A stretch of 64,000 bases of DNA from Natronolimnohabitans innermongolicus JCM 12255 (lineage in GTDB: Archaea > Halobacteriota > Halobacteria > Halobacteriales > Natrialbaceae): assembly GCF_000337215.1 (NCBI RefSeq), contig NZ_AOHZ01000041.1, positions 74,953-138,952 of the forward strand, read 5' to 3'. The notes under the pieces are model-generated. The model did not search any database and was not told the origin of the DNA. It saw only the letters and a list, made by a program, of their open reading frames with translations. The translations under genes and the position numbers were made by a program. Positions 1-64,000 of the stretch are shown in pieces. Every line of letters starts with the position of its first letter. The first letter of the stretch is position 1.

Positions 1-945
1 GACCTCGCGGACGCGGTCGCGCCGACGGACCTCGTCCGACCCGACGACGCGGCCGACTACGACCCGAGCGAAGCGTACCGCTGGGTTCCGGGCGAGAATC
101 TCGCGACCGGCGACGAGGTGCACCTGCCGGCGGCGGCCGTTCAGTTCCCCCAGCCCGGCGACCGTCTCGTGCCGGCGATCACGACCGGGCTCGGACTCGG
201 CTCGTCGACCGTCGACGCCCTGCTGTCCGGATTGACGGAGGTTCTCGAGCGCGACGCGACGATGCTCGCCTGGTACTCGTCGTTCGACCCGCTCGGGCTG
301 GCCGTCGACGACGAGGCGTTCGCCGTCCTCGAGCGACGAGCCGGAAGTGAGGGGCTGTCGGTGACGCCGCTGCTCGTCACGCAGGACGTCGACGTTCCCG
401 TCGTCGCCGTCGCGGTGCATCGGGATCCGGACGCGTTTGCGGGTGAAGACGAACCGAACGGGGACGACTGGCCGGCGTTCGCCGTCGGCTCCGCGGCGGG
501 GCTCGACGCCACCGCGGCCGCGCGCTCGGCGCTCGAGGAGGCGCTGCAAAACTGGATGGAACTGCGAAATCTCGGCCCGGAGGAGTCGGCCAACGCCTCC
601 GGCGAGATCGGCGAGTACGCGTCGTTCCCGGCCGCGGCGCGGTCGTTCGTCGATGTCGACCAGACCGTGCCGGCCGACAACGTCGGGCCGACCGACCCGC
701 CGTCGGGGTGGGACGCCCTCGATGAAGTGGTCTCGCGGACGACTGATGCAGGATTGGTCCCGTACGCCGCGCGGGTGACGACTCGAGACGTCGCACAGAT
801 CGGATTCGAAGCGGTGCGCGTCGTCGTTCCCGGCGCCCAGCCGCTGTTTACCGGCGAGCCGTTCTTCGGCGAGCGGGCGACGACGGTCCCCGACGAGCTC
901 GGCTTCGAGCCGGCCCTCGAGCGGGCGTATCATCCCTATCCCTGA
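1..945 (+). CDS. YcaO domain protein, C-terminal part
   Basis: The frame is open from base 1 to a TGA at 943-945, so only the last 314 residues are in the window. The YcaO-type ATP-binding pattern is visible: TEVLERDA near window residue 78, and EALQNWME near residue 179 as a second acidic helix. YcaO proteins activate peptide backbones with ATP to make azolines or thioamides, but haloarchaeal members are mostly orphans with no known substrate. No cyclodehydratase partner, precursor peptide or TfuA follows within the window. The N-terminus and any partner lie upstream. The family is clear; the function is not. Confidence 0.8.
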   Translation, partial: DLADAVAPTDLVRPDDAADYDPSEAYRWVPGENLATGDEVHLPAAAVQFPQPGDRLVPAITTGLGLGSSTVDALLSGLTEVLERDATMLAWYSSFDPLGLAVDDEAFAVLERRAGSEGLSVTPLLVTQDVDVPVVAVAVHRDPDAFAGEDEPNGDDWPAFAVGSAAGLDATAAARSALEEALQNWMELRNLGPEESANASGEIGEYASFPAAARSFVDVDQTVPADNVGPTDPPSGWDALDEVVSRTTDAGLVPYAARVTTRDVAQIGFEAVRVVVPGAQPLFTGEPFFGERATTVPDELGFEPALERAYHPYP

Positions 946-1083
946 CGGCTCTCGACGCTGAGCGCGGAAGCGTCTCGCTGAGGCGGACAAGAGCAATCGA
1001 TCGCCGAATCCACGAGGGGGCTATCGGTCCGTCGACGCCGAACTGATGGTCGACGGCCCGTATTCGGATCCGAATTGGATCCG

Positions 1084-1575
1084 TCAGTCGTCGCTCGAGT
1101 TCGTTTCGTCGTTCTCGTCGCCGTTTTCGGCGTCGGTCTGGTTATCCGGCTCGTCGGATTCGTTACCCTCTTCGACGACGTCTTCGCCCTCGTCGCGCCG
1201 GACTTCGATCACGAAATCGTCGTCGTAGAGTCTGATCGTGACGAGCGAGGTGTCCGGGGTTATATCGGCCGTCTGTACGTTCGCCAGCTCGTCGTCTTCG
1301 ATGATCGCGACGCGAAGGCTCTGTTCGGTTTCGTCCAGATGGGGAGGCCCGACGGTCTCGTCGGGCGTAACAGTGAAGCTCTGTTCGTAGCTATCTCGGC
1401 TCGACCCCCGTTCGACGGCCCGGAGTTGAACGTTGTGCGATTGCTCGCCCTCGTTGTGGATCTCGACCGGGATCACGCCCTGCAGTCCGAAATGCTCGCG
1501 GACGCCGTCCAGACAGCCCGCGAGGGAGGCGGCGACGGAGGTTCCGGCGAGACCGAGTACCGTGCGGCGGTTCAC
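1084..1575 (-). CDS. Tat-exported lipoprotein, unknown function
   Basis: A GTG at 1575 gives a 163-residue protein beginning with a twin-arginine signal (NRRTVLGLAG) and a lipobox ending LAGC at residue 21. It is therefore probably exported folded and lipid-anchored. An ATG at 1668 in the same frame would add 31 residues in front of the Tat motif, which is unlikely. The mature part is beta-rich without a family I recognise. The tail is extremely acidic (Glu/Asp/Asn), typical of haloarchaeal surface proteins. It ends convergently with the YcaO gene. Confidence 0.7.
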   Translation of the reverse strand: MNRRTVLGLAGTSVAASLAGCLDGVREHFGLQGVIPVEIHNEGEQSHNVQLRAVERGSSRDSYEQSFTVTPDETVGPPHLDETEQSLRVAIIEDDELANVQTADITPDTSLVTIRLYDDDFVIEVRRDEGEDVVEEGNESDEPDNQTDAENGDENDETNSSDD

Positions 1576-1672
1576 GATCGAACCTCGGAAGCGAACGAAC
1601 GTAGGCGTTACTCTTCGCGGCTCGGCCGACTCGGCGACCGATGGATGGGAACTGTAGACAGTTTCCACGTCA

Positions 1673-1680
1673 TTTTATAC
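1673..1680 (+). promoter_or_regulatory. TATA box for the cupin gene
   Basis: TTTTATAC is centred 26 bases before the ATG at 1703. This is the spacing of an archaeal TATA box for a leaderless transcript starting at the start codon. Confidence 0.6.
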
Positions 1681-1702
1681 CACGGAAGACCGATGTACAG
1701 CT

Positions 1703-2206
1703 ATGGAGAAAGTCACGATCGACGACGTCGAGACCGAAACCAACCCGATGGACGTTCACACGATCAGACGGCCAGTCTCGAAGGCCCTCGGGTTCACCGA
1801 CTTCGCGATGAACTACTTCGAACTCGAGCCAGGGGAGTCGTTCTCCGGCGGGCTCCACACCCACCACGATCAGGAGGAGGTGTTCTACGTTCAGGAGGGA
1901 ACGGCGACCTTCGACGTTCGCGAATCGGCGGACGACGAGACGGAGACGATCACGGTCGGTGCCGGTGACGTGATTCGGTTCGCGCCGGGCGAGTTTCAAC
2001 ACGGGTATAACGACGACGACGCCGAGGAGACAGTCGCCGGCTTCGCGTTCGGCGCGCCCGACTCCCAGCACGACTGGGATCAGATCGAGTCGCTCCAGTA
2101 CTGCCGCGAGTGCGAAGCCGAAACCGGTCACGGTCTCGAACTCACCGCCGACGGGGACTTTCGGATGACCTGTTCGGAGTGTGGGAACTCGTTCGTGGTC
2201 GGCTGA
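1703..2206 (+). CDS. Cupin protein with C-terminal zinc ribbon
   Basis: 167 residues. A small cupin barrel carries GGLHTHHDQEEVFYVQEG, the cupin motif 1 with metal-binding His and Glu. Motif 2 follows around PGEFQHGYN. The tail holds a four-cysteine ribbon (CREC and CSEC). Such haloarchaeal proteins are usually annotated only as cupin-domain proteins; the enzyme activity, if any, is unknown. A good TATA box sits 26 bases upstream, so the mRNA is probably leaderless. It stands alone, divergent from the lipoprotein gene. Confidence 0.8.
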   Translation: MEKVTIDDVETETNPMDVHTIRRPVSKALGFTDFAMNYFELEPGESFSGGLHTHHDQEEVFYVQEGTATFDVRESADDETETITVGAGDVIRFAPGEFQHGYNDDDAEETVAGFAFGAPDSQHDWDQIESLQYCRECEAETGHGLELTADGDFRMTCSECGNSFVVG

Positions 2207-2227
2207 GCCTCGAGTCTCGAGAGCAGC

Positions 2228-2291
2228 GTCCCGACTCTCGATTCCTGGTCGCGGTGTCCCGACTCTCGATTCCTGGTCGCGGTGTCCCGAC
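2228..2291. repeat. 28-bp tandem repeat, 2.3 copies
   Basis: The unit starting GTCCCGACTCTCGATTCC occurs at 2228-2255 and again without change at 2256-2283, followed by a third start (GTCCCGAC) at 2284. It fills the gap between the cupin gene and the kinase gene. It looks like a recent tandem duplication. I see no function. Confidence 0.85.
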
Positions 2292-2358
2292 GCTGTAGAA
2301 CGCGTACAGACGAACGACAGTCGGACTGCTTTTCACGGAGAACACCGAGCTATCGCTC

Positions 2359-2970
2359 ATGGTAACGGGAGCGACGACGACGGTCGAGATCGACACCACA
2401 CTGTTCATCACCGTCTCCGGGCCTCCGGGCTGTGGCGCGACGACGCTCTGTGAACAACTCAGCGACGCGATGGGCTGTCCGTACGTTTCCGGCGGCGACA
2501 TCTTCCGCGAACTCGCCGAGGACAGGGACATGAGCCTCAATCAGCTGACCGCGGAGGCCGAGTCCTCCGACGAGATCGACCGCGCGTTAGACCAGCGCCT
2601 CCAGCAGATCGCCGAGAAGTGGGGCATGGCCAACAAGCCGTTCATCCTCGAGTCCCGGCTCGCGGGCTGGCTCGCCGGCGACCGAGCGGACCTTCGGATC
2701 TGGCTCGACGCCCCCGAAGACGTCCGCCTTGAGCGGATCGAGGACCGCGTCGAAACCGAAGCCGAGATGCGCGTCCGCGAGGTCAGCGAGGCCGGCCGCT
2801 ACGAATCCTACTACGAGATCGATATCGGCGACCGGACGTTCTACGACCTTCACATCAACACCGCCCGCTGGAGCAAACAGGGCGTCTTCCAGATCGTCCG
2901 AACCGCACTCGAGGAGTACGACGCCGACGTCGACGAGGGCGCCTTCTCGACGCCCGAGATGAATCCCTAG
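2359..2970 (+). CDS. Cytidylate kinase-like protein
   Basis: 203 residues with the layout of archaeal (d)CMP kinases: P-loop near residue 20, GGDIFRELA, LESRLAGWLAG and a YYEIDI/NTARW C-terminal block. Enzymes of this family phosphorylate CMP/dCMP with ATP. The P-loop reads GPPGCGATT, so the usual Lys of GxxxxGK[ST] is Ala. I therefore read this as the divergent haloarchaeal paralogue, not necessarily the housekeeping enzyme. The next gene, guaB, is convergent and also nucleotide-related. An internal ATG is not needed; the start at 2359 fits the family N-terminus. Confidence 0.7.
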   Translation: MVTGATTTVEIDTTLFITVSGPPGCGATTLCEQLSDAMGCPYVSGGDIFRELAEDRDMSLNQLTAEAESSDEIDRALDQRLQQIAEKWGMANKPFILESRLAGWLAGDRADLRIWLDAPEDVRLERIEDRVETEAEMRVREVSEAGRYESYYEIDIGDRTFYDLHINTARWSKQGVFQIVRTALEEYDADVDEGAFSTPEMNP

Positions 2971-3063
2971 GCGGGCGCCGGTCGATCGCTAGCACGTCGT
3001 TCGACAGTCGGTCGGAGGGGGAATCCGACCGTGGAGAAAGCTCGAGAGACGGCGATCGTAGAT

Positions 3064-3091
3064 CGTGAATCGTGAATCGTGAATCGTGAAT
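3064..3091. repeat. 7-bp tandem repeat, four copies
   Basis: CGTGAAT is repeated four times in the short gap between the convergent kinase and guaB genes. It is a simple sequence repeat; no role is apparent. Confidence 0.8.
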
Positions 3092-3101
3092 CGCCGGTCG
3101 A

Positions 3102-4604
3102 TCAGTCGCCGTCGGGCGAGTAGTTCGGCGCCTCGTCGGTGATCACGACGTCGTGGGCGTGGCTCTCGGCCTGGCCGGCCGAGGAGACGCGGACGAACTC
3201 GCTGCGCTCTTTGAACGCGGGGATCGTCTCGGCGCCGACGTAGCCCATGCCGGACTGCATCCCGCCCGCGAGCTGGTGGAGCTCGGACTTCAGCGAGCCC
3301 TTGTACGGCGTCGCCGCCTCGACGCCTTCGGGAACGTACTCGTCGTCCTCGTCGGGCTCGTCCTTGAGGTATCGGTCGCTGTCGCCCGATTTCATCGCGC
3401 CGACCGAACCCATCCCGCGGTACTGTTTGTACTTCTTGCCGTTCATCGTGACGACGCGGCCGGGGGCCTCGTCGGTACCGGCGAAGTACGAGCCGAGCAT
3501 GACCGCGTCCGCGCCCGCGGCGACGGCCTTGATCGCGTCGCCGGAGTATCGGATACCGCCGTCGGCGATGACGGGCACGTCGTGTTCGCTGGCGACGTCA
3601 GCGACCTGTGCGACCGCGGTGATCTGGGGCATCCCGGAGCCCGAGACGACGCGCGTCGTACAGATCGATCCCGGGCCGATACCCACCTTGATACCGTCCG
3701 CGAAGTCGACCAGATCCTCGGCCGCTTCCCGGGTGCCGACGTTGCCGACGACGACGTCGGCGTCGACGCTCTCTTTGATCTCGCGGGCGCCGTCGATAAC
3801 GTTCAGGTTGTGCGCGTGAGCGGTGTCGATAAAGAGGACGTCTGCACCCGCCTCGTCCGCGGCCTCGGCGCGCTCTCGCTCGAAGGGACTGACGGCGACG
3901 CCCATCTGGAGGCGGCCATCCTCGTCGCGGACGGCCTCCTTGTACTCGCGGCGCTGGAGAATGCCCTGCATCGTGACCAGTCCCACGAGGAGGTTCTCGT
4001 CGTCGACGACCGGGACGCGCTCGATCTTGTGTTCGTACATCAGGTCGAACGCGTCGCGAGCGTCGACGTCCTCGTGGGCCGTGATGACCTCGTCGGTCAT
4101 CGCCTCCGTGACGGGGTCGTCCTCGTTGACCTCGAGGTGCGGGCGGATGTCCGTACTCGAGATGATGCCGAGCACTTCGCCGCCCGTGTTGACGACGGGG
4201 GCGCCGCCGACGCCCTCGCGAGCCATCAGGTCGTCGATCTCGCGGACGGACATCTCGGGGTCGGCCGTGACGACCTCGTCACGGGGGATGATGAGCTCGT
4301 CGGCGCTTTTGACGCGCTGGATCTCCTCGACCATCTGGTCGATGTTCATGTTCCGGTGGAGGACGCCGAGGCCGCCGTGACGGGCCATCGCGATGGCCAT
4401 GTCGCTCTCGGTGACGGTGTCCATCGCCGCCGAGAGGATCGGCACGGAAACCTCGACGTTCTTCGAGACGTTCGAGGTGAGGTCGGCATCGTCGGGTTCG
4501 ACGCGACTCTCCTTGGGTCGCAGGAGGACGTCGTCGAACGTTAGCGCTTCCGGTACGTCGAGTTTCGCAGAATAGGGCTCGTGCTCTGGAACGTCGTTCG
4601 CCAT
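3102..4604 (-). CDS. guaB: IMP dehydrogenase
   Basis: 500 residues, full length. It oxidises IMP to XMP with NAD+, the committed step to GMP. The catalytic loop GPGSICTTRVVSG is present with Cys at residue 315. Two CBS domains are inserted at about residues 105-220. The flap region GMGSVGAMKSG follows, then a C-terminal YVPEG block. The start is the ATG at 4604, giving the usual MANDVPEHEPYSAKLDVPEALTF-type N-terminus. It stands alone, convergent with the kinase paralogue. Confidence 0.97.
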   Translation of the reverse strand: MANDVPEHEPYSAKLDVPEALTFDDVLLRPKESRVEPDDADLTSNVSKNVEVSVPILSAAMDTVTESDMAIAMARHGGLGVLHRNMNIDQMVEEIQRVKSADELIIPRDEVVTADPEMSVREIDDLMAREGVGGAPVVNTGGEVLGIISSTDIRPHLEVNEDDPVTEAMTDEVITAHEDVDARDAFDLMYEHKIERVPVVDDENLLVGLVTMQGILQRREYKEAVRDEDGRLQMGVAVSPFERERAEAADEAGADVLFIDTAHAHNLNVIDGAREIKESVDADVVVGNVGTREAAEDLVDFADGIKVGIGPGSICTTRVVSGSGMPQITAVAQVADVASEHDVPVIADGGIRYSGDAIKAVAAGADAVMLGSYFAGTDEAPGRVVTMNGKKYKQYRGMGSVGAMKSGDSDRYLKDEPDEDDEYVPEGVEAATPYKGSLKSELHQLAGGMQSGMGYVGAETIPAFKERSEFVRVSSAGQAESHAHDVVITDEAPNYSPDGD

Positions 4605-4833
4605 GTAAACCGTCCGGCCCCGCTGGGGAAAAACGTTGCGAGTTGGGGCAGTTGTGACGGGGTGACGCGCCGCTCCAGGGCGGGAGCGCTCGTTACGCTC
4701 GAGTCTGAGCCTCGAGTTCGCGTCGAACGGCAGTACCGACTGGTACCACCGCCTACAACCCTGTACATAGACGCCCGTATCTGCGCTCTAGTGTCGCTAA
4801 CTCGAGACGTCGTGCAACGAATTCCCACACAAC

Positions 4834-4840
4834 GTTTATT
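4834..4840 (+). promoter_or_regulatory. TATA box before small ORF and DUF5794-like gene
   Basis: GTTTATT is centred 28 bases upstream of the ATG at 4865. This supports a leaderless transcript beginning at the small upstream ORF rather than at the larger gene at 5066. Confidence 0.5.
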
Positions 4841-4864
4841 GAGAACCCGGTCGTCGGTTCGGGT

Positions 4865-5062
4865 ATGATCGCTGCAAGTTTCAGTGCATCCCGAACCGCT
4901 GGCCTGACGAGCGTCGACGCTGACGCCGCCAATTTCCAGTTCGGGAAATTTACACTGAAACCAACAGCGCGAGGCCGCAATCCCATGTGCTGGTCGTCCT
5001 ACCAGGTACGGGATCGTCCACCCTATTGCCCACCGGCCTCGGGTCATGGCCACCAGCCCTGA
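4865..5062 (+). CDS. Small ORF upstream of membrane protein gene
   Basis: 65 codons starting 28 bases downstream of a TATA-like box and ending TGA three bases before the ATG of the next gene. It could be a leaderless leader ORF or a small protein translationally coupled to the membrane protein. The product is rich in Ser, Arg and Pro, with MCWSSYQ and YCPP near its end. I recognise no domain. Low G+C compared with its neighbours argues for caution, while promoter spacing and the tight junction argue for translation. Confidence 0.4.
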   Translation: MIAASFSASRTAGLTSVDADAANFQFGKFTLKPTARGRNPMCWSSYQVRDRPPYCPPASGHGHQP

Positions 5063-5065
5063 CCG

Positions 5066-5995
5066 ATGAGTACGTCACGACACCCGGTTGCCCTCAGCCT
5101 CGAGCGGATCGTCGGCGGTGACACCAGACTGCTCGCGCTGGTGATGATGTTGCCCCTGATCGACGGCGTCTTCCCCGCGCTCATCCTCGCGGGCGCGTTA
5201 GACGACCCGCTCGGCGCGATTCAGGTCGGACTGTTGATCTTCGGCGGCAGCGCCACCGTCGCTGTCATCCTCGCGGAGATGAGCGGCACGCCCCGCGAGC
5301 AGGCCGCGATCGTCTTGCTCGTTGGCATCCCGCTGATCGTGCTATCGGCCGTCCAGGCCGCGCTGGCACCGGCGATCGAGAGCGTCATCAACATCGACAT
5401 CTTCGAACGCTTCGCGGCGCTGGTCATCGCCGCCATCGCGGCCAAGACCGCCAGCGCGACGATCGGCGAGTACCTCCCCAACCCGATGGTCATCATCGGC
5501 CTGGGGCTCGTTGCCAGCCTCGAACCCGCCGGCGCCGAGTTCGTCATCATGGCGGATCCGTCGCTGGTCGCCAACGCCACCCTCGCGGCGGCCATCGGCG
5601 TCGCCTTCGCGCTCTCGATCGCGCTCGGTGGACCGTACCTGCGCATGTACATGGACATCGACCGCTTCCGCTTCGGCAGCGCGGTCGCGCTCGGCCTGCT
5701 CCCGCTGTCCCTGCTCGGGATGGCCTTCGGACAGGCCCCGCTTGCGGCCCTGATCGTTGCCGGCGTCTTCGCGCTCGACGTCTCGCTCGACGGCGACTCG
5801 AGCGATTCGGCCGCGAGCGACGACGGGCCCGCACCCGGGCCGGATCCGATCACCGACGGCGGCGACGCCGATTCGGACACCGATGTCGACATCGCACTCG
5901 AGGAACTCGAGGAAGCCATCGCCGACGAACCCGAACCGGAACCGTATCCGGGCGACGATTCGACGGACACCGAGGGTCGCGCCCCGTGGCTCTGA
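5066..5995 (+). CDS. Haloarchaeal multi-pass membrane protein (DUF5794-like)
   Basis: 309 residues. Residues 1-235 form about seven hydrophobic segments, ending with LPLSLLGMAFGQAPLAALIVAG. The last 70 residues are an acidic, disordered cytoplasmic tail. I associate this pattern with the haloarchaeal DUF5794 family, whose function is unknown. It is followed closely by tRNA-Trp on the same strand. The start ATG lies three bases after the stop of the small upstream ORF, suggesting coupling. Confidence 0.7.
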   Translation: MSTSRHPVALSLERIVGGDTRLLALVMMLPLIDGVFPALILAGALDDPLGAIQVGLLIFGGSATVAVILAEMSGTPREQAAIVLLVGIPLIVLSAVQAALAPAIESVINIDIFERFAALVIAAIAAKTASATIGEYLPNPMVIIGLGLVASLEPAGAEFVIMADPSLVANATLAAAIGVAFALSIALGGPYLRMYMDIDRFRFGSAVALGLLPLSLLGMAFGQAPLAALIVAGVFALDVSLDGDSSDSAASDDGPAPGPDPITDGGDADSDTDVDIALEELEEAIADEPEPEPYPGDDSTDTEGRAPWL

Positions 5996-6046
5996 GTCGT
6001 CTGGAATCGAAACCACTTTAGGCAGGATCCACCAACTGAGACTCGA

Positions 6047-6221
6047 GGGGTCGTGGCCAAGCCCGGCATGGCGACTGACTCCAGAGGCAACGCGCCCGGG
6101 ACGACACTCCAGACTGATATACTGATCGGACACCTGATCAGTGTCCGTGTGATGACCCTCTGGAGTTCCGAGGCGCACCGGAGATATCAGTCGATCGGGG
6201 GTTCAAATCCCTCCGACCCCA
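6047..6221 (+). tRNA. tRNA-Trp (CCA) with 101-nt intron
   Basis: The acceptor stem is GGGGTCG (6047-6053) with CGACCCC (6214-6220) and discriminator A at 6221. The D arm pairs GCCA with TGGC, and the anticodon stem ACTGA pairs with TCAGT at 6187-6191. The anticodon CCA is at 6081-6083, and the T arm contains GGTTCAAAT. Removing 6085-6185 (an intron at the standard 37/38 site; a one-base shift gives the same product) leaves a normal 74-nt tRNA. CCA is not encoded. Haloarchaeal tRNA-Trp is known to carry an intron of about this size. Confidence 0.97.
6085..6185 (+). ncRNA. Intron-encoded box C/D methylation guide
   Basis: The intron holds box D (CTGA, 6122-6125), box C (GTGATGA, 6149-6155) and a D' box (CCGA, 6168-6171). 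The guide before D' (CTCTGGAGTT) pairs with the anticodon loop so that the fifth base upstream faces C34. The guide before box D (GACTGATATA) pairs with the 3' exon so that the fifth base upstream faces U39. These are the two sites known to be methylated by the H. volcanii intron. A perfect 7-bp hairpin (6127-6133 with 6141-6147) closes the box D/box C side. C' was not clearly placed. Confidence 0.9.
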
Positions 6222-6296
6222 TTTCCTCACCGCGAACAACGTCGTGAGTGGTGAGTGTTGGACGAAGAAGATTTGAATCAGGGACCAGTTTAGCTG

Positions 6297-6326
6297 CGAT
6301 TGAGGTTCAAATCTTTCCGGCCCTCA
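6297..6326 (+). pseudogene. Possible tRNA 3'-end remnant
   Basis: CGATTGAGGTTCAAATC plus CCGGCCCTCA resembles the T arm and acceptor end of the tRNA-Trp 105 bases upstream, with several changes and a one-base gap. It may be a decayed attachment site or chance. The rest of 6222-6510 holds no gene that I can support. Confidence 0.3.
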
Positions 6327-6510
6327 TTGCACCCGTAGTACGTAGTAGGGAGATGCACAGATTGGTGACTTCACACTACCACTCGGTCCACAGCTTGTCG
6401 AGTACACCACACCGTCGATACCCACGGCCGTTAGTTGCGACTCCCGAGAGAGGCTGTCCTCGAGTACGATGCAAATTGGACGCCGGTGTCACAACCGACG
6501 GGTTCGAATT

Positions 6511-6993
6511 CTACTCGCAGACCTCATTTTCGTACTCGACTTCGACGTCGATACGCACGTCCCACAGTCCGGAGTTGACGAGTGCCTCGTTATGGAATCT
6601 GAAATAGTATCGGCCGTCGTGTCTCGTTTCGATTTCGCGGGAGATCATTTCCGACGGACCACTATCCACGGTGAGGGTTCCGTAGGGGTCTTCGACCTCC
6701 AATGCGGGTCGTGCCTCTCCACCGATCTGCCGTGCCTCGACGGTGACGACGTCGCCTTCCTCGAGGTCGCTGTGGAAAACCCAATCCGCACCGGCGCTGA
6801 CCGATTCCGTCTCGTCTGTGATTCGCTCCGTTTCCGTGTTCGTTTCCGTGTAACAGTCGGACTCATCGCCGTTCTGTTCGGTGGTTGCCGATCCACCATC
6901 AGAACTCGTCGTATCCTCGTCCAAACAGCCTGCGACGATTGTTACTCCGATCCCCGCCCCGAGTTTCATCACCGTTCTTCTACTGATTGCCAT
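6511..6993 (-). CDS. Tat-exported lipoprotein, unknown function
   Basis: 160 residues beginning with ISRRTVMKLGAGIG and a lipobox IVAGC at residue 22, so probably secreted by Tat and lipid-anchored. A Ser/Thr/Glu-rich linker follows. The C-terminal 90 residues look like a beta-sandwich (GDVVTVEARQIGG, DGRYYFRFHN, DVRIDVEVEYEN), resembling pre-peptidase C-type or small surface domains. It ends near tRNA-Trp. No operon partner is visible. Confidence 0.75.
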   Translation of the reverse strand: MAISRRTVMKLGAGIGVTIVAGCLDEDTTSSDGGSATTEQNGDESDCYTETNTETERITDETESVSAGADWVFHSDLEEGDVVTVEARQIGGEARPALEVEDPYGTLTVDSGPSEMISREIETRHDGRYYFRFHNEALVNSGLWDVRIDVEVEYENEVCE

Positions 6994-7425
6994 CCCACTA
7001 GCACGCTATTTTGTACTGATAAAACGGTGATGGTTACTAGTGTGCTGGGTGAGTTGTTCGTAAGTGGACATTACTGACTCGTCGGTCGCTCGTCTCGAGC
7101 CGTCGGTCGCTCTGGAGCGGGTCTCGAGAACGCCGCCGCCGAAGTTCGAGTCGAAAATCACGCGACGGCCGTACCGGGGGTGGGGGAGCCCGGCACGGCA
7201 CGACGTGCGAGCTACGTGGTGGGGTGGACTCGCCGGGTGGGGTGGATCTGGAAGCGAGTCCGTTCCGATACACGAGATAAACAGTAATAAATCTGCGAGT
7301 AGTTGCAGAAATATCCGGCAGTCGAAATCGAACGCGGTCGGTTCGTTCGACGACGGTAAAACGACGCGACCGAGCAGTCGGTCAATTCCGGGCCGGCGTG
7401 ACCGACACGCGAGTCGCCGACGGAT
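6994..7425. other. Intergenic, no supported gene
   Basis: This gap between two minus-strand genes holds only frames with Arg/Ser-rich, shadow-like translations. An A+T-richer patch at 7270-7320 could carry promoter elements, but I can assign none with confidence. Confidence 0.4.
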
Positions 7426-7656
7426 TCAGTCGCCGAGGCCGTAACACCGACTGCCGGTCGCGGGTCGGTCTCGAGCGTCCGATGCTGGGCGCGTCGTGAT
7501 CGTCGTTCCACAGTCGGGACAATCGTAGGTGACGCCGTCGTCGGTGCGTCGGTGACACCAGTCACCGCTAATGTGGCTTTCGTGGCCGCACTCGTAGCAG
7601 TACAGTCGCGTCTTGGACCGGTCGGAGGGACGGCTGTCCGGGTTCGGGGAGGTCAT
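7426..7656 (-). CDS. Small zinc-ribbon protein
   Basis: 76 residues from the ATG at 7656 (MTSPNPDSRP). Two knuckles are present, YCYECGHESH and YDCPDCGTTI, giving a four-Cys zinc ribbon; an intervening DWCHRR adds another Cys and His. Small proteins with this layout recur in haloarchaea and are uncharacterised. The frame stays open upstream to 7905, but residues before the ATG are not conserved-looking. Confidence 0.7.
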   Translation of the reverse strand: MTSPNPDSRPSDRSKTRLYCYECGHESHISGDWCHRRTDDGVTYDCPDCGTTITTRPASDARDRPATGSRCYGLGD

Positions 7657-7821
7657 TACTCGAACCGAGGGGCTGGACACCAAAAACAGTGTCGCACTGC
7701 TGATGGATGGTGTGCATACCCGAACGTGTGAGGGAGCCATACTGCCGAACCAGAGTCTCCCATGGACCATCACAACAATAGACCATTCACTCAGTATCGT
7801 GATATATAATGGTCGATCAGC

Positions 7822-8069
7822 GATCGATTTCGGTTCGAAAGCGCTCTCGAGACCGCCGATCTCGATTCGCTGCTCGAGGACGACGCTGCGGAGTTCATCG
7901 CGCATGGCATCGACGGATCGTCGAGCGCCACGGCGTTCGAGCGAGCGAAGCGAGCTCGTGCTCGGCAGACTCGCTGAGTGAGTCTGCCGGCGGCGAGATT
8001 AGCGTCGACTCCGAGGCGGAAGCGGGAACGATGTTCAGCGTAACGCTACCGGCAGTGGAAGACGACTGA
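7822..8069 (+). pseudogene. Decayed histidine kinase remnant
   Basis: Two kinase fragments lie in different frames. Near 7825-7915 the frame reads LLEDDAAEFIAHGIDG, matching the segment after the phospho-His helix (compare DDDGEEFLEYAVDGAERM in the intact kinase at 9360). At 7989-8069 GGEISVDSEAEAGTMFSVTL is the very C-terminal strand of a HATPase domain. The ATP-binding N, G1 and G2 boxes between them are gone. A perfect 9-bp hairpin (7964-7972 with 7980-7988) sits at the deletion scar. It adjoins a degenerate response regulator. Confidence 0.7.
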
Positions 8070-8083
8070 CCACGAACAGGGGG

Positions 8084-8539
8084 TCAGCTCTCAGCCGGAT
8101 CGCGGACGATCGCGAACCAGAACTCCTCGACGGCGTCGACGAACGAGATGAAATCCTCGCGTTCGACCGGCTTTTCGACGTAAAACTCCGCGTCGAGGCC
8201 GTGAGATTTGACGATTTTCGTTCCGACTGTCGAACTTGTTAACACGGCGACGGGGATCTCGCTCAGTTCGGGCTCGCCCTCGAGTTCGGAGAGGATGCTG
8301 TCACCGTCGGTATCGGGGAGCTGTGGCTCGAGGAGGATGAGGTCGGGCCGCGGCGCGTCGGCGTATGGGTCGCGTTGGTGAACGAAGTCCAGCGCGGCCG
8401 CACCGTCGGTGACGGTGTGGACGGTGTTCAGGAGATTCGCGTCCGCGAAGCTCTCGGTAAAGAGCCGGCAGTCGCCGGGGTTCGGCTCGACGAGGAGGAT
8501 GTCGATCACGTCGTCGAGCCCCTCCGATTCGTGCGTCAT
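8084..8539 (-). CDS. Response-regulator receiver lacking phospho-Asp
   Basis: 151 residues, a stand-alone receiver domain. The phosphorylation position in DLILLEPQLP is Glu71 instead of Asp. The acidic pair is VEPNPGD, with Pro19 where Asp is usual. The switch residues (LTSS around 101, VEKP with Lys123) remain. Glu can mimic a phosphorylated Asp, so the domain may be locked active, or it may be decaying with its kinase. I chose the ATG at 8539 because longer versions add Arg-rich, non-family sequence. It is convergent with the kinase remnant at 7822-8069. Confidence 0.85.
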   Translation of the reverse strand: MTHESEGLDDVIDILLVEPNPGDCRLFTESFADANLLNTVHTVTDGAAALDFVHQRDPYADAPRPDLILLEPQLPDTDGDSILSELEGEPELSEIPVAVLTSSTVGTKIVKSHGLDAEFYVEKPVEREDFISFVDAVEEFWFAIVRDPAES

Positions 8540-8728
8540 GCGTCCGCTACGTCTCGCTTCGACAAAACGACGTGGATTCGCCCGATGCTGGCACACAAGT
8601 TGGCGATAGTAAGCTTTTCGCAGACTCCGAGCCCGGCGGCGAGGCGACATCTCGGTCGTGCGACCGCTGTCGACCGATAGCACAATGCGGGGCCCAGATT
8701 TAGTGCGTTTGGGAGCGTAGCCCGCGGT

Positions 8729-9124
8729 ATGAGCGAGACACGATCGACGACTGACGGCTCGCCGATCCCGGTTCGAACGGCCGGGCTCGCCGCCGCGCTC
8801 GGCGTGTGGGTTCTCTGGTCGGGCGTCGTACTAACCGGACACGGCACGATCATCCTCAACAACTTCCTGGTCGGTGCGGCGATCGCCGCCGGCGGGGCGT
8901 TCGCGGCTGCCTGGCCCGACGGCGGTCCACTGCCCGCCGTCGCCGTCCCCGTGCTCGTCGCCGTACTCGGCATCTGGATTGCCGCCGCGCCGTTCGTCCT
9001 CGCGGCCGGTAGCGACCTGTTACTCTGGAGCAACGTCATCGCCGGACTCCTCGTCGCGGTGCTGGCCGCCGGCAGCGTCTACGGAAGCTGGCAGCTAACG
9101 CAGTCGACGGCGACTCGAGCGTGA
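8729..9124 (+). CDS. SPW-repeat-like membrane protein
   Basis: 131 residues with four hydrophobic segments arranged as two repeats: VWVLWSGVVL then NNFLVGAAIAAGG, and IWIAAAPFVL then WSNVIAGLLVAV. This two-fold pattern with W-x(n)-P/W and NN/SN starts is that of the SPW family of small membrane proteins, whose function is unknown. A TATA-like AGATTTAG (8696-8703) lies about 29 bases before the ATG. It stands alone between the response regulator and the kinase. Confidence 0.75.
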   Translation: MSETRSTTDGSPIPVRTAGLAAALGVWVLWSGVVLTGHGTIILNNFLVGAAIAAGGAFAAAWPDGGPLPAVAVPVLVAVLGIWIAAAPFVLAAGSDLLLWSNVIAGLLVAVLAAGSVYGSWQLTQSTATRA

Positions 9125-9359
9125 TCGAACCGCTCGAACCCGCCCGAATCGCCGTCGATCGGTGCAGGTGACCGGTGTCCTTTTCCCGCCTCACCGAGTT
9201 GATTCCACCGTCAGGCGAGGGTGGGAACACCGGTTACGATAGAAACTGACTCCCCTCGTACGAACGCTGCCCGAGAGTTACCCGACGTCTGTCGCGAGCG
9301 ACGCCGATAGCGCTTTCCAGCGAGTGGCCGTCCGCTCACCGATCAATCCAGATCCGAGT

Positions 9360-11774
9360 ATGAGCCGATCCACACACGAGCCAACGACAGACCACGAGTC
9401 CACGACAGACGTTCTCGGTCTCGAGAACGAGTTCGAATCGCCACCGCCGAGTTCCGAATTCAGCGGCTCCACGGGACCGGTCGCCGAACACGACTCCTAC
9501 GACCACCTCGCGCTCGTTTACGAGTCCCGCGAGGCGCAACTCGAGACCGTCGTCCCCTTCATCGAAGCCGGCCTCGAGCGTAACGAACGCTGTCTCTATA
9601 TCGCTGCCGAAAACGACACCGAGACGGTTCTCGAGGCGTTTCGCAGCGCCGATACCGACGTCGACGTCGATGCCGCACTCGAGTCGGATGCGTTCTCGAT
9701 CTATTCCGCTACCGAGACGTATCTCGAGGACGGTCGCTTCGACGCCGAAGAGATGATCGCGTTTCTGGACGACGTCATCGCCGACGCCGACGGCGTACGG
9801 ATTACCGGTGAGATGTCGTGGGTGCTGGATGCGGCGCCGGGTCTCGAGGAACTCATGCGATACGAGGGGCGACTCAACCAGTTGCTCCCCGACAGGGACG
9901 TCATCTCGCTCTGTCAGTACGGTCGGGATCACTTCCCGCCCGAAGCGATTCAGGACGTCATCGAGACCCATCCACATCTCATCTACGACGGCACCGTCTG
10001 TCGAAACTTCTACTACACGCCGCCCGAGGAGTACTTCGGTCCCGAGCAACCGGAGCGGCGGATCGATCGGATGATGGGAACGCTCGTCGATCGAACCGAA
10101 GCACGCGCCGAATTACACGCGCACCGACGCCAACTCCAGCGACAGAACGAAATCGCGGGCGATCCCGATCGCTCGTTCGACACGAAACTCCAGGAGCTGT
10201 TCGAACTCGGTTGCGAGCGGTTCGATCTCGAACTCGGTGCACTCGCCCGCGTCGACCCCGACACGGACACGTTCGAGATCGAAGCCGTCAGCGACGATCA
10301 CGATCGCTTCGAACCGGGCGCCGAACTCCCGCTATCGGAGACCTACTGCACCGCCACGACCGCCATCGAGGCGACCGGGGCCGTCACCGATCCCGAAGTC
10401 GAGGGGGACGACGTGTCCGTCTACCGCGAACTCGGTCTCGAGGCGTATCTCGGAACGTACATCGAGGTCGACGGCGGTCCCGATCGAACGTTTTTCTTCG
10501 TCGACAGCGACGGCCGCGATCGACCCTTTACCGACGACGAACTCACCGTCCAGCAGTTACTCGGCCAGTGGATCAAGTACGAACTCGAGCGAGAACACCG
10601 CGACCGTCACCAGCAGACTCTTTACGAAATCGCAGCCGACCTCGAGCGCTCGGTCGAGGAAAAGCTCCGGGATCTGCTCGACCTTGGTCGCGAGCGGTTC
10701 GGCCTCGAATTCGGCGGAATCGCACGCGTCGATCCGGCGACGGACACCCTCGAGGTCGAATCGGTCTGTGGTGATCACGACCGGATTACCCCCGGATCGA
10801 CGGTTTCCCTCTCGGAAACGTACTGTCGATCGACCGTCGAGGACCCGGACGTCATCGACGTCACCGAGCCGAAAGCCTGCGGGTTCGAAGACGCGCTCAT
10901 CTACGACGAGTTCGGTATCGAGACCTATCTCGGCACGTGTATCGAACTCGAGGACGCGCTGGACCGGACGGTGTTTTTCCTCTCGACCGACGAACGCGAC
11001 CGCCCCTTCTCCGAGGCCGAACGGACGTTCCTGCATCTGATGGGGCAGTGGGTCGCCTACGAACTCGAGCGCGAGCAACGCGAGCAAGCGCTCGAGGAGT
11101 CCAACGAACGCTTAGAACAGTTCGCCTACGCCGCGAGCCACGACCTCCAGGAGCCCCTGCGGATGATCACGAGCTACCTGCAGCTGATCGAGCGACGACA
11201 CGGCGACGCACTCGACGACGACGGCGAGGAGTTCCTCGAGTACGCCGTCGACGGCGCCGAGCGGATGCGCGAGATGATCGACGGCTTGCTCGAGTACTCC
11301 CGTATCGAGACCCGCGGCGAGCCGTTCGAACCGGTCGACCTCAACGACGTCCTCGAGGGTGTCCTCGAGGACTTGCAGTTCCGCATCGAGGAACACGACG
11401 CGGAGATCACGACCGCGGAACTGCCGCGCGTCGAGGGCGATGCGAGCCAGTTGCGCCAGGTGTTCCAGAACCTGCTGACGAACGCGATCACCTACAGCGG
11501 CGACGAGCCGCCGCGGATTCGCGTCGACGCCGACAGACGGGGCAACGAGTGGATCGTCTCGGTCGAAGACGACGGGATCGGCATCGATCCGGCGGATCAG
11601 GAACGCGTGTTCACGGTCTTCGACCGACTCCACAGCCGCGAGGAGTACGACGGGACGGGGATCGGCCTCGCGCTGTGTGAGCGGATCGTCGAGCGCCACG
11701 GCGGCGAGATCTGGCTCGACTCCGAACCCGGCGAGGGAGCGACGTTCTCGTTTACGTTACCGGTGACGCAGTGA
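9360..11774 (+). CDS. MEDS-GAF-GAF sensor histidine kinase
   Basis: 804 residues with no membrane segment, so cytoplasmic. In order: a MEDS/DcmR-type sensory domain (about 44-230, starting SYDHLALVYES), two tandem related GAF domains (about 274-404 and 434-567, each with a RFxLExGxIARVD-type core) and a short coiled coil. A HisKA domain follows with phospho-acceptor His594 in ASHDLQEPLR, then HATPase (NLLTNAITYS, DDGIGI, GTGIGLALC). The ATG at 9360 is preferred over a GTG at 9324 because the paralogue at 51984 starts at the same point. GAF signal and partner regulator are unknown. Confidence 0.93.
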   Translation: MSRSTHEPTTDHESTTDVLGLENEFESPPPSSEFSGSTGPVAEHDSYDHLALVYESREAQLETVVPFIEAGLERNERCLYIAAENDTETVLEAFRSADTDVDVDAALESDAFSIYSATETYLEDGRFDAEEMIAFLDDVIADADGVRITGEMSWVLDAAPGLEELMRYEGRLNQLLPDRDVISLCQYGRDHFPPEAIQDVIETHPHLIYDGTVCRNFYYTPPEEYFGPEQPERRIDRMMGTLVDRTEARAELHAHRRQLQRQNEIAGDPDRSFDTKLQELFELGCERFDLELGALARVDPDTDTFEIEAVSDDHDRFEPGAELPLSETYCTATTAIEATGAVTDPEVEGDDVSVYRELGLEAYLGTYIEVDGGPDRTFFFVDSDGRDRPFTDDELTVQQLLGQWIKYELEREHRDRHQQTLYEIAADLERSVEEKLRDLLDLGRERFGLEFGGIARVDPATDTLEVESVCGDHDRITPGSTVSLSETYCRSTVEDPDVIDVTEPKACGFEDALIYDEFGIETYLGTCIELEDALDRTVFFLSTDERDRPFSEAERTFLHLMGQWVAYELEREQREQALEESNERLEQFAYAASHDLQEPLRMITSYLQLIERRHGDALDDDGEEFLEYAVDGAERMREMIDGLLEYSRIETRGEPFEPVDLNDVLEGVLEDLQFRIEEHDAEITTAELPRVEGDASQLRQVFQNLLTNAITYSGDEPPRIRVDADRRGNEWIVSVEDDGIGIDPADQERVFTVFDRLHSREEYDGTGIGLALCERIVERHGGEIWLDSEPGEGATFSFTLPVTQ

Positions 11775-11833
11775 GGCGACTTCTGTCCGATCGGAGCGTC
11801 GCCGCACTGACTGGTCCGATCGCCTGAGCGCAG

Positions 11834-11840
11834 CTATATA
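11834..11840 (+). promoter_or_regulatory. TATA box
   Basis: CTATATA is centred 28 bases before the ATG at 11865, consistent with a leaderless mRNA for the small coiled-coil zinc protein. Confidence 0.65.
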
Positions 11841-11864
11841 GTCGCGAGGCCCCTACTATTCACG

Positions 11865-12164
11865 ATGATGCCCCGGTTTCCAGTACGAACGGATCGGTCC
11901 GTCGCCGACGGTTCGGACCGAACCCGCTCACGCGTCGATAGCAGGTCGGCTCTCGAGCGCCAGGACGTGCGCCTTCGAAACGTAGCCGCGCGCGTAGAGC
12001 GAACCGAGTCTCGGCTGGCGTTGCTGGAGAATACGCTTCGCGGGATCGCCCGCGAGACGGGCGTTGCGATCGGCTGCCCGTGTGATCGCTGCGATCGAAG
12101 TTACGTACTGATCGCCGACGGGATGATGACGTGTCCCGTCTGTGGTTACCGACAGTCGCTGTGA
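11865..12164 (+). CDS. Small coiled-coil zinc-ribbon protein
   Basis: 99 residues. The middle (about 35-65) is an amphipathic helix/coiled coil (RNVAARVERTESRLALLENTLRG). The C-terminus carries CPCDRCD and CPVCG, a zinc ribbon. Two adjacent ATGs (11865, 11868) are possible starts; a strong TATA box 28 bases upstream supports this region. No known family. It follows the large kinase on the same strand but has its own promoter. Confidence 0.6.
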   Translation: MMPRFPVRTDRSVADGSDRTRSRVDSRSALERQDVRLRNVAARVERTESRLALLENTLRGIARETGVAIGCPCDRCDRSYVLIADGMMTCPVCGYRQSL

Positions 12165-12459
12165 ACGCGCTCGCGGTCGCTCAGCGAGCGCACCACCCGG
12201 AAAACGTGTCACAGCCGCCCTGTAGTCCCTGTCGGCCGAGCACCGAACTCGGACGGATACTGGTTAGCAATCCACAATATTATATCTTACTGGCGTGTTC
12301 GGTCGATGAAAATGCGGTCGGGGACGGACCCGGCCGTCTCGTCGCCCGCGGGTCAGCGGCGACGACTCTCAGCGGAGGCGAAGAGTCACGGGAATTGGGT
12401 GGCGGGAAAGGCTACCGGAAACCCAACGGGTCTATACGTCTCCGTGGTGCATCCCGGTG

Positions 12460-13170
12460 ATGACCACGGTCGTCGAACTCGAGATTCCAGCAACTAGTCT
12501 CGGCGCCGCTCGAACCTTCGATCGCGTGCCGACGTTCGAGTTCGAAATCGGCGGCATGATCGGGGATACGCCCCCGCTGGTCTGGGTCAGCGGACCCGAC
12601 CGAGAGACCGTTCGGAACGCACTCGAGTCGGATCCGTCGGTCGACGTTCTCGCGATGTTGGCCGGGGAGTCCCACCGAGACCAGCCGAAACGGACGGCTT
12701 CCGATTCCGGCCACGAGGGACCGCAGGATCGGTGGCTGTTTCGCCTCGAGTTCGGCGCGGAGAACAAACTGTTCGAACGCATCGTCGCGGAAAACGACGG
12801 GGCGATCCTCGAGGCGACCGGCGAGGACGGCACGTGGTCGGTAACGTTGCTCTTTCACGACCGAGCGTCGCTTTCGGAGTGTTACGGACTGTTCGAGCAG
12901 TACGGCTTCGAGATGAACGTCACCCGCCTGACGGGCATCGACGACGTCGCCAGCGCGCAGACGCCGCTGACCCGGACGCAGTACGAGACGATCTGTAAGG
13001 CCCACGAACTCGGCTACTTCGATATCCCGCGACAGATCACGCTCAAGGAACTCGCCGCGGAACTCGATGTCTCCCATCAGGCGCTCTCCGAACGTCTCCG
13101 TCGTTGCCAGGCCGCCCTCGTTAGCTCGCAGCTCACCGACGAGATGACGCCGACGGCGATCGATCCGTGA
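12460..13170 (+). CDS. Bat-type HTH_10 transcriptional regulator
   Basis: 236 residues. The C-terminal 55 residues (LTRTQYETICKAHELGYF, then LKELAAELDVSHQALSERLR) are the HTH_10 domain found in bacterio-opsin activator (Bat) homologues. The N-terminal 160 residues form the beta-rich Bat-associated sensory module. Such proteins control metabolic and light-related genes in haloarchaea, but targets cannot be predicted from sequence. The ATG at 12460 is used; a GTG three bases earlier is equivalent. No neighbouring operon gene. Confidence 0.85.
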   Translation: MTTVVELEIPATSLGAARTFDRVPTFEFEIGGMIGDTPPLVWVSGPDRETVRNALESDPSVDVLAMLAGESHRDQPKRTASDSGHEGPQDRWLFRLEFGAENKLFERIVAENDGAILEATGEDGTWSVTLLFHDRASLSECYGLFEQYGFEMNVTRLTGIDDVASAQTPLTRTQYETICKAHELGYFDIPRQITLKELAAELDVSHQALSERLRRCQAALVSSQLTDEMTPTAIDP

Positions 13171-13582
13171 CGCGGTGACTCGAACGACGGCATGCGAGGG
13201 CAAAATGTTTCAGACGGAAACGTCTCATGGACAGATAGAGATACAACGAGGATATGTTTCGCAAACTGCCATTTTAACTTGTAGGTTTCAACCACCAGAG
13301 AGAGTACGAAGAAGTTTACACCAATAACTAGCTTTATTATTGGACAGTGCGTTACTATCGATGTCGGCAGAGTGCCGACTCGAAGAGACACCCCGCGATA
13401 AGATGCGCTGGTGGATCACTCGTGCTCAATCACGGCGGTCACTCGTGGCTGTGTGACCGCTTTTTGCCGCTCACAACCGTCGTCGTGTTGCAATCGAACT
13501 GTCGTCGATTCCTCGTTTCCGACTGTCAGGTTCGAGAGACGACCAAGATACTTAACCGCTCCTGACGGAGATAGCTACGACG
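13171..13582. other. Intergenic with two inverted repeats
   Basis: No gene supported. CCAATAA (13321-13327) pairs with TTATTGG (13337-13343). GTCGGCA...TGCCGAC forms a second hairpin near 13364-13380. The A+T-richer left half may hold the promoter or terminator for the Bat-type gene. GATACTTAAC near 13546 is a possible TATA element for the gene at 13583. Confidence 0.5.
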
Positions 13583-14155
13583 ATGGCGGATACCGTGACC
13601 CACGGCGACCACTCCGACGGGCGACAGTCGGCGACAGCGTCCGGGCCAGCCGAGGACGCCGCCAAACTCGAACCCGACGACATCTACCACATTCTCCAGA
13701 CCAGTCGCCGACGGCACGTCCTCGAGTATCTCCGAATCGGAGACGAGCCGATGACGCTGCGAACGCTCGCCGAGCGAATCGCGGCCCGCGAGCACGGAAC
13801 GACCGTCGAGAACCTGACCTCGAGTCAGCGCCAGCGCGTCTACATCTCGCTGTATCAGTCGCACCTGCCGAAACTCGACACCCGCGGAATCGTCGAGTAC
13901 GACAAGGACCGCGGAACCGTCGAATCGACGCCGCTCGCGGCGGAGTTCGACCCCTATCTGACCGGACTCGACGAGTCGTCGCCGGATCCGTGGCTCGTTC
14001 GCTACGCGGCGACGGTCGGCTGTTGCGGACTCGTTCTCGCGGCGATCGGCGTCGGACTGATTCCGCTCTCGTGGGCGCTCGCCGCCGTGCTCGTCGTCGT
14101 GACGTTCGCCACCGTGACGGCCGGCCACGCCTACACGGAGCTCTCGACGGCCTAA
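13583..14155 (+). CDS. DUF7344-type HTH protein with C-terminal membrane anchor
   Basis: 190 residues. Residues 33-125 are a winged-helix domain starting DIYHILQTSRRRHVLEYL, the haloarchaeal DUF7344 type. The wing contains VYISLYQSHLPKLDTRGIVEYD. Two transmembrane helices follow (about 137-185), so a DNA-binding domain is tethered to the membrane. Targets unknown. It is convergent with the HExxH membrane protein gene. Confidence 0.8.
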   Translation: MADTVTHGDHSDGRQSATASGPAEDAAKLEPDDIYHILQTSRRRHVLEYLRIGDEPMTLRTLAERIAAREHGTTVENLTSSQRQRVYISLYQSHLPKLDTRGIVEYDKDRGTVESTPLAAEFDPYLTGLDESSPDPWLVRYAATVGCCGLVLAAIGVGLIPLSWALAAVLVVVTFATVTAGHAYTELSTA

Positions 14156-14300
14156 CAGTTCTCGGCGGCGTAACTCTGGAGTGGCCGACGATACCGGACA
14201 GTCGTACCCGTCGCATCGCGACGACCGGACGAGAGACGGCTCGAGGACGCGACGAACTCGACGAGGAAGAGACGACGATCCGGAACTGTAACGACGACCG

Positions 14301-14774
14301 TCAATCGGCGCGGGAACCGGATGCCGTCGCGTTCGTCGTCGCATCCGCGCTCGACTCGAGCGAGTGTCGCTCGAGGACGCGGTGTGCGTAGAAGACGACG
14401 GAGAAGTCTTGCGGGCTCGGAATCGCACAGGCGAGCCAGCCGACCGCGATCGCCAGCAAGATCGGCGAGTCGGCGGGTACGGTCCCGCTGAGTCCGGTCA
14501 CGAAGACCGGAACGGCCAAGAGTAACGGCGCGAGCGCCGCGGCGCGGAGGGCGTGCGGTGACTCTCGGCCGGTCGGGTGGGGTTGGACGACCGCCAGCGG
14601 CGGACTGGAGAGCAGCCCACCTTCGGCGTCGGTCCGTCGCGGGAAGTACGAGATGGTGTGGTCGATACCGAAGAGCCGCAAGACCTGCGCGTGGGCCAGT
14701 TCGTGGGCGATCAGCCCGCCGACTACGGCAACCGCAAGCGCCGGCGCGGCAACGAGCAGATCTGTTTCGATCAT
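14301..14774 (-). CDS. Small M50-like membrane metalloprotease
   Basis: 157 residues, mostly hydrophobic. LIAHELAHAQ contains a zinc-binding HExxH (His24, Glu25, His28) inside the first membrane helix region. That is the hallmark of site-2-protease-like M50 or related families. A possible third ligand is in IPSPQDFSVVFYAH. It is much shorter than typical S2P. No partner gene is visible, and whether it is proteolytic is unproven. Confidence 0.65.
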   Translation of the reverse strand: MIETDLLVAAPALAVAVVGGLIAHELAHAQVLRLFGIDHTISYFPRRTDAEGGLLSSPPLAVVQPHPTGRESPHALRAAALAPLLLAVPVFVTGLSGTVPADSPILLAIAVGWLACAIPSPQDFSVVFYAHRVLERHSLESSADATTNATASGSRAD

Positions 14775-15011
14775 GGAGGGGACGTGAGTGGAACACCAGC
14801 ACGATCGACCCGAATCGGGTCGAATCCGTTCTCACGCACTCGATTGGACGAATCGGGAACGGAAGGAATTCCGGATTTACCTGTGGGAGTATTAAGTCCG
14901 TCCAAGTCGCGCCGCCGCGAGATCGACCGAACGCCGCCAGCGGACCGGCGCCACAGAGCCAAGCGAATGGGCGGAGCCACCGTTAAGTACTGTGGTGTGG
15001 TATCACCACCC

Positions 15012-15743
15012 ATGTCACCGACTGAGACGCTCGAGTTCGGCCACGCGGACCGCAAAGCGATTTACGAGTACGTCGAACGACACGGCGCGGTCGATCCGGA
15101 CGATGCACAGGCGGCGTTGAAAATCGACCCGAGCGGCTTCCGTCATCACGTCGCGCTGCTCAAGCGAGACGACCGGCTGGAGGAAGACGACGGGCGACTT
15201 CGGGTGACGATCGACGCCGGCGCCGAAGAGGAGTACGTCGCCGAGGAACTCGAGTTTCACATTCGGCCGGCCAGACAGGAAGATCTCTCGGGCGTCGTCG
15301 GCGCGATCAGACAGGTTACAGAAGAGAAAACGTACATCGAAGCCGAGAGCGTCGCCGACGAGATCGACCACGAGAACGCCTTGCTCCGGCACAACGAGCT
15401 CAAATCGCGGATGTTCTTCGTCGCGACCGTCGAGGACGAGGTCGTCGGCTGGGTTCACCTCTTCGCGCCGGAACTGGAGAAACTCTCTCACACCGCCGAA
15501 CTCACCGTCGGCGTCCTGGATGAATACCGCGGGTACGGCATCGGTTCACACCTGCTCTCGCGGGGCCTCGAGTGGGCCGGCGCGAACGGCTACGAGCGGG
15601 TTTACCAGAGCGTCCCCGCGAGCAACGAGGACGCCATCGCCTTCCTCGAGGAACACGACTGGGAGACCGAAGCGATTCGCGAGGACCACTACAAACTCAA
15701 CGGACACTACGTCGACGAGGTGATGTTAGCGATCGAACTCTGA
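15012..15743 (+). CDS. GNAT N-acetyltransferase with N-terminal helical domain
   Basis: 243 residues. The first about 70 residues are a small winged-helix-like domain (AIYEYVERHGAVDPDDAQAAL). Residues 80-240 are a GNAT fold with the acetyl-CoA loop DEYRGYGIGSHLL (R/QxxGxG/A) and the C-terminal ASNEDAIAFLEEHDW. A TATA-like TTAAGTA about 26 bases upstream supports the ATG at 15012; the longer in-frame extension is unlikely. Substrate unknown. The fusion of a DNA-binding-like domain with an acetyltransferase recurs in haloarchaea. Confidence 0.85.
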   Translation: MSPTETLEFGHADRKAIYEYVERHGAVDPDDAQAALKIDPSGFRHHVALLKRDDRLEEDDGRLRVTIDAGAEEEYVAEELEFHIRPARQEDLSGVVGAIRQVTEEKTYIEAESVADEIDHENALLRHNELKSRMFFVATVEDEVVGWVHLFAPELEKLSHTAELTVGVLDEYRGYGIGSHLLSRGLEWAGANGYERVYQSVPASNEDAIAFLEEHDWETEAIREDHYKLNGHYVDEVMLAIEL

Positions 15744-15796
15744 GCGTCGTCTCGGTTTACCATCTCGATAGAACGTGTCGATTTCCAGACTGTCGG

Positions 15797-15805
15797 CTTT
15801 ATAGT
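15797..15805 (+). promoter_or_regulatory. TATA box
   Basis: CTTTATAGT is centred 27 bases upstream of the ATG at 15828, indicating a leaderless transcript. It is followed by ACAGTCTGTACAACGCAG, a loosely palindromic segment. Confidence 0.6.
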
Positions 15806-15827
15806 ACAGTCTGTACAACGCAGTTGT

Positions 15828-17168
15828 ATGCGTTTCACTACCCCGACACGGCTCGGTCACGAGCGTGAGGGGTTGGGGGAAGCGACCGCAATCATCGTCG
15901 CGATGGGGATCGCGCTGTCGGTCGCTGGCATCGTCCGGACGCTGTCTATTCCGGCCTCACAGCCGGTACTGGCGTTCGAACTGTTCGTCTCGCTGCTCGT
16001 TCCGACCGGACTGGCGACGGGTGGCTACTGGCTGGCAAATCGAGACGTTTCTCGAGACGTCCGCTGGCAGGTCGCGACTCGCGTCTCGATCGGGATCGTC
16101 GTCGCCTGCGCGCTCGGCATCTGGCTGATCGCTTACATCGCTCTCGAGGGCGGAACGATCCACGACCCGCTGTCGCTGACGACGACGCTCGCGGCCGTCG
16201 GCGGCGCAACCGGCTTCGTCACGGCCGTCCGAGAGGAACCCGACGTCGTTTCGCCCGGTCCGGTCGGTCCGGATCGCGACTCGAGTTCGGACGACGAATC
16301 GGCGGACTCCGAAGGCGAGTCAGACGCTAACGGACACGATCACGCGGCCGCCACCGTGTCGGAAGTCGCCCGGCCCAAGGAGGGGCGTGGCACCGAACTG
16401 ACCGTCGAACGACCGACGGCAGCCGCTGCCACCGCCGCCACCGCCGCACCCACCGGTACGGTCACCTCCGCAACCGAACGCGAACCGTCGACCGCCACGA
16501 TCGACGTCGTCGCGACGAGCGACGTGACGGCCGCAGCCGAAGGAGAGTCGACCCAGAGCGGTCGCGGTCCATCATCGTCACCGTCACGGTCACCAGAACC
16601 GACGACCGACGACACGTCTCCGTCGGCGAACGCATCCGGCTCGTCGACCGCCGTCTGGCAGGACACCGACCCCGCGGGACGAACCGCTGCGCCCGCGCAA
16701 CCGGCCCACCCGGCCGCACGCGAAGCGTTCGCCGAGTTCGACGCTGGCGACGACGACACCGTCGAAACCGAAGCGGATCGACCGGACGCCGACTCGGTTG
16801 TTCCGGCACCCGAACCCGGTCTCGAGGCCGCCACGGACGTCCCGTCGACCGTGGAGTCGACCCTCGAGGTACTCGCAGCCGAGCGCGCCCGCCTCGCACT
16901 CGCCGTCCTCTATCACGAGTGGGACGACGGGGCGCGGCCGGTCGACGAACTCGCTCGCGACGTGTCGGCGCACACGGATGCCGATACCGATGCCGACGCC
17001 GTCGCCGTCGCCCTTCGACACACGACGCTGCCGGCGCTGCAGGACCTCCGCGCCGTCGACTGGGAGCCGTACGCGGACCGCGTCTCGGCCCCGGAACACG
17101 CTGTCTTCGAAGAAGGCGTCCGCGAAGCGTCGGTCCTGCTCGAGTCGTTCGAGCCCGGAACCCGCTGA
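15828..17168 (+). CDS. Membrane protein with long linker and C-terminal HTH-like domain
   Basis: 446 residues in three parts. About four membrane helices span residues 20-140. A very long Asp/Ser/Thr/Ala-rich disordered linker covers about 145-335, including a poly-Ala run. The C-terminal about 110 residues (TLEVLAAERARLALAVLY, PALQDLRAVDWEPYAD) resemble the DUF7344-type winged helix. It may be a membrane-tethered regulator, like the protein at 13583. The TATA box 27 bases upstream fixes the start. Confidence 0.7.
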   Translation: MRFTTPTRLGHEREGLGEATAIIVAMGIALSVAGIVRTLSIPASQPVLAFELFVSLLVPTGLATGGYWLANRDVSRDVRWQVATRVSIGIVVACALGIWLIAYIALEGGTIHDPLSLTTTLAAVGGATGFVTAVREEPDVVSPGPVGPDRDSSSDDESADSEGESDANGHDHAAATVSEVARPKEGRGTELTVERPTAAAATAATAAPTGTVTSATEREPSTATIDVVATSDVTAAAEGESTQSGRGPSSSPSRSPEPTTDDTSPSANASGSSTAVWQDTDPAGRTAAPAQPAHPAAREAFAEFDAGDDDTVETEADRPDADSVVPAPEPGLEAATDVPSTVESTLEVLAAERARLALAVLYHEWDDGARPVDELARDVSAHTDADTDADAVAVALRHTTLPALQDLRAVDWEPYADRVSAPEHAVFEEGVREASVLLESFEPGTR

Positions 17169-17224
17169 AGACCGTCCGACGAGCGGATTGCGGTGGCTTC
17201 TACAATAGTTAGGAAGGGCGAGTG

Positions 17225-17246
17225 CCCCGCCCCACCGTGCGCGGGG
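17225..17246. terminator. Hairpin between convergent genes
   Basis: CCCCGC (17225-17230) pairs with GCGGGG (17241-17246) between the ends of the membrane regulator gene and the DUF2267 pseudogene. This is a plausible shared terminator structure, though without a clear T tract. Confidence 0.35.
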
Positions 17247-17250
17247 TACT

Positions 17251-17532
17251 TCACGCCGGACTCTCCTCTTGCTCGGCCAGTTCGAACAGCCGTTCGTACC
17301 CCTCGCCGTCGGGGAGCTGTCGGCGAATCCCCTCGAGTTCGCCGCCGGTAGTGGCCTCCTCGAGGAAGCGCCCGAGTTCGTCGGGAAGCTGGGCGCCGAG
17401 GTTCTCGGCTTCGCCGGGCTGGATGCGCTACGCGAGCGTCGTCAGCGTCGCCCGGGAGATGCTCAGTGCGGCCTCTCGGGAGTCAAGCTGTGCGCGCTGT
17501 TGGACCTCGCCGATGAAGTCGTCGTACTGCAC
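17251..17532 (-). pseudogene. DUF2267-like gene broken by one nonsense codon
   Basis: From a GTG at 17532 the frame reads QYDDFIGEVQQRAQL, then SISRATLTTLA, then TAG (17428-17430), and continues RIQPGEAENLGAQLPDEL to a TGA at 17251-17253, 94 codons in all. DUF2267 proteins have LTTL-x-E-R-I at this place, so a GAG to TAG change explains the stop. The frame is intact on both sides. The C-terminus ends GYERLFELAEQEE. Family function is unknown. Confidence 0.75.
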
Positions 17533-17585
17533 GGACGACAGTGATGTCGTAACGTGGAAAGTCGTGCTCCCTTCAACCGAAGGGC

Positions 17586-17951
17586 TCACGCCTCGTCTTC
17601 GACCGCCGGCGACTCACCCGCCTCGTCGTCTTCGGCCGGACCGTGTTGCCCCCAGAACCCGTCGTACTTGCGGACCACGACGTCGCCGTCCACCCGCGTC
17701 TGGCACGACAGCCGAAGGCCCGAATCGGGGTCGTGGGGTGGAATCGAGAGTCGGCGGCGCTCGGCCGCCGTCGGCTCGCTGACCGCGCCCTCGATGGCGA
17801 CGGCGCAGGTGCCACAGGTTCCGTGTCCGCGGCAGTTGAGGTAGTTCGCGCGACCGTTGTGGGGCGATTCATCCGCCTCGAGGAGGACGTCGCGAAGGAT
17901 TCGGCCGCGGTCGCACTCGATCTCCCGTCCGCGAAAGTCGATCGTCGGCAT
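17586..17951 (-). CDS. Plant-type 2Fe-2S ferredoxin
   Basis: 121 residues from ATG 17951 (MPTIDFRGREIEC). The cluster ligands are in NCRGHGTCGTC and a later LSCQTRV, giving the CX5CX2C...C arrangement of [2Fe-2S] ferredoxins. It carries electrons in the cytoplasm; the partner is not evident. The tail is acidic. It is divergent from the YchF gene. An in-frame ATG at 17966 would add five residues. Confidence 0.85.
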   Translation of the reverse strand: MPTIDFRGREIECDRGRILRDVLLEADESPHNGRANYLNCRGHGTCGTCAVAIEGAVSEPTAAERRRLSIPPHDPDSGLRLSCQTRVDGDVVVRKYDGFWGQHGPAEDDEAGESPAVEDEA

Positions 17952-18074
17952 ACCGGTTGCCACCATCTCCAGACGCTTCGTTCTTGGCCGCCCACCGGTC
18001 TCGCGCTCGCTGGCGGACCGCGTCTGGCCCGTCGAACCGAAAGGCAATTTTGGCCAACGGGAGTACCGCTTCCT

Positions 18075-19253
18075 ATGCTTTCGATTGCGCTTGCCGGAAA
18101 GCCGAACGCCGGCAAGTCCACGTTCTACACCGCGGCGACGATGGCCGACGTCGACGTCGCCAACTACCCCTTCACGACCATCGACGCCAACCGCGGCGTC
18201 AGCTACGTCCGAACCGAGTGCCCTTGCCTCGAGCGCGAGGAGCGCTGTAACGCCGACGACTGCGAGGACGGCAAGCGCTACGTCCCGATCGAACTGATCG
18301 ACGTGGCCGGGCTCGTGCCGGGCGCCCACGAGGGGAAGGGACTCGGCAACCAGTTCCTCGACGAGCTCACGAACGCCGACGTGATCGTCAACGTCATCGA
18401 CGCCTCCGGCGGCACCAACGAGAAGGGCGAACCCGTCGATATCGGTACGCACGATCCCCTCGAGGACATCGACTTCGTCGAGGAGGAGATGGACCTCTGG
18501 CTCGCGGGCATCGTCGAGAACAACTGGGAGTCCGTCGAGCGAAAGTCCCGCTCGCCCGATTTCGACATCGACGACGTCCTCGCTGACATGCTCTCGGGCT
18601 TTGGCGCCTCGCCGACCCAGATCGCCAAGGTGCTTCGCGAACTGGATTATCCCGAGGACCCGATCCAGTGGGAGGACGACCACCGCGAGGAACTCGCCCG
18701 ACTGGTCCGCGAGCGCACCAAACCGATCGTCGTCGCCGCGAACAAGATCGACGTTGCCCCCGATGAGCACGTCGAAACGCTGCTCGAGCTCGATAAACCC
18801 GTGATCCCGACCACCGCGGAGGGCGAACTCGCCCTGCGTCGGGCCGCGGACAACGGTCTGGTCGACTACGACCCCGGCGACGAGAGCCTCGAGATCGGCG
18901 ACGACGTCAGCGACGCCCAGCGAGAGGCCCTCGAGGGACTCGCGTCGTCGATGGCCGAACACGGCGGCACGGGCGTCCAGGGCGCGCTGAACTACGCGGT
19001 CTACGACCTGCTCGAGCACCTCACCGCCTACCCCGTCGAGGACGCCTCGAAGTGGTCCGACGGCAGCGGGAACATTCTGCCGGACGCGTTCTTGCTTCCC
19101 GACGGTTCGACGCCCGTCGACCTCGCCTACGCCGTCCACTCCGACATCGGCGACGGCTACCTCCACGCCGTCAACGCGAAAACGAGCCGAGAGGTGGGTG
19201 AGGAGTACGAACTCGATGAGGGTGACGTGATCAAGATCGTGAGTACTAATTGA
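18075..19253 (+). CDS. ychF: YchF/OBG-type translation-associated GTPase
   Basis: 392 residues. The P-loop is GKPNAGKS at residues 8-15. YPFTTIDANRG forms switch I, DVAGLVPGAHEGKGLGNQFL is G3/switch II, and NKID is G4. A C-terminal TGS domain (about 310-392) ends DEGDVIKIVSTN. This is the archaeal OBG/YchF branch, thought to act on ribosomes. The Cys-rich insert CPCLEREERCNADDC is typical of the archaeal form. The last nine codons and downstream bases are duplicated at 19679-19708. Confidence 0.93.
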   Translation: MLSIALAGKPNAGKSTFYTAATMADVDVANYPFTTIDANRGVSYVRTECPCLEREERCNADDCEDGKRYVPIELIDVAGLVPGAHEGKGLGNQFLDELTNADVIVNVIDASGGTNEKGEPVDIGTHDPLEDIDFVEEEMDLWLAGIVENNWESVERKSRSPDFDIDDVLADMLSGFGASPTQIAKVLRELDYPEDPIQWEDDHREELARLVRERTKPIVVAANKIDVAPDEHVETLLELDKPVIPTTAEGELALRRAADNGLVDYDPGDESLEIGDDVSDAQREALEGLASSMAEHGGTGVQGALNYAVYDLLEHLTAYPVEDASKWSDGSGNILPDAFLLPDGSTPVDLAYAVHSDIGDGYLHAVNAKTSREVGEEYELDEGDVIKIVSTN

Positions 19254-19260
19254 CAATAAA
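19231..19260 (+). repeat. Direct repeat, copy 1 (end of ychF)
   Basis: ATCAAGATCGTGAGTACTAA plus TTGACAATAA spans the last codons and stop of ychF. It recurs at 19679-19708 with about three changes. Confidence 0.8.
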
Positions 19261-19336
19261 CACACATATTTCTACCTACTATCGCCGAGAGAACTGTTCT
19301 GTACTGGAGGCACAAGTATTGACCATACGAGTAGTA

Positions 19337-19534
19337 TTACTGATTCGTCGAAAAACTCTCCCACTCTCGATATTTACCGACGCCAATAACGAGTAACACG
19401 ACTCCAACAGCGATCCCTGCAAATCCGAATACTCCTGTCGATTCTGCTGAATCAAGGATCGCCATAGAACCGAAGAGAAGACCTGATAACCCTAAAATCA
19501 CCGCACCCACTCCAAACCGTTTCGCTTGTTCCAT
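19337..19534 (-). CDS. Small two-helix membrane protein
   Basis: 65 residues with two membrane helices (about 10-27 and 36-52), start ATG at 19534. No family recognised. Base composition is lower in G+C than the neighbours. It lies between the two copies of the ychF-end repeat, suggesting it arrived with or sits inside a transferred segment. Confidence 0.55.
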   Translation of the reverse strand: MEQAKRFGVGAVILGLSGLLFGSMAILDSAESTGVFGFAGIAVGVVLLVIGVGKYREWESFSTNQ

Positions 19535-19959
19535 GGGTCAAGTACTGACGCCGATCTTCAAGTTACTTTTCAAGAAACACTGAAAGATGCCAAACTTGGA
19601 CCGAGAGTGAATATGCGCATCGACGGGATCGAGATACGAATTATACGTTGTGTACACTGTGTGTACTCAGAACTAGTAATCAAGACCGTGAGTACAAATT
19701 GACAGTAATATATGTCATAGCAGAATTTCCATCGAGTCAGCAGAAACTGAACGTCCTACTCAGATCCTATCAGAAGATGCTTGCTTAACGTAGAGCATAG
19801 ATGTAACACAATGAAGTTAATCACATTTCGAATTAATTGAATGGATAGGGCTATGTGACTATGAACTCGTTGCGTAACATACCGTTGTGTCGCGTAGAAT
19901 CCAGTCACAGAGACCCAGTGAACGGACCGAAGGAGAATATCGGCTCGGAATGATCCCGG
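19535..19959. other. A+T-rich intergenic region
   Basis: No gene seen. It is A+T-rich compared with the core genome and contains the second copy of the ychF end. It looks like the edge of a transferred segment. Confidence 0.5.
19679..19708 (+). repeat. Direct repeat, copy 2 (duplicated ychF end)
   Basis: ATCAAGACCGTGAGTACAAA plus TTGACAGTAA matches 26-27 of 30 bases of 19231-19260. In the same frame it still encodes VIKTVSTN and a stop. This is what a gene-3'-end attachment-site duplication leaves behind. Confidence 0.75.
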
Positions 19960-20667
19960 TCAGCGATGGCCACCGTGCCGAAGCGCTTCTTCTGTTCGCT
20001 CATTGAAGCTGTCAAACTCACGCCTCGCCCTGTCTGGAAGGTCCGCTTGGGGTGCTCGAAGGGCAGGCTCAGTGTCCTCATCGTATTCTGGCCAACCGAC
20101 GATCACACGCCCAACCATCCCCGTTTCTTCGTGGGTCCGGTGGTGACCATGGTGGCCTCGACCGCGGTCGGGTCCGTGACCATGTTCGACGACTGTACAA
20201 CCGTAGTCGTACACTCCTGACTCCTCAAAGGTTCGTTCGAACGTTTCTCCTTCCGTTCGGTACAGGTCGCTCGCCCAGGGATGGGTATCCTCCGGAATCC
20301 GACGTTCAGTGGAAGACGGGAGTAGATTACTGTTATCCGGGTGGTACGCTACAGTGTCATGCGCGCCACTTTCGAGATACCACGTGACTGCTCCTCCCTC
20401 TTCGATGTGAACGACGTGTGGGACGAAGTGGTGCGTATCCTCGTCCGATTCCATGCTCACCTCAATACTTGCCTCTGGATGGCCGAGTTCGTGGTCGTGA
20501 TCGTGGTTGTGATCGTCACCGGAATTAGAGGTATCATCGTTCCCCTCGTCATCAGCCCCACCAAGAGGTTGCGAACCGCTACTATTCACACATCCCGCAA
20601 CAGCAGTTATCGCCGTTGCGCCACCAAGTGCGAGGACATGACGCCGTGTTGGTATATGGTTGTTCAT
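19960..20667 (-). CDS. Halocyanin-like blue copper lipoprotein with His-rich insert
   Basis: 235 residues. A Tat signal (TRRHVLALGG) and lipobox (VAGC, Cys26) anchor it outside the membrane. A His/Asp-rich linker (DDHNHDHDHE) precedes the cupredoxin domain. Probable copper ligands are His103 (SGAHDTVAYH), Cys157 (YDYGC), His162 and Met184 (ETGMVG). The ligand loop carries about 16 extra residues rich in His and Gly (GRGHHGHHRTH) compared with usual halocyanins. It overlaps the SHOCT gene upstream by one base, so it is co-transcribed. It probably binds or carries copper. Confidence 0.85.
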   Translation of the reverse strand: MNNHIPTRRHVLALGGATAITAVAGCVNSSGSQPLGGADDEGNDDTSNSGDDHNHDHDHELGHPEASIEVSMESDEDTHHFVPHVVHIEEGGAVTWYLESGAHDTVAYHPDNSNLLPSSTERRIPEDTHPWASDLYRTEGETFERTFEESGVYDYGCTVVEHGHGPDRGRGHHGHHRTHEETGMVGRVIVGWPEYDEDTEPALRAPQADLPDRARREFDSFNERTEEALRHGGHR

Positions 20668-21029
20668 CAGTTTTCGTCTCGGGTTTGTAGTTTTCGTCGC
20701 CGCTGTTCGAACTCCTCGTCGGAGAGGTCACCACGAGCGTACGCGTTGCGCAACTCTTCGAGTGCCGGATCGGTTTCACGGCTGGCAGGCGAACGCACCG
20801 CCCGGTACAGGAGGGATCCGATCCCGACGATAACGGCGAGAAATATCACCCACATCAGGAGTGGAGCCCACGTCGCGCCCGTTCCGTTCCACATTCCGCC
20901 GTTCCACATGTGGCCTCCGCCCCAGAACCACATCATGGGCATGACGAGTGCCATCATGAGAAGCGGCAGAAGTACGATCACGGTAATGATAATGAGCGCC
21001 GTCTGGAGGAGGGTGTCATCCGAAGACAT
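20667..21029 (-). CDS. SHOCT-domain membrane protein
   Basis: 120 residues. Two membrane helices flank a Met/Trp/Gly-rich segment (PMMWFWGGGHMWNGGMWNG) that could bind copper through Met and His. The C-terminal LRNAYARGDLSDEEFEQRR is the short SHOCT helix pair. Its stop overlaps the halocyanin start by one base. A TATA box at 21052-21059 fits a leaderless start at 21029. The surrounding genes suggest a role in copper handling. Confidence 0.8.
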   Translation of the reverse strand: MSSDDTLLQTALIIITVIVLLPLLMMALVMPMMWFWGGGHMWNGGMWNGTGATWAPLLMWVIFLAVIVGIGSLLYRAVRSPASRETDPALEELRNAYARGDLSDEEFEQRRRKLQTRDEN

Positions 21030-21333
21030 ACTGGATAGAACAATCTACGACCCTATAAGGCCGGCTTGAATTCCCGGATGAACGGAATGCTGCCCAGAGA
21101 GATCAATAGGAACGAAGAGAATTCAACGAATTCGATCTTCGATCTTCGGAGCCCACTGTGAAAGTTGCTCGATGGGGAGTCCTCGCTAACTCCGTTCAGC
21201 CGGCTACTTCGGGGACCCTCTTCGTCGTCAAATCACACGAGCCATCGACGAGTCGATGGAAGATCGGGATTCTATACATATTGGGTTCCGTCCCGAACCA
21301 GATAGATGAGATGAAGGGTTGAATGGGTAACAG
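21030..21333. other. Intergenic with TATA box for the SHOCT-halocyanin pair
   Basis: CCTATAAG at 21052-21059 is a TATA box on the minus strand, 26 bases from the SHOCT ATG. The rest of the gap shows no gene. It separates the copA end from the SHOCT promoter, so the pair has its own transcript. Confidence 0.55.
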
Positions 21334-23664
21334 TTATAGCTCGATGTTCCCCAGCCGCGTCGAGTTCGTAATGACCGAGATACTCGAGGTGATCATCGCG
21401 GCGACGGCGATCACCGGGTGGAGCAGCCCGAAGAACGCGATCGGGATCGCCACCATGTTGTAGATGAACGCCCAGAAGAGGTTCTGCTTGATTTTCTGGA
21501 AGATCTTCTCGGACAGCGTAAACGCGTCGACGAGCGCGTCGAGCGACCCACGGACGAGGCTGACGTCGCTGGATTGGATTGCGATGTCGGTCCCTGTGCC
21601 GATGGCAACACCGACATTTGCCTGTTTGAGCGCGGGCGCGTCGTTGATTCCATCCCCGACCATTCCGACCTTGTTCCCCTCGTCCTGGAGTTCGCTGACC
21701 TTGTCGATCTTGTCTTGTGGGAGGACACTGGCCATCACCCGATCGGGATCGATATCGACCTGCTCGGCGATCGCGTGGGCGGTCCGCTCGTTATCGCCTG
21801 TAATCATCCACGTCTCGACGTCGCGCTCGTGAAGTTCTGCGATGGCCTCGACGGAGCCTTCCTTGATTGTGTCGGCAGTACTCACAAGTCCGGCCGGTTC
21901 GTCTTCGAGCCCGACGATAACTGTGGTCTTCCCCTCCTGTTCGAGTTCGTGCAGCTGGTCGTCGATGCCGGGCGGAAGTTCCACGCCGAGTTCGTCTTCG
22001 AAGAACCTCACGTTGCCGACGGAAACCGCTCGCCCGTCCACGTTCGCCTTGATTCCCTTCCCAGGGACGCTCTCGAACTCCTCGGGCTCCGACAGCTCGA
22101 TTCCTTCTTCCTCGGCGTACTCGATCGACGCTTCACCGATGGGGTGCTCGCTTCCGCGTTCGGCAGACGCTGCGAGCCTGATGAGTTCTCGCTCGTCGAT
22201 CACGGCCTCGTCGGCTGGATCCGCCGCGGCACTGCCACCGTCGGGACTGACGCCCCCATCAGTAGCATTCGGACCGCCAGGCCGAACGACGACGTCGGTG
22301 ACCGAGTGATCGCCTTGGGTGATGGTCCCGGTTTTGTCGAGGACGACGATGTCGAGGTCCTTCATCGTCTGAATAGCCTTGCCGTCGCGGAAGAGGATCC
22401 CGTTCTCGGCGGCCTTGCCCGTCCCAGCCATCAGCGCCGTCGGCGTCGCAAGTCCGAGGGCGCAGGGACAGGAGATCACGAGGACGGCGACGGCCGCGAA
22501 GATCCCAAGCGTCAGCGGATCGAGCGTGAGGTCAACCCAGGGGAGGTACGGTGCCCCGAGGCTGGCAACGGCCTCCATTGCGCCAGGGAGTTGCCACCAG
22601 AGGAGGAACGACAATCCGGCCATAACGAGCACCGCCGGAACGAAGTAGTTCGTGATACGGTCGGTGAGCCCCTGGATCGGTACCTTGCTTCCTTGGGCCT
22701 CCTCGACGAGTTCGACGACCTCCGAGAGGAAGGTATCGTCACCGACCTTCGTCGCTTCGACTTTGAGTCGGCCCGCACCGTTCACCGTCGCGCCGATGAC
22801 GTCGTCGCCCTCGTCCTTGCTCACGGGATCGGATTCGCCAGTCACCATCGACTCGTCGACGTTACTCCGCCCCTCGACGACGACGCCGTCGACAGGGATT
22901 TTCTCGCCGGGCCGGACGACCAGCACGTCACCGACGTCGACCTCGTCAACGGGCACTTCGACTTCGTCACCGTCACGTAGAACGCGCGCCGTCTCGGCCT
23001 GCATGGACATCAGGCCCTCGATCGCGGAACTCGCTCGTCCCTTGGCCCGGTGTTCGAGGTAGGTTCCGACGTTGTGCGACGCCATAATCATCGCACCGAC
23101 GCCGGCGTAGTTCTCCATCGGTGTCACGAAGACGAGCACTCCAGTTATCCACGCGACGACCGTCCCGACCGCGATCAGCGCGTGCATGTTGAACACGCCA
23201 TTTTTGAGGCCGCGGTATGCCGCCGAGTGGGTCCGCAGGCCGTAGTAGAAGACGACGATCGTGGCGAAGATGAACATCAGGACGTCGATCTGAAAGCCCG
23301 TCAGGACGTCCAGCGGCGTCCACATGAAGACCATCAGGAGAACGATGGGCGACGTGACGATCCAGGACCGAATGCCCAGTCGGCGAAGCTTCTGGATTTC
23401 TTCTTCGTCTTCCATCTCCTGTTCTTCATCGAGCAGTTCTTTTTGAACGCCGTAGCCGGCGTCCTCGACGGCTTCCACGAGCTCATCGGCAGGTACGTCC
23501 GGGTCGTGTTCGACGTCCGCACGCTCCGTAGCGAAGTTGACCGACGCGTCTTCCACCCCCTCGACGTCGCCCAGACTGTCTTCGATCGTCGAGGCACACG
23601 TCGTACACGACATCCCCGTCAAGGACAGGTCGGTTTGTTCTAACTCTGATTGTTCGTCTGCCAT
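21334..23664 (-). CDS. copA: Copper-exporting P1B-type ATPase
   Basis: 776 residues. One N-terminal HMA domain has GMSCTTC (Cys20, Cys23). An acidic linker follows. The core has CPC at 399-401 in the transport helix, DKTGT with phosphorylated Asp443, SEHPIGEA (nucleotide binding), [10 protein letters not shown], and the Cu(I)-type pattern YN in the seventh and MITSS in the eighth helix. It pumps Cu+ out of the cell. The ATG at 23664 overlaps the TAA of the small HMA gene by one base, so translation is coupled. Confidence 0.95.
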
Positions 23665-23888
23665 TATGGGCACACCTCCTGGAGAGCTTCGTAGCCGGCT
23701 GATTCAACGGCCGCCGTGAATTGTTCGACGGAGGCGTCGATGTCGTGACGAATCGTTGCTCGGTCAGCGCCACCGTCGACCGTCACCGCTTCGCCTCCGC
23801 CGACATCTTCGAGGGTCTCCGCTATCGTTGTTGCACACGACGTCCAACCCATTCCCGTGATGCTCAGGTGTGTTGTGCTCTGACTCAT
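23664..23888 (-). CDS. Small HMA-domain protein with an altered metal site
   Basis: 74 residues, a single heavy-metal-associated fold (LSITGMG at the first strand, then [10 protein letters not shown]). The usual GMxCxxC is GMGWTSC here: the first Cys is Trp, leaving one Cys in the loop. A second Cys is at the C-terminus (EVCP). It is the first gene of the copA operon, as copper chaperones often are. Whether it still binds copper is uncertain. Confidence 0.8.
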
Positions 23889-24507
23889 GATTTCAGTTGC
23901 TGTAAACGGGATAGGTGGGCGCATATCCACCCTTTGCTCCCATGCGCTGGGAATTTTTCAACGGTCAAGATACTCGATTCGCCTCTGACTCTCGTCACTA
24001 TCCCCCCGATCGGCAGGGGATAGGCCGTCTCGAGTATTCGGGCATGGTTGAACTGGATGGTTGGTCCGGTCATGTTCTCACATCTGGAATATACGAGGGC
24101 CTCTTTGATGCGATTTGTTGTTATAATGACCCGACTATGCGGTGGGTCAACTCTAATAATCGAAAGTGACTCAGTCGGAGGAAATTCGCCTCAGAGGCGT
24201 GATATCGTTCGAGTTGATGCCGTCCTTTCAGGTCGTCTCGGAACCTCCTGTTCTGGTCATAGGGCAGTCTTGATATCGGTGAGCACGGTGATCGTGGCGA
24301 TCAACGCACGGTTCCACAGCAAGCAAACAACGAAATTTGACCGCCGTGGTAAATTATATTCCAAACTCCAAACTCAGAATTATGGTGCTTCCTTAGTCAC
24401 AAATCGCTTGAAGGAGGGCGGAGTACATCTACAAATGTCGTTAGGGGAATGAATCGGCCGACGGCTGAGAGGCGAGTCGAGACGCGCGATCAACAGAGGT
24501 ATCAAAG
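23889..24507. other. Intergenic, copA operon upstream region
   Basis: 620 bases, partly A+T-rich, with no frame that looks like a real protein. It should contain the copA operon promoter on the minus strand, but I cannot assign a convincing TATA box. No copper-responsive regulator gene is present here. It may include remnants of deleted genes. Confidence 0.4.
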
Positions 24508-24762
24508 ATGATTGCTTCGATCGCCGAAACGGCCGTCGAGGGGGTGATTCTTGCCGCGGATTTCTTCTGGCAGGCGTTCTGGGCATTGATGCTCGGATTC
24601 ATGATTTCCGGAGCCATCCAGGCGTTCGTGTCCAAAGAAGGGATGGTCAACTACATGGGCAAACCGAACGCGAAATCGGTTCTCTACGCGATGGGGTTCG
24701 GTACTGCCTCGACGTCCTGTTCGTTCGGCGACATCGCTGCGACGAAAACACTGTTATCTTGA
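24508..24762 (+). pseudogene. Truncated permease (ArsP/DUF318-like)
   Basis: 84 codons, only the N-terminal part of a multi-pass permease: two hydrophobic helices and ASTSCSFGDIAATKTL, the conserved first motif of the ArsP_1/DUF318 permease family. Full-length members have several hundred residues. The frame ends where it runs into the tnpB fragment on the other strand, so the rest has been deleted. Confidence 0.65.
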
Positions 24763-25098
24763 TTGGTATTCTCTGGGTTTCTTCCAGCTCAGCGACCCCA
24801 CGTTGTATCCGTTATCTTTGAGTTTGCCGAGGCTGTTGATGTTGTCGCGGATGCGCTCGACAGCTTTCTGCAGGACGGTGGAGTACACCTTGTTCAGGTC
24901 GAGCCACCAGTCTTTCAGTCCTGGTATCGTGTCCCGGACCATCCAGACGCGTTGCCGGATGGTGCCCGCGTCTTCGGGGATTTTGTTGAATTCGCGGAGC
25001 GCGTGGTTGTAGAGTTGTCGTACGGTGTCGCGCTGCCAGTCCATCGCCACGCGTTGCTCCTCAGTTGGGAAGAGTCGGAAGCGCGGACTGTACAGCAT
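24754..25098 (-). pseudogene. TnpB (IS200/IS605 family) N-terminal fragment
   Basis: The frame gives 114 residues typical of the start of haloarchaeal TnpB/IS1341-type proteins (YSPRFRLFPTEEQRVAMDWQ, then LKDWWLDLNKVYSTVLQKAV, then GSLSWKKPRE). All of the RuvC-like nuclease domain and zinc finger are missing. The break coincides with the truncation of the permease. It is an inactive remnant. Confidence 0.85.
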
Positions 25099-25114
25099 GC
25101 GACGTGCTTACGGC

Positions 25115-25245
25115 TACGTCTTATCGATAGTTGAGGATTCTGATTGGAGTCGTTTGCAACTCGTGCGGGCGCTGTATCCCCGCCCTACTCGCTCACTCCG
25201 CTTCGCTCCGTTCGTTCCTTGAGGACGGGGGCTTAGCGTCCTCAT
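25115..25245. mobile_element. Probable IS200/IS605 end remnant
   Basis: A G+C-rich imperfect hairpin, CCCCGCCCTACTCGCTCACT pairing loosely with GAGGACGGGGGC, followed by TTAGCGTCCTCA. It resembles the ends of haloarchaeal IS1341-type elements. It lies beside the tnpB fragment and probably belongs to it or to a second decayed copy. Confidence 0.4.
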
Positions 25246-25274
25246 TTGCAGCTAAAAAACTGCTCCCGCTCTCG

Positions 25275-26612
25275 CTACTCGACGTAGCGGTACTTCCGCT
25301 CGCCCATCCGGCCCCAGCCGTCGAAGACGAATTCGGACTCGGGGGCGGTGAACTCCTCGACGTCGACATCCATATCGTGGTTGTGAACGTCGTGAACTTC
25401 CTCGTAGTCCGCCCAGCTCATGTCGTAGCGGGCCTCGAGTTGAGACTCAACGTTCAGCGCCTCGATTTCGTCCTCCCAGCCGTCCTGGACGACTTCGGAG
25501 TGGATCTCCGCCTGCGCGCCGCTGCCGTAGGAGCCGACGAGCAGACGTTCGCCGGTCATGTCCCGGTCCGACTCGAGGGCGTGTTTCAGCGCGCTGGCGC
25601 GGGCGATGTGGACGGAGCCGGTGTACCAGTTGCCGACCTCGCGGGAGATCGACAGCGTCGGATCGATCGTCTCGGCGTACCACTCCTGGTAGGCCTCGGT
25701 TTCCTTGAGTTCGTCCATGTACTCGCGGACGGCCTCGCGGAACGCCTCGTCGTCGTCGAACGCCTCGGGGCGTGGCTGGCGACCGATTTCGTCTGCCAGT
25801 TCGTCCTCGACGCTCGTATCGCGGATGACGTGGCGGTAGGCGAGCATGGCGGCCTTCCGGACCATGCCGGGGAACGGCGTGTGGAACGGGGCGTACTCGA
25901 AGTCGTCGGGGTGGACGTCGCCGGCGACGCTCTCGTAGTCCTCCAGGGCTTCGCGCATGCGGGCGAGGTAGACCTGCACCGAGCGCTTGCCGTCGACGGA
26001 GGGGAACTGCTGGTTCGGTTTGAGGAAGTCCGTCTCGTCGGCCGAGCCGTAGCCCTGTTCGGCCGAGAGTTCGACCAGGTTGGGATCCTCGCTGATGAGC
26101 ATCGCGACGGCGCCGGCGCCCTGGGTCGCCTCGCCGGCGTCGCCGCGGGCGTAGAGGGCGGTATCGGTCGCGATCACGATCGCCGAGCGACCGCGGTTGC
26201 GGCCCGCGCGGATCCAGTTGTACGCGTCGTCTAAGCTCTGGGTCCCCGCGATACACGCGAACTTCCGTTCGCCCTTGTTCGCGTGGTGGAAGTCGCCGTC
26301 GAAGACTTGCTCGAGGCAGCCAGCGACGTACGTCGAAACCGGCTTGGAGTTGTCGAACGCGCTTTCGGTCGCGACGTCGATGCGACCGATATCGTCGGGC
26401 TCGAGCCCTTTGCGTTCCATCAGTCGATGGGCGGCGTTTGCCCCCATCGTGACGATGTCCTCGTAGCTGTCGGGGAAGGAACTGGCGTTCAGGCCGAGGC
26501 CCTTCGTGTACTTTTCGGGGTCTTCGCCTTTCTCGGGTGCGAACGTGCCGGGGAGGTCGAGTTTGAGATTCCCGGTCCAGATCTCGATCGCGTCGATACC
26601 GACTGCTGTCAT
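25275..26612 (-). CDS. hmgB: Hydroxymethylglutaryl-CoA synthase
   Basis: 445 residues from the ATG at 26612 (MTAVGIDAIEIW); upstream in-frame ATGs would add non-family residues. It condenses acetoacetyl-CoA with acetyl-CoA to HMG-CoA, an early step of the archaeal mevalonate route to membrane lipids. The catalytic residues are visible: Glu83 in ATESAFDNSKP, Cys120 in KFACIAGTQS, and a His in YAPFHTPFPG. The length equals the known haloarchaeal enzyme. It stands alone. Confidence 0.97.
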   Translation of the reverse strand: MTAVGIDAIEIWTGNLKLDLPGTFAPEKGEDPEKYTKGLGLNASSFPDSYEDIVTMGANAAHRLMERKGLEPDDIGRIDVATESAFDNSKPVSTYVAGCLEQVFDGDFHHANKGERKFACIAGTQSLDDAYNWIRAGRNRGRSAIVIATDTALYARGDAGEATQGAGAVAMLISEDPNLVELSAEQGYGSADETDFLKPNQQFPSVDGKRSVQVYLARMREALEDYESVAGDVHPDDFEYAPFHTPFPGMVRKAAMLAYRHVIRDTSVEDELADEIGRQPRPEAFDDDEAFREAVREYMDELKETEAYQEWYAETIDPTLSISREVGNWYTGSVHIARASALKHALESDRDMTGERLLVGSYGSGAQAEIHSEVVQDGWEDEIEALNVESQLEARYDMSWADYEEVHDVHNHDMDVDVEEFTAPESEFVFDGWGRMGERKYRYVE

Positions 26613-26701
26613 GTGTCGGTAATACGTGCGGCGGTACATGATATTGTCGTTCAGTATTTCGACGGTTGTCGAATATCGTGGGGAACGTTCCGAGAACTGT
26701 G

Positions 26702-28729
26702 TCAGTCAGAGTCACACTGCAGGTCGATCGATTCCTCGCGACCGTCGATCTGACCCGTACAGTACTCGAGGAGATCCGATTCCGGTGTCGTGAGCGCAAT
26801 TTCGACGACGAGGTAATTTTCGTCCAGATTCATCTGCTCGTTCGGTAGCGCATGCCCGTCTTCGGCGGTGACGTGTTGGGGGCCCTGTGCCGTCGGAACG
26901 GTTCGGTTGCTCTCGTCGCCGTCCTGATTCGTCACCGAGTGAACGACCTCGTACTCGCGGTCGTCGGAGGTTTCGACCGCGTAGTCGATCGTGACGTTCG
27001 TTACTTGGTTTCCGCCCCGGTCGGATTCGGCGGTCGTCGAGGACGGCGCGAACGATGGTCGTTCACCACTCGAGTCGCTGGTTTCGTCGGACTGATCGTC
27101 ATCGTCGGAATCGGAGTCGGACAGTCCGTCGACGGTGAGATCGAACTGTTGGGTTTCCGCCGTGCCGGCGTCGGTCTCGTACGCGACCGTGACGGTAACC
27201 GATGCGCCACGCATATCGACTCGGGAGAACCAGTCGCTCTCGCGGAAGTGCTCGATACGAACGGAGCCGTCGGCATCGGTCTCGAGGACGACGGCGTCGT
27301 CGAGTTCCTGTACACCGCTCGGGAGTTCGATCCCCGGATAGCCGTGATCGACCGTCCCCTCGGCCGACCCGTCGGTAGAGACGGCTATCTGGCTTCCGAA
27401 GACGTTGTTGACACGCGTTGCAGGCGCGTCGGTTTCGTCGACGGCGACGCCGGTTACCGCCACCGCTTCGTCGCCGTCGTTCACCAGATCGAACTCGAGT
27501 CCGCTGCGCTCGTCTCCGACGGACGTCACGTCGCCGACGTCGAGTCCGACGTCGCGTACCTCGACCTCGACGGTCATCACGGCCAGTCCGCCGCCGCTCG
27601 AGACGAGAATTTCGGCCTCGTTGCCAACCCGAGCGTCGTCCGCGATCGAAAACGCGACCGACGCGGAGCCGTCCTCGAACTCGTCGTCGAAATCCAACGA
27701 CGAGTCGACGATGCCGTCGGGATCTGCGGTCGAGAAGTCGGCTCGTGCGCCCGACAGCGACTCGTAGCCGTCGACGCCGGCCGTCAGCGTCACCGTCTCA
27801 CCCGGGGTAGCCGATATCGATGCCTCGGAACCCGACACGTTTCGGTCGGCGTCCGCTCCGCCAACCGTCGCGTCGTGCCACTCGAGGGGAAGTCCACTGC
27901 TTTCGGGCGACTCCGTCGACACCGACCGTTCGGAACCGATGTCGAAGTCGTCGTCGCTCGAGGCGTCCTGTCCGACGCCGACGCGAGCGACCTCGAGGTC
28001 GTACTCCGCGTCGAGTTCGATCGTGACGCTGTCCGCCCCGGTCTCGGTGACCGTGACACCGTCGATTCCGTCGAGTTCGGTCGTCCAGATCGCCGGTCGG
28101 TCACTCGGAATCGTAAGCGTCGTGCCTTCGTTCAGCTCAGTCGTTCGGGGCTCGTCGAGCGGCTCGAACGTCACGGACGCGGCTCCGCTTCCCGACTCGG
28201 ACAGCGTTCCGTCGAGGAGAACGAGGCTGATTCGCTCGCTGCCGATCAGTTGCTGGGGCCCGTTCGAGAACTCGGCGTCCGGGAACTGCGTGTACGTCAA
28301 CGAGTGCTCGAGAACCGTTCGCGGAGTGGGGTCGTACTCGGCATAGTCGGGTTCGTACGCAAGCAACCGGGTCTCGAACTCGTGGGTTTCGCCATCGGGT
28401 GGTTCAATCGTGACGTTCGACGACGGTTCGATGGTCTCGAGTTGTCCCGTCGGCGCGGACGGATTCATCGCGATCGTTCGAGAGGGGTACTGCGTTCCGA
28501 GCGAGACGGACGCGGACTGGGAGTGTCCCGACAGTCCGGCCGTTTGCGCCGCGTTTCGCAGCTCTTGCAGTTCGTCCTGAATCTCCTGGCTGTGAGCGAA
28601 CTCTACCCGTTCGTTCTCCGCGGGGACCGCGTTGAGCTGGTAGAGCGCCAGTGCGGAGAAGACGACAGCGAGCAACAGCACCGCGCCGATCTGGACGGTG
28701 ACCGCACGCTCGTCTCTCCGACGTACCAT
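26702..28729 (-). CDS. Large surface protein with pilin-like N-terminus
   Basis: 675 residues. It starts with a short basic segment (RRRDERAVTVQ) and one hydrophobic helix (IGAVLLLAVVFSALALYQ), the arrangement of archaeal pilin-like or vIAAP-type surface proteins. The rest is an acidic, Ser/Thr/Asp-rich series of beta-sandwich segments with an ATPGETVTLTAGV-type Ig-like stretch, and a DSDSDDDDQSDETSDSS linker near residue 540. It is probably anchored by the N-terminal helix with a large outer part. The function is unknown; adhesion or surface organisation is possible. Confidence 0.75.
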   Translation of the reverse strand: MVRRRDERAVTVQIGAVLLLAVVFSALALYQLNAVPAENERVEFAHSQEIQDELQELRNAAQTAGLSGHSQSASVSLGTQYPSRTIAMNPSAPTGQLETIEPSSNVTIEPPDGETHEFETRLLAYEPDYAEYDPTPRTVLEHSLTYTQFPDAEFSNGPQQLIGSERISLVLLDGTLSESGSGAASVTFEPLDEPRTTELNEGTTLTIPSDRPAIWTTELDGIDGVTVTETGADSVTIELDAEYDLEVARVGVGQDASSDDDFDIGSERSVSTESPESSGLPLEWHDATVGGADADRNVSGSEASISATPGETVTLTAGVDGYESLSGARADFSTADPDGIVDSSLDFDDEFEDGSASVAFSIADDARVGNEAEILVSSGGGLAVMTVEVEVRDVGLDVGDVTSVGDERSGLEFDLVNDGDEAVAVTGVAVDETDAPATRVNNVFGSQIAVSTDGSAEGTVDHGYPGIELPSGVQELDDAVVLETDADGSVRIEHFRESDWFSRVDMRGASVTVTVAYETDAGTAETQQFDLTVDGLSDSDSDDDDQSDETSDSSGERPSFAPSSTTAESDRGGNQVTNVTIDYAVETSDDREYEVVHSVTNQDGDESNRTVPTAQGPQHVTAEDGHALPNEQMNLDENYLVVEIALTTPESDLLEYCTGQIDGREESIDLQCDSD

Positions 28730-28871
28730 AGCCGTGAATGCTCACGATAGCGTAAACGTGTACTGGCCGGATAGCAGCGTCGACGGTGACACCGACGAGG
28801 TCGACTGCGATCCGACCAAACCGCCGAAAGGTGTGGCTTACTATGGGCTGGCTCGAGGTAGGTGTCGCTGC

Positions 28872-29645
28872 ATGCGACGCCTCGAAGATCGGCTCCGGAG
28901 CTACCTGGTCGAGGACGAATCGGTGCAGAGGCTAACGTCGGGGCGACTGGTCGACGACGCCGCTCGCGGGGCTGCGATGATCGGTCTCACCGACCGTCGC
29001 CTGCTCTGTGTCTCGGAGCGCGGCGAACTCGTCGACGTCAGGTACGACTACGTCTGTTCCGTCCGGAGCCGAGACCGAACGCGAGTCCGCTATCGGCCCG
29101 ACGCGGGCCCGAACCGGACGCTTCGACTCGGGGTCGGAACGATTATTCTGGGACTTCTCGTCGCCGCGGTCGCTGCGACGAGTCCACTGACGCCGGTCGA
29201 AACCGTCGCGACCGTCGCAGTCAGCGCGGCGACGGCCGCCGTTGCGATCGGACTGCAGTCCGTCCGCACGCGGACCCGCGTGGGCCACTCGAGCGATCAG
29301 CTCCTCGTCGGAATCGGATTCGTCTCGTTGCTCGCGCTGGTCGGCGTCGCGGTCGTCGCGGCGAGCGTCTCGCTCGCGCTGTACGGTCTCGTTACCATCG
29401 GCTCGGGGCTCGTTCTCGGCTACGCAGTTCGCCACCGCGAGCGTCTCGACGGGCTCGGTCTCGAAGATCACCGCGAGTCGCTGCTCAGCGTCAACACGGT
29501 CGACGGGGAAACGGTCCACATCGCCGTCGAGCCGGACTCGACGCTCGCCCGCGATCTCGCGACCTGCGTCTACGATCGGGCCGACGACACCGTGGACGTC
29601 GATCGCCGTGTAATCGTCGCCAGCGGACGTGAACAACAGACCTGA
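28872..29645 (+). CDS. Membrane protein with PH-like N-terminal domain
   Basis: 257 residues from ATG 28872 (MRRLEDRLRSYLVEDESV). Residues 1-75 look like a PH/GRAM-type beta domain (RGAAMIGLTDRRLLCVSERG). Three or four membrane helices span about 85-195, and a second short beta segment follows at the C-terminus (SLLSVNTVDGETVHIAV). A TATA-like CTTACTA lies about 32 bases upstream. The frame is open further upstream but without family-like sequence. Divergent from the large surface protein. Function unknown. Confidence 0.7.
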   Translation: MRRLEDRLRSYLVEDESVQRLTSGRLVDDAARGAAMIGLTDRRLLCVSERGELVDVRYDYVCSVRSRDRTRVRYRPDAGPNRTLRLGVGTIILGLLVAAVAATSPLTPVETVATVAVSAATAAVAIGLQSVRTRTRVGHSSDQLLVGIGFVSLLALVGVAVVAASVSLALYGLVTIGSGLVLGYAVRHRERLDGLGLEDHRESLLSVNTVDGETVHIAVEPDSTLARDLATCVYDRADDTVDVDRRVIVASGREQQT

Positions 29646-29896
29646 CGGCGTTCAGCAACCGGTATCGGCGTACCCTGATCCGATCTAAAGGGATAGACCG
29701 AACAGTCACGCAGCAGGCTCCAAGACGCCCCAGAGCCGCCATAGAGCCGTCCTACTCGAGCGAATACGGTGACGCGAGAAACGAACACGGATATCGCCGT
29801 CGCTCAGAAACGGACGCCGACTGCAGAACGCGTCGCTGTGGTCTGCCGGTTGCGTTCGACCGGCGATCGCGGCCGCGGTTGCAGTAACCGCTGCCG

Positions 29897-30478
29897 CTAG
29901 TCGCTGATGAACTTGTTGTCTCGCCAGTTGACGCCGCCCTGTCCGGAGGTGTTCTCTCGTGGCCCTTCGACGACCTCGATGTTGGCCGGCCGCGGCTCAC
30001 CCTCGACGATGCGGGTGGCCTCGAGATCGCCATCGTGTTCGGAGATTGCGGTCAGGGTCCCCTTCTCGGCGGCTTCCGCGATTCCACAGAGGACGAGAAA
30101 CATCTGGTACTGGAGCAGGGAGTTCTGGAGGACGGTCTCGCGATCGCCTTTGAACGCCGCGAACTCGACCAGTTCGGACTCGATCTCTTCTTCTTCCTCT
30201 TCGTCCCAGCGGAAGGCGTTGCGCCGTTCGTCGGGATCTTCCTCGTAAACGCGGTTTTCGGTGACGCTGGCTTTGAGCTGGGCGGTCGGCGTGTACTTGC
30301 TGACCGACTCGTCTTCGGCGACGGCCTTGAGGATGAGCGTGTTGTTTCGCCGCGTGATCTCCACGTCCGTGACCCCGTCGGGGTACTCCGCGTCGTCGAT
30401 GTGTTCTCGGAGTTCTTCGAGGGGTAGTTCGAGGGTCGAGTGCAGCCGATATACGTGTCTGGATTCCTCTGTTGACAT
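29897..30478 (-). CDS. Conserved haloarchaeal protein (DUF7110-like)
   Basis: 193 residues, soluble, strongly conserved in style: HVYRLHSTLELPLEELREHI, TRRNNTLILKAVAEDE, YTPTAQLKASVTENRVYEE. The run EEEEEEIESEL is acidic. I associate it with a widespread haloarchaeal family (possibly DUF7110) of unknown function. The ATG at 30478 fits the family start. No operon partner. Confidence 0.7.
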   Translation of the reverse strand: MSTEESRHVYRLHSTLELPLEELREHIDDAEYPDGVTDVEITRRNNTLILKAVAEDESVSKYTPTAQLKASVTENRVYEEDPDERRNAFRWDEEEEEEIESELVEFAAFKGDRETVLQNSLLQYQMFLVLCGIAEAAEKGTLTAISEHDGDLEATRIVEGEPRPANIEVVEGPRENTSGQGGVNWRDNKFISD

Positions 30479-30625
30479 AGTGGGATGATGTGCGGCGACA
30501 GGCGCTTGATACCTAGTACGGGAGCGTGACTTATATGATCTGCTATTGAATACGTGGCGAACGCCTTCGGATAAATTTAACCTGGACGACGGGAGCTGAT
30601 TAGCGCTGCCGTCGAGTGAGGCGGC

Positions 30626-30970
30626 TTACTCGGCGTTTAGCGTGTCGGCCAGTTCGTCGCGTTCCTCGAGTTCCTCCAGGACGTCCGAGCCGCCGACGAA
30701 CTCGCCGTCGACAAACGTCTGTGGAATCGTCTCCCAGCCGCTGTGGTCCTCGAGGGCGGCGCGATACTCCGCCAGCGAGTCGAGGACGTCGACGGTTTCG
30801 TACTCGTCGCGGTGGTGGTCGATGAGACCGAGCGCCTTGCGAGAGTACCCACACTGGGGCATCAGCGCGGTCCCCTTCATGAAGAGGACGACTTCGTTCT
30901 CGTCGATAACCTCCTCGACCTGTTCGTTGACCTCGTCCTGATCGAGCCCCTGGTTCGGTGGGAAGTCCAT
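30626..30970 (-). CDS. Monothiol glutaredoxin (Grx4/GrxD type)
   Basis: 114 residues. VVLFMKGTALMPQCGYS places the single active-site Cys at residue 40 in CGYS (CGFS in most relatives). Glutathione-binding-type elements IPQTFVDGEFVGGSDVL follow. Monothiol glutaredoxins hold and pass on [2Fe-2S] clusters. Haloarchaea use gamma-glutamylcysteine, so the thiol ligand may differ. An ATG at 31018 in frame would add 16 unlikely residues. Confidence 0.9.
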   Translation of the reverse strand: MDFPPNQGLDQDEVNEQVEEVIDENEVVLFMKGTALMPQCGYSRKALGLIDHHRDEYETVDVLDSLAEYRAALEDHSGWETIPQTFVDGEFVGGSDVLEELEERDELADTLNAE

Positions 30971-31132
30971 GTGCGCTCGTATGCGGGTGAACGGGATAGG
31001 CCTTGCGTCCTCGTCCATACGTCGGCTAGTTGATGTGATCGGTGCGGACGCAGGTCGGGTATGATCGTGCCGTTCGTTTTCGAGAATAATCGCGAGAAGA
31101 CGAACACCTCGAACGCGTCCGGTTCGGAAGCG

Positions 31133-31600
31133 TTAATCCGCGGCCGTCGCGGGCGCGTCGCCCTCGGCGCGTGTCGACCGCCAGTAGCCCTGGATGTAGG
31201 CGCCGACGAACATCCCGGCGATGCCGTAGAGGATGACGACGTTCCCGACCCCGAGGCTGGCGTAGGCCGCGCCGGGACAGATCCCCGAGAGTCCCCAGCC
31301 GACGCCGAAGATCCCGCCGCCGATGACGACGTTCTTGTCGAGTGTCTTCAGCCGCCGGCCGTAGACCGCACCCGTCAGCGGTGCCTCTCGCCGGAATTGT
31401 TTGATGCCGAAGAACGTGATACCGGTAACGACCGCCGCACCGAACATCACGAACAGCAAGCCGAGGTCCTCGAACTGCAGGAAGTTCAGGACGACTTCCG
31501 GCTGGGCCATGTGGCTAAAGCCGAGGCCGAAGCCGAAGATCAGCCCCCCGACGAACACCAGCGGCAGGAACAGCGGGTGTTGCTCGTGTTCCGGGGCCAT
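31133..31600 (-). CDS. YeeE/YedE-family membrane protein, second half (DUF6691-like)
   Basis: 155 residues with four membrane helices. LSGICPGAAYASLGVGN is the conserved Cys-containing motif of YeeE/YedE sulfur-compound transporters, and FGFGLGFSHMAQPEVVLNFL marks the DUF6691 subfamily. Its ATG overlaps the stop of the upstream YeeE gene by one base. The two together equal one full YeeE transporter split in two. Confidence 0.88.
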   Translation of the reverse strand: MAPEHEQHPLFLPLVFVGGLIFGFGLGFSHMAQPEVVLNFLQFEDLGLLFVMFGAAVVTGITFFGIKQFRREAPLTGAVYGRRLKTLDKNVVIGGGIFGVGWGLSGICPGAAYASLGVGNVVILYGIAGMFVGAYIQGYWRSTRAEGDAPATAAD

Positions 31601-32154
31601 TACGGGTTCACCCCCATAGCCATAACCAGTTGTGCGACGCCGATCGCCACCAGCAGGAAGGTTGCGACGCCGACGAACGACGCGCTCGAGGCCGAGCCGA
31701 CGCCACAGACGCCGTGACCGGAAGTACAGCCCTTTCCGAGACGCGTTCCAATGCCGATGAGGATGCCGCCGAGGAACAGCCGCCACGGCTGGACCTCGGT
31801 TAGCCAGATCGTTATGCCACCGACGTCGCGGAGCTCGCCGGTGTTCGCACCCGGTTGGAGCCCGCTCGAGAGGATTCCGGACTGAAAGGTCAGCGCGTAG
31901 ACGGCCGCGCCGGCGACGATACCGAGCGTGAAGACGACGCGCCAGTCGCGCGAGACGCGGTACTGCTGGAACCGGGAGAGCCCCGAGACGTACGACAGCG
32001 TCGACTCGAGGAACGTGCTCGCACCGGCGGGAATGGCGGTCCCGAGGTAGATCACGGTAACCCCGAGTCCGACGAGGATGCCGCCGATGGCGTAGTGGCT
32101 GATCCCGTTCGGGAACAGCTCCGCGACCATCGCGATGGAAAGTGTTGCAGTCAT
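31600..32154 (-). CDS. YeeE/YedE-family membrane protein, first half
   Basis: 184 residues with about five membrane helices. GIGTRLGKGCTSGHGVCG carries the conserved cysteine of YeeE/YedE, a family implicated in thiosulfate or other sulfur-compound uptake. It is the first gene of a two-gene operon with the DUF6691-like half. No sulfurtransferase gene adjoins here. Confidence 0.9.
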   Translation of the reverse strand: MTATLSIAMVAELFPNGISHYAIGGILVGLGVTVIYLGTAIPAGASTFLESTLSYVSGLSRFQQYRVSRDWRVVFTLGIVAGAAVYALTFQSGILSSGLQPGANTGELRDVGGITIWLTEVQPWRLFLGGILIGIGTRLGKGCTSGHGVCGVGSASSASFVGVATFLLVAIGVAQLVMAMGVNP

Positions 32155-32301
32155 TACTCTCCGGAAGGGAACGCCGGCGTATCAAAGCTCCCCCGCCGGG
32201 GAAAATTGTGCACATCTCGGATCGTCGCGGGCAGCCGAGTACGTCTGCCGGCCGTCCGTTTCGGGCGCGTTGCCGTCGCCCACGATCCGGGCGTGACCCG
32301 G

Positions 32302-32760
32302 CTACTCGTCGTCTTTTACCGGGAGTTTCGCCGTCGAGAGCCAGAACTCCCGATAGGTTCGCAACGTTTGCATAAACGCGTCTGGTTCGACAGCCTTTCG
32401 GAGGCAAGCGTTGGCGTGGTTGCGGTACGATCTCCTGACGTCACCGTCGTCTTGCGATCCCGTCAGTACGGTCACCGGAATCGACTTCAGGTCGGGATCG
32501 CCCTTGAGTCGAGTCAGAACCTCTTTTCCACTCGTTCGCGGAACGTTCCAGTCCAGCAAGACGAGATCCGGCCGCGGCGCCGTCTCGTACTCGCCACGCT
32601 GGTAGAGGAAATCGAGCGCGTCGTCGCCGTCCGAGACGATGTAGATCGTGCACCGCTCGTCGTCTCGAAATGCTTCTTCGACGAGTCGTACGTCCCCCGG
32701 ATTGTCTTCGACCAACAGCAGGTTCGCATCCCCGCTCGAGCGAGCGGATGAATCGCTCAT
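32302..32760 (-). CDS. Single-domain response regulator
   Basis: 152 residues, one receiver domain with the acidic pair in LLLVEDNPGD, phospho-acceptor Asp in DLVLLDWNVPR, Thr/Ser in VLTGS and Lys in CLRKAVEP. It has no output domain, so it acts by protein contact or as a phosphate relay. No histidine kinase lies beside it. It is the Rcp1/CheY-like type abundant in haloarchaea. Confidence 0.92.
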   Translation of the reverse strand: MSDSSARSSGDANLLLVEDNPGDVRLVEEAFRDDERCTIYIVSDGDDALDFLYQRGEYETAPRPDLVLLDWNVPRTSGKEVLTRLKGDPDLKSIPVTVLTGSQDDGDVRRSYRNHANACLRKAVEPDAFMQTLRTYREFWLSTAKLPVKDDE

Positions 32761-32893
32761 TACTCGAAATTCGTCCTACCAACGGATGAAAGCATTGTTT
32801 GGGTATCTGTGACAGTCCCGGATCCCAACTCCTTCGAGCGTCGACTGACGGCGTGGTGAGCCGGCGGTGCCAACGACTTTAGGCGGGGACTCT

Positions 32894-33322
32894 ATGACGG
32901 TTGGAACGCTAGACGAAGGTACCCTTGTGGCGATGAACCGAACTGACGCGTTTCGAGTGCTCGCAAGCGCAGATCGGCAGTTGATACTCCACGAACTCGT
33001 CACTGCTGACGGGCCACTAGCCGTCGAGACGCTCTCCCGTCACGTCGCGATGCGTCGCCACAGACTGCCGCCGGAGACGGTAAGCGACGAACAGATCGAG
33101 CGCGCGCAGGTACGGCTCGTTCATCAGCACTTCCAAATACTCCTCGAGCGAGAACTCGTCACCGTCGACTGGGATCGAAACGAGGTCGCGCTGGCCGACA
33201 CGCCGGCCCTCGAGACGCTGTTAGACGCGGCCACGGAACTCGACCAGTGGCCACCCGACGATATGCCGAACTACTCGGAACACGAGTCCGATCACAACCG
33301 ACAGGCGGGACTCACGGATTGA
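32894..33322 (+). CDS. DUF7344-type winged-helix regulator
   Basis: 142 residues. DAFRVLASADRQLILHELV starts the haloarchaeal winged helix. ERAQVRLVHQHFQILLERELVTVDWDR covers the recognition region and wing. No membrane segment, unlike the homologue at 13583. The start may be ATG 32894 or ATG 32933 (MNRTDAF); no clear TATA box decides. Targets unknown. Confidence 0.78.
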   Translation: MTVGTLDEGTLVAMNRTDAFRVLASADRQLILHELVTADGPLAVETLSRHVAMRRHRLPPETVSDEQIERAQVRLVHQHFQILLERELVTVDWDRNEVALADTPALETLLDAATELDQWPPDDMPNYSEHESDHNRQAGLTD

Positions 33323-33368
33323 TTTCGCATCGTCGAACGTCGGCAATGTCACGACAACGACCCGACGC

Positions 33369-34166
33369 TTAGTCAGCAGCCGTCGACTTCGTCAGCACGT
33401 CGAGCTTCTCGGCCGCGTAGCCGAAGACGTCTCGATAGCCGTTCGACGACATGAGTACCGGATAAAACGGCTCCTCGGCGACCTGCGTGTTGCCGTCGGC
33501 GGCGGCGAATGGATCGCCGGAGTCGACCTTCGTGAAGTTCTCCACGAAGACCTCGTACGTATTGGCTTCCTGTTTTCGGATGACGTCGGTGAGTCGGTAG
33601 ATCGGTAGTTCGCGATGCATCGTATCTCCGGGAAGCGCGCCGACGCCCGTAAGGAACGCTCGAGTCAGTCGATCGGCGTTCTGTGCGGCGGTCTCCGTTC
33701 CCTGGAGGCCACACTCGACTTCGATCGTCTCGATCCGGGTAAAGAGCCGCCCCTCGGCGAACTCGCTCGTTTCGACCATCGCTGCAACCGGCAGCTGTGG
33801 GACCAGCTGTCTGGCGGTCTCGCTGACGCCGTTGACGATCGCAAACGGCTCGGCGTGGCTCTGCGTCGAGTGCATCGAGAAGGTGAGACAGTCGCCGAGT
33901 TCTTCGACGAGGCGATTGGCAAGCTGTCCCTCGTGGGTCTTCGCGTCCGGATCGCCCGGAAACGCACGGTTTAAGTCCTCGTCGACGAATCGAACCTGTC
34001 GCTCGAGGGCTTTTTGGTTGGCGACGACGAGTTTCACTGGCCGTTCGACGGTCGGGCGTTCGTCGAGCAGTCGCTCGACGGCCCGAACACCGCAGGGCTC
34101 GTCGCCGTGAACGCCAGCGACGACTGCGATCTCCGGCGTTCCCGACCCGAGCTGTGCAACTTTCAT
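33369..34166 (-). CDS. Succinylglutamate desuccinylase/aspartoacylase-family protein
   Basis: 265 residues. The M14-type zinc site is in VVAGVHGDEPCG (His and Glu ligands) and SMHSTQSHAEPF (third ligand); VDEDLNRAFPGD is a further family block. Members hydrolyse N-acyl amino acids or related amides; the substrate here is unknown. ATG 34166 (MKVAQLGSG) is preferred, though ATG 34193 is in frame. Single gene. Confidence 0.88.
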   Translation of the reverse strand: MKVAQLGSGTPEIAVVAGVHGDEPCGVRAVERLLDERPTVERPVKLVVANQKALERQVRFVDEDLNRAFPGDPDAKTHEGQLANRLVEELGDCLTFSMHSTQSHAEPFAIVNGVSETARQLVPQLPVAAMVETSEFAEGRLFTRIETIEVECGLQGTETAAQNADRLTRAFLTGVGALPGDTMHRELPIYRLTDVIRKQEANTYEVFVENFTKVDSGDPFAAADGNTQVAEEPFYPVLMSSNGYRDVFGYAAEKLDVLTKSTAAD

Positions 34167-34407
34167 TGGCTGAATATTGGCCTCTGGCGTCAAAGGCGAT
34201 TCGGTCTCTCACGAAAGCGACCAGTCAACCGAGACGCGAGTGACGACATACCACGCTACCGGAGGGCACTCTACTCGGTGTAACGGCGTCGGCCGCCGGT
34301 ATCTATCACGAAACGACGACGACAGGGCGTCGCCGTCGAGTCACGCTCCGACGAGTGTTGGTATCTCGTACGGACGCTACCCCGCCCGTTCGTCACCGTC
34401 GATCTCG

Positions 34408-34896
34408 TCACTCCTCGAGCGACTCGACGTACGCAAAGTCGGACGCGTCGGCAGTCGGCCGGTTGCCGTCGAGCGGAATCGCCCAGTCGTCGATCCGATA
34501 CGGTTCCTCGAGCGCGTTCGTGATCGTCGTTCGAACCGCGAGAACGTCGACGCCGTAGTAGTCTCGTGGCGTCTCTCGGAGGTACTGTAGCGCGGTCCGG
34601 AACAGCGATCGCATTCCGTCGTCGTCATCGAAATCCGCGCGTTTGTACGCGCCCGCAGCGACCTGGACCATGCCGTGGAGAAATGCGCTCTCGGTCGTGC
34701 CGCGGCCGTAGTTGTACCACTCGAGTTCGAAGCAGTCGTGGCTCTCGTGGTAGGCGTCGGTGTTGAACAATCGGACGCCGTGGACGGTCGCTCGACGGAG
34801 CGTCGCGTGCTCCCAGCGGCCGTCGTCGCGGTTCCACCCCGTCGGCGACCCGCGATCGGGCGGCGGAACGGTCGGATCGCTGGTGTGGTCGTCCAT
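34408..34896 (-). CDS. DUF309-family protein
   Basis: 162 residues. [20 protein letters not shown] and [16 protein letters not shown] are the two helical motifs of the DUF309 family (HExxE/W and QVAAA types), small all-helical proteins of unknown role. ATG 34896 (MDDHTSDPT) was chosen; an upstream start adds Arg-rich sequence. Alone. Confidence 0.82.
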
Positions 34897-35011
34897 ACAG
34901 TCCCTTGGACCGACCGACGGGTAATTCCGTCGTCCCTTCGGACGACTTAATACGCTCACTACAGTATCCGATGGCTTATTTGGGTTCGGTACGCTCGCTC
35001 AGGTAGCACGA

Positions 35012-35170
35012 ATGAACCATCCGATCTGGCGGTGCCAACGCTGTGGGGAGCGTCTGTACGAACACATCGAAGGCGACTACCAGTGTCTGAACTGCGCGTG
35101 CCGAATCGGGGAGTCGGAGGTCGACGCGCTGGGACCTGACCGAGCGTCTCCATCGACTGCCGGCCTGTAG
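35012..35170 (+). CDS. Very small zinc-ribbon protein
   Basis: 52 residues. WRCQRCGERLYEHIEGDYQC and LNCACR supply CxxC and CxxC pairs, a single zinc ribbon with an additional Cys. An A+T-rich element (GCTTATTT) lies roughly 30 bases upstream. Such mini zinc proteins are common and often functional in haloarchaea. The role of this one is unknown. Confidence 0.6.
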   Translation: MNHPIWRCQRCGERLYEHIEGDYQCLNCACRIGESEVDALGPDRASPSTAGL

Positions 35171-35185
35171 CTGCGGGCCCAACGG

Positions 35186-35192
35186 TATAGGG
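35186..35192 (+). promoter_or_regulatory. TATA box
   Basis: TATAGGG is centred 27 bases before the ATG at 35215 and supports a leaderless mRNA for that gene. Confidence 0.55.
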
Positions 35193-35214
35193 TATTCGTC
35201 TCCATTATCCGAGT

Positions 35215-35532
35215 ATGGAGACGCGATGGGCGACTGTCGACGGCGTGCACCTCCCACTACCCGAAGACTGCACTGCCGCTGAACTCCGAGAAGCGCTGCG
35301 CAAACCCGACGACGCGGCACTGATCGCAGTGACGGGCGATCTCGTGTCCGTCGTCCACAAGGAAGACCAGCCGCTCTCGGAACTGGTCGCCGGCTGTGCC
35401 ACCACCTATTACTTCCGGCGACCCGACGAACCCGACCGAAACGAACTGCTGTCGGCCGCCGAAATCGACGCCGCACTCGAGGAGCCGACGACCGACGAAA
35501 CCACGTTCCAGCGACCCGGTATCGATCACTAG
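35215..35532 (+). CDS. Haloarchaeal small protein, unknown
   Basis: 105 residues, soluble and acidic, with AELREALRKPDDAALIAVTG and LVAGCATTYYFRRPDE. It resembles small haloarchaeal proteins seen next to regulators, but I cannot name a family. TATA box and ATG spacing are good. The next plus-strand gene is 340 bases downstream. Confidence 0.6.
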   Translation: METRWATVDGVHLPLPEDCTAAELREALRKPDDAALIAVTGDLVSVVHKEDQPLSELVAGCATTYYFRRPDEPDRNELLSAAEIDAALEEPTTDETTFQRPGIDH

Positions 35533-35872
35533 AGGAGCGGCTCCGAGGACAGGACGCCGGTTGTACACTGTCGACCAGCTGGTCCCTTTTGCATCTGGTC
35601 GCGTGAACGCTCGAGTCGCAGTGACGTTCCCGAGTAGCGCCAGTTCGCCGTCGTTACGGATTCGCGGCCGTCAGACGGGACGGGCGTCGCCAGCGACCGG
35701 ACGTCACATTGTGCCGGCGGCCGCGTACCGTTACCGCTTCGAGCGACTGGATCCGTACGTGTCGTGACCGTCCGTCCAGTCCGGACGCTGTCTCCGACGC
35801 CGAGCTTCGAGAACAAAGCAGTTGTTCGGGAGAAAACTGAATACCCTTCAGCGTGTTATCTGTGAACACACC

Positions 35873-36112
35873 ATGTCGACAACTATCACACTCGAGCCGG
35901 CGGACGAGATCCCGGCCGACTGTCGAGTCTGTCACTACGACGAACTCGGCGAATCAGCGAAGGCGCGGCTCCCTGCACTCACGAGGGGACCACCCGACAG
36001 CGACGAGAGTAGCGGACGGCAAACAGCGACCGCTGACGACGCGTTCCTCGAGTCGCTGGGCGACTGCGACCTCGTCAAGTTTACCGACTACTACGTGCTC
36101 TCGGTCGACTGA
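35873..36112 (+). CDS. Small acidic protein with CxxC
   Basis: 79 residues from ATG 35873. One knuckle, DCRVCHYDELG, and the C-terminal LVKFTDYYVLSVD. No family recognised. The frame extends upstream to 35822, but the ATG at 35873 looks like the natural start (MSTTITLEPADE). It is convergent with the Lrp regulator, with a palindromic repeat between them. Confidence 0.55.
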   Translation: MSTTITLEPADEIPADCRVCHYDELGESAKARLPALTRGPPDSDESSGRQTATADDAFLESLGDCDLVKFTDYYVLSVD

Positions 36113-36159
36113 TCAGCGAGGCGACGGCAGATCGTATCGTCAGTTTCGGACACAGTCTG

Positions 36160-36242
36160 ATACGGTTTACTGTCTGTCAGGTCCGGCGCACCCGCGACCC
36201 GGGCGGCGGTTGCGCCGGGACATCGGGACAGCAATCCGGATG
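36160..36242. repeat. Palindromic repeat element, copy A
   Basis: The outer arms ATACGGTTTACTGT and ...CAGCAATCCGGAT flank an inner stem CCGGCGCA (36183-36190) / TGCGCCGG (36211-36218). A closely related copy lies at 50772-50852. Both sit between convergent genes. It is a dispersed REP/MITE-like element, possibly acting as a bidirectional terminator. Confidence 0.8.
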
Positions 36243-36258
36243 AGGCGTCGCCTCATCC
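36238..36258. terminator. Perfect 9-bp hairpin
   Basis: GGATGAGGC pairs with GCCTCATCC around a GTC loop, between the ends of two convergent genes and just beyond the Lrp stop codon. It overlaps the right arm of repeat copy A. Confidence 0.45.
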
Positions 36259-36280
36259 GACTGTGACCGACTGTCCGTCT

Positions 36281-36742
36281 TCAGTCGTCGCCGCTCTCGA
36301 GTTCGAACTGCTCGTTCTCGGCGACAGCGTTGAGAACGATGCTCGTGTTCGACTGATTGATGTCGGGATCCGTGATCAGCGACTTGATCTGCTCGTTCAT
36401 GTCGTCGGTGTCTTTGAACTTCCCGATGGCAATCACGTCGTAGTTGCCGGTGACTTCGTACACCGAGATCATCTGGCGGTGATCCTTCAGCGTCTCCGTG
36501 ATCTCCGGCAGCGCGCTTCCTTCGGCTTTGAGCTGCATGACCGCGGTGACGTCGTAACCGAGCGCGTCGTAGTCTACGATCGGTGTATACCCTTGAATGA
36601 CGTCTTCGTCCTCCAGGTCCGAGAGATGGTTCGAGACCGTCGTTACGGAAACGTCCAGTTCTTCGGCGAGGCTCCGCAGGCTCGCGCGACCGTTGCCGAG
36701 CAGTTCGTTGACGAGATCGGTGTCCAGGTGTTCGTACGTCAT
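36281..36742 (-). CDS. Lrp/AsnC-family transcriptional regulator
   Basis: 153 residues. The N-terminal HTH ([20 protein letters not shown]) is followed by an AsnC/RAM effector domain ([17 protein letters not shown]). It probably controls amino-acid or nitrogen genes and may regulate itself. A strong TATA box (36763-36772) lies 26 bases upstream, and an inverted repeat at 36809-36838 could be an operator. Confidence 0.9.
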
Positions 36743-37159
36743 TTGAATACTCTGAATCGCTCCTTATATAAGGGGTTTACGAATACTCGAGTTTCGATCG
36801 CGTTCGACGCGTATTCGAATAGGGATCTCGAATAACGCCGGAATTTCGGGCGCTGAGCGGTTCTCTCGAGGCTGAACCGGTCCCCTGGACCCCACATTAC
36901 TACTCGAATGGGCGCATGTGAGTGGAATCCGTCGACAGTCGATGGAAACGGAGCGCTTGCGATCACACTGGTGGGTGTCACCACGGACCGACCGACGACC
37001 CATACTCGTCCCGCGACGTAACCAGTTCCGAAACGAGCGGTTACGGTGACCGCTGAACAGGCTTCCCTGGCGCCGTTTCCACAGCGACTGTTATTTTCCG
37101 AAACTGGTCGTAGTTACCTATCCGGAAGCTATTTTGTGACGGCATCAGTCGTAGTATCC
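36743..37159. other. Divergent promoter region (Lrp and tungstate operon)
   Basis: No gene seen. CTTATATAAG at 36763-36772 is the TATA box for the Lrp gene. GCTATTTT at 37128-37135, 29 bases before ATG 37160, is a TATA box for the ABC operon. An inverted repeat GCGTATTCGA (36809-36818) with TCGAATAACGC (36828-36838) is a candidate operator. Confidence 0.6.
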
Positions 37160-38083
37160 ATGACGATACAACGGAGGGAGTTCCTCTCGGTGCTCGGGGG
37201 CGGCGTTGCCGTCGGACTGGCGGGCTGTACCGGGGCCGACGACAGCGACGGGCCCGAAATCAGCGGCGAGACGCTGACGCTCACGACGACGACGAGCACG
37301 TACGACACGGGCCTGCTCGACGAGCTCAACGCGCCGTTCGAGGACCGCTACGGCGTCACCGTCGACGCCGTCGCACAGGGGACCGGTGCGGCGCTCAGAA
37401 CGGCTCGGGACGGCGACTCCGACGTCGTGATGGTGCACGCGCGCTCGCTCGAGGACGAGTTCATGGAGGAAGGGTACGGCGTCAACCGCCGCGACCTCAT
37501 GTTCAACGACTTCGTGATCGTCGGCGAGTCCGACGATCCGGCGGACGTCGAAGGGGAAGACGACGCCGCGGCGGCGTTCGAAGCGATCGCCGAGGCGGAA
37601 GCCACGTTCGTCTCTCGCGGGGACGAGTCGGGAACGCACACGAAGGAACTCGAGATCTGGGACGAAACCGGGCTGACCGTCGAGGAGTTCGGGGAGTGGT
37701 ACCTCGACGGCGGCGGCGGGATGGGAGAGACTCTGAACACGGCGAACCTGGACGGCGGGTACACGCTTGTCGATCGCGGAACGTTCCTCGACATGCGAGA
37801 CGAGATTGACCTCGAACTCCTGGTCGAGGGGCCGGTCGAAGGCGGCTCGGAGATGCTCATGAACCCCTACGGAATCGTCGCGGTCAACCCCGCTGTCCAC
37901 GACAACGTCAACTACGACCTCGCGATGGCGTACATCGGCTACATCACCAGCCTCGAGGGTCAGGAGATCATCGAGGAGTACCGGTCGAACGACGAACAGC
38001 TGTTCTTCGCCGAAGCGCTGTCCGAAGACCCGAACTTCCGGCAGTACCTCCCCGAGGGGTGGGAGCGCAGTAGCGATGACTAA
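37160..38083 (+). CDS. Tungstate/molybdate ABC transporter, binding lipoprotein
   Basis: 307 residues from ATG 37160 ([14 protein letters not shown]); the longer frame from 37046 is unlikely given the Tat motif and TATA spacing. The lipobox is GLAGC. The mature part, [18 protein letters not shown] and [18 protein letters not shown], matches TupA-type oxyanion-binding proteins. First gene of the tup-like operon: binding protein, permease, ATPase, then a ModE-type regulator. Whether it prefers tungstate or molybdate is inferred from TupA similarity. Confidence 0.88.
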
Positions 38084-38860
38084 GTGGCCGGCAGCGACGC
38101 TCGTCGCTCGAGCCGTCGCGACCAGAACGGAGGGTTCGATCGCATGTCGCTCGAGCAGCAGATGCTGACGGCACTGGTCGTCGACTTTCCCTTCGAGTGG
38201 AACTACATCCGGAGCATCGTTCGCGTCTCGTTGTACGTGAGCCTCACCGCGGTGGCGCTGAGTACGCTACTCAGCCTCCCGGTCGCGCTGCTCGTCGGCT
38301 TCAAAGAGTTCCGCGGGAAGACGCTGCTCACGTCGATCATCAACACCGGGATGGGGTTTCCGAGCGTCGTCGTCGGCCTCGTCGTGCTCTTTGCGGTGTC
38401 CAATCAGGGACCGCTCGGTTCGTTCGACCTCGTGTTCACCACCGAGGCGATGATCCTGTCCCAGATCGTCCTCGCGGCGCCGGTCATCACCGGCGTGAGT
38501 CTCGCCGCCGTCAGCAGCGTCGAGCAGAACGTCCGCGACGCGGCGTACGCGATGGGCGGCACGAACCTCGACGTCGCGCTCGTGACGATCAAGGAGGCCC
38601 GTTACGGAATCGCGACGGCCGTCCTCGCCGGTTTCGGACGGGCGATCAGCGAAGTCGGCTCCGTACTCATCGTCGGCGGGAACATCGCCAGTTCGGACGG
38701 CACCTCGGTCACGCGAACGATCACGACCGCGATCCAGCTCGAGGCGCGCCAGGGGCGGTTCGAAACGGCGATGATCCTCGGGGCGATACTCGTCGTCCTC
38801 GTGTTGCTGGTCAACGCGATCGTGGTCCGACTCGGCAGCGGAGGTGGGCGGTACGGATGA
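38084..38860 (+). CDS. Tungstate/molybdate ABC transporter, permease
   Basis: 258 residues using a GTG immediately after the TAA of the binding-protein gene; ATG 38144 (MSLEQQM) is an alternative. Five or six membrane helices with the EAA-type loop [19 protein letters not shown]. The length fits TupB-type permeases. Its stop overlaps the ATPase start by four bases (ATGA). Confidence 0.87.
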
Positions 38861-39624
38861 CGCTCGAAGCGATCGACGTCCACCACAGCTACGGGTACGA
38901 GACGGTCTTCGAGGGCGTCTCGCTGTCGGTGACGCCCGGAGAGGTCGTCGCGATCATCGGCCCCTCCGGCGTCGGAAAGTCGACGCTCCTCCGACTGCTC
39001 GCGCTCTTCGACGCGCCCGACGACGGCGCGATCGTCTACGACGACGACCCCGTCTGGGAGGTCTCGGATCAGCGACGTCTCGAGTATCGCCGCCGGATCG
39101 GCATGGTGTTCCAGGACGCCAGCCTCTTCGACGCAAGCGTCCGTCGCAACGCCGAGTACGGGCTTCGCGTCCGCCAGTCGTGGCGCGAGCGCCTTCGCCA
39201 CGAACTCGGGGGACTCGTCGGGAAGGAAAACGGCACCGGCGCCGCGGTCGACGCCCTCGAGACCGTCGGGCTTCGCGAGCAAGCCGAACAGGACGCCTCG
39301 TCGCTCTCGGGCGGCGAGGCCCAGCGCGTCGCCTTCGCCCGCGCGCTCGCGTACGATCCGGACGTCCTCCTCCTCGACGAGCCGACGTCCGACCTCGACC
39401 CGCGGAACACGGCCGTGCTCGAAGACGCCGTCCTCGAGGCCCGCGACCGAGACATCGGGGTCGTCATCGCGACCCACGACATGCACCAGGCCGAACGGAT
39501 CGCCGACCGCGTCGGCGTCCTTCTCGGCGACGAAATCATCGAAGTCGGGCCGACCGAGCGGGTGTTCGAGGACCCCGTCGACGACCGAACCCGGAAATTT
39601 ATCTCCGGAGAGCTGATATACTGA
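38857..39624 (+). CDS. Tungstate/molybdate ABC transporter, ATPase
   Basis: 255 residues. Walker [11 protein letters not shown]-loop VFQDASLF, signature [16 protein letters not shown], Walker [13 protein letters not shown], and H-loop ATHDMHQAE. It energises uptake of the oxyanion. An acidic insert with [10 protein letters not shown] lies between Q-loop and signature. Translationally coupled to the permease. Confidence 0.92.
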
Positions 39625-39676
39625 ACGAACGCAGCCGATAAACGCCGCCAGACGGCGTTTCCCGAGGAGACCACCG

Positions 39677-40399
39677 ATGACGATCGAACGAGATTACAGC
39701 CCGAAACTCGCCGTCGAGGACGTGACGATCGACCGCCGCGACGTCGAGATGCTCGACGCGATCGATCGCTACGGCTCGATGCACAAAGCGGCCGACGAGC
39801 TGGGCCGGTCGTACGCCCGCGTCCAGAACCGCGTCGTCGAGATCGAAGACGCCGTCGGACCGATCACTGAGCGCACGCGCGGCGGCAGCGGCGGCGGCGG
39901 CACCGAACTCACGCAGACCGCCCGCGAACTTCGCCAGCAGTTCGACCGTCACGACGCCGAACTCGACGGCGTCGCGCAGGTGACGGAGTCCGTCTTTTCC
40001 GGCACCGTCCGCGACCGAACCGGGGAACTCGCCACCGTCGAAACGCCGATCGGCCCGATTCTGGCGCTGGTTCCGGAGGGAGCGAGCAGCGTGCAGCTCA
40101 CCGTCCGCTCCGACGCCGTCGTCCTCACCGACCCGAGCGAGGCGCCGCGGGCCGACGACACCAGCCTCCGAAATCAGTTCACGGGCCGAATCGAACGGCT
40201 CGAGCCGGGCGATGCGATCGCGAGAGTGACGGTTCGGCTCGGTGGTGACGAGGAACGCGACGGCGAGCAGACGATTCAGGCCCTGATCACGGCCTCGAGT
40301 GCGGAGCGGTTAGCCCTCGAGTCGGGGCAGTCGATCACGGTTTCGTTCAAGGCGACGGCCGCGAGGGGCGTTCCGGTCGATCCGGGTTCGGCGGAGTGA
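39677..40399 (+). CDS. ModE-type regulator with molbindin domain
   Basis: 240 residues. The N-terminal winged helix SMHKAADELGRSYARVQNRV is LysR/ModE-like. Two TOBE-like segments (FSGTVRDRTGELATVETPIG and FTGRIERLEPGDAIARVTVR) would bind molybdate or tungstate. A Gly/Ser-rich loop (RGGSGGGGTEL) follows the HTH. It probably represses the upstream transporter when oxyanion is plentiful. It lies 52 bases after the ATPase gene. Confidence 0.87.
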   Translation: MTIERDYSPKLAVEDVTIDRRDVEMLDAIDRYGSMHKAADELGRSYARVQNRVVEIEDAVGPITERTRGGSGGGGTELTQTARELRQQFDRHDAELDGVAQVTESVFSGTVRDRTGELATVETPIGPILALVPEGASSVQLTVRSDAVVLTDPSEAPRADDTSLRNQFTGRIERLEPGDAIARVTVRLGGDEERDGEQTIQALITASSAERLALESGQSITVSFKATAARGVPVDPGSAE

Positions 40400-40732
40400 G
40401 GCAACCGCTTTTCTCCGGGTAGATTCTACTTCTCGGCTCGAACTCGAGAGGCGAGATGAGGACAGTTTCGACGCTGTGACTCGAGCGCTTGCTCGGCGGA
40501 AAACGGTACATCTGGATTTGAACGACGTTGAGACGGTCACGATCGCGACGCTCGCGGGCTGTGACCGTTCTACTTTACATTCAGGCCGCACGATTCGCTC
40601 GCGAAATTGTTCGCGAAGAAGTGTCCGTCTGGGATTTGAACCCGATGCAAATCCTCGCTTCGCTCGGATTTCCGTGCTTCAACTCCCAGAACGTGCGCGC
40701 TTCGCTCGCTCGCAAAAACTCGCTCGCTGTAG
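40400..40732. other. Region with tRNA-Glu end duplication
   Basis: No gene seen. Two A+T-poor stretches with repeated CGCTTCGCTCGCTCGC-like sequence flank a partial copy of the tRNA-Glu 3' end (see the next entry). Confidence 0.4.
40619..40643 (-). repeat. Duplicated 3' end of tRNA-Glu
   Basis: TCCGTCTGGGATTTGAACCC at 40624-40643 is identical to 40736-40755, the T arm and acceptor end of tRNA-Glu; the preceding AGTG also matches with a one-base gap. This is the trace that integration of an element into a tRNA gene leaves behind. Confidence 0.8.
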
Positions 40733-40807
40733 TGCTCCGTCTGGGATTTGAACCCAGGTCATCGGCTCGAAAGGCCGAAATGATTGGCCGGACTACACCA
40801 ACGGAGC
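40733..40807 (-). tRNA. tRNA-Glu (TTC)
   Basis: Minus strand, 75 nt. Acceptor GCTCCGT pairs with ACGGAGC. The anticodon stem TCGGC/GCCGA encloses loop CTTTCGA, so the anticodon is TTC (Glu). The T loop is GGTTCAAATCC. The discriminator is A; CCA is not encoded. No intron. Confidence 0.97.
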
Positions 40808-40945
40808 GCTTACGTCGTTCGCACACCGAGCCTCGACAGACGTCGTCTGTCTCGACAACGGAGCGTGCGTCGAACGCATTCAGTGATTGCTGGGGGCTAG
40901 TAAAAAACGTTCCGTTCCGCGGCCGCAGTGGTAGGGACTGGCGTG

Positions 40946-41082
40946 CTATAGTAACAACTGAAACTGTTCACACACCAATCGCACAGCGCTCGTGCGATTG
41001 GGTGTGCACTGACTTTCAGTGCACGCCTAATCGCCGGATAGCGTTGCGATTAGTGTGTAACTCGTTTCAGTGGCTACTATAG
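40946..41082. repeat. 137-bp cloverleaf inverted-repeat element
   Basis: The ends are CTATAGTAACAACTGAAAC and its near-complement GTTTCAGTGGCTACTATAG (17 of 19 match). Inside are three perfect hairpins: CAATCGCAC/GTGCGATTG (40976-40984 with 40992-41000), GTGCACTGA/TCAGTGCAC (41004-41012 with 41016-41024), and CTAATCGC/GCGATTAG (41027-41034 with 41046-41053). A folded strand is a four-arm cloverleaf. No protein is encoded. It looks like a MITE-type or structural repeat. Confidence 0.85.
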
Positions 41083-41177
41083 GAACCCTCCGTCACCGTC
41101 GAAATTCGACGACTCGCTCGAGCGAACCGTGCGGCGACTTCTCAACGCTTTTCACCCCGCACGACGACGCATCTGGC

Positions 41178-41915
41178 ATGAAATACGTTCGATTCCGCGA
41201 TCCGGCGGGTGCGATCCGACGCGGCGAGTACGAGAGCGGCCACGTCCACTTCGGCAACGAGAGCTACGCGCTCGACGACGACGCGATCGACGTCTTGCCG
41301 CCGTGTGACCCCTCGAAGATCGTCTGTATCGGCCGCAACTACGCCGACCACGCCGACGAGATGGGCTCGGAACTCCCGGATCGACCGATGCTGTTCCTGA
41401 AGGGACCGAACACGGTCGCGAGCCACGGCGACACGATCACGACGCCGGCCGGTAAGGACCGCATCGACTACGAGGCCGAACTGGCGGTCGTCATCGGCGA
41501 GCAGTGTCGCCACGTCCCCGTCGCGGACGCGATGGACGTCGTCGAAGGATTCACCTGCCTCAACGACGTTTCGAACCGCGAAGACCAGCAAGACGAGCGC
41601 AACTGGATCCGCGGAAAGGCCTTCGACGGCGCCGCGCCGATGGGGCCGCTGCTCGCGACTCCTGACGAGGTTCCCGAAGACGCCAGCGTCCAGTCGCGAG
41701 TCAACGGCGAACTCAAACAGGACGGCCACCGCGAACAGCTCATCTTCCCCATCCCGGAGCTGATCGCCGAGATCACGACCTACATGACCCTCGAGGAAGG
41801 CGACGTGATCGCGACGGGCACGCCCGAGGGCGTCGGCCCGCTCGAGGACGGCGACGAGGTCGAAATCGAGGTCGAAGGCGTCGGCACGCTCGAGCACACG
41901 GTCCGGATTCCCTGA
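41178..41915 (+). CDS. Fumarylacetoacetate hydrolase-family protein
   Basis: 245 residues. KIVCIGRNYADHADEMG opens the FAH catalytic domain. The metal ligands are in DYEAELAVVIG and NDVSNRE, and GTPEGVGPLEDGD is the C-terminal FAH signature. Members cleave or decarboxylate beta-diketo acids in aromatic or sugar catabolism; the substrate is unknown here. Start ATG 41178 fits the family; the longer frame from 41070 crosses the repeat region. Confidence 0.9.
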   Translation: MKYVRFRDPAGAIRRGEYESGHVHFGNESYALDDDAIDVLPPCDPSKIVCIGRNYADHADEMGSELPDRPMLFLKGPNTVASHGDTITTPAGKDRIDYEAELAVVIGEQCRHVPVADAMDVVEGFTCLNDVSNREDQQDERNWIRGKAFDGAAPMGPLLATPDEVPEDASVQSRVNGELKQDGHREQLIFPIPELIAEITTYMTLEEGDVIATGTPEGVGPLEDGDEVEIEVEGVGTLEHTVRIP

Positions 41916-41987
41916 TCGGACCGGTTCAGTCTCGGGAAGACCGATCGTTTCGAACCTTTTTCGAATCACTCGCGCGAAGTCACCGGC

Positions 41988-42692
41988 ATGACCGTTCGAT
42001 TCGGTGCGGTGACCGTCGACTGGCTCGGCCTCGCGACGATCCGACTCGAGGGACGGACCGGCGCGGTGATCTATATGGACCCGGGACCGGAGGCGTACGA
42101 CGTCCTCGAGGAGAGCCCGCGGGACGGCGACCTGATCCTCGTCAGTCACGACCACCACTACGATCCGGACTCGATCCGGCGCGTGGCCCACGAGGACGCC
42201 ATCGTCGTGGTTCACGAGTCGATCGACGCCCGCGAGATCGATCGGGTCGACGAACGACCCGAGGACCTCCCCTACGAGGTCGAGCGCGTCCGCGCCGACG
42301 AGTCGTTCGTCCTCGGTCCGCTCGACCTGTTCACCACGCCCGCGTACAACGACCCCGCGGGGCCACACGTCGACGAGCGCGGCAAGCCCTACCACCCCGA
42401 AGGTCGGGGCTGTGGCTTCGGCGTGACCGTCGACGGCGTCACGGCCTTCTGGCCCGGCGACACCGACGTCCTCGAGTATCACGAAGAGCTACGCGTTGAC
42501 CTCTTCCTGCCGCCGATCGGCGGGACGTACACGATGGATCGTCGCGAAGCCGCGGCCCTCGCCGAGCGACTCGAGCCGGATCTCGTTCTCCCCGTTCACT
42601 ACGATACGTTCGACGAAATCGAGGTCGACGCCGACGCCTTCGTCGTCGACGTTGCAAACCGGGCGATTCCGGTCGTATTGGACGAACGCTGA
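41988..42692 (+). CDS. MBL-fold metal-dependent hydrolase (UlaG-like)
   Basis: 234 residues. ILVSHDHHYD holds the metallo-beta-lactamase HxHxD-type ligands, WPGDTDVL supplies the second Asp, and LVLPVHYDTFDEIEVDA is the C-terminal His motif. It resembles L-ascorbate-6-phosphate lactonase-like hydrolases, but the substrate is unknown. Nearby genes give no clear pathway. Confidence 0.87.
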   Translation: MTVRFGAVTVDWLGLATIRLEGRTGAVIYMDPGPEAYDVLEESPRDGDLILVSHDHHYDPDSIRRVAHEDAIVVVHESIDAREIDRVDERPEDLPYEVERVRADESFVLGPLDLFTTPAYNDPAGPHVDERGKPYHPEGRGCGFGVTVDGVTAFWPGDTDVLEYHEELRVDLFLPPIGGTYTMDRREAAALAERLEPDLVLPVHYDTFDEIEVDADAFVVDVANRAIPVVLDER

Positions 42693-42753
42693 GTCGCCGA
42701 CGGTACTGCCGGTTTGTGAACGCTTTCACGGATCTCCATCGAGTAGTTGGCGT

Positions 42754-44055
42754 GTGAGCTTCCGTTCGCCCACAGCACTGTCACGGGTTTGGACGAACCC
42801 TTACTACCGTCGGTGGCTGCTGTGGGGGATCCTCGCCGCGTCGTTCCTGCTCGTCAGCATCTACCGACTGTCGACGGCGGTTATTGCGGGGCAGTTGATG
42901 GACGCGTTCGAGATCACGGGTGCAGAGCTGGGGCTGTTACACGCGGCGTTTTTCGTCATCTACTCACTGATGCAGATTCCGGTGGGCATCCTCGTGGACC
43001 GAATCGGTGCTCGGCGGACAGCGGCGGTGGGGGCCGTGGTGATGAACGTCGGTGCGGTCTGGTTCGCGCTCGCCGGTGGCTACGGCGGGGCACTCGCCGG
43101 CCGGTTTCTCATCGGACTCGGCGGCAGCGTGATCTTCGTCGCGATGCTCCGGTTTTGTGCGAACTGGTACCGAACCGACGAGTTCGCGACGATGAACGGA
43201 CTGTGTTTCGCCGTCGGCGGTGTCGGCGGCATCATCGCGACGACGCCGTTCGCCGTTGCGGTCGACGTCGCGGGGTGGCGGACGGCGGTACTCGGGTTGG
43301 GCGCCGCGGGTCTCGTCGTCGCAGCCGCCACCTTCGTCTTCGTTCGCGATTCCGCCGAACGGGCCGGCTTGCCGGCTATCGACGGCGTTCCCGAGCAGTC
43401 GATGTTGACGATCCCGGAGGTCCGACAGTTCACGGCCCGCATCGTTACCGATCGCATGACCTGGGTTGTCTCGCTTCTGCTCTACTGTACCGGCGGGGTG
43501 AACCTGACGCTCGTGGGACTGTGGGGAATTCCCTACGTCGTTCAGACGTACGACGTCTCGGTGACGACGGCCTCGACGATCACGCTCTGTGGCGGCGTCG
43601 GTCTCGTCGTCGGACCGCCGGCCGTCGGTCGGCTTTCGGATCGCCTCGAGCGCGATACCGAATTTATCGTCGCCGGCACCGCCATCTACACCGTCGCGCT
43701 GGGGTTTCTCGCCGTCGCCGGTGATCCGCCGCTCGTGACCGTCGGTGCCGTGTTCTTCCTGACGGGCGCCCTGTTCGGTACGTTTGCGCTCACCTACCCG
43801 CTAGTCCAGACCCGGTACGACGAGCGAGCCAGCGGGATCGCGATCGGGGCGATCAACGGGGCCTCGTTTTTCGGCGCCGCCACGTTTCCGACGCTCATGG
43901 GGTGGGCACTCGACGCGTACTGGACCGGCGAGTTCATCGACGGCGCCCGCGTGTACACCGAAACCGGGTATCGAATCGCGTTCGTCATCGGGACCGTCGC
44001 CGGGTTCGTGGCGCTTTGCTGTGCCGTCTGGATTCACGTCACCGATCACGAGTAG
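42754..44055 (+). CDS. MFS transporter
   Basis: 433 residues using GTG 42754 (VSFRSPTAL); the frame is open further upstream without family sequence. Twelve hydrophobic segments, with the MFS A motif GILVDRIGARRTAAVG after the second helix. It exports or imports small solutes; the class cannot be told from motifs. A 60-base gap separates it from the MBL gene, on the same strand. Confidence 0.87.
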   Translation: MSFRSPTALSRVWTNPYYRRWLLWGILAASFLLVSIYRLSTAVIAGQLMDAFEITGAELGLLHAAFFVIYSLMQIPVGILVDRIGARRTAAVGAVVMNVGAVWFALAGGYGGALAGRFLIGLGGSVIFVAMLRFCANWYRTDEFATMNGLCFAVGGVGGIIATTPFAVAVDVAGWRTAVLGLGAAGLVVAAATFVFVRDSAERAGLPAIDGVPEQSMLTIPEVRQFTARIVTDRMTWVVSLLLYCTGGVNLTLVGLWGIPYVVQTYDVSVTTASTITLCGGVGLVVGPPAVGRLSDRLERDTEFIVAGTAIYTVALGFLAVAGDPPLVTVGAVFFLTGALFGTFALTYPLVQTRYDERASGIAIGAINGASFFGAATFPTLMGWALDAYWTGEFIDGARVYTETGYRIAFVIGTVAGFVALCCAVWIHVTDHE

Positions 44056-44204
44056 CGACCGACCGGTAGCGAGTCGCGCCTGACCGCAATGTTTCGGCCG
44101 CTCCGGACGGCTTCGGCGGGAAACGCTGATTCGGCCAAACCTCCCGACCTCGGCCGCGGGAAATCGGCCCCACGTATTAGTGTCACTGCGACGAACAAGG
44201 TCGC

Positions 44205-45176
44205 ATGGACGAGGACCCCCGCTCGAGTCGGGCGGGCGAGTCGCCACGCTACTGCTCGCAGTGTGGCTCCGCCCTCGAGTCGGCGATGAACTACTGTCCG
44301 AACTGCGGGACTCCCGTCGGCGCCGACGAGGGAACCGGCGTCTCGAAGACGCACTCGAGCGACGGCGAGCGATCGGCCGACGAAACGACCGACCGCGACC
44401 GCGACGTCCTCGAGTACCGGATCGCCGAGGCGATGCGAGACGGCTGGGAACTCGAGCACGATTTCGGCGACCACGCGGTGATGATCCGCCGGACGGTCGG
44501 CGATCTCGACGAACACGTGGCCGTCGCGATACTGACGATCTGGTTTACGATGGGGATGGGCAACGTCGCCTGGGGCGCGTATCGCTACTTCGGCAGCCCC
44601 GAGCGGATCGTCCTCCGTGCCGACGGTATCGAGGGGAAAATCGATGACGACGACGACGCCTCGAGATCCGTTCTTCTCGGACGAATCACCGCCGTGTTCT
44701 GCTGGCTCGTGGCCGCAGCCGTGGCTGCGGTCGCTGTTCAGTTCGGGGTGGCCGGGATCGGCTACCTGTTTCTCGCACTCGCCCTCGCGTTCGCGATCAT
44801 GGGAACCGTTTCGCTCCCGTCGGTCAACCGCCGCCTCGAGGGCCGTCGATCGATCACGGCCAACGGTCGCGTTCGGTCGGTCGACGAGCGAACCGTCGTC
44901 GACTACGATCGGCCGTGTTCGGCCTGCGGAGCCGCTGTCGGCCGCGGGCTCGAGCGAACCTACCGCAAGGAGTTCTGTCTGCTCGGCGTCCCGCTCTCGC
45001 GTTCGGAGGGCCGAAACTACTACTGTCGGGAGTGTGCCACCGGTGCGGACGCGTCGGTTCGCTCGCGGACCGCAGAAGGGAAGTCCGCGGCTGATTTCGA
45101 ATCGTCGCGGTCGCTCGAGACCGACGCGAATCGGAACCGGGAGACGGAAGCAGAGACGGAACGGGAGTCGTCGTAG
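44205..45176 (+). CDS. Double-zinc-ribbon membrane protein
   Basis: 323 residues. An N-terminal zinc ribbon (YCSQCGS and YCPNCGT), a central part with two or three membrane helices (about 105-205, FCWLVAAAVAAVAVQ), and a C-terminal second Cys group (CSACG and YYCREC). Acidic, Arg/Glu-rich tail. Uncharacterised; the zinc ribbons probably face the cytoplasm. Confidence 0.7.
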   Translation: MDEDPRSSRAGESPRYCSQCGSALESAMNYCPNCGTPVGADEGTGVSKTHSSDGERSADETTDRDRDVLEYRIAEAMRDGWELEHDFGDHAVMIRRTVGDLDEHVAVAILTIWFTMGMGNVAWGAYRYFGSPERIVLRADGIEGKIDDDDDASRSVLLGRITAVFCWLVAAAVAAVAVQFGVAGIGYLFLALALAFAIMGTVSLPSVNRRLEGRRSITANGRVRSVDERTVVDYDRPCSACGAAVGRGLERTYRKEFCLLGVPLSRSEGRNYYCRECATGADASVRSRTAEGKSAADFESSRSLETDANRNRETEAETERESS

Positions 45177-45388
45177 TTCGATTCCGCAGGCGGTCTCCGG
45201 GTCGGGTGCTCATACCGGGTATCGAAGCGCGGTTGAACGACTGGGACTCGGTGCTCAGATTCCAGGCGACGGGACCCTTCGGCGCCGTACCGCCGATCCG
45301 AAGCGAGTGCCGGCGACGGAAACAGTAGCGGTGGTCGACGTCACGTCACGTCGAACGTGCGACGGACTCCGCTACGACATCGGCCGAA

Positions 45389-45784
45389 TCACTCGTCGTC
45401 GGGATGGGCGATCTCGAGTTCGAAGTCGTCCTCGGGGAAGGCGACGCAAGTCAGCACCCAGCCGTCCTCGATCTGGTCGTCCTCGAGGTACTCGTTGCCA
45501 TCGTGGGTGACGACGTCGTTGGCGTCGCCGTCGTACCTGGCGGTACAGTCTCCACAGGAACCGACCTCACAGGCGTACGGAATTTCGACGTCGGCGTCGA
45601 GTGCCGGCTGGAGGATGTCCTCGTCGGATGCGACCTCGACTGTCTCGTCTTCTTCGGGGAACTCGATCTCGTAGACGTCGGCGGCCTCGTCCGCGTCGTC
45701 GTTCTCGCCCAGACAGCCCGCGACTGCGACGGCGCCAGCGCCACCGACCGCGGCCAGCAACTGGCGCCGATCGGCCGTCGGCAT
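45389..45784 (-). CDS. Tat-exported 2Fe-2S ferredoxin lipoprotein
   Basis: 131 residues from ATG 45784. It begins with a twin-arginine motif (DRRQLLAAVGGAG) and a lipobox VAGC, so the protein is probably outside the membrane. The ferredoxin ligands are in ACEVGSCGDC (CX4CX2C) and VLTC. Most ferredoxins are cytosolic, so an exported one suggests electron transfer at the outer face of the membrane. Upstream in-frame starts lack the Tat context. Confidence 0.88.
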   Translation of the reverse strand: MPTADRRQLLAAVGGAGAVAVAGCLGENDDADEAADVYEIEFPEEDETVEVASDEDILQPALDADVEIPYACEVGSCGDCTARYDGDANDVVTHDGNEYLEDDQIEDGWVLTCVAFPEDDFELEIAHPDDE

Positions 45785-46015
45785 GTCGCTCGGAACGGTG
45801 ACTTTCGTGCGCGATCGGTCCGACGTCTCGTCTCCGGGGCAGGTCGGCCTGTCACTCATAGGCATTACCCACACCCATTTCGGTCATAAATGTTGTCAGT
45901 TGGTATACAAGTGCTGCTCTCGAACGGCTACAGCGCCTCGAGGAACGCGGGTTCGACGATACGGGGCTCGCGTGCCGCGTGGCTCATCGACTGGAACGCC
46001 GGGCTCGATAGCCGT

Positions 46016-47104
46016 CTAGATAACGTCCATCTCACTGAGTCGTTCGGGCAGATACGTGTCAGTCACGAAGTCCAGACCGTGAGACGCCAGCGACTGCTGT
46101 TCGGACTTCTTCTCGATCTCGAGTTGCAACTCGATCTGTTCCTCCCAGTAGTCGGTCTGGAAGCGGGGGTCCTCGAGTTCGCTTTCCAGGGCGTTGACGT
46201 CCGAGTCGGAGAGGGGATCGGTCGGCAGTTCGTACTCGACGATGTCGGCGGGCTGGATGCCGATGAACTTGGCTTCCGGCGTCGCGAGATACTCCGAGAG
46301 GTGAGCGGACTTGATCGAGCCGTAGGCGACCGAGCCGTAGATGCGGTACGACCACGGGTCGCCGTCCGTAAAGACGGTAACGGGCAGGCCGAGTTCGTCG
46401 TGGAGACGCTTGGTGATCCGTCTCGTGGCGCGGGCGGGCTGGCCCTTGAGGTGGACGATCAGGGCGTTGTACTCGTCGTCGAAGCCGTTCTCGACGAGTC
46501 GGTCCCGCATCCCACCGGTCTCGACGGCCAGGATGAAGTCGGCGTCCGTATCGAGGAACTCGATCGTGTCGGGGTTGTTCGGAATCTGGTAGCCGCCTTC
46601 GCCGACGTCTTCCTGGCAGTGGATCTCGCGTTCGCCCCGTCGCGTCTGCTCGCGGAGGTGTAACGGCCCCATGATCGTCGCGCCCGACTCCTCCGGGCGC
46701 ATGTGGAAGTCCTCGCGGGTGACTCCCGAAACGATTTCGAGGTCCTCGACCATGCTGTTGGACTCGTCCTGATCGTTGAACTGGGCCTCGTCGTTGTCCC
46801 AGCTCTCCGAGAGGTAGTAGAGTTCACGCAGGGTCGACGAGCGGTCTTCCTCGAGTTGTTCGGCGAGGAAGTCGATGGTGTAGACGGCCTTCAGAAGCTT
46901 TCGGGCGCCGCGGACGGAGTTGGCCGACCGGGTCGATTCGCGGTCGCCGTAGACCCAGACTTTCTCGTCCTCGTCGTACTCGATGTTGTTCTTCGTCCGC
47001 GTGGGGACGGACATGTGGGGGATCTCGCCCAGTTCGAACTGGTCGTAAAACTGTGCCGCGAGATCGATCAACTGCTCTCGTGCTTGCTCTTCGTCTGCGC
47101 TCAT
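46016..47104 (-). CDS. top6A: DNA topoisomerase VI subunit A
   Basis: 362 residues. The catalytic Tyr is in [11 protein letters not shown]. The Toprim acidic motif follows around [11 protein letters not shown], and [16 protein letters not shown] is the DxD metal site. It cuts DNA as a Spo11-like subunit of Top VI. Its ATG overlaps the top6B stop by four bases, so A and B are translated together. Confidence 0.97.
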
Positions 47105-49644
47105 TGTTTTACGGTAAGTTTCTCAGTTTCGACGCCCTTGACGTCCAGATCGAAGTCGGCGTCGTCGGCCACTTCGTACTCGAGCGTCGCGTCTTCGTCA
47201 CTCGAGACGTCCGGTTCCCACTTGACGAACCACTCGCCGTCCATCTCGACGATCGTCGCGTCGTCGGGGAGGTTCGTCGGCTCGGCGGTGACGATGTCGG
47301 TGATCTCGAGTGATTCGTTCGTACTCGAGTTGTTCTCGACGACGATCGAGACGGCCTGTCCGTCGCCGTTCTGTTCGACCTCGCGCTCGACGAGGACGTT
47401 GTTCATGATGCGGGCGATAGCGTCGTCGATGTCGGGTTCGTCGCGGCCCGTAACCTCGGCGACCTTCGTCGCCATCTCGGGGAGGATCTTCCCGAGGACG
47501 TTCTGTTTCTTCCGGCGCTGTTGCATCGAGCGACGCTTGTTCAGGTAGCTCTTGAGTTCGCGGGCGGCCTCGCGAATCGCGAGTTCGATCTCGTCTTCGA
47601 TCGCCGGCACGTTCGCGACGGCGTCTTTCGACTCGCTGGTGAAGGGGACGTTCGTCGAGGCGACGTGGATCATGATGACGGCCGGCCCCTTCGGCAGGCC
47701 GGAGCCGCCGGGCTGGTCGAGGCCGTAGTTGCGCCAGCCGATCGACTTGACGACGTCCGTCGTCGCACACGCGCCGCGCTGGTAGACCAGCGGGACGCGG
47801 TTTGCAAAGCGCATGACGTCGACGCCGCCTTCGGCCTCTAAGTCGCCGCCGTAGGCGATGCCGGCCTCGACGATGAACGGGTCGCCGCCGTGGACTTCGG
47901 CGTCGCGGGTCGCGGAGGCGTAGAAGTCGGCCTCGAACTCCTTTTCTAAGCCGGCCGAGATGAGGTCCGCCGAGATGGGCGCGAGACAGCGCGTCGGCGG
48001 CGCCATGATATCGGTCGCGCGCATCCCGTCGACGAGTTCGCTCGAGGCGTCGCGGTCGCCGTCGAGTTCGCGGACGAGCGGCGGGTCGTCGGGGACGGTC
48101 GCCATGACGGACCAGATCGCGTCGACGACGTTCTCGCGGGCGGTGTCGCCGAAGCTGACGTCGTCGTACTCCTCGGTGAGGTCCGCGGCGCGGTCGACGT
48201 GGTCCTCGAGTCGGCCGTGCGTGAGACGATGGCGGACGTTGCCGTCGCCGTCGTCATCGTCGCCTTCGAGTTCGTCTTCGAACTTCGCCGCGAGCCGCTC
48301 GGCGAAGGCGTGGATCACCTCGTCGTCCTTGCGCGTGCTCGTCGCCTCGTCGGCGAGGTCGTAGAGGTCGGCAACGAGCCGGGATTCGGCGGGGTCGTCG
48401 GCCGCGTCGGCTTCGACGGCGCCGTCCTCGTGGCTCGCGTGTCGCTTCGCTCCCGCTCGCCCGTCCGAGGACTCACTTCGTTCGTCCTCGCGGGCGTCGA
48501 TCAACTCGAGCCAGACCGCGTCGACGGCGTTCTTGCGGACGGTGTCGCCGAAGGTCGTGTCGTGTTCGGCCTCGACGTCTTCGGCTGCCGTATCGACTGC
48601 CTCGAGCAGTTCGTGGTGGGCGATGCGGTCGGTGTCGGCGACCGCCTCGGCGATGGCCGCGGCGAAGGCGGCCGTCGCGTCGGCGCCTTTGTTCGACGTG
48701 GCGGCAGATACTGCGGCCTCGAGGTCGACGTTCTCGTGGTCGGAGGGCGGGCGCCAGCGCATCTCGCGGCCGTAGTGGCGGTCGCGGAACTCGTCGATGA
48801 TCGAATCGGCGGTCTTCTTTCCGACGCGGGTGAACTCCTCCTGGAGGAACCCCGAGACGGTCTGGGAGTCCGTCGCCGTCAACATCTTCATCACGGTGCC
48901 GAGTTCGACGCCGTGGGGATGGGGACGGATCTCCTCGGTCTCCTCGGGGAGCTGGTCGGTCGCACGCTCGAACTTGAAGTGAGCCGTGGGTTCGCGCAGC
49001 TCAAGGCGGGCGTGGGGGTTGACGACCGCGGTGTGTTTGATGTAGTCGTGGAGTTGCTGGCGGGCGCGCATGTTCGCTTCCATCTCGAGTTCGATGCGCG
49101 TGCCGTGCGGGCGGTCCCAGGTAGTGGTCTCGTCGACGCTGATCTCGGGTTCGTTCTCGTCGGTGTCGACGATGAGTTCGAAGTACTGGGCCTCGCTCGC
49201 CCCCTGCGGGCGGCTCGTGATCTTCGCCGGCTTCCCGCTCGTCAGCTGGGAGTAGAGGACGGCCGCGGAGATGCCGATCCCCTGCTGACCGCGGGACTGT
49301 TCGCGCGCGTGGAAGCGAGAGCCGTAGAGCAGTTTCCCGAAGACCTTCGGCAGCGATTCCTTCGTGATCCCGGGACCGTTGTCCTCGACGATCAGGCGAT
49401 AGTAGTCGCCAGCTTCCTGAATCTCGACGTAGATATCCGGGAGAATTCCGGCTTCTTCGGCGGCGTCTAAGGCGTTGTCGACGGCCTCCTTGACGGCCGT
49501 GACGAGGCCTCGAGCGCCGCTGTCGAAACCGAGCATGTGCTTGTTCTTCTCGAAGAACTCGGCGATGGAGATCGCCTGCTGGTTTTCGGCCAGCTCCTCG
49601 GCGATCCCCGGTTCGTCACCGAGTGTCGACTGAAACGACGTCAT
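47101..49644 (-). CDS. top6B: DNA topoisomerase VI subunit B
   Basis: 847 residues. GHKL ATPase ([23 protein letters not shown]), then the H2TH and transducer domains, ending in LTVKQ. Together with top6A it relaxes and decatenates DNA. An acidic, tandemly duplicated insert fills residues about 305-520, where [15 protein letters not shown] and [15 protein letters not shown] are two copies of the same segment. A TATA box (49669-49676) supports a leaderless start at 49644. Confidence 0.97.
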
Positions 49645-49958
49645 TGTCCCCCCATACTAACGGCGGGGCTAAAAGGTGTACGCTACCGCAGTGAAAGTGG
49701 ACTCCGCTCGAGACGGTTCGCCGTCTGCCACTACTGACGAACGCACGCGCGGCCGTACCGTCGGAAAATCGCCACACGAGGCCGTGTGGGATCCCTCACC
49801 GCCATCCCGGAGGTGTAATATCGCTATCCAATTGCTATTTCCACACTTGATCGAGCTACATAGTTAGAAATTTAGCATATTAACTGTGGAATTAGCAGAG
49901 TTCCGAGACAGCAGTGGGAAAAAGCCAAATTATTGGAGTTCATCTGCGAAAGGGAGTG
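49645..49958. other. Divergent promoter region between top6B and Lrp
   Basis: GCTAAAAGG at 49669-49676 is a minus-strand TATA box for top6BA. AAATTATTG at 49927-49935, 28 bases before ATG 49959, serves the Lrp gene. The middle is A+T-rich with no gene. Confidence 0.55.
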
Positions 49959-50441
49959 ATGGATCTCGACGAGACGAACAAGGCCGTACTGTATCTCCTC
50001 CAGGAGGACGCGCGACGGATCACCACGCAGGAGATGGCCGACCAGATCGGCGTCTCGGCAAGCACGGTCCGAAACCGGATCGAGGAACTCGAGGAAAACG
50101 GAATCATCCGCGGCTACCATCCCGACGTGGACTACGACAAGGCGGGACTACAACTGCACGTGCTGTTTATCTGTTCCGCGCCGAACCCGGAGCGCGAGCG
50201 ACTCGCCAACGAGGCCCGCGAGGTCAGCGGCGTCGTCACGATCCAGGAGGTACTCAACGGGAAAGACAACGTCCAGATCGAGGCCGTCGGAACCGACACC
50301 GACGATATCGCGCGGGTTAGCGACGAACTGAGCGCTCTCGGATTCGACGTCGTCAACTCGAAGATTCTGAAGAGCTTCCACAAACAGCCGTTCGACCACT
50401 TCGGAAAGCACCTCGTCGACGACGGTGGCGGCGATGAGTGA
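49959..50441 (+). CDS. Lrp/AsnC-family regulator
   Basis: 160 residues from ATG 49959 (MDLDETNKAVLYLL). N-terminal HTH (ITTQEMADQIGVSASTVRNRI) and AsnC-type effector region (TIQEVLNGKDNVQIEAVG). It differs from the Lrp gene at 36281. The frame from 49914 is longer, but TATA spacing supports 49959. Its end overlaps the HalOD1 gene by eight bases, so they form an operon. Confidence 0.88.
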   Translation: MDLDETNKAVLYLLQEDARRITTQEMADQIGVSASTVRNRIEELEENGIIRGYHPDVDYDKAGLQLHVLFICSAPNPERERLANEAREVSGVVTIQEVLNGKDNVQIEAVGTDTDDIARVSDELSALGFDVVNSKILKSFHKQPFDHFGKHLVDDGGGDE

Positions 50442-50763
50442 CCGAATTGGGACGATCGAGTTCGATGCCAACCGCAGACGGTATCGGGTGCAGTACGATC
50501 CGGACGCCCTGGCACCGAGCGCCGCCGTCGTCGAGGTTCTCCAGACGATTTTCGACGACGAACGGGCGGACGAACCGCTCTACGACGTCGTCGATCCGGA
50601 CGCGCTCGACCGACTCCTCGAGCCCCACCCGCGGCGCGACCGCAACGGCCACCGTTCGGTTTCGTTTCCGGTCCACGGTGCGGTGGTGACCGTGACGAGC
50701 GACGGGCGACTAACGATTCAATCGAACGCCGATGCCGAGTGCGGGTCGAACTCGGGCCCGTGA
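50434..50763 (+). CDS. HalOD1 output-domain protein
   Basis: 109 residues. LAPSAAVVEVLQTIF and LYDVVDPDALDRLLE are typical of the haloarchaeal HalOD1 output domain, a small domain that follows sensors or stands alone. No sensor is fused. It overlaps the Lrp gene by eight bases, implying a common function. Confidence 0.8.
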   Translation: MSDRIGTIEFDANRRRYRVQYDPDALAPSAAVVEVLQTIFDDERADEPLYDVVDPDALDRLLEPHPRRDRNGHRSVSFPVHGAVVTVTSDGRLTIQSNADAECGSNSGP

Positions 50764-50771
50764 GCGCCGTC

Positions 50772-50852
50772 ATACGGTTTACTGTAAGTCAGTTCCGGCG
50801 CAACAGCGACCCGCATGGCGGTTGCGCCGGTAAATCGTTAAGTAATCCGTAT
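50772..50852. repeat. Palindromic repeat element, copy B
   Basis: ATACGGTTTACTG pairs with AGTAATCCGTAT at the outer ends. The inner stem is CCGGCGCAAC (50795-50804) / GTTGCGCCGG (50821-50830). Closely related to 36160-36242. It lies between convergent genes, and its last base touches the stop of the channel gene. Confidence 0.85.
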
Positions 50853-51853
50853 CACTCCTCGATAGGCGGCCAGTGCCACGCGTCGGCGCGCACGACACCG
50901 AGCAGCTTTCGCCGTCGTTCCGAACGGGTGGCAAGCGCCTCGGCGAACTCCTCGTCGGCGACGGTCGGGATCTCGTCCTCGCGAACGTGCGCTAACTCCG
51001 GCGCCGGCGGCACCTCGTCGGCGGGGTCGATAAACGCCGTCTCGAGCGTATCGAGGTAGCTATCGACGCTCGAGCGGGCGTCTTCGATCTGGGTTGGGTT
51101 TGGCTGTGCGTCCTCCGAAACCCCGTGGCGGAAGATCGTCAGCGCCTCGTCGAAGATGGGAACGGCTATCGCCGACGCTCGCGAGGCCCGTTCGCTGTGG
51201 TAGTAGTGGAGGATCGGGTAGGCCTTGTGCTGGTCGGCCAGCAGCGAGAGCCGGTCGGCCAGCGAGTTCATCGGGAGATCGATTCCGCGGAATTCCTCGT
51301 CGTCGCCGGCCCAGCTCGCGCGGACGAACGCTTCGCTTCGCTCGCCGAGTCCGGTGACGTCGCTCGCGAACGATCGCTTCTCGGAGACCGCGCCGAGGAC
51401 GGTGAGGACGTAGGAGACGCCGAGCGTCACGAACGCCATTCCCGTCGCCGTCGTGAACGAGCTGGCGATCTCCCAGGTTCCGGTCGTCGGCGAGTAGTCG
51501 CCGTTCCCGTTGGTGAACATCGTGTAGGCGACGTAGTAGAACCGACCCGACCAGTCGGCGGGCTCGCCGGTCTGGGGGCTGATCAGGGCGGTTTGGCCGC
51601 CCGCGAACAGCAGCGTCCAGCCGAGCCACAGCAGCGCGATCCACATCGCGAGCGTGAGCGTGAGGATAAGCGGGCCCGCAGTGCTCAGCGTCCGTCGATC
51701 GCTGCTTACGGCCCGCAGCCCGCGCCACGTCACGGTCGTCAATCGCCCCGAGAGCGGTCCGGAGCCGCCGTCGACCCACAGCGTCGTCCAGAGGATGTCG
51801 ACGATGACCGCGACGAGCACGACGATTCCGGCGACCAGATACAGCGGTTGCAT
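50852..51853 (-). CDS. Two-helix ion channel-like protein
   Basis: 333 residues. Membrane helices at residues 5-25, about 65-90 and 130-155. Between the last two is a pore loop YTMFTNGNGDYSP resembling the K+ channel filter TVGYGD, but with Asn and Gly-Asn-Gly in place of Val-Gly-Tyr. The long cytoplasmic C-terminus is helical and not RCK-like. It could be a potassium or non-selective cation channel. Confidence 0.75.
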   Translation of the reverse strand: MQPLYLVAGIVVLVAVIVDILWTTLWVDGGSGPLSGRLTTVTWRGLRAVSSDRRTLSTAGPLILTLTLAMWIALLWLGWTLLFAGGQTALISPQTGEPADWSGRFYYVAYTMFTNGNGDYSPTTGTWEIASSFTTATGMAFVTLGVSYVLTVLGAVSEKRSFASDVTGLGERSEAFVRASWAGDDEEFRGIDLPMNSLADRLSLLADQHKAYPILHYYHSERASRASAIAVPIFDEALTIFRHGVSEDAQPNPTQIEDARSSVDSYLDTLETAFIDPADEVPPAPELAHVREDEIPTVADEEFAEALATRSERRRKLLGVVRADAWHWPPIEE

Positions 51854-51983
51854 TGCGTTCGGCTACGCCGCCGAGCCCCGTCAACGACGACCCGGTCACT
51901 GACACGGATTTTTGAGGGCGCAGGGGTCCGACCGGCGCCCTTTTAGTCGTGGCTCTCGTTTCGACGACGTTCACAGGTCCCTC

Positions 51984-53930
51984 ATGAGCAACACTGCCCC
52001 CACTCCCCCCACTGACGTACTCGGCCTCGAAAGCCCCATCGAGGCCCTCCAGTCGAGCGACGAGTTCCGCGGTCCCGTCGAACAACTCGATGGCAACCAC
52101 TGCAACGATCACTTCGCGCTCCTCTACGAGGACGAGGCCGAACAGTTCGCCGCCGCAGTTCCGTTCGTTCGACAGGGACTCGAACGCGGCGAACAGTGTC
52201 TGTACGTCGTCGCCGAGAACGCGCGCACCGACGTCGAGACCGCGATGCGCGAGGGTGGCATCGACGTCGACGCGGCACTCGAGACGGGCGCGCTCGCGTT
52301 CGCGACCATCGACGAGACGTACCTTTCGAACGGGACGTTCGACGCCGACGGGATGATGGAGTACTACGAGGCGGCCGTCAACGAGGCGGCGGCGGAGTTC
52401 GGCGCGTTTCGGCTGGCCGCCGAGATGTCGTGGATCCTCGAGGGGGACGTCACGACCGAGGAGTGTATGCGCTACGAAAGCAAGGTCAACGAACTGTTCG
52501 ACGAGGAAGACGCCATCGCGCTCTGTCAGTACGACCTGACGGCCTTTTCGGCGGAGACGATCTGCGACGTCGTCCGGGTGCATCCGCACCTCATCTACGA
52601 CTCCACAGTCTGTCACAACTTCTACTATATCCCGCCGGAGGAGTTTTGCGGACCGGAGCGACCGGCGCGCGAACTCGAGCGGATGCTCGGAACGCTACTC
52701 GGGCGGACGGAAGCGAAGACCGAACTCCGCGAACAGGAGCGGTTCCTGCAGCAACAAACCGAAATTACGTCGGATCCGAACCGGCCGTTCGAGGAGAAAC
52801 TGCAGGCGCTGTTCGACCTCGGGAGCGACCGCTTTGGACTCGAGCTCGGGGCCATCGCCCGGGTCGACCCCGATTCGGACCGGTTCGAAATCGAGTATGC
52901 GAGCGACGACCACGACCGCTTCGAACCCGGCGTTGCGCTCCCGCTGTCGGAGACCTACTGCGCGGCGACGGTCGAGCGACGGAGCGACACCGCGAGCCTG
53001 ACGGATCCGATCGACGCGGGCTACGAACACGTCACCGTTCACCGGAACTTCGGTCTCGAGGCCTATCTCGGCACCCACGTCGAGGTCGAGGGCGGCGCCG
53101 ACCGGACGTTCTTCTTCGCGAGCGCCGAGCCGCGGAACCGAGGCTTCTCGGACGACGAGCACACCTTCCTCCGCCTGCTGGGCCAGTGGGTCCGCTACGA
53201 ACTCGAACAACACCGCCGCGAACGCGACCTCGAGCGAACGATCGATCGGCTCGAGGACTCGAACGAACGACTCGAGCGGTTCGCGTACGCCGCCAGTCAC
53301 GACCTCCAGGAACCCCTTCGAATGGTGTCGACGTACCTGCAGTTAGTCGACGGCCGCACGCGCGGAACCCTCGACGAGGAGACCCGCGAGTTCCTCGCGT
53401 TCGCCGTCGACGGCGCCGAACGGATGCGCGAAATGATCGACGCGCTGCTCGCGTACTCCCGCGTCGAGACGCGCGGAACGCCCTTCGAGACGGTCGATCT
53501 GAACGACGTCCTCGACGAGGTCCTCGAGGATCTCACCTTTCGAATCGAGGAGAGCGACGCCGAGATTATCGTCGAATCACTGCCCCAGGTCGAGGGAGAC
53601 AGGAGCCAACTTCGACAGGTGTTTCAGAACCTGCTCGACAACGCGATCGAATACTGCGGCGACGAGCCGCCGCAGGTGACCGTCCGCGCCGAATCGAACG
53701 GCGACGTGTGCACTATCGAGGTTCACGATCGCGGAATCGGGATCGCTCCCGAGAACACGGGTCGCGTGTTCGAAGTATTCGAACGGCTACACGACCGCAC
53801 GGAGTACGACGGGACGGGAATCGGTCTCGCGCTCTGTCAGCGGATCGTCGAACGCCACGACGGTCGCATCTGGGTCGACGCCGAACTCGGCGAGGGGGCG
53901 ACGTTTTCGCTCTCGCTTCCGGCGGCGTGA
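51984..53930 (+). CDS. MEDS-GAF sensor histidine kinase
   Basis: 648 residues from ATG 51984; an in-frame start at 51912 would add non-family sequence. MEDS domain (about 39-225, DHFALLYEDEAEQF), one GAF (about 270-406), HisKA with His439 in ASHDLQEPLR, and HATPase (NLLDNAIEYC, DRGIGI, GTGIGLALC). It is a close paralogue of the kinase at 9360 but lacks the second GAF. Its N-terminal motif DVLGLES is shared with that paralogue. Confidence 0.93.
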   Translation: MSNTAPTPPTDVLGLESPIEALQSSDEFRGPVEQLDGNHCNDHFALLYEDEAEQFAAAVPFVRQGLERGEQCLYVVAENARTDVETAMREGGIDVDAALETGALAFATIDETYLSNGTFDADGMMEYYEAAVNEAAAEFGAFRLAAEMSWILEGDVTTEECMRYESKVNELFDEEDAIALCQYDLTAFSAETICDVVRVHPHLIYDSTVCHNFYYIPPEEFCGPERPARELERMLGTLLGRTEAKTELREQERFLQQQTEITSDPNRPFEEKLQALFDLGSDRFGLELGAIARVDPDSDRFEIEYASDDHDRFEPGVALPLSETYCAATVERRSDTASLTDPIDAGYEHVTVHRNFGLEAYLGTHVEVEGGADRTFFFASAEPRNRGFSDDEHTFLRLLGQWVRYELEQHRRERDLERTIDRLEDSNERLERFAYAASHDLQEPLRMVSTYLQLVDGRTRGTLDEETREFLAFAVDGAERMREMIDALLAYSRVETRGTPFETVDLNDVLDEVLEDLTFRIEESDAEIIVESLPQVEGDRSQLRQVFQNLLDNAIEYCGDEPPQVTVRAESNGDVCTIEVHDRGIGIAPENTGRVFEVFERLHDRTEYDGTGIGLALCQRIVERHDGRIWVDAELGEGATFSLSLPAA

Positions 53931-54211
53931 CCGTCGGTTCTGACAGGCCGAACGAACCGCCGTGTGCCACCGATTCGACCGTGAATTCGGGACAGTCGTT
54001 CCGGGAGATCGGAACGGTGGCCCACTCCTGGTTCGGTTTTAACCACCCCGCCCGATGTGTCCTCGAGGTAGCCTCGAACGAGTGAAACGTTACTTCGACT
54101 TTAGAAACGGCTAACCGAGTATCAATCAGACGAGTAACCGAATTATAAATGCCAGTTTGCTTTTCGATCATATCCCGACCGATTCATATACGATCACCAC
54201 CTGGGGTCGAT
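53931..54211. other. Intergenic after the MEDS-GAF kinase
   Basis: About 280 bases with no gene. A+T-rich near 54100-54150, with ATTATAAAT around 54140. CATATA at 54185-54190 is the TATA box for the small ORF at 54212. Confidence 0.5.
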
Positions 54212-54376
54212 ATGGCGAGCGACCGAGTACGCGCACAGTCGGTTCCAGATGGGATGCCGGTTCCGTTCGATTCGACGGACAAGGTAAGCCCAACAGAGAC
54301 GACCCCCGCAGTCACGGCGTCGAATGCTACAGGCAGCTGGTTGGATGCACCACGTAAACCCACGCGGTTCCGATGA
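54212..54376 (+). CDS. Small ORF coupled to the response regulator
   Basis: 54 residues. A TATA-like CATATA is centred about 25 bases before the ATG, and the TGA overlaps the next ATG (ATGA at 54373-54376). The product (MASDRVRAQSVPDG, DKVSPTETTPAV) is polar, Ser/Thr/Pro-rich and without a domain. The spacing at both ends suggests a leaderless gene translationally coupled to the regulator. It could be a true small protein or a coupling ORF. Confidence 0.4.
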   Translation: MASDRVRAQSVPDGMPVPFDSTDKVSPTETTPAVTASNATGSWLDAPRKPTRFR

Positions 54377-54843
54377 CACGCTCGTTCAGCAACCGCGACC
54401 GAAGCCAGAGTCGAGACGAACGGGTCGACGTCCTCTTTGGGGCTCCGGACGACGACTACGCGCGACCGTTTACCGACGCACTCGAGGCGGCGGATACCTC
54501 GGCTCGAGTGACCGTCTCCAACGACAGCGAGGCGGTACTCGAGGCGATCGCTGGGGACATCGATGCGAACGAACATCCGCGACCAGACGTCGTCGTCGTC
54601 GATCTCGAACTCTTTCGTCCGGACAGCCTCGAGCGGCTCGCGGAGTGCAGAGCTCGCCCTGAGAACCGACACGTTCCGCTTCTCGTAATCGCGGACGGGG
54701 ACGAAACCGACGTCGCTCGATCGTACGAATTCGGCGCGAACGCCTACGTGGAGAAGCCAGAGGAGCCAGCCGAGTTCGCCAGTTTCGCTCGATCGTTCGG
54801 CGATTTCTGGCTCTCGACCGTTCAGCTGCCAACCAGGGACTGA
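54373..54843 (+). CDS. Divergent single-domain response regulator
   Basis: 156 residues. Receiver fold with phospho-Asp in VVVVDLELFRP and Lys in YVEKPEEP. The acidic pair is weak (FGAPDDDY replaces VEDNPxD) and the Ser/Thr switch is Ala in LLVIADGD, so phosphorylation or its effect may be altered. It lies after the MEDS-GAF kinase, which could be its partner. Start ATG 54373. Confidence 0.85.
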   Translation: MTRSFSNRDRSQSRDERVDVLFGAPDDDYARPFTDALEAADTSARVTVSNDSEAVLEAIAGDIDANEHPRPDVVVVDLELFRPDSLERLAECRARPENRHVPLLVIADGDETDVARSYEFGANAYVEKPEEPAEFASFARSFGDFWLSTVQLPTRD

Positions 54844-54907
54844 AACGGCGGAAACAGCCGGAAACAGGCGGTGACTCGGCGTCGGAACCGAAACTCCCGG
54901 ACCGTCG

Positions 54908-56158
54908 TTATTCGCTCCCGTTCTCGACGATGTCTGCCAGCACCCTTCCGATCTCCTGGTTCGTCTCCGGACTGTAGTGGCCGCCCTCGCCGCGTTCGAC
55001 GTACAGCGACTCCACGTCGTCGCCGGGGTCTAGATGCCGGGCCATGTCGACCGTCTCGAGGGTGTCGTATTTCTCGTCGAGTCGGTCGACGAGGTCGCCG
55101 TAGATCGGACCGTGTTCTGACTCGTACTTCGCGTAGCGAAGCTGCTGGACCATCGCGAAGACGGGCGTGAATCCCTGTTGTTCGGCGTAGTCGACGAACT
55201 CTTCGATGAGCGCGTCGAACAGCGGTTCGTGGGTGTCGAACAGCCGCTCGTGGTAGCGCACGCGGGGCTGTTCCATCCGCAGCGCCGACTGCGTCTGGGC
55301 CTCGTCGAAGTCGACTCCCGGAATCGAGCGGCCGGCGCGGCGTTCGAGTTCCTTACCCCCAGTGATCGCGGCGTACTTGAGATACTCCGGATCGTCGAAG
55401 AGATCCGTCGTGTAGGGAAACGACGCGTAGTGGGGCTTGAACCAGTGGTCGTAGTGGAAGTCGTACTCCCGGAGGAAGTCGGCTTTCGACTCGAGGTCGA
55501 GCAGGTCTTCTTTCTCGTCGACGGGGCTGTCGATTCGCTCGAGGTCGCCGTCTTCCAGGACGTACCGCGGCTTGACGGCGAGAATGTTCCCGAACTCCTG
55601 GTAGTGTTTCCAGACGGAGAGGATTCGGGCGATCGAGGAGGCGGTGACGACCATGAAGACGTAGTCGGTCTCCTCCTCGGGGTACTGGCGCTTGAGCCGC
55701 ATCAGCGACTGGTCGAGCCCGTAGTTGCCGCCGCCGTAGTTGGCGACGTGGGTGTCGAGTTCCTCGGCCATGTAGTGCTGGAACGTCTCGTCGTCGTTGA
55801 CCTCTCGACAGAAACAGTAGGAGTCGCCGTACGTCGAGACGGTGACGTCGGCGTCTTCCTCCCGGTCGTTAGCCGGGCAGACCCGACTCCCGTACTCGTC
55901 GGTCGAGTAGGTGACGACCGTCCGCACCTCCTCCCCCGGAAGGTGGTCGCCGGTGTCTTTTTGTTTCTCGCGGTTCGGCTGGGGACACCAGCCGAGTTCC
56001 GGGTCGAAGCTGCTGAACTTCCCCAGCAGTTCCCGATCGATTCCGGGAAACTCCTCGGTCGCGACGGCCGGGATCCGCTTGAGCGACTGATACGAGAGTG
56101 CCTCGATAGCGATCACCAGTACGACGATCGCGATAGCGAGCACAGCGAGTGGAAGCAT
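54908..56158 (-). CDS. Membrane-anchored SGNH/GDSL-like hydrolase
   Basis: 416 residues. One N-terminal membrane helix (VLAIAIVVLVIAIEAL), then a large domain with the nucleophile Ser in STYGDSYCFC, oxyanion-type NYGGGNYGLDQ and a C-terminal GGHYSPETNQ holding the probable catalytic His. Similar SGNH proteins act on or beside surface polysaccharides. No glycan genes are nearby, so the substrate is unknown. Start ATG 56158. Confidence 0.78.
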   Translation of the reverse strand: MLPLAVLAIAIVVLVIAIEALSYQSLKRIPAVATEEFPGIDRELLGKFSSFDPELGWCPQPNREKQKDTGDHLPGEEVRTVVTYSTDEYGSRVCPANDREEDADVTVSTYGDSYCFCREVNDDETFQHYMAEELDTHVANYGGGNYGLDQSLMRLKRQYPEEETDYVFMVVTASSIARILSVWKHYQEFGNILAVKPRYVLEDGDLERIDSPVDEKEDLLDLESKADFLREYDFHYDHWFKPHYASFPYTTDLFDDPEYLKYAAITGGKELERRAGRSIPGVDFDEAQTQSALRMEQPRVRYHERLFDTHEPLFDALIEEFVDYAEQQGFTPVFAMVQQLRYAKYESEHGPIYGDLVDRLDEKYDTLETVDMARHLDPGDDVESLYVERGEGGHYSPETNQEIGRVLADIVENGSE

Positions 56159-56283
56159 TCGCTCGGCGCTACCACAACGGGCGATAAGTGAATTGTGGTG
56201 TATTCACGGCCTTCAACGTGTAAGACGCGAATAATCGGGCGATTCGGTTGTCCAGTTGATGCGTACAGCGACCGTCGTCGACG

Positions 56284-56712
56284 TCACCGAACGACCGTTA
56301 CCGGGACCGCCGAGTGTCTGACGACGACCTCCGCGACGCTCCCGAGCAGGATCCGTCTGACCCCCGAGCGGCCGCGACTGCCCATGACGACGTGGTCGAT
56401 CGACTCGTTCTCGGCGAACTCGATGATTTCCTGGGCGGGAGAGCCGATCCGCGTGCGGGTCTCGAGCGGAACGTCGCGCTCTCTCGCGATCGTCTCGGGG
56501 ACCGTAAGCTGCTCGTCGACGTCCTCGAAGACCTCGTCGAGTGCGGCCCGGCTCTCCTCGTCGTCTGCGCTGTTGGGGATAAACGGCAGCGCGGTCGTGT
56601 CGACGACCGTCAGCGCGACGAACTCCCCGTCGGGAAAGAGGTCGATGGCGTACTCGAGAGCGTCGTGGGCGGGCTCGGAGTCGTCGAAGGGGACGAGGAC
56701 GCGTGCTGGCAT
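56284..56712 (-). CDS. Universal stress protein (UspA)
   Basis: 142 residues with the ATP-binding pattern VLVPFDDSEPA...GSRGRSGVRRILLGSV near the C-terminus (G-2x-G-9x-G-S type). A stress-related nucleotide-binding protein of unknown partner. A second UspA is at 61110 in the same 12-kb block. Confidence 0.92.
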   Translation of the reverse strand: MPARVLVPFDDSEPAHDALEYAIDLFPDGEFVALTVVDTTALPFIPNSADDEESRAALDEVFEDVDEQLTVPETIARERDVPLETRTRIGSPAQEIIEFAENESIDHVVMGSRGRSGVRRILLGSVAEVVVRHSAVPVTVVR

Positions 56713-56780
56713 GGGTACGGTTCGCTATCGGTCCACAGCAACTTCAGTATACTACCGTCGCTGGCGTCGGTCGCCGCCGG

Positions 56781-57560
56781 TCACAGTGCGAGGTACGGTC
56801 CGACGCCGATGAGCACGACGCCGAGTGCGACCTTCAGGCGCTCGGGATCGATCAGGTGGGCGACTTTCCAGCCCATGATCACGCCCAGCAACAGCGGGAG
56901 GCCGATGACGACCGCCAGCGGGAGGATCACGGACCCCTGCAGCGCGTAGCCGCCGGCCGCGAACGCCGCGATGAAAATCGACTGTACCTGCGCGACGGCG
57001 ACGGCGAGCAACATCGGGACGCCGACCAGTACCAGCGCCGGGACGGCGAGGACGGGTCCGCCGATCCCGAGCAGACCGCTGGCGACTCCGAGTCCGAACC
57101 CGAGCCCGCCGAGGGCGAACTGTCCCTCGCGCTCGAGCGGATCGAGATCGTACAGCGGGGTGAACCCGCGGCGTTCGCGATACAGAATAATGGCGCCGAC
57201 GGCCATCGAAACGCCGCCCAGCAGAACCCCGAAGAGCGTCTGCGAGACGAACGCGTTGACGTAGGCGCCGGCGACCGCACCGAGGATGCTCGAGACGGAG
57301 AGAACGAGGGCGATCGCACGGCTCTCACCCGTTTGCATCTCGCCGGAGTGGAGGTAGGCTGCACTGCCGACGAGTCCGGTGACGATGAACGTCGCGTGGG
57401 CCGTCCCGGCGACCTCGCTCGCGGTGAGCGGCGTCAGCGAGTAGAGCGCGATGGTAACGAAGATCCCGCCCGGCCCGATCGTCGTGATTCCGATCCCGGC
57501 GAAAAACGAGAGGGAGACGAGCAACAGGACCAGCGCGGGATCGAACGGAAATCCGAGCAT
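56781..57560 (-). CDS. TauE/SafE-family membrane permease
   Basis: 259 residues from ATG 57560 (MLGFPFDPALVL). Eight hydrophobic segments and GGLGFGLGVASGLLGIGGPV, the conserved TauE/SafE loop. The family is implicated in sulfonate or sulfite transport, but assignment is by fold only. It follows the UspA gene on the same strand, 68 bases away. Confidence 0.88.
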   Translation of the reverse strand: MLGFPFDPALVLLLVSLSFFAGIGITTIGPGGIFVTIALYSLTPLTASEVAGTAHATFIVTGLVGSAAYLHSGEMQTGESRAIALVLSVSSILGAVAGAYVNAFVSQTLFGVLLGGVSMAVGAIILYRERRGFTPLYDLDPLEREGQFALGGLGFGLGVASGLLGIGGPVLAVPALVLVGVPMLLAVAVAQVQSIFIAAFAAGGYALQGSVILPLAVVIGLPLLLGVIMGWKVAHLIDPERLKVALGVVLIGVGPYLAL

Positions 57561-57743
57561 CGGTTCGTGACACTCAGTTGTCCCCGTCGCTTCCACTAAC
57601 TCTTCTGATTTCGACGCTTTCGGGTCAGCTATTGATCAAATCCGAACGCACACTCAGTCGCTCGTCAGTAACCGACGACTGAAGCCACGAAGTCGTCAGT
57701 GAACGCTCCGTTTATCGTCGAAATGAAGAATCGCCGCGGGACG

Positions 57744-58982
57744 TTAGATCAGGTTCACGATCGACTGCACCAGCGATTCGGCGGTGAAGATCGACGTCAC
57801 GAACATCATGACGACGATGGTGGCGAACACCGCCTGCTCGAGACGCGAGGGCTCGAGGTAGTGCCGGACGGCGAAGAACAGCGCCAGCGCCGTCAGCGGC
57901 AGTCCGATGACGCCGTTGACCGCGGGCATCATGAGCGCCAGACTAACCGGGGTGAATCCGGTAAACGCGAGGATCGGAATCGCGAGCAGGACCGAGAGGC
58001 CGATCAGGAAGTGAACGGTCCGTCGGAAGTGGACGTCGCCGAACTTCGTCGAGATGCCGTACGACTGGGGCACCATGAAGCCGGCGGCGAACAGCGTCCC
58101 GGTGGCGCTGGTGAACGAGGCCGCGCCGACGGCGAGGATGAAGGCGCCGAGCACCCACGAGCCGACCATGTCGACGAGCGGATCGGCGGGAGCCAGGAAC
58201 GTCAGTTCGCCGTCCGGAGAGGCGATGGCAGCGGCGATAATAACCGTGAGGCTAAGCGCGACGACGGCCGCGAGCCCGACGGTGTGGTCCTTGCGGTACC
58301 GGGAGACGTCGGACCACGACTTCTCGTGTTGCATGCTCGTCTGGATGAAGAAGTTCGGGTAGTAGACCGTCGTCCCGAGCAGCGCGATGATCATCGTCAT
58401 GTACTCGAACTCGTTGATGATGCCGGGGACGAAGCCGGTCGCCACCGCACCAACCTCGGGCCCGAGATTCGCCGTGATGACGATATACGAGGCGAAGATC
58501 GCGAGGACGAGCGCCGCGATGACGCCTTCGACGCGGCTGTACACCCGCAGTTCGACGAGTGCGATCCCCAGTGCGGCCGAGATGATGATCCCGACGTACA
58601 GGTTCGAAAGCGGCGTGAGATAGATGAGTGCCGCACCCGCGAGCGCGTAGTTCGCGACGCTCCAGAACTGCATGATGAACGATATCCCTAGCGAAAACGC
58701 CTTTCCCGCCCGCTCGCCGACGGCGGAAGAGATGTACGTCATCAGCGGCTGATCGACGGCCGCCAGTCTGGCCGACATTTCGTGCATGACGAGGCCGATG
58801 CCCAGTCCGAGCGGCATGACCCACAGGAGCGCGAACCCGTACAGCATCCCCGTTTCCGTCAGAATGTACACCGATCCGGCACCGAAAATATTGGCAGCGA
58901 ACAGCAGTCCGAGACCGTACTGATGAATAGTCTCCTTTGCCTGCTCGGGAACGAAGTCGACCGTCGTGTTCGCTTCCGACAT
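57744..58982 (-). CDS. NRAMP-related transporter with altered metal motifs
   Basis: 412 residues from ATG 58982 (MSEANTTVDF). Eleven membrane segments in NRAMP order. The metal-binding motif DPGN of helix 1 is replaced around FAANIFGAGS, and the MPH of helix 6 reads VYYPNFFIQT. Canonical NRAMPs move Mn2+ or Fe2+; loss of these ligands means another ion or substrate, as in divergent NRAMP-related families. Confidence 0.8.
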   Translation of the reverse strand: MSEANTTVDFVPEQAKETIHQYGLGLLFAANIFGAGSVYILTETGMLYGFALLWVMPLGLGIGLVMHEMSARLAAVDQPLMTYISSAVGERAGKAFSLGISFIMQFWSVANYALAGAALIYLTPLSNLYVGIIISAALGIALVELRVYSRVEGVIAALVLAIFASYIVITANLGPEVGAVATGFVPGIINEFEYMTMIIALLGTTVYYPNFFIQTSMQHEKSWSDVSRYRKDHTVGLAAVVALSLTVIIAAAIASPDGELTFLAPADPLVDMVGSWVLGAFILAVGAASFTSATGTLFAAGFMVPQSYGISTKFGDVHFRRTVHFLIGLSVLLAIPILAFTGFTPVSLALMMPAVNGVIGLPLTALALFFAVRHYLEPSRLEQAVFATIVVMMFVTSIFTAESLVQSIVNLI

Positions 58983-59252
58983 TAGGATCCCACCCACCCG
59001 GTCACGTCTTGATTCGAGGTCTCCGTGGTCGTTTCTGCGACCGTCGACGCGCGAATGGCCGGTGAATCAACCTCCATCAGTTCTTTCCTGTCTCGCATAT
59101 CTGTCCAATCGACCGTCTCCTGTTTCCGGAATTGGCTTGAGATGGCAATCGTTGCACAGGCCGGCCGCGCTTTTTTACCGCCGTGATATCCCCGGCTGGC
59201 TGGCTGCAATAGGCTGCAGAACCGTTTACCAGCCGCCTCGAGTAGGATGTCT

Positions 59253-61007
59253 ATGTCCAATCGACGAACGTTTCTCGAGCGGTTCGGCTCGGAGTCGGCG
59301 GCGACGGGCGTCATCGGAGCGAACGCGCCGACGCGCGACGGCATCGGCGCCGCCGAACAGAACGAGTACAGCCCGCGTTCGACGGGCGAGTTCGACTACC
59401 CCTGGCAGTTCGTCGGCCGCCGGTCGGCCGTGATGGCCCGCAACGGAATGGTCGCGACGAGCCATCCCCTCGCCGCCCAGACCGGGGCGCGAATCCTCCA
59501 GCAGGGCGGGAACGCGGCCGACGCGGCGGTCGCCGTCGCGGTCGAACTCTCGTTCGTCGAACCCCACATGACGAGCATCGGCGGCGACGTCGTCGCGCTC
59601 ACGCACTTCGACGGCGAGTTCACAGCCCTCAACGGGAGCGGCTACGCGCCCGAGAAGGCGACCGTCGAACGCTACCGGGAACTGACCGACGAGACCGACG
59701 AGGACGGCACGCCCGTCGTCCCCTCCTACGGTCCGCTTTCGGTCACCGTTCCCGGCGCGGTCGACGCCCTCTACCGACTCGCGGATCGGTACGGATCGCT
59801 CGACTTTGCCACTCTGCTCGAGCCGACGATCGATCACGCCCGGCAGGGGGTGCCGGTCACCGAGTACATCGCCTCCCAGTGGGAGGCCGCCGCGCCGCCG
59901 GTCGCCCAGTTCGACTCCTTCCGGGAGACGTTCCTCGTGGACGGGGAGACGCCGCCGCCCGAGTCCGTGTTTACCAACCGGGATCTCGCCGACTCACTCG
60001 AGCGAATCGCTCACGAGGGGATCGAGACCATGTACGGCGGGCACCTCGGCCAGCGGATCGTCAACCGCGTCCAGGAACACGGCGGCGTCCTCGAACTCGA
60101 TGACCTCGAGGCCTTCGAGAGCCGGTGGAACGAGCCGATCAGCACCGAGTACCGGGGTTACGAGGTGCTCGAGCACCCGCCCAATACGATCGGCGTCGTC
60201 GCGCTCGAGGCGCTGAACATCGTCGAGAACTTCGACCTGCCCGACGAGCCGACCGATCCCGACCGTCTGCATCGGCTGATCGAGGCGATCAAGATCGCCT
60301 ACGCCGACGCCGAAGAGCACCTCGGAGACCCCGACGACGCGGAGATCCCACTCGAGGAGAAGCTCTCCGAGGAGTACGCGAGCGAGCGCGCGGCCGAGAT
60401 CGGCGAGACGGTCGGCGACCGGGAGCCGAAAGCCGGCGACGCCTCGAACACCGTCTACCTGACCGTCGTCGACCGCGACGGCAACGCCGTCTCGCTGCTC
60501 GGCAGTCACTACAAGCCGTTCGGGAGCGGCCTGGTCGTCGACGGCTTCACGCTGCAAAACCACGCGACCTCGTTTACCCTCGAGCCCGACGATCCGAACG
60601 TGATCGAGCCGCGAAAACGTCCCTACCACACGCTCATTCCGGCGATGCTCGCCGAAGACGGCGAGTTCCGGGCCTCCTTCGGCGTGATGGGCGGTTCGAC
60701 GATGCCCCAGGGGCAACTGCAGTTGCTGGTCAACATGCTCGATTCGGGACTCAATCCGCAGGCCGCCATCGACGCGCCGCGCTTTCGCTTCGAGGAGGGC
60801 CACGAGGTCGCCCTCGAGACGACGCGGCTTCCGAAGGACGTCGTCGAAGACCTCCACGAACGGGGCCACGAGATCCGCCTCGAGTCGGAGTACTTCGAAC
60901 CCGACGCCCACCACTTCGGCGGCGCGCAGTTCATCTACCGCGCCGCCGACGGCACGCTGATCGGGGGCTCGGAGCCGCGACGAGACGGGCAGGCGATCGG
61001 GTTCTGA
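59253..61007 (+). CDS. ggt: Gamma-glutamyltransferase family protein
   Basis: 584 residues from ATG 59253 (an ATG at 59247 adds two). A twin-arginine-like start (NRRTFLERF) suggests export, but no clean hydrophobic core follows, so this is unsure. GGT blocks: GGNAADAAVAVAV, SGYAPEKA, GPLSVTVPGAVDAL. The autocatalytic Thr is at residue 400 in SNTVYLTVVDRDGNAVS; the usual TTH reads TVY. The small subunit has the typical PYHTLIPAM and GGSTMPQGQLQLL. Splits or transfers gamma-glutamyl groups. Confidence 0.88.
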   Translation: MSNRRTFLERFGSESAATGVIGANAPTRDGIGAAEQNEYSPRSTGEFDYPWQFVGRRSAVMARNGMVATSHPLAAQTGARILQQGGNAADAAVAVAVELSFVEPHMTSIGGDVVALTHFDGEFTALNGSGYAPEKATVERYRELTDETDEDGTPVVPSYGPLSVTVPGAVDALYRLADRYGSLDFATLLEPTIDHARQGVPVTEYIASQWEAAAPPVAQFDSFRETFLVDGETPPPESVFTNRDLADSLERIAHEGIETMYGGHLGQRIVNRVQEHGGVLELDDLEAFESRWNEPISTEYRGYEVLEHPPNTIGVVALEALNIVENFDLPDEPTDPDRLHRLIEAIKIAYADAEEHLGDPDDAEIPLEEKLSEEYASERAAEIGETVGDREPKAGDASNTVYLTVVDRDGNAVSLLGSHYKPFGSGLVVDGFTLQNHATSFTLEPDDPNVIEPRKRPYHTLIPAMLAEDGEFRASFGVMGGSTMPQGQLQLLVNMLDSGLNPQAAIDAPRFRFEEGHEVALETTRLPKDVVEDLHERGHEIRLESEYFEPDAHHFGGAQFIYRAADGTLIGGSEPRRDGQAIGF

Positions 61008-61109
61008 TCGATCGGGCCGAGCGAGACGGTGCAACGGACGTCGCTACCCGACACCTGCATCTGCAGGGCCCGCCGACTTGCCGAAATCGCACGATACTGA
61101 TACTATACT

Positions 61110-61547
61110 ATGGTTCGACACGTGCTGGTGCCGATCGACGACTCGGACCCCTCCGGGGACGCGATCGACCACGCCCGAGCGCAGTACGACGACGCGACGA
61201 TCACGCTGGTTCACGTCCTCGAGGCCGACCATCCCTACGGACCGCCGCGGTCGGACGCCGACATCGGCGGCTTCGAGGAGTACGTCCGCGAGTTTTACGA
61301 AGACAGGGGCGACAACAACGGCGTACTCGAGCGTGCGCTGACCCTGGCGGCGGACGATCCGAACGTTCGAACTGAGCTCCGATCCGGATCGCCCGACCGC
61401 AAAATCGTCGACCTCGCCGAGGAGTCGGACGTCGACCTGATCGTCGTCGGCAGCCACGGCCGAACGGGGGCGAGTCGCGTCCTGCTCGGCAGCGTCGCCG
61501 AGAAGATCGCCCGCCGGTCGCCGGTTCCGGTGACGATCGTTCGGTGA
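61110..61547 (+). CDS. Universal stress protein (UspA)
   Basis: 145 residues, with HVLVPIDDSDPSGDAIDHA at the start and VGSHGRTGASRVLLGSVAEK at the end, matching the ATP-binding Usp fold. It is distinct in sequence from the UspA at 56284. Role in stress response inferred from family only. Confidence 0.92.
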   Translation: MVRHVLVPIDDSDPSGDAIDHARAQYDDATITLVHVLEADHPYGPPRSDADIGGFEEYVREFYEDRGDNNGVLERALTLAADDPNVRTELRSGSPDRKIVDLAEESDVDLIVVGSHGRTGASRVLLGSVAEKIARRSPVPVTIVR

Positions 61548-61644
61548 GCAGTTCGAACGCAACGGCGCGTTCAGCGACGCATTTTCGGCTCGGTAGCGGC
61601 GGAGACGCGAACGTTTATGGGTAGTTGATGTGTCGCCAGATACG

Positions 61645-62004
61645 ATGCCGACGTCAGAGAAGCCGTCTTTGCAGCAGTCACTCTCACCGATAATTCCGGG
61701 GAAGACTGCTACTGTGGCGTTTCTCGCGCTCGCGTTCCTCGTGGTACAATACTTTCTCAGACGTCCGCTCGCGGGATATACGACCGACTGGTTCGAGACT
61801 GGATACCCGTTTACCGTACTCGATCAGTTGCTGGCGCTCGTACTGACGCCAGTTCACGCGATACTCGACGTCCTCTTTCATCCGTGGGCCCCCGACTGGG
61901 CGTTCGTCGTGCTCACGGTCTGTTACTTCTACGCGCTCTCCCTCGTCATCGCTCGAGTCGCTGAGGGGGCTCGCGCGCGAGCGCGTACACGTGACTTTTA
62001 TTAG
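61645..62004 (+). CDS. Small membrane protein before gyrB
   Basis: 119 residues from ATG 61645 (MPTSEKPSLQQ). Three hydrophobic segments (TVAFLALAFLVVQYF, VLDQLLALVLTPVHAILDVL, WAFVVLTVCYFYALSLVIA) and an Arg-rich C-terminus (ARARARTRDFY). A GTG at 61630 is also in frame. GTTTATG at 61613-61619 may be the TATA box. It ends 31 bases before gyrB. Function unknown. Confidence 0.65.
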   Translation: MPTSEKPSLQQSLSPIIPGKTATVAFLALAFLVVQYFLRRPLAGYTTDWFETGYPFTVLDQLLALVLTPVHAILDVLFHPWAPDWAFVVLTVCYFYALSLVIARVAEGARARARTRDFY

Positions 62005-62035
62005 GGCCCGGCGGCTAACCGAAAGCAGGTTTTAC

Positions 62036-63967
62036 ATGTCCCAGGAAAGCGAGTACGGCGCCGGGCAGATCCAGGTTCTGGAAGGCCTGGAGGCCGTGCG
62101 GAAACGGCCGGCGATGTACATCGGATCTACGGATTCTCGAGGGCTCCACCATCTGGTCTACGAAGTGGTGGACAACTCGATCGACGAGGCGCTGGCCGGC
62201 TACTGCGACGACATCACCGTCACCATCCACGAGGACGATTCGGTGAGCGTCGCGGACGACGGCCGCGGTATCCCCGTCGACACCCACGACGAGTACGAAC
62301 GCCCCGCCCTCGAGGTCATCCTGACGGTCCTCCACGCGGGCGGCAAGTTCGACAACAAGTCCTACCAGGTCTCCGGTGGACTCCACGGCGTCGGCGTGAG
62401 CGTCGTCAACGCCCTCTCAGAGCGGCTCGAGGCGGAGGTCAAACGCGACGGCAGCGTCCATCGCCACGCCTTCGAGGGCGGCGAACCCGTTGGCGACATG
62501 CAGGAGGTCCGCGAGATGAACGCCGACGAAGAAACGGGCACGCAGGTTCGGTTCTGGCCCGATACCAGCATCTTCGAGACCGAGGGCTTCTCGTTCTCGA
62601 CGCTCTCGAACCGCCTCCGAGAGCTTGCCTTCCTCAACTCCGGCGTTCGGATCACCCTCCGCGACGAACGCGAGGAGACCGACGACGGCGACGTCGTCGA
62701 AGACACCTACGAGTACGAGGGCGGCATCCGCGAGTTCGTCAAGTACTTAAACGAGACGCGCTCGGCGATGCACGACGACGTCATCTACTTCGAGGACGAA
62801 GCCCAAAACATCCAGATCGAGGTCGCGATGCAGGCCACCGAGGAACTGCAGGGCTCGATCCACGCCTTCGCGAACAATATCAACACCCGCGAGGGTGGCA
62901 CTCACCTCACCGGGTTCAAGACCGCTCTGACCCGAACGGTCAACGACTACGCGAAGGACAACGACATGCTCGGCGACCTCGAGACCAACCTCAAGGGAGA
63001 GGACATCCGCGAGGGGCTTACTGCGGTCATCTCGGTCAAACACCCCGATCCACAGTTCGAGGGCCAGACAAAGACGAAACTCGGCAACAGCGAGGTGCGA
63101 GGCATCGTCGAGAGCGCGATGCACGAAGGGCTGGGCACGTACTTCGAGGAACACCCCGACACCGCCCAGGCCATCGTCACGAAGGCCGTCGAGGCCGCGA
63201 AAGCCCGCAAGGCCGCCCAAAAGGCCGAGGAGCTGACGCGCCGAAAGTCCGCCCTCGAGTCGACCTCCCTGCCGGGCAAGCTGGCTGACTGCCAGACCAA
63301 AGACCCCGAGACGGCCGAACTGTTCATCGCGGAGGGTGACTCCGCCGGCGGCAGCGCCAAACAGGCCCGTGACCCCGAGTTCCAGGCCGTCCTCCCCATC
63401 AAAGGGAAGATCCTGAACGTCGAGAAACACCGGTTGGATCGCATCCTCGAGAACGACGAGATTCGGAACATGATCACCGCGATCGGCGCGGGGATCGGCG
63501 ACGAGTTCGACGTCGAGGACGTCCGCTACAAGAAGATCATCATGGCGACCGACGCCGACGTCGACGGCGCCCACATCCGGACGCTCATGCTCACGTTCTT
63601 CTACCGGCACATGCGGCCGCTGCTCGAGGGTGGCTACGTCTACGCGACCCAGCCGCCGCTGTACCGCATCCGCTATCGCGGCGAGACCTACGACGCGATG
63701 ACCGACACCGAGCGCGACGAGATCGTCGCGGAGAAGTGCGACGGCAATCCCTCGCAGGTCCAGCGGTTCAAGGGACTCGGCGAGATGAATCCCGAGCAGC
63801 TCTGGGAGACGACGATGAACCCCGACAACCGCATCCTCAAACAGATCACGGTCGAGGACGCGGCCGCGGCGGACAAGATGTTCTCGGTCCTGATGGGCGA
63901 TGCGGTCGAACCGCGAAAGCAGTTCATCAAGGAAAACGCGCCCGAGGCGGAATGGATCGACATATAA
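62036..63967 (+). CDS. gyrB: DNA gyrase subunit B
   Basis: 643 residues. GHKL ATPase (EVVDNSIDEALAG, DDGRGIP, GGLHGVGVSVVNAL), transducer, and Toprim (EGDSAGGSAKQ, ATDADVDGAHIRTL), ending FIKENAPEAEWIDI. Supplies ATP hydrolysis for negative supercoiling with GyrA, of which the start follows at 63985. ATG 62036 fits the family N-terminus; the longer frame from 61991 is improbable. Confidence 0.98.
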   Translation: MSQESEYGAGQIQVLEGLEAVRKRPAMYIGSTDSRGLHHLVYEVVDNSIDEALAGYCDDITVTIHEDDSVSVADDGRGIPVDTHDEYERPALEVILTVLHAGGKFDNKSYQVSGGLHGVGVSVVNALSERLEAEVKRDGSVHRHAFEGGEPVGDMQEVREMNADEETGTQVRFWPDTSIFETEGFSFSTLSNRLRELAFLNSGVRITLRDEREETDDGDVVEDTYEYEGGIREFVKYLNETRSAMHDDVIYFEDEAQNIQIEVAMQATEELQGSIHAFANNINTREGGTHLTGFKTALTRTVNDYAKDNDMLGDLETNLKGEDIREGLTAVISVKHPDPQFEGQTKTKLGNSEVRGIVESAMHEGLGTYFEEHPDTAQAIVTKAVEAAKARKAAQKAEELTRRKSALESTSLPGKLADCQTKDPETAELFIAEGDSAGGSAKQARDPEFQAVLPIKGKILNVEKHRLDRILENDEIRNMITAIGAGIGDEFDVEDVRYKKIIMATDADVDGAHIRTLMLTFFYRHMRPLLEGGYVYATQPPLYRIRYRGETYDAMTDTERDEIVAEKCDGNPSQVQRFKGLGEMNPEQLWETTMNPDNRILKQITVEDAAAADKMFSVLMGDAVEPRKQFIKENAPEAEWIDI

Positions 63968-63984
63968 GCTGGTGAGGTAGTTAC

Positions 63985-64000
63985 ATGAGTTCAGACGTAC
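63985..64000 (+). CDS. gyrA: DNA gyrase subunit A, first codons
   Basis: ATGAGTTCAGACGTAC encodes MSSDV, the usual haloarchaeal GyrA start, 17 bases after gyrB on the same strand. The rest lies outside the window, so identity rests on gene order and these five residues. Confidence 0.85.

Follow-up and report, generated by a model that had tools for sequence, protein, structure and literature searches.

Results

The element between tRNA-Glu and the FAA_hydrolase gene

The window analysed here, a stretch of 64,000 nucleotides from Natronolimnohabitans innermongolicus JCM 12255, contains at 40946-41082 an element of 137 bp, CTATAGTAACAACTGAAACTG...GTTTCAGTGGCTACTATAG, with a tRNA-Glu gene on one side and an FAA_hydrolase gene on the other. 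A preliminary description made from the sequence had placed the element there, with CTATAG at either end, between tRNA-Glu and a metabolic gene, and all of this was borne out. The features of the locus, including those that belong to the interpretation developed below, are as follows.

40732-40807, minus strand: tRNA-Glu
40946..41082, no strand: probable inverted-dimer MITE, including the C and G of its CTAG target
40946..41012, plus strand: left half, read as E1 positions 1-67 of a AACAACTG-subfamily unit
40947..40948, no strand: putative left duplicated TA of the target C-TA-G, assigned from the pairs L084/L174 and L086/L175 and flank statistics
40975..41001, no strand: internal hairpin of the left unit, CCAATCGCAC...GTGCGATTGG, 10 bp
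41004..41024, no strand: junction hairpin GTGCACTGA-CTT-TCAGTGCAC, the subterminal inverted repeat joining the halves
41016..41082, minus strand: right half, read as E1 positions 1-67 of a different, GCCACTG-subfamily unit, inverted
41027..41053, no strand: internal hairpin of the right unit, CTAATCGC...GCGATTAG, 8 bp
41080..41081, no strand: putative right duplicated TA, assigned from the same two pairs and flank statistics
41178-41915, plus strand: FAA_hydrolase gene

The terminal 19-nt repeats match at 17 positions, as had been claimed, and the three internal hairpins are present, although with lengths of 10, 9 and 8 bp instead of 9, 9 and 8 bp. The element has no gene of its own, in agreement with the preliminary description; only two mechanical ORFs overlap it from outside or at the edge, one (40528-41082) entering it from outside and the other (41070-41915) beginning within its last bases. 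Its order was likewise confirmed to be far beyond chance, the RNA MFE being -80.8 kcal/mol compared with -36.5 ± 3.6 for 200 dinucleotide shuffles (z = -12.5), none of which equalled the element. The proposed four-arm cloverleaf was, however, rejected, because the extended full-length hairpin was more stable under both RNA parameters (-80.8 vs -57.5) and DNA parameters (-48.3 vs -32.8). The sequence, with 67-nt arms that are 78% complementary and a 3-nt CTT loop, is better described as one long inverted repeat than as a cloverleaf. Elsewhere in the window, a tRNA with a long insertion was detected at 6047-6221 (+) by Rfam (RF00005, 46 bits) and missed by ARAGORN; it resembles the intron-containing tRNA-Trp of haloarchaea.

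An 84-bp unit dispersed in the home genome

A BLAST search of the home genome (G000; 4.59 Mb, draft assembly in 121 contigs) gave matches to the halves of the 137-bp element at dozens of places, and full-length copies of a unit of 84 bp were also found at dozens of places, three of them 100% identical over 84 bp. This family unit, TATAGTAGCCACTGAAACGATTTACACACTGATCGCAACGCTGTACTGCGATCAGGTGTGCAGTGACTTTCAGTGGCTACTATA, is an imperfect palindrome composed of an 80-bp core and a TA at each end, with the ends TATAGTAGCCACTGAAA...TTTCAGTGGCTACTATA. It is gene-free and has terminal inverted repeats of about 17 nt, so that it is short, non-coding, flanked by inverted repeats and dispersed in many copies, as is a MITE, and its length is constant, being exactly 84 bp in 71 of the 75 distinct copies compared. 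A scan of the home genome for the terminal repeats yielded 78 + 77 matches (155), compared with 3 + 7 (10) for the reversed-pattern control, which suggests that the genome holds roughly 70 units, a count that is approximate because some copies are duplicated around assembly gaps. Identical copies flank an N at C84:74446-74619, C15:51838-52010 and C50:7395-7570; as each pair spans an N, these tandem arrangements were not taken as biology and are probably assembly-gap duplications, not true tandem insertions.

Two further observations concern the form and the surroundings of the unit. A 146-bp variant (L063, 2618-2763) carries about 62 bp of other sequence that enlarges the hairpin loop, so the loop may tolerate extra DNA. 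Another family of palindromic repeats, GTGGCTTCCCAAGCCTGAACTGATGGGGCGAAT...CGCTTGGGAGGGTACTAG, about 85 bp long, was seen at, among others, the right flank of L015 and G000:C18:45465-45549. It occupies about a dozen places in the home genome and about twenty in G098, there is a CTAG in its end, and in several loci the 84-bp MITE directly adjoins it.

The window copy as an inverted dimer

Each of the 67-nt halves of the 137-bp element matches the E1 end (positions 1-67) of the 84-bp unit. Across all 67 nt, the left half shows 100% identity to the copy at G000:C82:40515 (L002) and 98.5% identity to two more, and the right half is 88-91% identical to the E1 halves of other copies and 78% (52/67) to the left half. 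Judged by these identities, the window copy is best read as an inverted dimer, the E1 halves of which come from different subfamilies. The junction pattern TGCANTGACTTTCANTGCA occurred once in the 125 genomes of the family, in the window copy only. With regard to the further copies and empty sites that the preliminary description had recommended looking for, the 84-bp unit proved abundant and empty sites were found for related copies, as described below; the 137-bp form itself was found here only.

Insertion at TA within CTAG

To look for empty sites, the sequences on either side of copies from one genus of the family were joined at a single TA and compared with the 29 genomes of that genus. 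A site in G076 (L174) matched the sequence flanking the copy L084 in G065, with 96% identity across 242 nt. The filled site reads CGCGCC[TATAG...CTATA]GAGATC and the empty site CGCGCCTAGAGATC, which has a single TAG where the filled site carries TATAG...CTATAG. A second filled and empty pair of the same kind was obtained (L086 vs L175), and the two pairs together indicate an exact insertion of 82 bp with duplication of TA inside CTAG, a target duplication that is typical of MITEs of the IS630/Tc1-mariner group. CTAG was the site of 32 of the 52 copies with intact ends, compared with an expected 2.4% (the CTAG share of NTAN in the same DNA), and none of these 52 had a target duplication longer than TA.

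For the window copy, the syntenic site in G015 (L166) retains the tRNA-Glu and FAA hydrolase genes and lacks the element, with only about 65 bp between the conserved flanks. No base-exact empty site for this copy was found, the intergenic flank having diverged in G015 (L166) and G098 (L161), and searches for clean empty sites of home-genome copies in G098, G015, G007 and G096 gave partial flanks only.

Distribution among haloarchaea

The 84-bp MITE was found in 100 of the 125 family genomes and in 23 of 29 genera, the highest number per genome being up to 196 first-look candidates, not fully scored. In a class-wide sample it was found in 110 of 394 genomes, mostly of the home family, with others in the families f3, f4 and f7. 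Natrinema, Haloterrigena, Natronorubrum, Natrialba, Natronococcus, Haloarcula and Halomicrobium are among the named hosts. Nearly all of the best places of the MITE on annotated plasmids fall outside annotated genes, which is only a hint, given that the PLSDB gene tables are incomplete. The phage records searched gave no match, the six IMG/VR contigs with the terminal-repeat pattern held no full-length unit, and a Parcubacteria MAG (L250) that matched in one scan was also without a full-length unit.

IS630-type elements of the same archaea

IS630-type elements (DDE_3, PF13358) were detected in 75 of the 125 family genomes. Those with recognisable ends are mostly 1059 bp long, with termini of the form TATAGTAG..GTTAGAA, start with TATAGTAG or TATAGTAA and lie in C...G flanks; the two-part transposase region carries winged-helix/HTH and DDE_3 domains. 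The MITE has in common with them the TATAGTAG tip and the C-TA-G context, and, aligned in register, the ends show 42-51% identity at positions 9-30, compared with 9-39% when slid by 1-6. Thus, the MITE shares its ends with autonomous IS630 elements of the same archaea, the similarity being partial. A second IS630 group (L141-L160) was mostly without TA-bounded ends in a simple search. IS630 elements were also observed inserted inside 84-bp units (L111, L121 and L132), in L111 at an internal CTAG of the unit.

IS630 was present in 67 of the 100 MITE-bearing genomes, whereas it was present in 8 of the 25 others (Fisher p = 0.0025, ignoring phylogeny); some genomes carry the MITE without a PF13358 match, and others the reverse. 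A PF13358 profile search of the home genome gave no match, and tblastn revealed one broken relative there, an IS630-type transposase gene at G000:C88:58565-59140 that has two internal stops and shows 68% identity across residues 1-192.

No intact IS630 transposase was found in the home assembly, though some MITE copies are identical there; an IS may have escaped this draft assembly, which consists of 121 contigs.

Discussion

We consider it very probable that we are dealing with an IS630/Tc1-mariner MITE that is mobilised in trans by IS630, the window copy being an inverted dimer of two subfamilies. Transposases of the IS630/Tc1-mariner type are known to insert at TA and to duplicate it. The TATAGTAG tip, the CTAG target and the in-register similarity, all shared, make an IS630-family transposase of these archaea the likely mobiliser. 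In such a process, the transposase from an IS630-family insertion sequence would bind the ends of an 84-bp unit in trans, cut the unit out and paste it into a TA, preferably in CTAG, with duplication of the TA. As identity between the ends of the MITE and those of the IS is only about 50% inward of the common TATAGTAG tip, another TA/CTAG-specific transposase could be the mobiliser. With respect to the dimer, the nature of its halves suggests that two copies became joined at the subterminal hairpin GCACTGA-CTT-TCAGTGC, probably by template switching or recombination. Since the TA/CTAG signature is kept at both outer ends, the dimer may either have transposed as a whole or have formed in place. 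It could instead have arisen by fold-back, that is, by a self-templated duplication of a single 84-bp copy that diverged later, because both halves hold the same 67-nt E1 part and meet at a hairpin able to prime synthesis. However, another copy still matches the left half with 100% identity, whereas the right half has 15 differences from the left in 67 positions and is like another subfamily, and divergence of one arm only, or later conversion of one arm, would be required. Fold-back is thus unlikely in our judgement.

The preliminary description had offered a non-autonomous mobile element, a structured RNA gene, or a recombination or condensation site. The mobile element is upheld by the many copies, the TA duplication, the empty sites and the IS630-like ends in the same archaea, whereas the other two options found no support. 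The covariation check that it had proposed was informative in this regard: among 41 diverse homologous copies, both-side changes were present in 15 of 35 stem pairs compared with 5.6 in shuffles, and 51 cells were changed on both sides compared with 10.2, slid controls being far lower, which indicates that the palindrome is maintained. The outcome named there as counting against the element, a single copy with no compensatory changes, was accordingly not seen, the unit being abundant and its stems compensated. Stable stems with such compensatory changes could belong to a structured or regulatory RNA, the hairpin of which works upon transcription, but the covariation gives no proof of RNA function, because symmetric transposase sites or arm-to-arm conversion would explain it equally well and the symmetry includes the terminal repeats. 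An Rfam search of the window matched only tRNAs, so that the element was not assigned to a structured RNA family, and the copies are scattered over many unrelated sites, with precise boundaries of insertion and with TA duplication; an RNA function is therefore extremely improbable. Two other kinds of mobile repeat come into consideration. A Haloquadratum-type small mobile repeat (SMR), moved by an enzyme unrelated to known transposons, is similar in size and form, HqIRS41 being 80 bp and the terminal inverted repeats of SMRs being prominent (PMC3119063), but SMRs are defined by the absence of a target duplication and by ends unlike those of any transposon (PMC3119063). The TA duplication and the IS630-like ends of the 84-bp unit led us to reject this class, which is very improbable here. 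A REP/BIME-like repeat moved by an HUH (RAYT/IS200-IS605) transposase would account for the GTAG beside the small hairpin CACTGA-AAG-TCAGTG at the E2 end and for the high copy number and mostly intergenic position of the palindrome. HUH transposition, however, makes no target duplication, and the duplicated TA with an insert of exactly 82 bp, together with true inverted-repeat ends in a TA/CTAG context like that of the IS630 elements of the same archaea, led to its rejection as the least probable of all these readings.

If the family is regarded as IS630-mobilised MITEs, a short repeat that is very abundant in Natrialbaceae-type haloarchaea has a likely mobiliser as well as defined boundaries, target and empty sites, and the striking cloverleaf-like sequence can be understood as an ordinary element that recombined on one occasion. 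A literature search for haloarchaeal IS630 MITEs found no description of the 84-bp family, and the genome paper of Natrialba magadii does not mention such repeats; the family is thus apparently undescribed in the literature searched, and it is a fresh example of familiar mobile DNA, not a new system. The family lends itself to tests of trans-mobilisation and of CTAG targeting in archaea. Every haloarchaeal genome analysed in PMC6471742 is depleted in CTAG, for reasons that the paper calls open, and an orphan methylase that is widespread probably acts on this motif (PMC6471742). Each insertion of the MITE, or of IS630 elements with the same target, destroys one CTAG. It is a speculative idea, to which we give little credence, that the methylation and scarcity of CTAG in haloarchaea partly reflect a defence against CTAG-targeting IS630 transposition; the link nevertheless makes the question of CTAG depletion and methylation testable.

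Several known systems can be compared with the family. IS630 of Shigella has been reported to prefer TA in 5'-CTAG-3' (Tenzen and Ohtsubo 1991, cited in PMC2170065); this preference is common to both, although IS630 is autonomous and has a transposase gene. The SMR/MITE families of Haloquadratum (HqIRS) are also transposase-free short inverted-repeat elements of haloarchaea, whereas the SMRs, compared by description, are without target duplication or relation to a known IS (PMC3119063). Correia/NEMIS of Neisseria is a short MITE with terminal inverted repeats, TA termini and target duplication, but, again by description, is longer (107/155 bp) and has another host (PMC2229807). RUP, the repeat unit of pneumococcus, with IS630-Spn1 is likewise a non-coding repeat (about 100 bp, about 100 copies) with terminal inverted repeats and a TA target, and its ends resemble those of the resident IS630, its proposed mobiliser (PMC2229807). 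Compared by description, the haloarchaeal unit differs in belonging to another domain of life, in its length of 84 bp, in being fully palindromic and in its strong preference for CTAG. By analogy, the haloarchaeal MITE may work in a manner comparable to that of RUP with IS630-Spn1.
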